Positions 1 to 29,330 of a stretch of 29,330 nucleotides of DNA are shown here, piece after piece. The notes beneath the pieces are model-generated. The model saw only the letters and a program-made list of their open reading frames with translations. It ran no database searches and had not been told where the DNA came from. Made by a program: the position numbers and the translations under genes. How positions within the stretch are numbered: the stretch's first letter is position 1; each line of letters begins with the position of its first letter. Source of the DNA: Prevotella sp. UBA7764 (GTDB lineage Bacteria; Bacteroidota; Bacteroidia; Bacteroidales; Bacteroidaceae); the NCBI GenBank assembly GCA_002481295.1, contig DLDU01000022.1, forward strand, positions 1 through 29,330. Direction: 5' to 3'.

Positions 1-648
1 CACTATATAGAAGAAATGTATGGTAGTGAGTTGAATAAAAAGCAGAAGTACTATACGTCCTTGGTTGCCGCCCAATATGAAATGGGCATTAGCGAGGGAA
101 AAAACAATCTGCTAACATGGGTTATTGGTTTGATAGTTCTTTCCGTAATGGTCGTATTAGCTTTTATTTCTTATGCCTTCTGGCAGTATCAACTTAAAGC
201 TAAAAGAAAAATTAAGAACGAGAAAGAGAAGCGTGAAATGGAGAAAAAAATGCATGAGGAAGAAATGCGGCATAAGGAAATCCAACTTTCAACCATGCGT
301 AGCTACCTGCTCAAGAAAATCAATATAGCACAAAGGATAGAAAAAATGCGTGGAAACAAGAAGAACATCGTCGTTCTAACGGAGGAGGATTGGGAAGAAA
401 TTAAGATGTTTGTTGATAATGTGGAGGGTAATTTCATATCAAGGTTAAAGAAGCGATTTCCAAAATTAAGCGATGAAGATATTAAGTTCATGATTCTTAT
501 TCGCCTCAAAATGTCTTCCAAGGCTATGGGATTAATTTACAATATCAGTGAAAAGTCAATTCGCCAAAAGTTGTTTGTGTACAAGTCAAAAGTTGGCTTG
601 GAGGGTAAGAACAGCCCATCTCTAAGGTCGTATATTGAGTCTTTTTGA
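1..648 (+). CDS. Membrane-anchored HTH transcriptional regulator, C-terminal part (5' truncated by window edge)
   Basis: The reading frame is open from base 1, so the start lies outside the window; 215 residues are visible. In order they hold a short charged helix, one hydrophobic segment (about visible residues 37-60), a highly charged coiled coil rich in Lys/Glu (about 65-110), and a C-terminal helical domain (about 150-205; LSDEDIKFMILIRLKM, then SSKAMGLIYNISEKSIRQ). That last domain reads like a LuxR/GerE-type helix-turn-helix. This layout matches the Bacteroidetes regulators that place periplasmic TPR repeats, a single membrane helix, a coiled coil and a DNA-binding end in one chain; the TPR part would be upstream. 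It lies immediately before the peptide cluster on the same strand and is its likely local regulator. That role is inference. The HTH assignment is by pattern only. Confidence 0.75.
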   Translation, partial: HYIEEMYGSELNKKQKYYTSLVAAQYEMGISEGKNNLLTWVIGLIVLSVMVVLAFISYAFWQYQLKAKRKIKNEKEKREMEKKMHEEEMRHKEIQLSTMRSYLLKKINIAQRIEKMRGNKKNIVVLTEEDWEEIKMFVDNVEGNFISRLKKRFPKLSDEDIKFMILIRLKMSSKAMGLIYNISEKSIRQKLFVYKSKVGLEGKNSPSLRSYIESF

Positions 649-658
649 TGTCCTGAAA

Positions 659-755
659 TGAAGAAATAGACATTAAAAAATGGGGTGGTTTAGTTAATTT
701 GCTGAATATCAATACTCTTTTTTGATTTTTATAATTGGAGAAATAGACATAAAAT
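659..755 (+). promoter_or_regulatory. Paired direct repeat upstream of the RiPP operon promoter (candidate operator)
   Basis: Two copies of a roughly 20-bp sequence with the identical core AGAAATAGACAT lie at 659-678 and 736-755 in the same orientation. The second copy ends 2 bp before the -33 element of the promoter at 758-788, which suits an activator site. The neighbouring membrane-anchored HTH regulator is the obvious candidate ligand; that link is inference. Confidence 0.45.
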
Positions 756-757
756 AT

Positions 758-788
758 TTTGAGGCTTAGAATAAACAGTCTAACTTTG
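758..788 (+). promoter_or_regulatory. Bacteroidetes-type promoter of the RiPP operon
   Basis: TTTG at 758-761, a 19-bp spacer and TAACTTTG at 781-788 fit the Bacteroidetes primary sigma consensus. Transcription would start near 795, about 20 bases before the ATG of the DUF3244 gene. No other good promoter was seen before the maturase or precursor genes. Confidence 0.75.
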
Positions 789-816
789 CAATCGAAAACA
801 ATAAACACGAACAATT

Positions 817-1170
817 ATGCAAAAGGTCATTTTATTTCTGACGATGTTGCTGGTCTTATCCCCCTGCCAGGCAACCAGCATAAATGTAAAGAGGAATGTT
901 ATAGCTCATAAAGGAGGTATGCGGATGCCATCAGCTACACAAGTAGCAGCAGACTATGAGGATAGAGTCGTCACAGTTGGTATTTCGCGTTACACCGGTA
1001 ATGTTCAAGTCTACGTTTACGATGCGAACGGTATAGTTGTCGGCTATACTGTCTCCACCATATCAGGTAGTGGCACTGTAACTTTGGACACAAGCAATCT
1101 GCCGCAAGGGGATTACACGCTATGTATAATCTTGGACAATGCCACATATAGTGGTGAATTTTTCATTTAA
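817..1170 (+). CDS. Secreted DUF3244-like small protein, first gene of the RiPP operon
   Basis: This is a 117-residue protein with a Sec-type signal peptide (Met, Lys, a hydrophobic run to about residue 17, then small residues before ATSINV). The mature part is all-beta in character: VTVGISRYTGNVQVYVYDANG, a variable loop, then LPQGDYTLCIILDN near the end. This resembles the DUF3244 family, small immunoglobulin-like secreted domains common in Bacteroidales whose function is not established. It is the first gene after the operon promoter and lies 18 bp before the radical SAM maturase. A periplasmic or surface job in the peptide system (immunity, chaperoning, partner binding) is possible but unproven. 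It has no double-glycine motif and is not a second precursor. Confidence 0.75.
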   Translation: MQKVILFLTMLLVLSPCQATSINVKRNVIAHKGGMRMPSATQVAADYEDRVVTVGISRYTGNVQVYVYDANGIVVGYTVSTISGSGTVTLDTSNLPQGDYTLCIILDNATYSGEFFI

Positions 1171-1188
1171 ATAGATGTTTTTCACAAA

Positions 1189-2499
1189 ATGAAGTGGAGC
1201 AGATATAATATTATTTTTAAGACGCATATGGGAGATGATATTCTTCTGTATAATACATTGTCTAATGTTCTACTTAAACTAGACAAGAATGATGCTGAGG
1301 GCTTAATGAAAATTAAGTCCGGCAAGATTTCTGTAGATAGTTTAGAAGAGCAAACAAGGAAGGCTCTAGTAGACAACAAAATCCTCATAAGTAATGATGA
1401 TATAGAATTAGCCAAATTTAAATTGTTAAAGCAATACAATAGGATGGATGATTCTGTTCTGGCATTAACCATTGCACCGACCTTGGCGTGCAACCTACAT
1501 TGTGCATATTGCTTTGAGCAACAACACCCTTCTGTCTTTATGAATGATGACGTTGAGAATGATATAATCAGCTTCATTAAGGGACACGTTAACACTAAAT
1601 ATATCCATGTTACGTGGTTTGGGGGAGAACCGTTACTTTACTTTAAAAGAATCATAAGCCTAACGAAAAAGATTAAGTCTATACAAGGCATTGAGAAATA
1701 TGAGGCTGAGATAATCACAAATGGTGTAAACATGAACGAGAAGATCGCATCCAGTCTTTGCGAATTGAATATCAATACCGTCCATGTAACAATTGATGGG
1801 TTAAACTCAGCCAATAACGAAAGAAGAATCGGGTTAAATCATGAAGACACCTTTGCCAAAATAGTTAGAGGATTGGATCTTTTAGCAAAAGATGACAATA
1901 TTTCAAAGACCGTAAGAGTCAATACGGATAAGACAAATTCAGACCAGTTTGTTAAAGTCTATGATTTTGTTCGCAACAGATATTGTGGTCTCAACTTTAA
2001 TGTCTATGTTGGATTTATTAAGGACTCATACGGATGTGGCAACTCTTGTGTCGGATGTCTTAATAATACTGAGCAAGGTAAGTTTTTGATTAAATCTTAT
2101 AAAAAATTAGGTGTACCCACTGAGACTTTGCTTCCTCCACGATATAACTATGAATGTATTGCACGCTTAAAGAATGGCTATCTTATAGGACCCAAGGGAG
2201 ACTTATATAAGTGTTGGACAGACCTAGGCAACTTATCTATGTGCTTAGGTTATATAAATGATTTAGACAACATTTCGATAGATTTGCTGTCTGAATACAT
2301 GGTAGGTAATGACCCTTTCTGTGATTCTGAATGCATGAAATGTGTCCTATTCCCAATTTGCGGTGGAGGTTGTCCACATTCCCGAATAATGAATCAGTTT
2401 CACGGTGCTAAAAACGATAACTGCTGTTTTGCAAAAGAGAATATAGAGGAATTTATTGAAACCTATTATCATTTGCAACAGTCTATAAATAAATTTTAA
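1189..2499 (+). CDS. Radical SAM/SPASM peptide maturase
   Basis: This 436-residue protein should use S-adenosylmethionine and iron-sulfur clusters to modify the adjacent precursor peptide. Residues 1-90 form an N-terminal domain typical of peptide-maturing radical SAM proteins (NTLSNVLLKLD region). The radical SAM cluster motif C-x3-C-x2-C is at Cys101, Cys105 and Cys108, followed by the glycine-rich WFGGEPLL. A SPASM domain ends the chain, with CMKCVLFPICGGGC at 382-395 (C-x2-C-x5-C-x3-C) and further cysteines at 412-413. An extra C-x3-C-x2-C lies at 283-290 between the barrel and SPASM parts. It sits 18 bp after the DUF3244 gene and 10 bp before the precursor. The bond it makes (thioether, carbon-carbon or other) cannot be told from sequence. 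Assignment to the GG-Bacteroidales maturase group is likely. Confidence 0.92.
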   Translation: MKWSRYNIIFKTHMGDDILLYNTLSNVLLKLDKNDAEGLMKIKSGKISVDSLEEQTRKALVDNKILISNDDIELAKFKLLKQYNRMDDSVLALTIAPTLACNLHCAYCFEQQHPSVFMNDDVENDIISFIKGHVNTKYIHVTWFGGEPLLYFKRIISLTKKIKSIQGIEKYEAEIITNGVNMNEKIASSLCELNINTVHVTIDGLNSANNERRIGLNHEDTFAKIVRGLDLLAKDDNISKTVRVNTDKTNSDQFVKVYDFVRNRYCGLNFNVYVGFIKDSYGCGNSCVGCLNNTEQGKFLIKSYKKLGVPTETLLPPRYNYECIARLKNGYLIGPKGDLYKCWTDLGNLSMCLGYINDLDNISIDLLSEYMVGNDPFCDSECMKCVLFPICGGGCPHSRIMNQFHGAKNDNCCFAKENIEEFIETYYHLQQSINKF

Positions 2500-2509
2500 A
2501 TAATTAAGT

Positions 2510-2722
2510 ATGGTAAAATTATCAATTACTGTATTAAGGACTTCGCGTCCTTTAGAGATCGATGCTAAGTCTGCTATGTGTCGAACTATGAGTCCAGAGA
2601 TGCAGGCAAATATTTTGGGAGGAAAAGCATCTGTCGATAAAGTTGACAAAGCGCAGATGTGTGATGCCGTCTGTTATCCTTCGGAAATGGGGGTTTGTCA
2701 TTGTTACCAGAACCTATGCTAA
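2510..2722 (+). CDS. RiPP precursor peptide with double-glycine leader and five-cysteine core
   Basis: This is a 70-residue peptide. The leader (1-38) ends in MSPEMQANILGG, fitting the LSxxEMxxIxGG pattern cut by C39 peptidases after Gly-Gly. The predicted core (39-70) has cysteines at 51, 55, 63, 65 and 70, spaced C-x3-C-x7-C-x-C-x4-C, with a final Cys at the C terminus. The leader carries one more Cys (24). It resembles the natural product precursor, GG-Bacteroidales family. It follows the maturase by 10 bp and shares its operon; a stable hairpin lies just behind it. A C39 exporter encoded downstream matches the leader type. Core chemistry and activity are unknown. No second precursor was found in the window. 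Confidence 0.88.
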   Translation: MVKLSITVLRTSRPLEIDAKSAMCRTMSPEMQANILGGKASVDKVDKAQMCDAVCYPSEMGVCHCYQNLC

Positions 2723-2730
2723 TTAATTAT

Positions 2731-2770
2731 GAGCCGTGGCTTGACAGTTTCGAGTCACGGTTCTGTCTTT
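2731..2770 (+). terminator. Hairpin directly behind the precursor gene (partial terminator or 3' stabiliser)
   Basis: The arms GAGCCGTG (2731-2738) and CACGGTTC (2756-2763) pair, with an inner CTTGA/TCGAG stem and the loop CAGTT, followed by TGTCTTTT. It starts 8 bases after the precursor stop and ends just before the barrel gene. It would let the precursor message exceed that of the downstream gene. Confidence 0.6.
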
Positions 2771-2785
2771 TGAATAATTTTTCTT

Positions 2786-4819
2786 ATGAGATCTTTTGTT
2801 GTTTGTTTCTTCCTATGTATGTCCATTTTGCCAATAAGAGCTCAGATCGACACACTGAACATACAACACTTGAAAGGTGTAACTGTAAGTGGTCAATATA
2901 TACAACAAGCAGCCGACCATTACAATTGCATTCCTACGTCGAAACAGCGTAAACATTCGCACTCAGGTTATGAACTTGTAAGAAGCATGATGATACCGGG
3001 TGTTGACGTGGACACAGAAAGCGGGAAAGTGTCGACTCCTGCTGGTGCTGCCACTCTCTATATAAATGGTCGCGAGGCAACCTTTAGAGAAATACAAAGT
3101 CTGAGGTCGAAAGATGTCGTACGTGTAGAGTATTACGATATGCCGACAGGAAAGTACGCTAAGGATTTGGCAGTGCTCAATTATGTTGTCAAACAGTTCA
3201 AGTCTGGAGGCTACACGCAGTTGGACGCGCTGCAAGGCTTGGGCTACAAGTGTGGAGACTACAACCTCACTTCCAAATACAGTTTTGGAAATTGTAACGC
3301 AAACCTATGGGCTGGCTACAGCAACGCCAATCCAAAGGAAGACGTGGTCTCAAAGGAGGACTACCTGCTACCTGCTGCTGTTGCAAAGGTTTCTTCATCC
3401 AGCGGAAATGACAAAGAAAACATCGGAAAGTACATAACCGCAAGCATTAGTAACATGACACCAAAACGGACGTGGATGCTTCGGGCAAGTATTGAGGCCA
3501 GTAAACAGTGGGATAATATTCTGAATGGCAAAACGGAATATACTTCAGAGCATGGAAATTTGGCTTTTGACAAGACGCAATACTCACTAAGCAGTACTGT
3601 AAAACCTACATTATACGCTTACTTTCAAAAGCAGATAGGATCGAGCCACAGCTTTGACGCTGTCCTCGATTGCTATTATGCCGACAACAAATACAACCGT
3701 GACTTCCTTGAGGGCGGCAGGTTTGTAAGTGATGTCGATGAGGACTATTTCTATGGAAAGTTCAATGCCAACTACAGTATCGCCCTGCCGAAGAGTAATA
3801 ACCTTACTTTCAGTCTTCATGAGTATATGCGAGTCTCGCAAGACAGCTACGGAGGTTCAGCCGATTATTGGCAGCATCTGCATTCATCAGAGACAATATT
3901 CTTTGTGGACTATAACAAGAGGTGGAAGAAAGTGATGCTTGACTTCAATCCCGGTCTGTCGTATCTTGTCTACAGACTGCATGACGATGATGCGGTAAAG
4001 CACGTCGCCCCACGTCTTCAACTTTCATCGTCATGGATGCCTGACAAGTTACAGCGTATCCGTTTGTTCTTCTCCTTGGGTAATACATTCCCTTCATTGA
4101 ACACTGTCAACAATGTGAGTCAGCAGATTGACCGCATCATGATACGTCGTGGCAATCCGGATATGAACAACTCCACTTTGCTCGGTCCCGGCTTTACCTA
4201 CTCCCTCAATTACAAGCAGATTTCAGCAATGCTTTCATGCTACTACATGTATATGAGCAATGCCATCGTAAACACTTACTCCATTGAAGGCGGTAACATT
4301 ATAAACACATTCTCAAGCGATGCGCGAAGTCATCAGGCTTCCACATCGTTGTCCGTTACATGGAAACCGTCGGCAAGTTTCAACGTCAAGATGGATGGCA
4401 ACTTCACATATGCGAGAGTGACTATGGCAGATGAAGAGCAGCTGAGAGGATGGCAGATGGGCTTGCAAGCCAACTACTATGTTCGCGACTTCTTCTTCTC
4501 AGCTTCTTGCAAATCATTGACCCGTTCACTGAACAATTATCAATACCATATCCGTCAACCGTGGCAATACGGTCTGTCTGCAGAATGGAGCCACAACAAT
4601 CTTGCTGTGGTGTTGGAGGTGAAGAACCTTTTCATACAGGACAACGTTTTGAAACGGTCACTATCGGCAGAAATTTACAACCTTTCTGAGCAATTCCGCC
4701 GTGAGAGGGACAATTCCTACGCTTCTTTAAAGCTTATCTGTTCAATCGATTATGGAAAGAAAGTGAGCCATTCCCTAAAGTATGAAACAAAGAATGCCGA
4801 TAGTACTATAATGAGATAA
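2786..4819 (+). CDS. TonB-receptor-like outer-membrane beta-barrel protein of the RiPP cluster
   Basis: This is a 677-residue protein with a clear signal peptide (hydrophobic to about residue 16, cleavage near IRA-QID). A plug-like domain follows: LVRSMMIPGVDVDTESGKVS around 65-85, then ATLYINGREAT and SLRSKDVVRVEYYDMP at about 90-125. The rest is a long run of alternating aromatic and polar strands, typical of a barrel (for example NLWAGYSNANP, LDFNPGLSYLVYRL, LLGPGFTYSLNYKQ). The usual N-terminal carboxypeptidase-regulatory domain of SusC-type receptors is absent, and no obvious TonB box was seen. It is separated from the precursor gene only by a hairpin. It may carry the modified peptide across the outer membrane, act as its receptor, or serve in uptake; these are inferences. 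Confidence 0.8.
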   Translation: MRSFVVCFFLCMSILPIRAQIDTLNIQHLKGVTVSGQYIQQAADHYNCIPTSKQRKHSHSGYELVRSMMIPGVDVDTESGKVSTPAGAATLYINGREATFREIQSLRSKDVVRVEYYDMPTGKYAKDLAVLNYVVKQFKSGGYTQLDALQGLGYKCGDYNLTSKYSFGNCNANLWAGYSNANPKEDVVSKEDYLLPAAVAKVSSSSGNDKENIGKYITASISNMTPKRTWMLRASIEASKQWDNILNGKTEYTSEHGNLAFDKTQYSLSSTVKPTLYAYFQKQIGSSHSFDAVLDCYYADNKYNRDFLEGGRFVSDVDEDYFYGKFNANYSIALPKSNNLTFSLHEYMRVSQDSYGGSADYWQHLHSSETIFFVDYNKRWKKVMLDFNPGLSYLVYRLHDDDAVKHVAPRLQLSSSWMPDKLQRIRLFFSLGNTFPSLNTVNNVSQQIDRIMIRRGNPDMNNSTLLGPGFTYSLNYKQISAMLSCYYMYMSNAIVNTYSIEGGNIINTFSSDARSHQASTSLSVTWKPSASFNVKMDGNFTYARVTMADEEQLRGWQMGLQANYYVRDFFFSASCKSLTRSLNNYQYHIRQPWQYGLSAEWSHNNLAVVLEVKNLFIQDNVLKRSLSAEIYNLSEQFRRERDNSYASLKLICSIDYGKKVSHSLKYETKNADSTIMR

Positions 4820-4849
4820 TGATTATTCATAAAGGTAAAACTTGACTTA

Positions 4850-5293
4850 ACAATGAGATCCATAAAGAAGAGGCTCAAATAATAGTTAACTTGTAAAAAC
4901 AGATGGAATACCTTTTCCGGCCAAAGACTACATTGGCTCTGATAGGTAAAATGTCCAAAGAGATCAGCAAGTTGAAATATACGACCTAATTGCTGCGTCA
5001 AGACTTCGTTCAATGACTGACAGCACCTTTGCTAAGGTCTTTGCACCGGCTGGTAAACTACGCTTTACCCAGGGTAAATTTGATATAATCAGCTTGTACC
5101 GTCGAAATACAAAGGCATCTTCTTGGCAGATGCCATTATAGGACTCGATACCAAGCATAGCGATTATGAATTAGGATTTAACAAAAATGTCAATAAGAAA
5201 TCGTAAGCCCGATCTACCGTTACAGACCTGACTACAGTACGTTCGGAGACGATTCTCCGTGGGCAAAAGTTTCTGCTGATGCTTATATATAAA
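4850..5293 (+). pseudogene. Decayed coding remnants between the barrel gene and the exporter
   Basis: No intact gene spans these bases, but several blocks look coding in shifted frames. One frame reads PFPAKDYIGSDR, a stop, then VEIYDLIAASRLRSM and KVFAPAGKLRFTQGKF (about 4904-5085). Another frame then reads KYKGIFLADAIIGLD and DYELGFNKNVNKK up to a stop near 5205. A third gives YRYRPDYSTFGDDSPW and ends in a stop at about 5290. This is what a frameshifted gene looks like. The family is not recognised. It is not obviously a HlyD adaptor or a transposase. Confidence 0.4.
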
Positions 5294-5303
5294 CCATAAT
5301 GCC

Positions 5304-7499
5304 ATGAAGTTGAAGAAACAGTATGATTCTATGCAATGCGGAATGGTATGTTTGCAGATGGTTTCCGAACATTATGGACAAACGCATTCGCTCGAAAAAA
5401 TATCCGTTCTTTGTCCACCGACTAAGGAGGGGACATCATTGTTAGGACTCAACGACGCAGCGGTAACGTTGGGCTTTTATACTGTTTGCGCAGAGACGAA
5501 AGTTAATGAACTAAATTATTTACCTCTTCCTTGCATTCTTCATTGGAACCAAAATCACTTCGTCGTCCTATACAAAGTCAAAAAGGGCAAGAAGTTCTAT
5601 GTCGCAGACCCTGGCAAGGGACTTGTAAAATATAATCTTGAAGAGTTCAAGAGTCACTGGATAAGCACAAAGTCAGACGGGGAGGAGAAGGGCATAGCGA
5701 TGTTTCTGGAGCCTACGCCCAGTTTCTATACTCATAAGGAGGACGGCGAGGGTGAAAAGAATAAGAATCCGCGGTCGTTCCGCTTCCTCTTCGGCTATGT
5801 GAAGAAGTACAAGCACTATTTCGGACAGGTCGTCTTGGGCATGATCGTGGGCAGCCTCTTGCAGCTCGTCCTGCCGTTCCTCACCCAGTCCATCGTCGAC
5901 GTGGGCATCAAGAATCAAGACCTTGGCTTCATCTGGCTGATACTGCTCGGTCAGCTGATGCTCACCTTCAGCCGTACGGCCATCGACTTCATCCGCCGGT
6001 GGCTGTTGTTGCATATCTCTATGAGGGTCAACATCTCGTTGGTGAGCGACTTCTTCATCAAACTGTTGAAATTGCCGATGTCGTTCTTCGACACCAAACT
6101 CATGGGCGACCTCATGCAGCGGATGAACGACCACAGCCGCGTGAACAACTTCCTCACCAACCAGGCATTGAGCGTGACCTTCGCCATGCTCACTTTCGTG
6201 GTGTTCACGGTGGTGCTGCTGTTCTACAACAAACTGATCTTTGCCATCTTCCTTGCGGGCAGTCTGCTCTACGGCCTTTGGATGACGCTCTTTCTGCGCC
6301 GCCGCAAGGTGCTGGACTATGAGCTCTTCGAGCAGCAGGCCATCAACAACAACAAGACCTACGAGTTCATCACGTCCATGCAGGAGATCAAGCTTCAGGA
6401 CTGTGAGCAGCGACGCCGTTGGGAATGGGAGGACACGCAGGTAGACCTCTTCAACGTGCAGATGAAGTCGCTGAAGCTGCAACAGACGCAGGAGGCCGGC
6501 AGTATCCTCATCAACGAGGTGAAGAACATCGTCATCACCGTTGTGGCAGCCGCTGCCGTCATCCACGGGCAGATGACGCTCGGTATGATGCTTGCCGTGC
6601 AGTATATCATCGGACAGCTCAACTCGCCAGTGGAGCAGCTCATGAACTTCTTCTACTCACTGCAGGATGTGAGAATCAGCCTGGAGCGCATCAACGAGAT
6701 CCACCGCGCCGAGGACGAGAACGGAAAGAAAGGCCTCAGAACCTCGCTAACCGACAACACCAAGGGCATCGACATCGAGCACATCATGTTCAAGTACGAC
6801 CCTCACGCCTTGCGCAAGACCTTGGACGACGTGACGATACGCATCCCCAATGGGAAAGTGACGGCCATCGTTGGTGCCTCGGGCAGCGGCAAGACGACGC
6901 TCGTCAAACTCATGCTCGGCTATTATCCCGTCTTGGAGGGTCAAGTCAATATTGGTGGCACGGACATCAACACGCTCAACAAGAAATGGTGGCGGCGCCA
7001 GTGCGGCGTTGTCATGCAGGACGGTGTCATCTTCTCGGAGAGCATAGCAAGAAACATTGCCGTTGACGACGGTGACATCGACAAGGAACGCTTGTTGAAG
7101 GCCGCACGGATAGCGTGCATCCACGACTATGTGATGTCGCTGCCACTGAAGTACAACACGAAGATAGGTCGTGACGGTGTGGGACTGAGCCAGGGGCAGC
7201 GTCAGCGCATCCTCATCGCCCGTGCGGTGTACAAGAATCCCGACTATATCTTTCTTGACGAGGCCACCAACTCGCTCGATGCCAACAACGAGCGGGCCAT
7301 CGTGGAGAACCTCGACACGTTCTACCGTGGCAAGACCGTCGTCATCGTCGCCCATCGCCTGAGCACGGTCAGGAATGCTGACCAGATTGTCGTCATCGAC
7401 CATGGAAAGGTCGTCGAGACGGGCAACCACGAGACGCTGACAGCAAAACGAGGAGTGTACTACAATCTTGTCAAGAATCAGTTAGAGTTAGGGAACTGA
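5304..7499 (+). CDS. Peptidase-C39 ABC exporter (leader-cleaving peptide transporter)
   Basis: This 731-residue protein joins three parts. Residues 1-145 are a C39 cysteine peptidase with Gln6, Cys12 (QYDSMQCGMVCLQ), His85 (NHFVVLY) and Asp102 (VADPGKG). Residues about 165-455 are the ABC exporter membrane domain. Residues about 495-731 are the ATPase, with Walker A GASGSGKTT (524-532), signature LSQGQ (628-632), Walker B YIFLDE (648-653) and the switch His684. All catalytic residues are present, so it should be active. It should cut the double-glycine leader at the inner membrane and export the core. No HlyD-type adaptor or TolC gene follows. The first about 400 bases are near 42% GC and the rest near 54%, hinting at a mosaic gene. 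Confidence 0.93.
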   Translation: MKLKKQYDSMQCGMVCLQMVSEHYGQTHSLEKISVLCPPTKEGTSLLGLNDAAVTLGFYTVCAETKVNELNYLPLPCILHWNQNHFVVLYKVKKGKKFYVADPGKGLVKYNLEEFKSHWISTKSDGEEKGIAMFLEPTPSFYTHKEDGEGEKNKNPRSFRFLFGYVKKYKHYFGQVVLGMIVGSLLQLVLPFLTQSIVDVGIKNQDLGFIWLILLGQLMLTFSRTAIDFIRRWLLLHISMRVNISLVSDFFIKLLKLPMSFFDTKLMGDLMQRMNDHSRVNNFLTNQALSVTFAMLTFVVFTVVLLFYNKLIFAIFLAGSLLYGLWMTLFLRRRKVLDYELFEQQAINNNKTYEFITSMQEIKLQDCEQRRRWEWEDTQVDLFNVQMKSLKLQQTQEAGSILINEVKNIVITVVAAAAVIHGQMTLGMMLAVQYIIGQLNSPVEQLMNFFYSLQDVRISLERINEIHRAEDENGKKGLRTSLTDNTKGIDIEHIMFKYDPHALRKTLDDVTIRIPNGKVTAIVGASGSGKTTLVKLMLGYYPVLEGQVNIGGTDINTLNKKWWRRQCGVVMQDGVIFSESIARNIAVDDGDIDKERLLKAARIACIHDYVMSLPLKYNTKIGRDGVGLSQGQRQRILIARAVYKNPDYIFLDEATNSLDANNERAIVENLDTFYRGKTVVIVAHRLSTVRNADQIVVIDHGKVVETGNHETLTAKRGVYYNLVKNQLELGN

Positions 7500-7590
7500 C
7501 GAAAGTCATCTGCAATCATTTCCTTAGAGATAAAGACAAGAGTTACTCGTCTTTTGAGATAAGTATGACAGTTTATGTCATATAAGATAA

Positions 7591-7620
7591 GAGCAGAGCG
7601 ACAAATACTGTGCTCTGCTC
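7591..7620. terminator. Hairpin between convergent exporter and OmpH-like genes
   Basis: Nine-base perfect arms GAGCAGAGC (7591-7599) and GCTCTGCTC (7612-7620) lie 90 bp behind the exporter stop and 27 bp behind the opposing gene's stop. The T tract is weak on either strand. It probably serves both genes. Confidence 0.7.
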
Positions 7621-7647
7621 CCTATATATCTGATTGAATGAAGTCGT

Positions 7648-8244
7648 TTACTTCTTCAGTTTGCTTTTGTAGGCTTTGTTCAGTCCGGCGACCACCTCGT
7701 TGGTGATGTCGTAGGCTTTGTCGGCATAGAGCACGTTGTCGCCCTGCTTGGCAAAGATCATACCATACTTCTTATCCTTGTTGTAGATGGCCAGATAGTG
7801 CTGCAGTGAGTCGTGCAGTGCCTTGTTGTATTTGTTGGTCTCCTCCTGGAACTCACCGCTTAGTCGCTGGTTGAGCTGCTGCAGGTCATTGCTTTGTTTC
7901 TGTAGTCCAGCCTGTATAGCCTCAGCCTGCTCGCGCGTGTATGCGTTCTGCTGTACCTTTTGTTGGAAGTTGGCAGCGGCGGCCTGCAGTTGCTGCTGCT
8001 TGCCGGCGAGCGTCTTTTGGATGTTGTTGCCCTTCTGCTCGAGGATCTTGCTGTACTCCTTGCAGAACTGATACTGCGTCATGATGGAGTCTACCTCCAC
8101 GAAAGCAATCTTGGAACTTGCGGCTTTCGTTGTTGTCTCAGGAGCCTTGTCGTCCATCTGGGGCTTGCTCTTGTCGCAGCTGACGAGCGTGAGAGCTGAC
8201 ATAGCCATCACGGCCAGCGTGCGTAATGCGTTTGTAGTTTTCAT
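7648..8244 (-). CDS. OmpH/Skp-family chaperone-like lipoprotein
   Basis: The start at 8244 (MKTTNALRTLAVMAM) is chosen because it begins a lipoprotein signal with the lipobox LVSC; the longer open frame upstream has no signal. The product has 198 residues. After the lipidated Cys comes a Lys/Asp/Thr linker, then IAFVEVDSIMTQYQF, a long Gln-rich coiled coil (about 65-150), and the end KKYGMIFAKQGDNVLYADKAYDITNEVV. That order and ending are typical of the OmpH/Skp family, periplasmic chaperones for outer-membrane proteins. It is second in a two-gene unit behind a small membrane protein, with a 44-bp gap, and likely shares that promoter. Confidence 0.85.
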   Translation of the reverse strand: MKTTNALRTLAVMAMSALTLVSCDKSKPQMDDKAPETTTKAASSKIAFVEVDSIMTQYQFCKEYSKILEQKGNNIQKTLAGKQQQLQAAAANFQQKVQQNAYTREQAEAIQAGLQKQSNDLQQLNQRLSGEFQEETNKYNKALHDSLQHYLAIYNKDKKYGMIFAKQGDNVLYADKAYDITNEVVAGLNKAYKSKLKK

Positions 8245-8288
8245 TGTCTTGTATTCTGTTTTGTTTTTAATTTCCGATAGCGTGCTGA

Positions 8289-8483
8289 TCACATTGCCTG
8301 CGACTTCATGCGAGCCTCCCGGTCTTGGTCGATGACGCAATGGATGCCCTGCTTGCGAAGGGCGGCATTGTCGTGGATGTGCTGCGACTGAAACGAGCCG
8401 TTCTTCTTCAGGATGACGCGCGCACACAGCAGGATCATGGCAATAGCAATTATTAACACCGTGCAGAGTAATGTTTCTATCAT
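8289..8483 (-). CDS. Small conserved-looking one-pass membrane protein
   Basis: This is a 64-residue protein starting at 8483 (MIETLLCTVLIIAIAMILL). It has one N-terminal membrane helix (about 3-22), a basic patch, and a soluble tail with HIHDNAALRKQGIHCVIDQD and a Cys at about residue 48. It lies inside a much longer open frame on this strand that overlaps pepD; only this part has a matching promoter and a plausible start. Similar short proteins (membrane helix, then an ALRKxGIxCVxxxD stretch) are recalled from other Bacteroidales, and the layout is reminiscent of NqrM-like proteins, but the function is not known. Confidence 0.65.
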   Translation of the reverse strand: MIETLLCTVLIIAIAMILLCARVILKKNGSFQSQHIHDNAALRKQGIHCVIDQDREARMKSQAM

Positions 8484-8524
8484 TTTTTGTAATTTTGCAG
8501 TGCTTGCTTGCACAATTATAAGTG

Positions 8525-8555
8525 CAAAGATAGCACAATAAAGGCAAATGACAAA
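8525..8555 (-). promoter_or_regulatory. Promoter of the small membrane protein - OmpH-like unit
   Basis: Read on the minus strand: TTTG (8555-8552), a 19-bp spacer, then TATCTTTG (8532-8525), a full match to the Bacteroidetes consensus. Transcription would start near 8518, about 35 bases before the start codon at 8483. Confidence 0.65.
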
Positions 8556-8591
8556 GAAAAAACACATAAACCTTATTAAAAAACGAACATC

Positions 8592-10043
8592 ATGGCAGAA
8601 TTGAAACCAGCTCGCGTGTTCGAGCAATTCGCAAAGATCAACCACATACCCCGCCCCTCGAAACACGAGGAACAAATGATCGCCTTCCTGAAGAAGTTTG
8701 GCGAGGATCACGGTTTGGAAACACTGGTCGACGAGACCGGCAACGTGCTGATCCGCAAACCGGCTACCAAAGGCTATGAGAACCGTCCTACCACGATTCT
8801 GCAAAGCCACATGGATATGGTATGCGACAAACTCGTCGATGTGGACTTCGACTTCTATAAGGACGCTATCCAGACTTATGTCGACGGTGAGTGGCTCCAT
8901 GCCAAAGGCACTACGTTGGGTGCTGACGACGGTATCGGCGATGCCATCGAGTTGGCCATCCTCGACTCCGACGACATCGAGCACGGTCCGCTGGAGTGTG
9001 TCTTCACCGTCGATGAGGAAACAAGTCTCGGCGGTGCCATCGGCATGAAACCCGGTTTTATGACCGGTAAGTATCTTGTCAACCTCGACTCTGAGGAGGA
9101 AGGTCAGATTTTCATCTCCTGTGCCGGTGGCATGTCTACCACCGCCACCTTCCGCTTCCAGCGCGAGGATACGCCTAAGGGCTACTTCTTCTTCGAAGGC
9201 AGTCTCAAAGGCCTCAAAGGCGGACACTCCGGCGACGACATCGAGAAGAAACGTGCCAACGCTATCAAGATCCTGGCCCGCTTCCTCTATATGGAGCAGA
9301 GCAAGACCGACCTGAGACTGGCACAGTGGAACTCCGGCAAGATGCACAACGCCATCCCGCGTGACGGCAAGATTGTCTTCGCCGTGCCTGCTGACAAGAA
9401 GGAAGAGGTGAAGGCTGACTGGAACATCTTCTCCAAGGATGTTGAGGACGAGTTCCACGTTACGGATGTCAACATGGTATGGAGTCTGCAGAGCACCGAC
9501 GCGCAGCAGGTGCTGCCCAAAGAGGTCAGCCGCAAACTGATTGCCGGACTTCAGGCTCTGGACAATGGCGTCTTCGCCATCTGCCAGGATCCGGCCCTGA
9601 ACGATATGGTGGAGACTTCCAGCAATGTTGCCAGTGTGCATACCACCGACGACAGCGTCGTCTTCGTTGCCAGCCATCGCTCCAATGTAACAAGCAACCT
9701 TCGCAACATGGCCAATACGGTGCGTGCCGCCTTTGAACTGGCAGGCGCGGAAGTGGAGCAGGGCAGCGGCTATCCCGCGTGGAAGATGAACCCCAACTCC
9801 AAGATGGTGAAGGTGGCCGTCGATGCTTACAAGAAACTCTTCCACAAAGATCCTGTCGTGCGCGGCATTCACGCCGGTCTGGAGTGCGGCTTGTTCTCAG
9901 AGAAATATCCTGAGCTCGACATGGTCAGCTTCGGTCCTACGCTCCGCCACGTCCACACTCCGGACGAGTGCCTGCACATCCCCACGGTACAGATGGTGTG
10001 GGATCATCTGCTCGAAATTCTGAAGAATATTCCCGAGGAATAA
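8592..10043 (+). CDS. pepD: Aminoacyl-histidine dipeptidase (cytosol non-specific dipeptidase)
   Basis: This 483-residue protein is of usual length for PepD, a cytoplasmic M20/M28-clan zinc dipeptidase that splits Xaa-His and many other dipeptides. Metal-site residues are visible: HMDMVCDK (His73, Asp75), TTLGADDGIG (Asp112), the DEETSLGGA pair Glu142-Glu143, and NLDSEEEG. A C-terminal histidine is in LRHVHTPDE. The start at 8592 is followed by the typical KPARVFEQFAKINHIPRPS. A TAATTTTG at 8490-8497 could be its -7 box, though no good -33 partner was seen. A small lipoprotein gene follows after 3 bp, so the two are probably co-transcribed. Confidence 0.95.
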   Translation: MAELKPARVFEQFAKINHIPRPSKHEEQMIAFLKKFGEDHGLETLVDETGNVLIRKPATKGYENRPTTILQSHMDMVCDKLVDVDFDFYKDAIQTYVDGEWLHAKGTTLGADDGIGDAIELAILDSDDIEHGPLECVFTVDEETSLGGAIGMKPGFMTGKYLVNLDSEEEGQIFISCAGGMSTTATFRFQREDTPKGYFFFEGSLKGLKGGHSGDDIEKKRANAIKILARFLYMEQSKTDLRLAQWNSGKMHNAIPRDGKIVFAVPADKKEEVKADWNIFSKDVEDEFHVTDVNMVWSLQSTDAQQVLPKEVSRKLIAGLQALDNGVFAICQDPALNDMVETSSNVASVHTTDDSVVFVASHRSNVTSNLRNMANTVRAAFELAGAEVEQGSGYPAWKMNPNSKMVKVAVDAYKKLFHKDPVVRGIHAGLECGLFSEKYPELDMVSFGPTLRHVHTPDECLHIPTVQMVWDHLLEILKNIPEE

Positions 10044-10046
10044 TCT

Positions 10047-10418
10047 ATGATCAGAACGTTGAAAACGACTTTGCTGCCTCTGCTGACACTGGCCTTCCTA
10101 CTCTCGGGCTGTGGCGAGCGTCATGAGGCGCGCAGTATGGCCCAGAACTTCATGGAGGAACACATGCCCATGCAGGACTATGAGGTCGTGCGCTGGTCAC
10201 GTCTCGACTCCACGTTTTTTGTCACGCCCGTGGCTTTGAAGGCTATGCATGCCGAGGCCGAGCGTTCGAAGATCGTCAATCATCGGGTCAGCTATCAGGG
10301 CTATACGCCCAAGCTCCTGTTCATGCACGGCTGGTTTGCTCACGACCGCGACACTGTCTCCCGCACATTCTACTTCGACGAAAAGCTCCAGGGCATTGTG
10401 GGAGTGAAACGAAACTGA
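10047..10418 (+). CDS. Small lipoprotein of unknown function
   Basis: This is a 123-residue protein with a lipoprotein signal (MIRTLKTTLLPLL, lipobox LLSGC with Cys at about 22). The mature part has ARSMAQNFMEEHMPMQDY and a C-terminal strand-rich part (TVSRTFYFDEKLQGIVGVK). It begins 3 bp behind pepD and shares its operon; a strong terminator follows. No family is recognised. A link to peptide use is not shown by anything but position. Confidence 0.75.
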   Translation: MIRTLKTTLLPLLTLAFLLSGCGERHEARSMAQNFMEEHMPMQDYEVVRWSRLDSTFFVTPVALKAMHAEAERSKIVNHRVSYQGYTPKLLFMHGWFAHDRDTVSRTFYFDEKLQGIVGVKRN

Positions 10419-10463
10419 TGCCGTTCGTCCCAAGACAGCATTACATTTTTATTTCATAGGAAG

Positions 10464-10516
10464 CCTCGATGCATCGTGACAATCGTTGCGACGCATCGGG
10501 GTTTCTCGTTTTTGGT
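10464..10516 (+). terminator. Terminator of the pepD operon
   Basis: Arms at 10464-10476 and 10489-10501 pair over 13 positions with two G-T pairs (CCTCGATGCATCG against CGACGCATCGGGG). The inner TGAC/GTTG can extend the stem. TTTCTCGTTTTT follows. It lies 45 bp behind the small lipoprotein stop. Confidence 0.8.
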
Positions 10517-10715
10517 AGATTTGCTTTCATACTCTCATACAGAGGCACAGAGACACAGGGATGGCAACAGCCTTGTGGGGTAATACGATGACGCGAAGAA
10601 TGCATGACAAAAGTCTGTCAGTTCTTGCGGACCATCCAGAAAGAACGGCGGGGTAAAAATCAAAGAAAATAAGGGTGACGACGCCAAAGAACAGACGTTT
10701 CAGAGAAAAATCAGT

Positions 10716-10847
10716 GAGTTGATAGGATCAGATAAGCGGTTTTATGCGGTCAAAACGGTGAGATGATCGGCCCAAACAACCGAGATGACCGGATCAAACA
10801 ACGGAATTCATCGGGACAAACAACTGAGATGACCGGCACAACACTCT
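10716..10847. repeat. Six in-register 22-bp degenerate tandem repeats, non-coding
   Basis: Units begin at 10716, 10738, 10760, 10782, 10804 and 10826, each exactly 22 bases. The best units read GAGATGA(C/T)CGG followed by CAAACAAC: 10760-10781, 10782-10803 and 10826-10847; 10804-10825 is close, and the first two are weaker. A period of 22 is not a multiple of three and no ORF spans it, so a protein repeat is unlikely. An array of binding sites or a decayed minisatellite are the main options. Confidence 0.7.
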
Positions 10848-10951
10848 CTTCTGACAAGGAGACAAGGGTGCGGACAAACATAATTGCTTGTGTGTTAACT
10901 GTTTACGAAAAGTACCTCTAAATTCGTGAAAATCGGGGCGGCAGACGACTT

Positions 10952-10986
10952 GCTCGGAAAGAACGCTTTCTCAGAGCTCGTTTTTT
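10952..10986 (+). terminator. Terminator-like hairpin in the long gap, + strand
   Basis: GCTC (10952-10955) pairs with GAGC (10974-10977), GAAAG (10957-10961) with CTTTC (10966-10970), loop AACG, then TCGTTTTTT. The nearest upstream gene already has its own terminator at 10464-10516, so this one suggests an extra transcript across 10520-10986. Confidence 0.5.
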
Positions 10987-11164
10987 GTCAGAAAAGGCAA
11001 CAAACAGATAAATATTTATCTAACGTTTCAGTCCTCATCTCCTTTATGGAGTGAGGTGCAGGGGAGGAGGCAGTGAGGCTTGTAGCCGGCCTGCGTTCTC
11101 TGTGGCTCTGTGTGAGCTTGCTCTTAATCGTGGCTGGTTGTTGTGAAATAAATATCACTGATAA

Positions 11165-11196
11165 GTTGCAGGAATGAAACTTTTTTGTTAAATTTG
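11165..11196 (+). promoter_or_regulatory. Promoter of the DUF805 gene
   Basis: TTG at 11166-11168, a 20-bp spacer and TAAATTTG at 11189-11196. Transcription would start near 11203, about 43 bases before the ATG at 11246. Confidence 0.65.
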
Positions 11197-11245
11197 TGTC
11201 GAATATACTCAAAACTTCAATTTCTAACTTAAAATCGTATTGATT

Positions 11246-11632
11246 ATGAACATGGTTTCCGCTTTCAAGAAAGTAGTTTTTCAGAACTACCTCAACTTTG
11301 ACGGGCGTGCACGCCGTGCTGAGTACTGGTGGTTCGCTCTTGACAATGTTGTCATTTGCTTTGTATTGGGCTTCATCAATGGATTTGCAGTGGAGTCCGG
11401 TGACTTTGTTTCCATCTTGTTGAGTAGTATCCTCTACTATGGTGGAGTTTTGGCCTTGTTGCTTCCAAATTTAGCCGTGACTTGGCGTCGTCTTCACGAC
11501 ATGGGCAAGGGTGGACAGTGGTATTGGATCTCTCTTATCCCTATCATCGGCACCATTTGGCTCCTCGTGCTGCTTTGCCAACCGAGCGAGCCGCAGGAGA
11601 ACCGCTTTGGCCCTGAGGTAGAAGAAGAATGA
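11246..11632 (+). CDS. DUF805-family inner-membrane protein
   Basis: This is a 128-residue protein. The start is put at the ATG of 11246 (MNMVSAFKKVVF); an in-frame TTG six bases earlier is less likely. The sequence has the family hallmarks: an amphipathic start, YLNFDGRARRAEYWWFAL, three to four membrane helices, LAVTWRRLHDMGKGGQWYWI, and a final helix with the tail CQPSEPQENRFGP. DUF805 proteins are small polytopic membrane proteins of unknown function, widespread in bacteria. The gene is monocistronic, with its own promoter and a hairpin behind it. Confidence 0.92.
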   Translation: MNMVSAFKKVVFQNYLNFDGRARRAEYWWFALDNVVICFVLGFINGFAVESGDFVSILLSSILYYGGVLALLLPNLAVTWRRLHDMGKGGQWYWISLIPIIGTIWLLVLLCQPSEPQENRFGPEVEEE

Positions 11633-11639
11633 GCATAAG

Positions 11640-11805
11640 CAAAAAACACAGCCCCGGAATCACTTCCAAGGCTGTGCTATCTTAATTGTGAAAAATCTAA
11701 AGATAAATTGAGCGACTCTCCGCTCAAAGTGTTATCACAATCTTAAAACCTAATAACTAAAAACCTAAATCTATTACTAACCTAAACAATCTATTAACCT
11801 TTTGA
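11640..11805 (-). ncRNA. Candidate small RNA, minus strand (about 165 nt)
   Basis: A promoter-like pair lies on the minus strand: TTG (11841-11839), a 20-bp spacer, TAATTTTG (11818-11811). The transcript would start near 11805 and run through an A/U-rich part, a hairpin TTGAGCG/CGCTCAA (11708-11727) and the terminator at 11676-11641. It has no ATG-initiated ORF before the terminator. The alternative is that these A-rich bases are only the trailer of the DUF805 gene. Confidence 0.4.
11647..11676. terminator. Bidirectional terminator behind the DUF805 gene
   Basis: CACAGCC (11647-11653) pairs with GGCTGTG (11670-11676), with an inner GGAA/TTCC stem. On the minus strand it is followed directly by TTTTTT (11646-11641), a very good terminator tail. 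On the + strand the tail CTATCTTA is weaker. Confidence 0.8.
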
Positions 11806-11963
11806 CACTGCAAAATTACTAAGTTCTCTGCATTCCCACAATTTATTTTCCTCATAAAAATCGAATTTTATTGTTTAATTGATTTGCGTCAATTGCTGTG
11901 TGCGATAACAAATATATGAAGTGTTATTTTTGTTTAACAGCCCATCAATTAGTCTCTCGAAGA

Positions 11964-11995
11964 TTTGGAGATAACCACAAAAACTCCTAACTTTG
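11964..11995 (+). promoter_or_regulatory. Orphan promoter of a candidate small RNA
   Basis: TTTG at 11964-11967, a 20-bp spacer and TAACTTTG at 11988-11995 match the full Bacteroidetes consensus. The next + strand gene is kilobases away; a terminator follows about 110 bases later. Confidence 0.65.
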
Positions 11996-12010
11996 TCTAT
12001 AGAAAAGAAA

Positions 12011-12038
12011 GAAAAAGACACGTCATAGTCTGACGTGT
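12011..12038 (-). terminator. Terminator-like hairpin for the glycoside hydrolase transcript
   Basis: On the minus strand ACACGTCA and TGACGTGT (arms 12038-12031 and 12025-12018) are followed by CTTTTTC and more T-rich sequence. It lies about 100 bp behind the stop of the minus-strand gene. Confidence 0.5.
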
Positions 12039-12104
12039 ATCATAAGCAATAAGAAATTTTGATTTGTTTTAGTAGATTAGTTTTTAAGTAGTTTGTTTTT
12101 TGGG

Positions 12105-12137
12105 AATCGGTTGTCGTGAGACACCCGATTTTTTTTG
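12105..12137 (+). terminator. Strong + strand terminator ahead of a convergent gene
   Basis: AATCGG (12105-12110) pairs with CCGATT (12125-12130), with TGTC/GACA inside and a GTGA loop, followed by a run of T residues. It ends right at the 3' end of the minus-strand glycoside hydrolase gene. Confidence 0.8.
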
Positions 12138-12138
12138 T

Positions 12139-13209
12139 CTATTTTGTCTGAGCTTTAATGAAATTTACTTCCTGTGTGAGGTATGGCGATCCGTCGGGTC
12201 GCAGGATGTCGTGGAACCACACGTCGGGTTCGCTACCGTCGGGGTGTGGATCGCCCCAGGCATAGCGTGTGTTGGTCTTACCGGTGACCAGTCCCCAGTT
12301 GATGGCAATCACACGGTGGTGTTTGAGCAGTGGCATGATTGTGCGGAAGAAACTGCCTTGCGTGCGCGCCATATACTCGGTGCAAGCCAAAGGACGACCA
12401 AGGGCTTGAAGCTTCTTGATCTCCTGCTCATGGCGGATGGAACCGTGGTAATCATGATACGAGATGATGTCGGAATTACTCAACTGAAAGTCGTTGAGTG
12501 GCTTGAAATCTTTAGTATCACGCCAAATGCCGGCAGTCAGCGGTTGCTGGGGGTGGCATTGGCGGGCCCAAATGAACACATTGCGCAACAGAGGCAGCGA
12601 CGTGGTGCCATGATGGCTGTTGCCCGGCTCATTATATAGGTCCCACATGAGCACACGGCTGTCGTGGCCGAAGGTCGTGAGAATATCCTGAACGTAGCGC
12701 TTCAGTTGTGGATAGAGCTTTGCGGTGTCTAACCGCAGATCGCAGGAGGGATCCTGTACCCACTGGCTGTTGTGAACGCCCGTGAGAGGCCGAGGCTGTG
12801 GACCGTATGAAGATACTGCATTCCAGCAGTCGTCAAAGAAGGCAAACATCGGCTTGATGCCATGTGAAGCGCAGACAGAGAGAAAGTCATCCATCCGTGT
12901 CTTTAATCCTTGAGAATCGTGGGCATAGACGATGCTGCTGAGAAACACGCGCAGGGTCTTGAAGCCCAACTGCTCGGCCCAGCCCAGTTCCTTGTCGATG
13001 GTGGCATGGTCGTAGGTTGCCTCGCTCCACATCTCTATCTGATTATCAGCGTTGGCGGGGATATAATCGCAACCAGCCATCCAAGGGTATTGCGCATACC
13101 ACTTGTTGGCTTTCTCTGCCGTCCATCGTCCGGCAATCGTCTCAGCGAACATAGTTGGAAAACTAAGAAACAAACAAACGATAATCAGTAATAAACGTAG
13201 TCTTTTCAT
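12139..13209 (-). CDS. Secreted glycoside hydrolase of the GH5-like (clan A) fold
   Basis: The start at 13209 (MKRLRLLLIIVCLFL) is preferred to one 45 bases upstream because it begins a clean signal peptide, cleaved near FAE-TIA. The product has 356 residues. It shows a TIM-barrel glycosidase pattern: ELGWAEQLGFKTLRVFL (strand 2), HGIKPMFAFFDDCW, LMWDLYNEPGNS with the likely acid/base Glu194, DIISYHDYH, and ACTEYMAR with the likely nucleophile Glu278, then VIAINWGLV. The substrate is probably a beta-glycan; similar proteins are often labelled cellulase or 1,4-beta-xylanase, but specificity cannot be read here. It is the last gene of a thrE - mnmA - hydrolase run on the minus strand, 63 bp behind mnmA. 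Confidence 0.82.
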   Translation of the reverse strand: MKRLRLLLIIVCLFLSFPTMFAETIAGRWTAEKANKWYAQYPWMAGCDYIPANADNQIEMWSEATYDHATIDKELGWAEQLGFKTLRVFLSSIVYAHDSQGLKTRMDDFLSVCASHGIKPMFAFFDDCWNAVSSYGPQPRPLTGVHNSQWVQDPSCDLRLDTAKLYPQLKRYVQDILTTFGHDSRVLMWDLYNEPGNSHHGTTSLPLLRNVFIWARQCHPQQPLTAGIWRDTKDFKPLNDFQLSNSDIISYHDYHGSIRHEQEIKKLQALGRPLACTEYMARTQGSFFRTIMPLLKHHRVIAINWGLVTGKTNTRYAWGDPHPDGSEPDVWFHDILRPDGSPYLTQEVNFIKAQTK

Positions 13210-13272
13210 AATGTAGGGAGTCTTTGCTTTATTTGTTTTCCCCTTCTGTACCATTTTACCTCTATTCTTTCT

Positions 13273-14355
13273 TTATTCCATCTCAATCTCACCCGAGCCG
13301 AAACAGCGGTGGTGCTGCTCGTCGTAGACCACGCAGAACTGTCCGGGAGCCACACCATGGATCTTCTTGTCGGCATGGATGATGTAGCGACCTTCTCCGG
13401 CGTGCTCCACCGAGCCGGTGAGATATTCCGGTGTATGACGGATCTTAAACGTCACGCGTGGCTGATCCACTTCGGTGGTAAGGAAATGGAAATCGTGGAT
13501 TGTGAAGTCCTGTTTGTAGGCTGTCTGCGGGTCATAGCCGTGGCTGACATAGAGGATATTCTTTGCCACGTCTTTCTTGATGACGAACCACGGTCCGCCA
13601 CCGAGTCCCAGTCCTTTGCGCTGTCCGATGGTGTGGAACCACAGTCCGCGGTGCTCGCCGATGCGCTTTCCCGTCTCCCATTCGATGATGTCGCCGGGCT
13701 GCTCACCGAGATAACGGCGGACATATTCGTTGTAGTCGATATTACCGAGGAAGCAGATGCCCTGCGAGTCCTTGCGCTTGGCATTGATGAGATGCTCACG
13801 CTCAGCAATCTCGCGCACCTCGTCCTTGACGAAGTGGCCGATGGGGAAGATAGCCTTTTGCAGTTGCCAGTTGTAGATCTGTGCCAGGAAATCGGTTTGG
13901 TCCTTCACGGGGTCGGGACTGGTCGTGAGCCACTTGCGCCCGTCGATCCACTCGGTCTGGGCATAGTGGCCCGTGGCGATGAGGTCGTAGTCGTGGCCCA
14001 TCTTCTCGTCGAAGGCCCCGAACTTGATGAGCCGGTTGCACATCACGTCGGGATTGGGCGTGAAGCCCGCCTTCACCTTTTCCATGGTGTAGCGTGTCAC
14101 CTGGCTCCAGTATTCCTTATGGCAGTCCACCACTTGCAGGCGGCAGTGGAACCGGGCAGCCACAGCGGTAGCCATCTCCAAGTCCTCCTCGGAGTTGCAG
14201 TCCCACTCCTCCTTCTCCTCGGGACCAATCTTGATGTAGAAACAGTCGGGGTGCAGGCCCATCCGAGCGAGCTCGTAGACGACAACAGAGCTGTCTACGC
14301 CCCCGGAGAGCAGCACGGCGATGCGCTTATCACGAATATCTTCTATTTTCAGCAT
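13273..14355 (-). CDS. mnmA: tRNA-specific 2-thiouridylase MnmA
   Basis: This 360-residue enzyme puts sulfur on uridine 34 of tRNA(Lys/Glu/Gln) in the cytoplasm. The ATP-binding PP-loop SGGVDSS is at 17-23. The catalytic Cys106 is in NPDVMCNRLIKFG and the second Cys201 in SQGICFLG; the ATGHYAQ and HTIGQRKGLG motifs are present. Both cysteines and the length fit an active enzyme. It starts 15 bp after the thrE-like gene's stop, so the two are probably co-transcribed. Confidence 0.96.
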   Translation of the reverse strand: MLKIEDIRDKRIAVLLSGGVDSSVVVYELARMGLHPDCFYIKIGPEEKEEWDCNSEEDLEMATAVAARFHCRLQVVDCHKEYWSQVTRYTMEKVKAGFTPNPDVMCNRLIKFGAFDEKMGHDYDLIATGHYAQTEWIDGRKWLTTSPDPVKDQTDFLAQIYNWQLQKAIFPIGHFVKDEVREIAEREHLINAKRKDSQGICFLGNIDYNEYVRRYLGEQPGDIIEWETGKRIGEHRGLWFHTIGQRKGLGLGGGPWFVIKKDVAKNILYVSHGYDPQTAYKQDFTIHDFHFLTTEVDQPRVTFKIRHTPEYLTGSVEHAGEGRYIIHADKKIHGVAPGQFCVVYDEQHHRCFGSGEIEME

Positions 14356-14370
14356 GATGGTTGTTGACGG

Positions 14371-15795
14371 TTATTTCGTCTCGCACTCGCATAGATCGAC
14401 GAACTTACCCTTGGCCTTGCGCTCCTCGATGAGCTGGTGGAGTTTGCGCTTGCGGTTGGGTGCGATCCACTTGCGGGCGAAGATGTTGGGAATGGCCACG
14501 CCCATGGCGATGACGATGATGACGAGTGAGCCGTTGATGGCGTTATGTGCGGCAAAGGTCACCTCGCCCACGATACCCTGCATGTCGATGAGTCCGTAGA
14601 GTCCGCGATACATCAGCACACCGGGGATCATCGGTATGACAGCGGAAATGGTGATGATCTGGTGAGGTGTATGGAGTTTGTGCACCATCTTGATGTTGAT
14701 GACAGAGATGAGGGCAGAGCCCACAAGCGAACCAATCATCAGGCCTTGGCCCAATCCGATGTTGTGGTTGGCAGGACCGAGGTTGACGAAGTTGCGCGAG
14801 CAGACAGCGATGATAGCTCCGCAAGCTATCCATGGCATGAGGCGCTTGGGGGTGTTGTAGATGGTGGCGAAGCCCATACCCGAGATGGCGGCGGCAATGG
14901 CGTAGGAGATGAAGCTGTTGTGCGGAATCATACTCAGATCCTTGACAAAGTTGTCCTGACCGCAGACTTTAATAGCCAACGCAATACCGAAGCTCATCGC
15001 CATGACCATGAGCATAGTGTTGGTGGCTCGGATAAGGCCGTTCTCGATATGGTTGTCGAGCATGTCGTTGACAAAGTTGATCAGCGGCACTCCCGGTACG
15101 ATATACAGCGCGCAGGCCATAAAGGGATGGTAAGGCGTGTCGGAGTGAAGCACTGTAGCGAGCCACTCAGGTAGATGCACGGCAACGGCCGGGGTAGAGA
15201 GGAATGTGGTGAGCCAGGCGATGAGTGTGGAGACGAAGGCGGCCACACCAATATTGAAATAGCTGTTGGAGCCTTTCTTGTTGAGCCACATACGCAGGCG
15301 GTTGCCAAGAATGGCAGCAAGGGAAGCGTAGAAGAAAGCGGTCCAGTCGCAACCAAACTGCACGCAGAAGCCACCGCAGGCAAAACCGGCACAGATAGCG
15401 ATCATCCACTCGCTGTAGTAGTGGGGACCGTGCGCAATCTTCTCCAGTTCCTCGCTGTACTTGTCGAGCGAGTAGTCTTCTTTGATGGCACGCCACGAGA
15501 GCTTGCTGATCTCCTGGATGGCGTAGAAGTTGATGGCGTGCTTGTCGCACCGGCGCATCTTGGAGTAAGAGTGTGTCTCGTCGCTGAGGTTCACCTGCAG
15601 CATGTAGTAGTCCATCTCGACATGCAGGTTCTCCTTTGGCAATCCGAGAAAAGCCGCCGTGCGCTCCATGTTGCGCTTGACACGGCTGGTGTCGGCACTG
15701 CTGTCCATCAAAATCTCACCGGTACGCAACAGCAAGTCGAGCTTGCGGGTTAACTCCTTTGTCGACGTACTGTTTTCTGTAGTGTTCCCTTCCAT
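14371..15795 (-). CDS. ThrE-family threonine/serine exporter-like protein
   Basis: This is a 474-residue polytopic membrane protein. The N-terminal soluble part contains the family signature GEILMDSSADTSRVKRNM (about 30-48) and ENLHVEMDYYMLQV. Two sets of membrane helices follow: the first about 130-270 (CAGFACGGFCVQFGCDW, VPGVPLINFVNDMLDNHI), the second about 300-445 (AIAAAISGMGFATIY, ISAVIPMIPGVLMYRGLYG). This is the fused ThrE layout, in which the two halves (DUF1212 and DUF3815 types) are in one chain. Family members export threonine and serine by proton antiport. CAAAGTTA at 15857-15864 is a minus-strand -7 box (TAACTTTG) about 62 bases upstream of the start. Confidence 0.9.
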   Translation of the reverse strand: MEGNTTENSTSTKELTRKLDLLLRTGEILMDSSADTSRVKRNMERTAAFLGLPKENLHVEMDYYMLQVNLSDETHSYSKMRRCDKHAINFYAIQEISKLSWRAIKEDYSLDKYSEELEKIAHGPHYYSEWMIAICAGFACGGFCVQFGCDWTAFFYASLAAILGNRLRMWLNKKGSNSYFNIGVAAFVSTLIAWLTTFLSTPAVAVHLPEWLATVLHSDTPYHPFMACALYIVPGVPLINFVNDMLDNHIENGLIRATNTMLMVMAMSFGIALAIKVCGQDNFVKDLSMIPHNSFISYAIAAAISGMGFATIYNTPKRLMPWIACGAIIAVCSRNFVNLGPANHNIGLGQGLMIGSLVGSALISVINIKMVHKLHTPHQIITISAVIPMIPGVLMYRGLYGLIDMQGIVGEVTFAAHNAINGSLVIIVIAMGVAIPNIFARKWIAPNRKRKLHQLIEERKAKGKFVDLCECETK

Positions 15796-15894
15796 GAATA
15801 CTGTCTTAATAAATGATTGGTAACCTATTGACTAAACAAAAATGTAATATCGAGTGCAAAGTTACTCATTTTTTATGAGATATTATCATTTTCT

Positions 15895-15926
15895 CTTGTT
15901 CGTCAACGTACTTTTTCATAACTTTG
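15895..15926 (+). promoter_or_regulatory. Promoter of the aldose-1-epimerase-like gene
   Basis: TTG at 15896-15898, a 20-bp spacer and TAACTTTG at 15919-15926. Transcription would start near 15933, about 22 bases before the ATG. Confidence 0.65.
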
Positions 15927-15954
15927 CTATAAAGTAAACCAATCATTGAGAATA

Positions 15955-16824
15955 ATGGAGCAGATTAAGAATTCACAACTCACTGTGGAAATTGCTGATC
16001 ACGGCGCAGAACTGGTCAGCGTGAAGGATGCGCAAGGTAAGGAATATCTGTGGCAGGCCGATCCCAAATACTGGGGTCGTCATTCGCCGATACTCTTCCC
16101 CATTGTGGGCAGCTTGTGGGATGGTGTCTATCATGTGTGCGGCAAGGATTATCCTTTGTCGCGCCACGGCTTTGCGCGCGACATGGATTTCCATCTGATT
16201 GCCAAGGGCGACGAGCAGGTGGTCTTTGCCCTGCACGACTCGGCAGAGACGCTGAAGAAATATCCTTTCCATTTCAATCTTGCTGTCAGCTACCGGCTGA
16301 AGGACAATCAGTTGCATGTGGTGTGGCACGTGGAGAATACCGACGACAAGACCATCTGGTTTCAAGTGGGTGGGCATCCGGCCTTCAAAGTTCCTGACAT
16401 GAAGCAGGGAGAGGCGCTTCACGGCTGTCTGCGCTTCGACAATAGGGAGCCGATTCGTCGCTTCCTGGCAGAGCAAGGCTGCTTGGACCGCGCTCGCCAC
16501 GAGGAGGTGAAGACCGAAAACGGTGTGTGGGCCTTTGGCACGCATAGCTTCGACAACGATGCCCTGGTGTTTGATCATAGTCAGATCAGAAAGATAGAAC
16601 TGTTGGATGCTGAGGGTAAGGCTGCGGTGACCGTTCAGACCAAGGCTCCGGCACTTGGCATTTGGAGTCCGAGCGGCAAAGACGCACCCTTCATCTGTAT
16701 TGAGCCGTGGTATGGCGTGACCGATGTCGATGGCTTCGATGGAGAGTTGCGCGACAAGTATCTCGTCAACCAGCTGCTGCCGGGATCGAGCTTTATGAGC
16801 GAATATGTGATTACAATCGGATAG
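15955..16824 (+). CDS. Aldose 1-epimerase family protein (LacX/galactose-mutarotase-like)
   Basis: The start is the ATG at 15955 (MEQIKNSQLTVEIADHGAEL); an in-frame TTG nine bases earlier is less likely. The product has 289 residues. Family signs are KDAQGKEYLWQADPKYWGRHSPILFPIVG, the HGFARD histidine (about residue 72), FQVGGHPAFKVP with the second His, and ICIEPWYGVTD with the glutamate expected to act as base. These proteins interconvert sugar anomers or bind hexose-6-phosphates; the exact sugar is unknown. It is a single gene with its own promoter, convergent with the cardiolipin synthase gene 36 bp away. Confidence 0.92.
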   Translation: MEQIKNSQLTVEIADHGAELVSVKDAQGKEYLWQADPKYWGRHSPILFPIVGSLWDGVYHVCGKDYPLSRHGFARDMDFHLIAKGDEQVVFALHDSAETLKKYPFHFNLAVSYRLKDNQLHVVWHVENTDDKTIWFQVGGHPAFKVPDMKQGEALHGCLRFDNREPIRRFLAEQGCLDRARHEEVKTENGVWAFGTHSFDNDALVFDHSQIRKIELLDAEGKAAVTVQTKAPALGIWSPSGKDAPFICIEPWYGVTDVDGFDGELRDKYLVNQLLPGSSFMSEYVITIG

Positions 16825-16860
16825 TTGCGTCAGCAGACCGACTTTCTATAATCAGGTGGG

Positions 16861-18285
16861 TTACATCAGCGGGCTGACAACTCGGAGGATGCTTTCCCAC
16901 AGCCGGCTGAAAAAACTCTGATGTTCCACCTCTCTCACCTCATCGATCAGCAGACTGTTGGCTTGGTCGTTGAGGAATACCTTTTTCATGCGCAGTGCCA
17001 TCCCGCGGTCATAGAAGAAGATGTTTGACTCGAAGTCGTGCTCAAAGCTTCGGAAGTCCACATTGGTACTGCCGCATGTGCAGAGGTTATCGTCGCAGAC
17101 CATAAGTTTGGAGTGGTTGAATCCGGCTTTGTAGAGATAGACTTTCACTCCGGCTTCCAGCGTCTCCATGACATAGGAGATGGAGGAGCGGTCGACGATG
17201 CGTGAGTCGCTCTTCAGGGGGATCATCAGTCTGACGTCGACACCGGCCAGAGCTGCCGTGCGCATGGCAAAGAGGATGGGCTCTGTAGGGAGGAAGTATG
17301 GGCTCTCCATATAGACGTAATGCTTGGCTTCGAGCAACACGCGCACGTAGCCCTGCATGATGTCGGGCCATGGAGAGATAGGACTGCTGGTGACTACCTG
17401 TGCGAGACAGTCATTGGAGATGTGCATGTCGAGTTCTGGGTAGTATTTCCGGTCGGTGACCAGCGTGCGGTCGACGAAATACCAGTCGACGAGGAAAGCG
17501 CGCTGAATGGCATAGACGGCTCCGCCTCTCACCTTGAGATGGGTGTCGCGCCAAGCGAGCTTTCCGGTGCCTTTGACATAGCGTGTGGCGAAGTTCATGC
17601 CACCGATGAATCCTACCTTACCGTCGATGATCACCAGTTTGCGGTGGTTGCGGTAGTTGACTTTGGAGGTGAAGGCCGGAAACTTCACGGGCATGAAAGC
17701 GTGGACATCAATACCGGCGTCGCGCATGCGCTCATAGAAGCTGCCATGCACCTTCCAGCACGCTACGTCGTCGTAGATGACGCGCACTTCCACTCCTTCC
17801 TTGGCTTTGTCGATGAGAGCATCAGCGATGAGGTTGCCCAGAGCATCGTCGGCAAAGATGAAGATGTCGATATGTATATGGTCGCGGGCCTTGCTGATCT
17901 CGTGGAGCAGGGAAGGGAAGAACTCATAACCGCTGGTATAGATCTCCACCTCATTGTCTTTAAAGGGCAGAGCCATGCTCTGGTTTTTAAAGAGCGACAT
18001 CAGCGGACGATAGGTTTCGGGGATGCGCAGGTCGCGCTGCTCGGCAAACTCCAGCATAGCGCGCTTGGTCAGTTGGTCAAGCGACCGCTGGCTGATCATC
18101 CTTTCCTTGCGCGTGTTTTGTCCAAAGAAGAAATAGAGGATGATGCCCAGCAGAGGGATGAACCATAGCACCAACAGCCATGCCATGGTCTTGGACGGCT
18201 GCCGGTTGTCCATCAACACCTTGAGCATGACGATCAACACGATCAAGGTGTAACCTACTACTCCTAACCAGTGAAGAATGAGCAT
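16861..18285 (-). CDS. cls: Cardiolipin synthase (phospholipase D superfamily)
   Basis: This is a 474-residue inner-membrane enzyme that joins two phosphatidylglycerol molecules into cardiolipin. Two N-terminal membrane helices (about 3-24 and 33-54, with PLLGIILYFFFG) precede the catalytic region. Both HKD motifs are complete: NHRKLVIIDGKVGFIGGMN (His214, Lys216, Asp221) and FNHSKLMVCDDNLCTCGSTN (His391, Lys393, Asp398). The length is typical for ClsA-type enzymes. It follows queE on the same strand after a 35-bp spacer made of a short direct repeat. Confidence 0.95.
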   Translation of the reverse strand: MLILHWLGVVGYTLIVLIVMLKVLMDNRQPSKTMAWLLVLWFIPLLGIILYFFFGQNTRKERMISQRSLDQLTKRAMLEFAEQRDLRIPETYRPLMSLFKNQSMALPFKDNEVEIYTSGYEFFPSLLHEISKARDHIHIDIFIFADDALGNLIADALIDKAKEGVEVRVIYDDVACWKVHGSFYERMRDAGIDVHAFMPVKFPAFTSKVNYRNHRKLVIIDGKVGFIGGMNFATRYVKGTGKLAWRDTHLKVRGGAVYAIQRAFLVDWYFVDRTLVTDRKYYPELDMHISNDCLAQVVTSSPISPWPDIMQGYVRVLLEAKHYVYMESPYFLPTEPILFAMRTAALAGVDVRLMIPLKSDSRIVDRSSISYVMETLEAGVKVYLYKAGFNHSKLMVCDDNLCTCGSTNVDFRSFEHDFESNIFFYDRGMALRMKKVFLNDQANSLLIDEVREVEHQSFFSRLWESILRVVSPLM

Positions 18286-18289
18286 TTAT

Positions 18290-18317
18290 GAATGTTGAAT
18301 GATGAATGTTGAATGAT
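18290..18317. repeat. 14-bp direct repeat in the queE-cls spacer
   Basis: GAATGTTGAATGAT occurs twice back to back (18290-18303, 18304-18317), with GAAT of a third copy following. Each unit is itself two related heptamers. It fills the space between the queE stop and the cls start and looks like simple-sequence slippage. Confidence 0.8.
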
Positions 18318-18320
18318 GAA

Positions 18321-18908
18321 TTACTCAATCCCTACCATCTTATGTGTTTGCAGTGATAGTTGCCAGCGAGGGTGCTGTTTGATATATTCAATGCACTGAT
18401 GCACGATGCGCTGATTCTGCTCACGGTCTCCGGTATCGCAGGGCTGGAGATAATAGTACTGCGCTTTGATGCCGAAGCCGCAGGGGGGCTCCTTGCCGTC
18501 AAAGACCACCTTCAACTCACTGCATTGCTCCACTATCGGTTGGATCTTGGGCGAGACGGCCAGCCAGTCCAACCCAGCAGGTGGTTGGTGGGTGCCATTG
18601 CTCTCCATGGCCACTCGATAGCCGAGTTGGTGGAGACGGCCGACAAGCTCATCGTCGGCTTGCAGTGAAGGCTCTCCACCCGTGAGGATGCACCACAGAG
18701 CCACGCCCGTGGACTTTGGCGAAGGAAAGTCGGCTAAATGCCGCACGATGTCGTCGAGCGTCATCGATGTATATTCCGTGAAATCTGTGTCACAAAACGA
18801 GCAGTGGAGGTTGCAGCCGCTGAAACGGATGAAAACCGCCGCCTGCCCCGTGTTGCGTCCTTCGCCTTGCAGACTATAGAAGATCTCGTTGATCCGATAC
18901 TCCTTCAT
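18321..18908 (-). CDS. queE: 7-carboxy-7-deazaguanine synthase QueE
   Basis: This 195-residue radical SAM enzyme turns 6-carboxytetrahydropterin into 7-carboxy-7-deazaguanine in queuosine precursor synthesis. It starts with EIFYSLQGEGRNTGQAAVFI and has the C-x3-C-x2-C cluster motif at Cys32, Cys36 and Cys39 (GCNLHCSFCDTDF). LTGGEPSLQ and VAMESNGTHQPP follow, then KVVFDGKE near the middle. Length and motifs match QueE. It lies 36 bp behind queD, which makes its substrate, so the two form a pathway pair. Confidence 0.95.
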   Translation of the reverse strand: MKEYRINEIFYSLQGEGRNTGQAAVFIRFSGCNLHCSFCDTDFTEYTSMTLDDIVRHLADFPSPKSTGVALWCILTGGEPSLQADDELVGRLHQLGYRVAMESNGTHQPPAGLDWLAVSPKIQPIVEQCSELKVVFDGKEPPCGFGIKAQYYYLQPCDTGDREQNQRIVHQCIEYIKQHPRWQLSLQTHKMVGIE

Positions 18909-18944
18909 ATAATAGCTTCCTTAATCTTTTTCTCCTTATTATAT

Positions 18945-19289
18945 TTATCTTTCCTCCTCATCTTTCTCGTACCACGCGATGTTGTTGTCGCTTTCCTGGA
19001 CCACAGCTTTATAGCAGTTGGGCACTTCGTCGACAATCCATCGTGCAATATTTTCGGCGGTGGGGTTGAAGGGCAGCACCTTGTTGATGTCCTGATGGTC
19101 GAGACGGCCGTGGATGAGTTGCTTGATTTGTCCAAAATCAGCTACCATGCCATTCTCGTTGAGCTCCCGTGCTTTACAGTAGACGGTGACATGCCAGTTG
19201 TGGCCATGTGGCTGCGTGCATTTGCTGCTGTAAGTCAGTGTGAGATGATGGCTGGCTGAGATTTCAAAGCTCTTTTGTATATAGTACAT
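18945..19289 (-). CDS. queD: 6-carboxytetrahydropterin synthase QueD
   Basis: This 114-residue enzyme converts dihydroneopterin triphosphate to 6-carboxytetrahydropterin. Zinc ligands are seen in SASHHLTL (His15) and QPHGHNWH (His28, His30), and the catalytic Cys24 in SSKCTQPHG. GMVADFGQIKQLI, LDHQDIN and NPTAENIARWI are also family blocks. It is the first gene of the queD - queE - cls run. No clear promoter motif was found in the 61 bases upstream of it. Confidence 0.95.
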   Translation of the reverse strand: MYYIQKSFEISASHHLTLTYSSKCTQPHGHNWHVTVYCKARELNENGMVADFGQIKQLIHGRLDHQDINKVLPFNPTAENIARWIVDEVPNCYKAVVQESDNNIAWYEKDEEER

Positions 19290-19350
19290 ATTGTCTTAAT
19301 GATGTTGTGAGTCAGCAGGGTGGCCCTTGCTGTGTGTTGTCGTATGTTGT

Positions 19351-21084
19351 TTATTTACCTTTGTTTTTCTGTATGTAAGCCAACTCTTGCAGTGCGAAGT
19401 CGCTGCTGTCGGGCTCGTCGAGCATTTGCTTGAGGAGCTTTTCTGCGGCATCATAGTCTTTCATCTCCACGAGGAGATAAGCTTTACGGCGTTTGAGGAA
19501 GCTGATGAATGTTTTTTCGGATTGCTGTTCTTCAATATAGTTCTCTTCGTCATCGCCATCTCTATTCACCATGGGGGGGACGATTTCCGATAGCAATCTG
19601 TCGATGAATCTCATTGCGTTGCCGTCGTGCGAGTTGACCAGGCAGTTGATATACATCTCTGTGTAGTTGATGCGACGCGTGCTGATCAATGGCTGCAAGT
19701 AGTATATTCCTTCTTTGTATCGTCCCAGGCATGTATAGCAAGTACCAAGGTAATAGCTGACCTCGAAATAGTTGTCGAGCTCCTGAGGTGCCATGTCTCC
19801 GCTTGCTTTTGCCAATTCCTGATATACCGGCTCCAGCCTTCTAATGGCCTCGTAGTATCGTTTCTCGTTGATGAGATCCTTGCTTTCGAAGAGGAGCTGT
19901 CTGAGCTGTGGCGACTGCAAGTACAGAAGTAGTTTCTCGTCTTTGTCGAGTTGGTCCGTGCTTCCTTTCTGCTGTTTGGCCATTGCCTCTTTCCAGATGT
20001 AGTTGAATTTCTCCTGGATATTTTTCTTACCCTTTAGGTCATAGCCGAGCAGGAGGCTTGTGGCCACTTTCTGGTGATCGTTGCTTTCCACGGGGAGATC
20101 CGGCGTTAATGGGGTGGGGATGAGGCATAGCGTGACCCGGTAGTATATGGTGTCGGTCGACTGTCCTTCATCCTCTACGTCAATGATCAGCTGCTGACGG
20201 ATAGAGGGCTCGGCAGGATTGACGAAGCTGAGCCGCAGCATGGCAGAAGAGTTGCTGACTTTTCCGTCTTTGATGACCGACTGATGAATGGGGTAGGAGA
20301 GAATCTCATCGGCGCTGTCGTGATGCTCGACTTGATCGCCCCGGCAAATATCCAGGCTGACGGGTTGCAGGGAGGAGAGTCCCAGCACGGCCGTGAGAAG
20401 GTGACCGAGGCTAAACTCTGAGCCTTCCTGCTCATGCCAGTTAGGGCCTTCGCTTTGGTGCATCATCTCCTGCTCGCGTATGAGGAAGAGCTCGTGTTGC
20501 CACTCTGCTCCCAGTTTCTCCACGTCATGGTTGCTGGTATGCTTGGTGGAGGGCTTCAGCTCGCTGTATTGTTGGACAAACAGCGCCTGCCAATAGAAGA
20601 TGTTGCTGAGCTCTTTGCGCAGGTTGTCGGTGGCATCATCGTCGTGGAGAGTGAGTGCGTCGATGATATGCAGGTCCACTTTTCCCGTTTTCTCATTGAC
20701 GGTGTAGACGATGCGGCAGCTCTCGGCATTGAGGTTGCATTGGTTGCAGAGGCTGCGCACGGGTTCGAGATAGCTGACCGGCGTGTCGAAGAAGTAGAAA
20801 AAGAAAAGTCGGATGCAGACAGAATCTTTCTCCAATCTCACGCGGAAGTGACCGCTCTGATAGTCAAAGCGAGCCACCAAATCGTCGTGGTCTTTCTCCC
20901 AGAGAGCTTGTGTGTTGAGTGCTTTGAGTGCTTTGTCGAGACGCTTCTTGTTGAGCTCTTGCGCATGGTCGGGCTTCAACCTGGTCTTCTCACCTCTATG
21001 TTCCAAGAAGTTGATGAGCAGGGTGACTCCCGCAGTGATCGCGCATATTGCACAAAGCTCTAAAAGAAATATAATCCACGTCAT
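19351..21084 (-). CDS. Membrane-anchored TPR-containing protein of unknown function
   Basis: This is a 577-residue protein with one N-terminal membrane helix (about 3-24). A soluble alpha/beta domain follows (about 65-190; FDYQSGHFRVRLEKDSVCIRLFF), which may resemble YbjN or secretion-chaperone-like folds. A middle region has extended strands (about 240-350). The C-terminal TPR-type helices run from about 400 to the end: LINEKRYYEAIRRLEPVYQEL, YLGTCYTCLGRYKEGIYYLQPL, LLVEMKDYDAAEKLLKQML. It is preceded by its own promoter-like sequence. The function is not recognised; the TPR part suggests a scaffold role. Confidence 0.75.
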   Translation of the reverse strand: MTWIIFLLELCAICAITAGVTLLINFLEHRGEKTRLKPDHAQELNKKRLDKALKALNTQALWEKDHDDLVARFDYQSGHFRVRLEKDSVCIRLFFFYFFDTPVSYLEPVRSLCNQCNLNAESCRIVYTVNEKTGKVDLHIIDALTLHDDDATDNLRKELSNIFYWQALFVQQYSELKPSTKHTSNHDVEKLGAEWQHELFLIREQEMMHQSEGPNWHEQEGSEFSLGHLLTAVLGLSSLQPVSLDICRGDQVEHHDSADEILSYPIHQSVIKDGKVSNSSAMLRLSFVNPAEPSIRQQLIIDVEDEGQSTDTIYYRVTLCLIPTPLTPDLPVESNDHQKVATSLLLGYDLKGKKNIQEKFNYIWKEAMAKQQKGSTDQLDKDEKLLLYLQSPQLRQLLFESKDLINEKRYYEAIRRLEPVYQELAKASGDMAPQELDNYFEVSYYLGTCYTCLGRYKEGIYYLQPLISTRRINYTEMYINCLVNSHDGNAMRFIDRLLSEIVPPMVNRDGDDEENYIEEQQSEKTFISFLKRRKAYLLVEMKDYDAAEKLLKQMLDEPDSSDFALQELAYIQKNKGK

Positions 21085-21105
21085 TCAATTACTTTTTTGA
21101 TTTTA

Positions 21106-21135
21106 CAAATATAAGCAATATTTGTGAAACCCAAA
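21106..21135 (-). promoter_or_regulatory. Promoter of the TPR membrane protein, overlapped by a palindrome
   Basis: On the minus strand TTTG (21135-21132), an 18-bp spacer and TATATTTG (21113-21106), about 22 bases before the start codon. The -7 box lies inside the imperfect palindrome 21106-21124 (CAAATAT/ATATTTG arms), a possible operator. Confidence 0.5.
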
Positions 21136-21249
21136 AGGAAACGGTCATCTTTTTTATTTCCGCGTACTGTTTTCCTTATGATTTGTGCATTTCGTTGGCC
21201 TGTGAGGGTGAGGATCGTCTTCGCCCTTGTGTTTTCATCTTTTCTGCTG

Positions 21250-21656
21250 TCATTTCTTTTTCGCAGCTTTCACGATGGGCTGATACTCTTCGATTCTCGA
21301 CACGAGTGTGTCTTTATCTTTTGTCCACAGTGCAATGCGCACGATATTTCCTATGTCCGTCGATCCTGATCTCTTGATGTGTCTTGTGCGGCCCATCGTG
21401 AGTGTGTCGCGTCGGCTGGGATAGCTGATGAGTTGCAGACTCTTCTGATCAGTGGCCGGTCCCACATAGAAGATGTCGGCGCTGTCTTTGATATTTTTCA
21501 TTTTGGCGGCCTGCTTGCGGTGCAGGGCTGCGGTGTCGATGGGCTCGAAGACCTTGGCGGCCACGGTGTCGCCGAGCTCTTCCTTGGGAGCCATACGGCA
21601 GGAGGTGGTCATCAGCGAGAAGGCGAAGACGGGCATGCAGAGGTAAAGGATCTTTC

Positions 21657-21660
<4 letters not shown>
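21250..21660 (-). CDS. Small lipoprotein of unknown function
   Basis: This is a 136-residue protein with a lipoprotein signal (MRKILYLCMPVFAFSLMTTSC, lipid-bearing Cys at 21). The mature part holds DTAALHRKQAAKMKNIKDS, FYVGPATDQKSLQLISYPSR and a basic tail ending in Lys residues. Its start overlaps the sdaA stop by 4 bp, so it is translationally coupled to sdaA. No family is recognised and no functional link to serine catabolism is evident beyond position. Confidence 0.75.
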
Positions 21661-22913
<1,253 letters not shown>

Positions 22914-23039
22914 AAGCTCATAAATATGCCGCAAAGTTACACATAATATTTGAAAGAGAGCGACTTTTCGATGTTTTATCAGATAAAAGTAGTATCATGT
23001 TTGGGTAAAGGCGGGCAAAGTTATCTGTGAATCCACAAA

Positions 23040-23088
23040 AGCAAAACCGCCGCATGGCTGTGCACTGGATGCAGCGGCCATGCGGCGG
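23040..23088 (-). terminator. Strong terminator of the etfBA - acyl-CoA dehydrogenase operon
   Basis: Perfect 12-bp arms CCGCCGCATGGC (23047-23058) and GCCATGCGGCGG (23077-23088). On the minus strand the stem is followed by TTTTGCTTTTG. It lies about 100 bp behind the dehydrogenase stop. Confidence 0.9.
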
Positions 23089-23120
23089 ACATGATTATAT
23101 AGATTTGTGGTCGGGCCAAT

Positions 23121-23216
23121 GGCTCAACCTTATAGTTGCTCAAGCCATACGAAAAAGGCTCAACCACGAAACTGCTTGGTTCATGCTGATTACTCAGCCA
23201 CGAAGTTGCTCAGGTC
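23121..23216. repeat. Three imperfect copies of a short unit at the 3' end of the dehydrogenase gene
   Basis: Related 25-26 base units lie at 23121-23145, 23157-23182 and 23191-23216, sharing (A/G)GCTCA(A/G)CC, ACGAA and TTGCTCA elements, with a period of 34-36. The third overlaps the codons for the last residues and the stop of the dehydrogenase. The others lie just behind it, so the gene's end seems to have been duplicated and to have drifted. Confidence 0.5.
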
Positions 23217-24884
23217 ATCGGCCTTGAAGTTCATGATGTAGGCATGGCTGCCCACGCACTCTTCCTCAGCCATGCGCACGAAGACGTTGGCACTCTTGGC
23301 AAACTCCTCGGGCACGTTGGTGGCGTCGCGCAGGAGCAGCAGCGAGAGGATGATGTCGCCGGTCATGTTGTACATGCGGCGTGCGAGGAAGTCGTGCTCA
23401 TCCTGGTTCTCGTCGGCCTTGACCTTCTCGACAGCCTCCTCGTAGAGGTCCACGAGCTTGGCCACGCGGTCACGGAGCGGTTTCATGCAGTCGCAGACAT
23501 CCTCGGCGAGCATCTCGCGCATGATGCCGAGATAGGTGCCGTTGGTGATGTAGCGCACGGCGGCGACCACCTGCAGCTGGGTAGTACCCTCATAGATGGA
23601 GAAGATGCGGGCGTCGCGCAGCAGGCGCTGAGCCTTGTACTCCATGATGAATCCGGAACCACCGTGGACGCTGACGCAGTCGTAGGCGTTTTGGTTGGCA
23701 TATTCCGAAGTCATACCCTTGCCCAGCGGTGTGAAGGCATCGGCCAGGCGGCTGTATTTCTTCATCTCCTTGCGCTCGTCGGGTGTGAGCTTACGCTCGC
23801 GCGAGATATCCTCAAGGGTCTTGTAGATGTCGACATAGCGTGCTGTCTGATAGAGCACGGCGCGTGATGCGTCGATCTTGGCCTTCATGCGAGAGAGCAT
23901 GTCGTAGACAGCGGGGAAGGTGATGATCTTCTTGCCGAACTGTGCGCGCTCCTTGGCGTAGGCCAGTGCCTGGTCATAGGCTTCCTGCTCGAGTCCGACG
24001 CTCTGTGCGGCAATACCCAGTCGGGCGCCGTTCATCAGGCTCATCACATATTTGATCAGACCCAGCTTGCGGTCGCCGCAGAGCTCAGCCTTGGCATTCT
24101 TGTAGACGAGCTCGCAGGTAGGAGAGCCATGGATACCGAGCTTGTTCTCGATGTGGCGCACGTCCACGCCGCCGTCACGCTTGTCGTAGATAAACATCGA
24201 CAGGCCGCGCCCGTCGCGTGTGCCTTCCTCAGAGCGAGCCAGTACCAAGTGGATGTCGGAGTCACCGTTGGTGATGAAGCGCTTCACACCGTTGAGTCGC
24301 CATGTGCCGTCGGCATCTTGTGTAGCCTTGAGCATGACACGCTGCAGGTCAGAACCGGCGTCGGGCTCGGTGAGGTCCATGGACATGGTCTCGCCCTGGC
24401 AGATGCGGGGGATATACTTAGCCTGCTGCTCGGGAGTGCCAAACTCATAGAGCGTGTCGATGCAGCTTTGCAGGCTCCACACGTTTTGGAAGCCGGAGTC
24501 TGCGGCAGACACCATCTCAGAGAGCATGGAGAAGACCGTGATGGGCAGGTTCAGACCACCGAAGCGGCGCGGCATGGAGATGCCCCACATGCCAGCCTTG
24601 CGGGTAGCGTCGAGGTTCTCGTAAGTCTTGCTTGCATAGACCATGCGGTTGTTTTCGAGGTGTGGTCCTTCCTGGTCCACGCTTTCCGAGTTGGGCTCGA
24701 TGATGGTCTTTGCCACGTCGTCGGTGATGGTCAGGATGCGCTTATAGTTCTCGATGGCGTCGTCGTAGTTGACGGGAGCGTCCTCGAACTGGTCTTTGTC
24801 GGCGAAGTTTCTTTCTTTCAGCTCAACGATTCTCTTCATGAGAGGACTGTTGAGATAATATTCTAATTTCTTTACGTCTACCAT
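23190..24884 (-). CDS. Acyl-CoA dehydrogenase, long form with C-terminal extension
   Basis: This 564-residue flavoenzyme oxidises an acyl-CoA at the alpha-beta bond and passes electrons to ETF. The core shows MWGISMPRRFGGLNLP, MSMDLTEPDAGSDLQ (FAD/substrate loop), WRLNGVKRFITNGD, YAKERAQFGKKI and FIMEYKAQRLLRDARIFSIY. The expected catalytic base is Glu432 in YEGTTQLQ. A helical extension of about 120 residues follows, as in the larger bacterial and Bacteroidetes members. It lies 2 bp behind etfA in a three-gene operon with its own electron acceptor. The acyl chain is unknown. Confidence 0.93.
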   Translation of the reverse strand: MVDVKKLEYYLNSPLMKRIVELKERNFADKDQFEDAPVNYDDAIENYKRILTITDDVAKTIIEPNSESVDQEGPHLENNRMVYASKTYENLDATRKAGMWGISMPRRFGGLNLPITVFSMLSEMVSAADSGFQNVWSLQSCIDTLYEFGTPEQQAKYIPRICQGETMSMDLTEPDAGSDLQRVMLKATQDADGTWRLNGVKRFITNGDSDIHLVLARSEEGTRDGRGLSMFIYDKRDGGVDVRHIENKLGIHGSPTCELVYKNAKAELCGDRKLGLIKYVMSLMNGARLGIAAQSVGLEQEAYDQALAYAKERAQFGKKIITFPAVYDMLSRMKAKIDASRAVLYQTARYVDIYKTLEDISRERKLTPDERKEMKKYSRLADAFTPLGKGMTSEYANQNAYDCVSVHGGSGFIMEYKAQRLLRDARIFSIYEGTTQLQVVAAVRYITNGTYLGIMREMLAEDVCDCMKPLRDRVAKLVDLYEEAVEKVKADENQDEHDFLARRMYNMTGDIILSLLLLRDATNVPEEFAKSANVFVRMAEEECVGSHAYIMNFKADDLSNFVAE

Positions 24885-24886
24885 GA

Positions 24887-25924
24887 TTACTTGGTGTTCT
24901 GCTTGTAATACTTAATGAGTTTAGGAACCACCTCTTCCACCGTGCCGGTGATGACATAGTCAGCGATGGCGTTGATGGGGGCGTCGGGATCGCTGTTGAC
25001 CGAGATGATGATGCCGGCGTCCTGCATGCCGGCGATGTGCTGGATCTGTCCGGAGATGCCGCAGGCGATGTAAACCTTTGGATGTACGGTGACACCGGTC
25101 TGACCGATCTGTCGGTCGTGGTCTACCCATCCGGCGTCGACGGCGGCACGGCTGGCACCTACCTCTCCGTGGAGTTCCTTAGCGAGTTCAAAGAGCATGT
25201 CGAACCCTTCCTTTGAGCCCATGCCGTAGCCGCCGGCCACGACGATCGGAGCACTCTTGAGATTATTCTTGGCGGCTTCTACATGGCGGTCGATGACCTG
25301 CACGGCGTAGGAGGTGGGAGAGACGTAGTCCTTGGGATCGGGATAGGCCACCTCGCCCTTTGCTTTACCCTCATACAGAGCCTTCTGCATGACGCCAGAG
25401 CGCACGGTAGCCATCTGTGGACGATGGTCGGGGTTGACAATGGTGGCCACGATATTTCCGCCGAAAGCGGGGCGGATGGCGTGGAGCATACCAGTGTAGT
25501 GCTTGCCGCTCTTCTTGTCGTCGTAGTCGCCGATCTCCAGCTGGGTGCAGTCGGCTGTCAGACCTGAGGTCAGAGCTGCCGACACGCGGGGACCGAGGTC
25601 GCGACCGATGACGGTAGCACCCATGAGGGCGATCTGTGGCTTCTGCTCCTGGAAGAGCTTCACCACGATATCGGTATGGGGAGCCGAGGTGTATGGGAAG
25701 AGTCCCTCACCATCGAACACATAGAGCTTGTCCACGCCATAGGGCAGCAGCTGATCCTCGACCTTGCCCTTGATGCCGGTGCCGGCCACGACGGCCTCGA
25801 GGTCTACGCCCAGTTGATTGGCCAATTTACGACCTTTGGTAAGAAGTTCCTGAGAGACCTCCTGCACGGTGGTGCCCTCTACTTCGCAATATACAAATAC
25901 GTTGTTCATATCCTGATTAGCCAA
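24887..25924 (-). CDS. etfA: Electron transfer flavoprotein, alpha subunit
   Basis: This 345-residue FAD-binding subunit of ETF takes electrons from the dehydrogenase encoded next to it. The N-terminal domain has ATVIGRDLGPRVSAALTSGLTADC. The C-terminal FAD domain has VVAGGYGMGS, ASRAAVDAGWVDHDRQIGQTG, VHPKVYIACGISGQIQHIAG and SVNSDPDAPI. Its start overlaps the etfB stop by 8 bp and it ends 2 bp before the dehydrogenase start, showing tight coupling. Confidence 0.95.
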   Translation of the reverse strand: MANQDMNNVFVYCEVEGTTVQEVSQELLTKGRKLANQLGVDLEAVVAGTGIKGKVEDQLLPYGVDKLYVFDGEGLFPYTSAPHTDIVVKLFQEQKPQIALMGATVIGRDLGPRVSAALTSGLTADCTQLEIGDYDDKKSGKHYTGMLHAIRPAFGGNIVATIVNPDHRPQMATVRSGVMQKALYEGKAKGEVAYPDPKDYVSPTSYAVQVIDRHVEAAKNNLKSAPIVVAGGYGMGSKEGFDMLFELAKELHGEVGASRAAVDAGWVDHDRQIGQTGVTVHPKVYIACGISGQIQHIAGMQDAGIIISVNSDPDAPINAIADYVITGTVEEVVPKLIKYYKQNTK

Positions 25925-26801
25925 TAATGTTTTTGTCCAACAATTCTTTCACGAGTCCCTCGATGTCAGCGTCGGAGCTGGTGAGGGTCTTGCTCTCCTT
26001 AGCCTGGAAGACGATGCTCTTCACGGCGCTCACCTTGGTGGGTGATCCGGCGAGTCCGCACTGCTCGTAGTCGGCACCGCAGTCGGCGATGCTCCACTGT
26101 CCGAGAGTGAGGTAGGGGCGTGTCTCATAGAGGTCGCTCCAGGGCTCGTCGCCCTTGCGCTCCATGGGGCAGGTAGCGTATTTGTATTTCATCACGCGCT
26201 TGGCGTTGCAGGGGCGTGCGGGAGCGGCGGAGCCGTTGACGGTGATCACCACGGGCAGGGGAGCCACCACGGTCTCCACGCCACCGTCGATATGGCGGCG
26301 GATTGTAGCCTTGCCGTCCTCGATCTTGAGCACTTCCTCGGCGTAGGTCACCTGGTTGAGGCCGAGCTTCTGAGCGACCTGAGGACCCACCTGGGCCGTA
26401 TCTCCGTCGATGGCCTGGCGACCGCCAAGCACGATGTCGACGTGGCCGACTTCCTTGTCGATCTTCTCAATGGCCTTGGACAGGAAATAAGAGGTGGCGA
26501 GGGTGTCAGCGCCCGCACTCTTGCGGTCGGTGAGCAACCAGCCGCAGTCGGCGCCACGGTAGAGTCCCTGGCGGATGATCTCTCCGGCACGTGGAGGACC
26601 CATAGTGACGATGCCCACCTTGACGTTCTCCGGGTCAAGATCCTTGATGCGGAGAGCCTGCTCTAGGGCGTTCAAGTCTTCAGGATTGAAGATGGCGGGC
26701 AGGGCGGCGCGGTTGACCGTTCCTTCGGCGGTCATGGCATCCTTGCCCACGTTTCTTGTGTCTGGCACTTGCTTGGCAAGTACTACAATGTTCAATTTCA
26801 T
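25917..26801 (-). CDS. etfB: Electron transfer flavoprotein, beta subunit
   Basis: This 294-residue subunit of ETF binds AMP or, in bifurcating forms, a second FAD. Visible motifs are MKLNIVVLAKQVPDT, GTVNRAALPAIFNPEDLNAL, GIVTMGPPRAGEIIRQGLYRGAD, VLGGRQAIDGDTAQVGPQVA and the recognition-loop area AKRVMKYKY. It is the first gene of the etfB - etfA - dehydrogenase operon, with a strong promoter about 40 bp upstream. Whether this ETF bifurcates electrons cannot be settled by eye. Confidence 0.95.
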   Translation of the reverse strand: MKLNIVVLAKQVPDTRNVGKDAMTAEGTVNRAALPAIFNPEDLNALEQALRIKDLDPENVKVGIVTMGPPRAGEIIRQGLYRGADCGWLLTDRKSAGADTLATSYFLSKAIEKIDKEVGHVDIVLGGRQAIDGDTAQVGPQVAQKLGLNQVTYAEEVLKIEDGKATIRRHIDGGVETVVAPLPVVITVNGSAAPARPCNAKRVMKYKYATCPMERKGDEPWSDLYETRPYLTLGQWSIADCGADYEQCGLAGSPTKVSAVKSIVFQAKESKTLTSSDADIEGLVKELLDKNIIG

Positions 26802-26841
26802 ATTTATAACTAAATTTGTAATGTTTCCGAAACAACGGGGG

Positions 26842-26873
26842 CAAAATTACTAATATTTTACTTCTTGACCAAA
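26842..26873 (-). promoter_or_regulatory. Promoter of the etfBA - dehydrogenase operon
   Basis: On the minus strand TTTG (26873-26870), a 20-bp spacer and TAATTTTG (26849-26842), a full consensus match. Transcription would start near 26835, about 34 bases before etfB. Confidence 0.75.
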
Positions 26874-27437
26874 CGAAATGCATAAAAATAGCCTGTAATC
26901 TGCACAATTCGTAGGTATTTGTGCACAACATGTCTTCTTCTTCCTCTCTGTATCTCCTCTTTAGGGTGGGAAATGGAGGGTAGGGGTTTTCTGCCACTCA
27001 CCGTAACACCGTAACGTTTATAGCTATCCGATGTCGGAAAGCAAGATAATATAAAAAGAAACGGGAAAGTTAAGAATTATATAAAATATTGATTATTAAT
27101 AATATAATTAATATAATAATATTATAATATAATAATATAATATATTTTTACTCTATAGTCATAGTCTCATTTTCTGCCATTTCCCAAGCAATATCTATAC
27201 AGTGTTGATAATCTGTACTTTATGAGTTAAACCGTACAAATGGACTTTGGGAAATGGAAATCTGAGGTTCTCATCCCTTTAGCCCATCGGCAGGTCTTCC
27301 ACTAAACTCGCTCTTCGCTCAGAAGAGTATCATCATCTGTTCTGCACGTATGCGGTGCAAAGATAACTATAAATTACGAGATAGCAAAGAAAAATAGAAG
27401 AAAAGTTCTAAAAAATAGAAATATTTATCGATTTTCT
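26874..27437. other. Gene-free AT-rich region with short repeats and palindromes
   Basis: No gene is seen. It contains two CCGTAAC units in tandem (27001-27016) and a direct repeat TTTTCTGCCA (26987-26996, 27170-27179). There is an exact 11-bp inverted repeat CCATTTCCCAA/TTGGGAAATGG (27177-27187, 27247-27257), with a further GGGAAATGG at 26968-26976. A tract of nearly pure A/T with overlapping ATAAT/ATTAT palindromes lies at about 27074-27150. A leftward promoter lies at 27358-27388. Confidence 0.6.
27358..27388 (-). promoter_or_regulatory. Orphan leftward promoter in the AT-rich gap
   Basis: On the minus strand TTTG (27388-27385), a 19-bp spacer and TATCTTTG (27365-27358), a full consensus match. 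The transcript would enter about 500 bases without a real ORF; only micro-ORFs of 15 codons or fewer were seen in its first 200 bases. Confidence 0.5.
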
Positions 27438-27467
27438 TTTGAAATTCAAAATAATTATGTAATTTTG
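27438..27467 (+). promoter_or_regulatory. Promoter of the HigB/HigA operon, with a very short leader
   Basis: TTTG at 27438-27441, an 18-bp spacer and TAATTTTG at 27460-27467. The expected transcription start is only a few bases from the ATG at 27476, so the toxin message may be nearly leaderless. Confidence 0.55.
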
Positions 27468-27475
27468 CAGCGAAT

Positions 27476-27775
27476 ATGAGAATAGTATCACATAGACGAT
27501 TAGTTGAGTTCTATAGTTCGGAAGGACATGGAGACGCTCAGGCTGCACTTGAACGATGGTATAACATCGCAGAAAAGGCAGAGTGGAAGAACCTGTCGGA
27601 TATAAAGGCAGATTTCCCCACAACAGACTACGTTGGGAACCAACACTATGTCTTTGACATCAGGGGTAACAAATATCGTCTGGTAGTGGTTGTAAAATTC
27701 ACAATCGGGCATATCTTCATCCGATTTGTGGGTACTCATAGTGAATACGATAAGATTGATGTTTCAACGATATAA
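27476..27775 (+). CDS. HigB-family toxin (mRNA interferase)
   Basis: This 99-residue protein belongs to the RelE/HigB-type ribosome-dependent endoribonucleases. Recognisable blocks are MRIVSHRRLVEFYSSEGHGD, AALERWYNIAEKAEW, NLSDIKADFPTTDYVGNQHY, VFDIRGNKYRLVVVVKF and FIRFVGTHSEYDKID; the last two are the family core with the basic and aromatic residues that contact mRNA. The toxin gene comes first and the antitoxin second, 11 bp apart or 17 bp to the preferred start, as is usual for higBA. The base composition is lower in GC than the chromosomal genes to the left, suggesting acquisition. Confidence 0.92.
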   Translation: MRIVSHRRLVEFYSSEGHGDAQAALERWYNIAEKAEWKNLSDIKADFPTTDYVGNQHYVFDIRGNKYRLVVVVKFTIGHIFIRFVGTHSEYDKIDVSTI

Positions 27776-27792
27776 TAAAAGGAGGTATGAAT

Positions 27793-28155
27793 ATGGCAAA
27801 GATTACTAAAGAACAGTACGAGTTTGCATTGGCACGGATTGAGGAACTGTTGCCAATGGTAGATGACAATACACCTGCCAACGACCGCAATGCTGTGGAG
27901 TTGACAATGATGTCGGATGTTGTCATTGACTATGAGAAGGAGCACTATCCCATAGGCAAACCTACCGTAGCCCAGTTGATACAGCTTTCCTTGGACGAGA
28001 AGAATATGAGCCAGAAGCAGTTGGCCACAGAGATTGGAGTCAGTCCTTCTAGAATCAGTGACTATGTTTCTGGCAGGGCTGAGCCTACGCTGAAAATAGC
28101 CCGTTTGCTTTGTTCCACCTTGGGAATAACGCCAGCAGCTATGTTGGGATATTAA
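27793..28155 (+). CDS. HigA-family antitoxin with XRE helix-turn-helix
   Basis: The start is put at 27793 (MAKITKEQYEF) and not at the in-frame ATG of 27787, because the rare strong Shine-Dalgarno GGAGG at 27781-27785 then has normal spacing; at 27787 it would touch the start codon. The product has 120 residues. An N-terminal helical region is toxin-binding in this family. A C-terminal XRE-type HTH follows from about residue 60 (LIQLSLDEKNMSQKQLATEI, then VSPSRISDYVSGRAEPTLKI). It should neutralise the toxin and repress the shared promoter. The strong ribosome site fits the need for excess antitoxin. Confidence 0.92.
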   Translation: MAKITKEQYEFALARIEELLPMVDDNTPANDRNAVELTMMSDVVIDYEKEHYPIGKPTVAQLIQLSLDEKNMSQKQLATEIGVSPSRISDYVSGRAEPTLKIARLLCSTLGITPAAMLGY

Positions 28156-28201
28156 GTAATAGGAAACCTAAAAGGAAAGAAATAATTAAAATCCAGAGAC
28201 A

Positions 28202-28498
28202 ATGTCAAAACATGTATTTTACATTATTGCTATAATTCTTCTTGCAATTGTCTGTGTGGTTGATTTCATGCGAATAAATAAGTTGCAAGATGAATTGACA
28301 GATGCTCGCAAACAGATAGAAGCAGAATTTGATGCGGTCGAATGGAAACTTGATGCAAGTATCTATAAGAAAGATGCTCAACTTCTATTGATGAATCAGA
28401 ATTTTGGTAATCCAAACATTCACAAGATGTTGACAGATTCATGTTATAATGATTGTTTGAAATATCGCAAGAAATATGGAAAGGAGGGAACAGAATGA
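28202..28498 (+). CDS. Small one-pass membrane protein with a coiled-coil tail
   Basis: This 98-residue protein has a hydrophobic N terminus (residues 5-22, HVFYIIAIILLAIVCVV) and a short coiled coil (MRINKLQDELTDARKQIEAE). A polar tail with two cysteines near the end follows (MLTDSCYNDCLKYRKKYG). No family is recognised. It lies 46 bp behind the antitoxin and its stop overlaps the next start (ATGA), so it is translationally coupled to the EVE-like gene. It could be an anchor for that partner; this is inference. Confidence 0.65.
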   Translation: MSKHVFYIIAIILLAIVCVVDFMRINKLQDELTDARKQIEAEFDAVEWKLDASIYKKDAQLLLMNQNFGNPNIHKMLTDSCYNDCLKYRKKYGKEGTE

Positions 28499-28881
28499 AC
28501 AGCTATATTCTAATTGGGATTGAAAGTTTCATTGACCATATCGGAAGCATTCGTGATTTGGGGATTGCCTATTGGAAGAAAGCAAACAAAAAGATGCAGG
28601 TGGGTGACATTGTGTACTTGTTCATATCAGACAAAGAACACAATCGCGTAATGTATAAGCTTCAAGTTGTCGAAACGGATAGCGTACGAGCAGATATGAA
28701 ATATTGGCATGGAACATATAAGCATGACACCTCTTGTTTCAAGTTGAAAAATATCGCTCCTGTTTATCATGGTGATGGGCTTGATCGTGACGAATTGGAA
28801 GAGCATGGTATAAGTCGATATGTTCAATACAAGAGACTGACAATAGATCAAGCAGAATGGCTCTCTTCACATTTTGAATGA
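28495..28881 (+). CDS. EVE-like (PUA-fold) protein
   Basis: The start at 28495 (MNSYILIGIESFIDHI) overlaps the stop of the previous gene by 4 bp and is preceded by GGAGG (28485-28489); the frame is open further upstream but inside that gene. The product has 128 residues. WKKANKKMQVGDIVYLFISD and RVMYKLQVVETDSV follow the EVE/PUA pattern (SxxNxxxxxxGDxVxxYxS, then a strand). EVE domains bind modified bases and often sit in defence or RNA-modification loci. The match is by pattern and is moderate; the end (LTIDQAEWLSSHF) is not diagnostic. Confidence 0.6.
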   Translation: MNSYILIGIESFIDHIGSIRDLGIAYWKKANKKMQVGDIVYLFISDKEHNRVMYKLQVVETDSVRADMKYWHGTYKHDTSCFKLKNIAPVYHGDGLDRDELEEHGISRYVQYKRLTIDQAEWLSSHFE

Positions 28882-28964
28882 GGTTGTCTTTATTAACTCG
28901 CGTTCAATCAGAATCTGCTTGGCATGAGGAGTATACATTTTTTCATCATTTATGAAAATAGATT

Positions 28965-29315
28965 ATGTTGATTGTCAATCAATACAAAGTTATACCTATT
29001 AAGGATAAAAACAAAAAGGCACAATTAGATTCTCTTGAACTTAATTGTTCAAAAGTTCCATATATTCGTATAAATAGGGATGCTCCAACAAGAGACCCCT
29101 ATACTGGATTTAGGTATGCGGGTGCACCTATTCCGCAATCAATAGAAGGTAAAGACTTTAAAGAAATAAAAATTGAAATAGGGTATTTTGATGTTGAAAC
29201 CCTTGCATTACAGCCAGATGAAATAAAAATAGAGAATGTTTTTGTAGAAGAAATCAATTATTGGGAGTATACTAATGCAGAAGAAGGTAAAGGACATTGT
29301 TATAAGTTTTGGTGA
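28965..29315 (+). CDS. Hypothetical protein, low GC
   Basis: This is a 116-residue soluble protein without signal peptide or membrane helix. It is rich in Lys, Ile and Glu, with KVPYIRINRDAPTRDPYTG in the first half, KEIKIEIGYFDVETLALQPD in the middle and an aromatic end (NYWEYTNAEEGKGHCYKFW). It is strongly AT-rich even against its neighbours. No family is recognised. It lies 83 bp behind the EVE-like gene on the same strand. It could belong to the same accessory unit, but no promoter or overlap shows it. Confidence 0.6.
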   Translation: MLIVNQYKVIPIKDKNKKAQLDSLELNCSKVPYIRINRDAPTRDPYTGFRYAGAPIPQSIEGKDFKEIKIEIGYFDVETLALQPDEIKIENVFVEEINYWEYTNAEEGKGHCYKFW

Positions 29316-29330
29316 AAACGGAGGATATCC

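Follow-up and report, generated by a model that had tools for sequence, protein, structure and literature searches.

A candidate mobile RiPP cassette with a putative peptide receptor in a Segatella/Prevotella species

Results

Structure of the locus

The locus at positions 1..7499 of the window (the whole analysed stretch of 29,330 nucleotides from Prevotella sp. UBA7764) is, by its gene content, a genuine RiPP locus and belongs to a Segatella/Prevotella species. The reading that we just favour is that of a mobile cassette whose peptide would be cross-linked, exported and then bound by a product-specific TonB-dependent transporter. The features are as follows (B14 stands for Segatella baroniae B14).

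1..648, plus strand: regulator-type protein, C-terminal 215 residues, 83% to residues 319-533 of the B14 protein
781..788, plus strand: candidate promoter motif TAACTTTG of the Bacteroidetes -7 type, 36 bases 5' of the DUF3244 start
817..1170, plus strand: DUF3244 protein, 117 aa (PF11589, 32.8 bits, cut-off 25)
1189..2499, plus strand: radical SAM/SPASM-type peptide maturase, 436 aa (PF04055, 59.9 bits, cut-off 29.5)
2510..2722, plus strand: precursor peptide, 70 aa, with a GG leader and a cysteine-rich core
2731..2763, plus strand: 14-bp RNA hairpin straight 3' of the precursor gene (z -5.0)
2786..4819, plus strand: outer-membrane protein of the TonB-dependent-transporter type, plug and barrel, 677 aa (AlphaFold model, fold search)
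4976..5299, plus strand: broken C-terminal tail of a second gene of the TonB-dependent-receptor type, with in-frame stops (similarity to a B14 receptor)
5304..7499, plus strand: ABC exporter containing a C39 peptidase, 731 aa, open frame (PF03412, PF00664, PF00005)

The row of regulator, DUF3244 protein, maturase, precursor, barrel and C39 exporter described in an earlier note on this DNA is thus present, in that order and on one strand. The DUF3244, maturase, precursor and receptor genes form a tight run, followed by the C39 exporter. A maturase, a precursor and a close relative of the barrel are co-located in seven loci, the other six being those of B14, L050, L048, L049, L092 and L093. The precursor is present in 7/7 of these loci, and relatives that keep the other genes and lose the precursor, named in the earlier note as a refuting case, did not appear among them. 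Since there are seven such loci, and since the precursor has a relative in Hallella (59%, E 5e-17), the locus in the window is beyond chance.

Precursor peptide

The candidate precursor is a short peptide encoded beside a modifying enzyme. Its leader (2510-2623) ends in GG (residues 37-38), and the core (2624-2719) contains five cysteines, with CDAVC at 2660-2674 and CxC at 2696-2704. No NCBIfam or Pfam model matches it at E <= 1 (0 families in each library). The GG leader and the core CDAVC[LY]P..[WMYH][GD]..C.C..NL are common to about 40 database proteins. CDA[VI]C occurs in 39/40 matches, two scar proteins excluded, a count that is partly biased by the word search and includes P0001, which matches the precursor better than the Hallella relative does and may be the cluster holding the window's own protein. 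The leader GG is kept in 7/7 aligned precursors. Four core cysteines are conserved and the fifth is not, being found in 10 of 39 family members. Thus the earlier proposal of a cluster for a modified five-cysteine peptide holds for the RiPP-type locus with its GG-leader precursor, radical SAM maturase and C39 exporter, but not for the five cysteines.

The core is little changed among Segatella, Hallella, Muribaculaceae and Labilibaculum. Among the loci chosen by the maturase alone, CDAVC is present in five of the six best, the exception being L052. In five further genus-level genomes, L092 and L093 have a CDAWNC variant, and L091, L094 and L003 have unlike cores. A hairpin directly follows the precursor gene in all six loci folded. 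The exact size of the longest contig was common to a precursor cluster and a maturase cluster in 7/42 cases (jitter mean 0.2, most 3). Strains carrying the peptide family are Segatella baroniae B14, Labilibaculum manganireducens 59.10-2M and Hallella multisaccharivorax DSM 17128, the maturase frame being split in the latter. Among the titles of the open papers listed, none names the CDAVC peptide. Four papers contain the motif string, and judged from their titles they concern the optic nerve (three) and motor control (one).

The search of the genus with alignment A1, which included the two scar proteins, gave matches in 5/398 genomes. In G208, two additional A1 places fall on the starts of its two regulators and were dropped; G218, G329 and G331 are matched over this same region, and their rows were presumed to be regulators and dropped as well. 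Across the order, the clean A3 alignment gave 2/393, namely the genome's own precursor and a second, weak match containing a stop. The scar proteins P0004 and P0005 consist of a regulator start joined to a frameshifted core, and therefore point to loss of the locus elsewhere.

Maturase

The maturase has a CX3CX2C motif at residues 101-108. It resembles several families that carry radical SAM/SPASM in their names, but scores under the cut-off in each case; this holds for every one of the 25 families listed of 70. The scores against TIGR04334, TIGR04463 and NF038107 are 204, 201 and 200 bits (cut-offs 600, 525 and 600), so membership in these families is not supported, and the PapB model gives 100 bits (cut-off 340). 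The nearest PDB chain, found with profile A2, is 5wgg (E 5.2e-24), which we take to be the ranthipeptide (thioether) synthase CteB; given that identity, the maturase is related to thioether synthases. The precursor core contains Cys55-x3-Glu59, matching the Cys-x3-Glu spacing rule given for PapB (PMC9413430). As a first guess, by analogy, the core may carry ranthipeptide-like thioether cross-links.

Another possibility, which we consider unlikely, is that disulfides join the four conserved cysteines once the peptide has been exported and that the maturase catalyses some other reaction, e.g. a carbon-carbon link or epimerisation. The B14 island indeed encodes a C39-like/VKOR/thioredoxin-like protein, with a weak relative in L048 (E 2e-6). 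However, the window has no VKOR/thioredoxin-like gene, none was found at E 1e-3 in the other scanned loci, and the PDB chain closest to the maturase, 5wgg, belongs to what we take to be a thioether synthase.

Outer-membrane protein

The AlphaFold model of the barrel (27 rows, pLDDT 84) has the architecture of a TonB-dependent transporter, the model and the fold search both giving a large outer-membrane barrel that encloses a plug domain. A first model (5 rows, pLDDT 50.7) had the same fold class among its matches. The 27 aligned barrels share the consensus LxEVxVxA near the N-terminus, which in our view resembles a TonB box. There is no TolC fold among the 50 matches listed, a listing that is not exhaustive. 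A TolC-like exit was dropped in favour of a TonB-dependent transporter after the model and the fold search. The barrel alone was rejected as a RiPP marker, as a maturase is present in 1/20 fetched neighbourhoods of barrel relatives.

In related loci the number of receptors tends to follow the number of precursors, each locus having one exporter. The ratio of precursors to TonB-dependent transporters to C39 exporters is 2:2:1 in L049, L092, L093 and L050 (for L050, omitting one weak minus-strand match), 1:1:1 in L129 and 4:4:1 in L054. The four receptors of L054 are alike in the first 225 columns and vary in columns 226-475. There are exceptions: B14 has two more transporters than precursors, and L048 one more. 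L051, with a CDAVC precursor and a maturase, has one transporter for two precursors and none behind the CDAVC pair; no C39 exporter was found in the stretch of L051 examined. In L052, L053, L091 and L094 no transporter was recognised by the profile. Since the receptor count tends to track the precursor count while the exporter is single, the barrel probably serves as the receptor for the product of its own locus.

Exporter and adaptor

The exporter has a C39 peptidase fused to an ABC transporter, as in the relatives. The 484 bases before it contain the tail of a broken gene with in-frame stops, overlooked in the earlier note. This tail resembles the terminal part of the receptor preceding the B14 exporter (52% over the last 106 residues; 69% on the DNA level). 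A receptor-type gene lies directly 5' of the C39 gene in six loci, B14, L048, L049, L092, L093 and L129, an adjacency that would also fit a partner in export.

Thus the barrel could be the outer-membrane exit for the peptide, acting with the C39 exporter; the earlier note saw it as standing in place of an adaptor and TolC. C39 exporters combined with an outer-membrane protein and no adaptor are described for four Bacteroidales clusters (PMC10352776). However, we consider an exit role improbable: the barrel is modelled as a plugged transporter, receptors match precursors one to one in several loci that have just one exporter, and the receptor adjacent to the exporter differs from this barrel in B14, L048, L049, L092 and L093. 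Moreover, several relatives have a short HlyD-like adaptor alongside such a barrel, and so the absence of an adaptor here seems peculiar to this genome or its assembly. Homologues of the B14 adaptor gave 0 matches in the genome of the window (G000, 88.6% complete) and two in G208. Export may therefore be impaired here.

Horizontal transfer and selection

The locus is 87-95% identical to that of Segatella baroniae B14, far above the neighbouring chromosomal genes (66-75%), and therefore the cassette, judged by these identities, is horizontally moved. Nonsynonymous change relative to B14 is well below synonymous change in the regulator, maturase, barrel and exporter (for the C39 exporter, dN 0.046 and dS 0.48). 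The precursor has three changes, all nonsynonymous, which are too few to judge.

These rates, and the six open frames (the start of the regulator is off the contig), argue against a decaying remnant that makes nothing. The broken second receptor, the adaptor not found and the loss elsewhere seen in P0004 and P0005 fit such a remnant, but it seems quite unlikely.

Regulatory region and DUF3244 gene

The contig begins inside the regulator gene and retains 215 C-terminal residues of a protein of about 533. Its complete counterpart in B14 (533 aa) has a TPR_12 match below the cut-off (28.4 vs 30.1 bits) and, read by eye, a lipoprotein-like start, a membrane helix, a coiled coil and a helix-turn-helix end. 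The -7-type motif, presumably the Bacteroidetes promoter consensus, occurs five times on the plus strand of positions 1-8000. The promoter motif is found at -37 in both B14 operons and as TAATTTTG at -40 in L049; L048 has no promoter motif and L050 is ambiguous.

The DUF3244 protein has, by eye, a start resembling a signal peptide. Its gene at the operon head was regarded as unusual in the earlier note; however, both B14 operons open in the same way, with this regulator, the promoter motif and a DUF3244 gene, and on this comparison the head gene is not special to the CDAVC cluster. Assignment of a known function was abandoned, as the passages on DUF3244 in PMC10434189 are gene tables, and the solved chain 3sd2 matched only at E 0.6.

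Discussion

Radical SAM/PCAT clusters of Bacteroidales (Fernandez-Cantos et al. 2023, PMC10352776) share with this locus the radical SAM enzyme, the precursor with its GG leader, the C39 exporter and an outer-membrane protein, and some have a TPR protein and no adaptor. In the text compared, unlike in the present locus, there is no mention of a TonB-dependent transporter or of its pairing with each precursor. The ranthipeptide systems (CteB/SCIFF, PapB/PapA) are similar in the maturase, the cysteine-rich core and the Cys-x3-Glu spacing, but here the maturase scores below the family cut-offs, the precursor has no model and the cassette includes a TonB-dependent transporter. The CefB, Clo7bot and TIGR04463 maturases, compared by maturase alone, are similar over the full length at 200-204 bits (cut-offs 525-600). 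In methanobactin-type systems a ribosomal cysteine-containing peptide is made beside a TonB-dependent transporter; from the genes alone, the likeness lies in the peptide and transporter, whereas the enzymes differ. Colicin V and bacteroidetocins likewise have a GG leader that is cut by a C39 ABC transporter exporting the peptide, but the window locus has a radical SAM maturase, a shortened or absent adaptor and a receptor-type barrel.

In the favoured model, the regulator would act on the promoter 5' of the DUF3244 gene. The radical SAM enzyme would bind the leader and introduce cross-links into the conserved core CDAVCYPSEMGVCHC. The C39 domain would cleave after GG, and the ABC exporter would move the core across the inner membrane, a step in which relatives probably also use the shortened HlyD-like adaptor. 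The barrel, as a TonB-dependent transporter specific for the product, would bind the mature peptide, alone or with cargo, at the surface and take it up or sense it; it may also protect the producer.

Alternatively, the product could be an antibacterial, microcin-like peptide, the barrel serving as the entry receptor on targets or as the immunity device of the producer. C39/GG export is common to bacteroidetocins and colicin V (PMC10352776), and the distribution is patchy, with horizontal transfer. Some RiPP toxins use TonB-dependent transporters as their receptors, and the structural matches of the barrel include FhuA with microcin J25. However, the core barely varies from Segatella to Labilibaculum, which is unusual for a toxin, and no leftover gene of the cassette looks, by inspection, like immunity. 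We thus regard an antibacterial as possible but rather unlikely. That the core hardly changes across Bacteroidales points to a target or ligand that is itself fixed, such as a metal, nutrient or signal, rather than to an arms-race toxin. A more speculative extension, to which we give little credence, is that CDAVC peptides are a conserved ribosomal metallophore or signal of Bacteroidales, cross-linked by a new radical SAM subfamily, exported by C39 with a shortened adaptor and recaptured by their own TonB-dependent transporter; the precursor, maturase and receptor would pass between species as a unit and make use of a shared exporter.

Bacteroidales are dominant in the gut and rumen, and to our knowledge very few of their radical SAM peptides have a known product or job. 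The near-fixed core, the paired receptor and the named carrier strains make the question testable with one peptide, one maturase and one receptor. If receptors are paired with precursors in this way, the outer-membrane protein may reveal the purpose of the peptide rather than its exit route.

Locus and operon signals

The left edge of the window is base 1 of its contig, and the source genome and Segatella baroniae B14 fall into one genus-level group. The candidate RiPP genes all lie on the forward strand.

1-7499, +: regulator fragment, DUF3244 protein, radical SAM maturase, precursor, outer-membrane protein, C39 ABC exporter
781-788: promoter-type motif TAACTTTG, before the DUF3244 gene
within the locus, +: precursor, 70 residues, double-glycine
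2786-4819, +: outer-membrane protein of the TonB-dependent-transporter type (barrel), 677 residues

The small gaps in the run from the DUF3244 gene to the barrel gene (18, 10 and 63 bases) and the one promoter-type motif suggest that these genes form a single candidate operon. Both B14 operons and the related locus L049 also carry a TAACTTTG-type motif ahead of DUF3244; none was found there in locus L048. The DUF3244 protein itself (817-1170) may be a lone domain of the T9SS C-terminal sorting-domain fold, since it reaches the NCBIfam cut-off (24.4 bits, cut-off 23).

A 14-bp hairpin separates the precursor and barrel genes. Hairpins 3' of the precursor were found in all six loci folded: the window, L047, L050, L048, L049 and L051, with z of -5.0, -3.0, -2.3, -3.7, -5.4 and -5.0 respectively, where the L047 sequence is almost that of the window and the other four are unlike it. 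The numbers of shuffles folding equally well, out of 200, were 0, 1, 4, 0, 0 and 0. The hairpin would fit an attenuator or an RNA-processing element.

Origin of the locus

Against B14, the locus shows 95.3% identity across 4.9 kb and 86.7% across 2.5 kb, whereas the flanking 19.9 kb yield six matches of more than 400 bases (66-75% identical) and eight shorter ones (50-322 bases, 67-94%). Synonymous divergence from B14 is 0 for the precursor, 0.06 for the maturase, 0.08 for the barrel, 0.16 for DUF3244, and about 0.5 for the regulator and exporter. Genes to the right of the locus (OmpH-like and peptidase) have counterparts on the other B14 chromosome, and no RiPP locus lies beside them there (9 kb read). 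Over the first 6 kb the G+C content is 36-46%, versus mostly 48-58% further right. On these grounds we read the locus as horizontally transferred, with the maturase-precursor-barrel cassette probably exchanged last. At the right end of the window (27001-29000) the G+C content falls again to about 37%, and small genes occur, e.g. one for an HTH-like protein (27787-28155); this is possibly another acquired stretch.

Precursor family

The initial protein search with the precursor gave five matches, among them the scars P0004 (1 contig) and P0005 (19 contigs), in which the start of a regulator is fused to a frameshifted precursor core. By their sequence these are deletion scars, and the locus has apparently been lost in some relatives. 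A profile search gave 42 proteins. With the two scars left out, CDA[VI]C is present in 39 of 40, an invariance partly built in, as the search requires shared five-residue words; P0001 is possibly the window's own cluster. A C-x-C pair follows in 35 of these 39 precursors, and 10 of 39 have a fifth cysteine.

Loci picked by the maturase alone are a less biased sample. Among the six best, L047-L051 contain CDAVC; it is absent from L052, and was not seen in L053 or L054 either. In five further genus-level genomes, the cores of L092 and L093 are the related SCDAWNCAPDCTCKNLA and DCDAWNCAPDCQCKNNLA, and those of L091, L094 and L003 are unlike CDAVC. For 7 of the 42 precursor clusters the longest contig is exactly as long as that of a listed maturase; in a control with jittered lengths such coincidences averaged 0.2 and never exceeded 3.

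Maturase

The best PDB match of the maturase is chain 5wgg, which we take to be CteB. Its whole-length similarity to three named maturase families is about 200 bits (25 of 70 families listed), far under their cut-offs, and the chemistry is therefore inferred. Matches at E 1e-60 or better occur in 7 of 398 genus-level genomes, its own included, and 2398 database proteins are similar at 1e-3 (120 listed). PapB is reported to join Cys to Asp or Glu within Cys-x3-Asp/Glu motifs (PMC9413430), a spacing that Cys55-x3-Glu59 of the window precursor fits. The corresponding position is Glu in 25 of 39 cores and Gly in 12, and thus a putative link of the Cys55-Glu59 type cannot be the sole cross-link.

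Near 10780 of L050, the locus of Hallella multisaccharivorax DSM 17128, the maturase is broken across two frames (a pseudogene or a sequencing error). A single ORF of 1115 aa in L049 (3472-6819) covers both a second radical SAM maturase and a barrel of the TonB-dependent-transporter type; it is a fusion, a missed internal start or an assembly error.

Adaptor

HlyD-like short proteins in related loci
B14: 157 residues, behind the exporter
L129: 169 residues, behind the exporter
Hallella: 160 residues, before the maturase
L048:13713-13904 and L092:6584-6775: membrane stubs of 63 residues, mutually similar, behind the barrel

At its N-terminal start the short adaptor-like protein is similar (E 7e-9) to the start of a full-length HlyD protein in L091, which has an HlyD_3 domain. 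The stubs may represent an adaptor of which only the anchor is left. No HlyD-like adaptor was found in the window or its genome. In B14 an adaptor gene lies directly upstream of the regulator, and the window's contig begins inside the regulator counterpart. As a counterpart would thus fall just beyond the contig edge and the genome is 88.6% complete, the absence may reflect either gene loss or an assembly gap. The same B14 island encodes a protein that resembles C39 and VKOR and, weakly, thioredoxin (L089:6945-8447), adjoining a Porph_ging-domain protein.

Barrel and product

Five alignment rows gave a poor model of the barrel, and 27 rows one of pLDDT 84.4, whose best structural matches are plugged TonB-dependent transporters, among them PirA, BtuB1 of B. 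thetaiotaomicron, FhuA and OprC. Since 47 of 393 order-level genomes, counting its own, have relatives of it at 1e-10 and one of 20 neighbourhoods examined (L129) contains a maturase, together with the exporter, the barrel is a common transporter type recruited into the locus. Loci with a CDA-type core have a close barrel relative in B14, L050, L048, L049, L092 and L093; L051 is the exception.

Precursors and receptor-type genes number two each in L049, L050 (with a weak minus-strand match disregarded), L092 (second precursor, with two cysteines, chosen by eye) and L093, one each in L129, and four each in L054, a stretch of a Phocaeicola MAG; each of these loci has one C39 exporter, that of L054 being cut by the stretch end. 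Receptors exceed precursors by one in L048 and by two in B14 (38 kb read). In L051 they are one fewer, with no exporter within the stretch examined, and no profile-recognised receptors were found in L052, L053, L091 and L094.

The four double-glycine precursors of L054 (7247-19738) have diversified cysteine-rich cores, each with an adjoining receptor gene, and share one maturase. The proportion of columns shared by the four receptors is 56-88% up to position 225, 4-52% for columns 226-475 and 12-72% past that point, the pattern one would expect if the barrels had to accommodate different peptides.

A receptor-type gene immediately precedes the C39 gene in B14, L048, L049, L092, L093 and L129, and the 484 bases 5' of the window exporter hold a broken receptor-gene tail. 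This arrangement also fits an export partner, although in B14, L048, L049, L092 and L093 the exporter-adjacent receptor is a different gene from the close barrel. The barrel is most likely a receptor for the product and is unlikely to be an exit channel for the peptide. The data do not decide among a metallophore, a signal and a toxin; the fixed core speaks for a putative metallophore or signal over a toxin.
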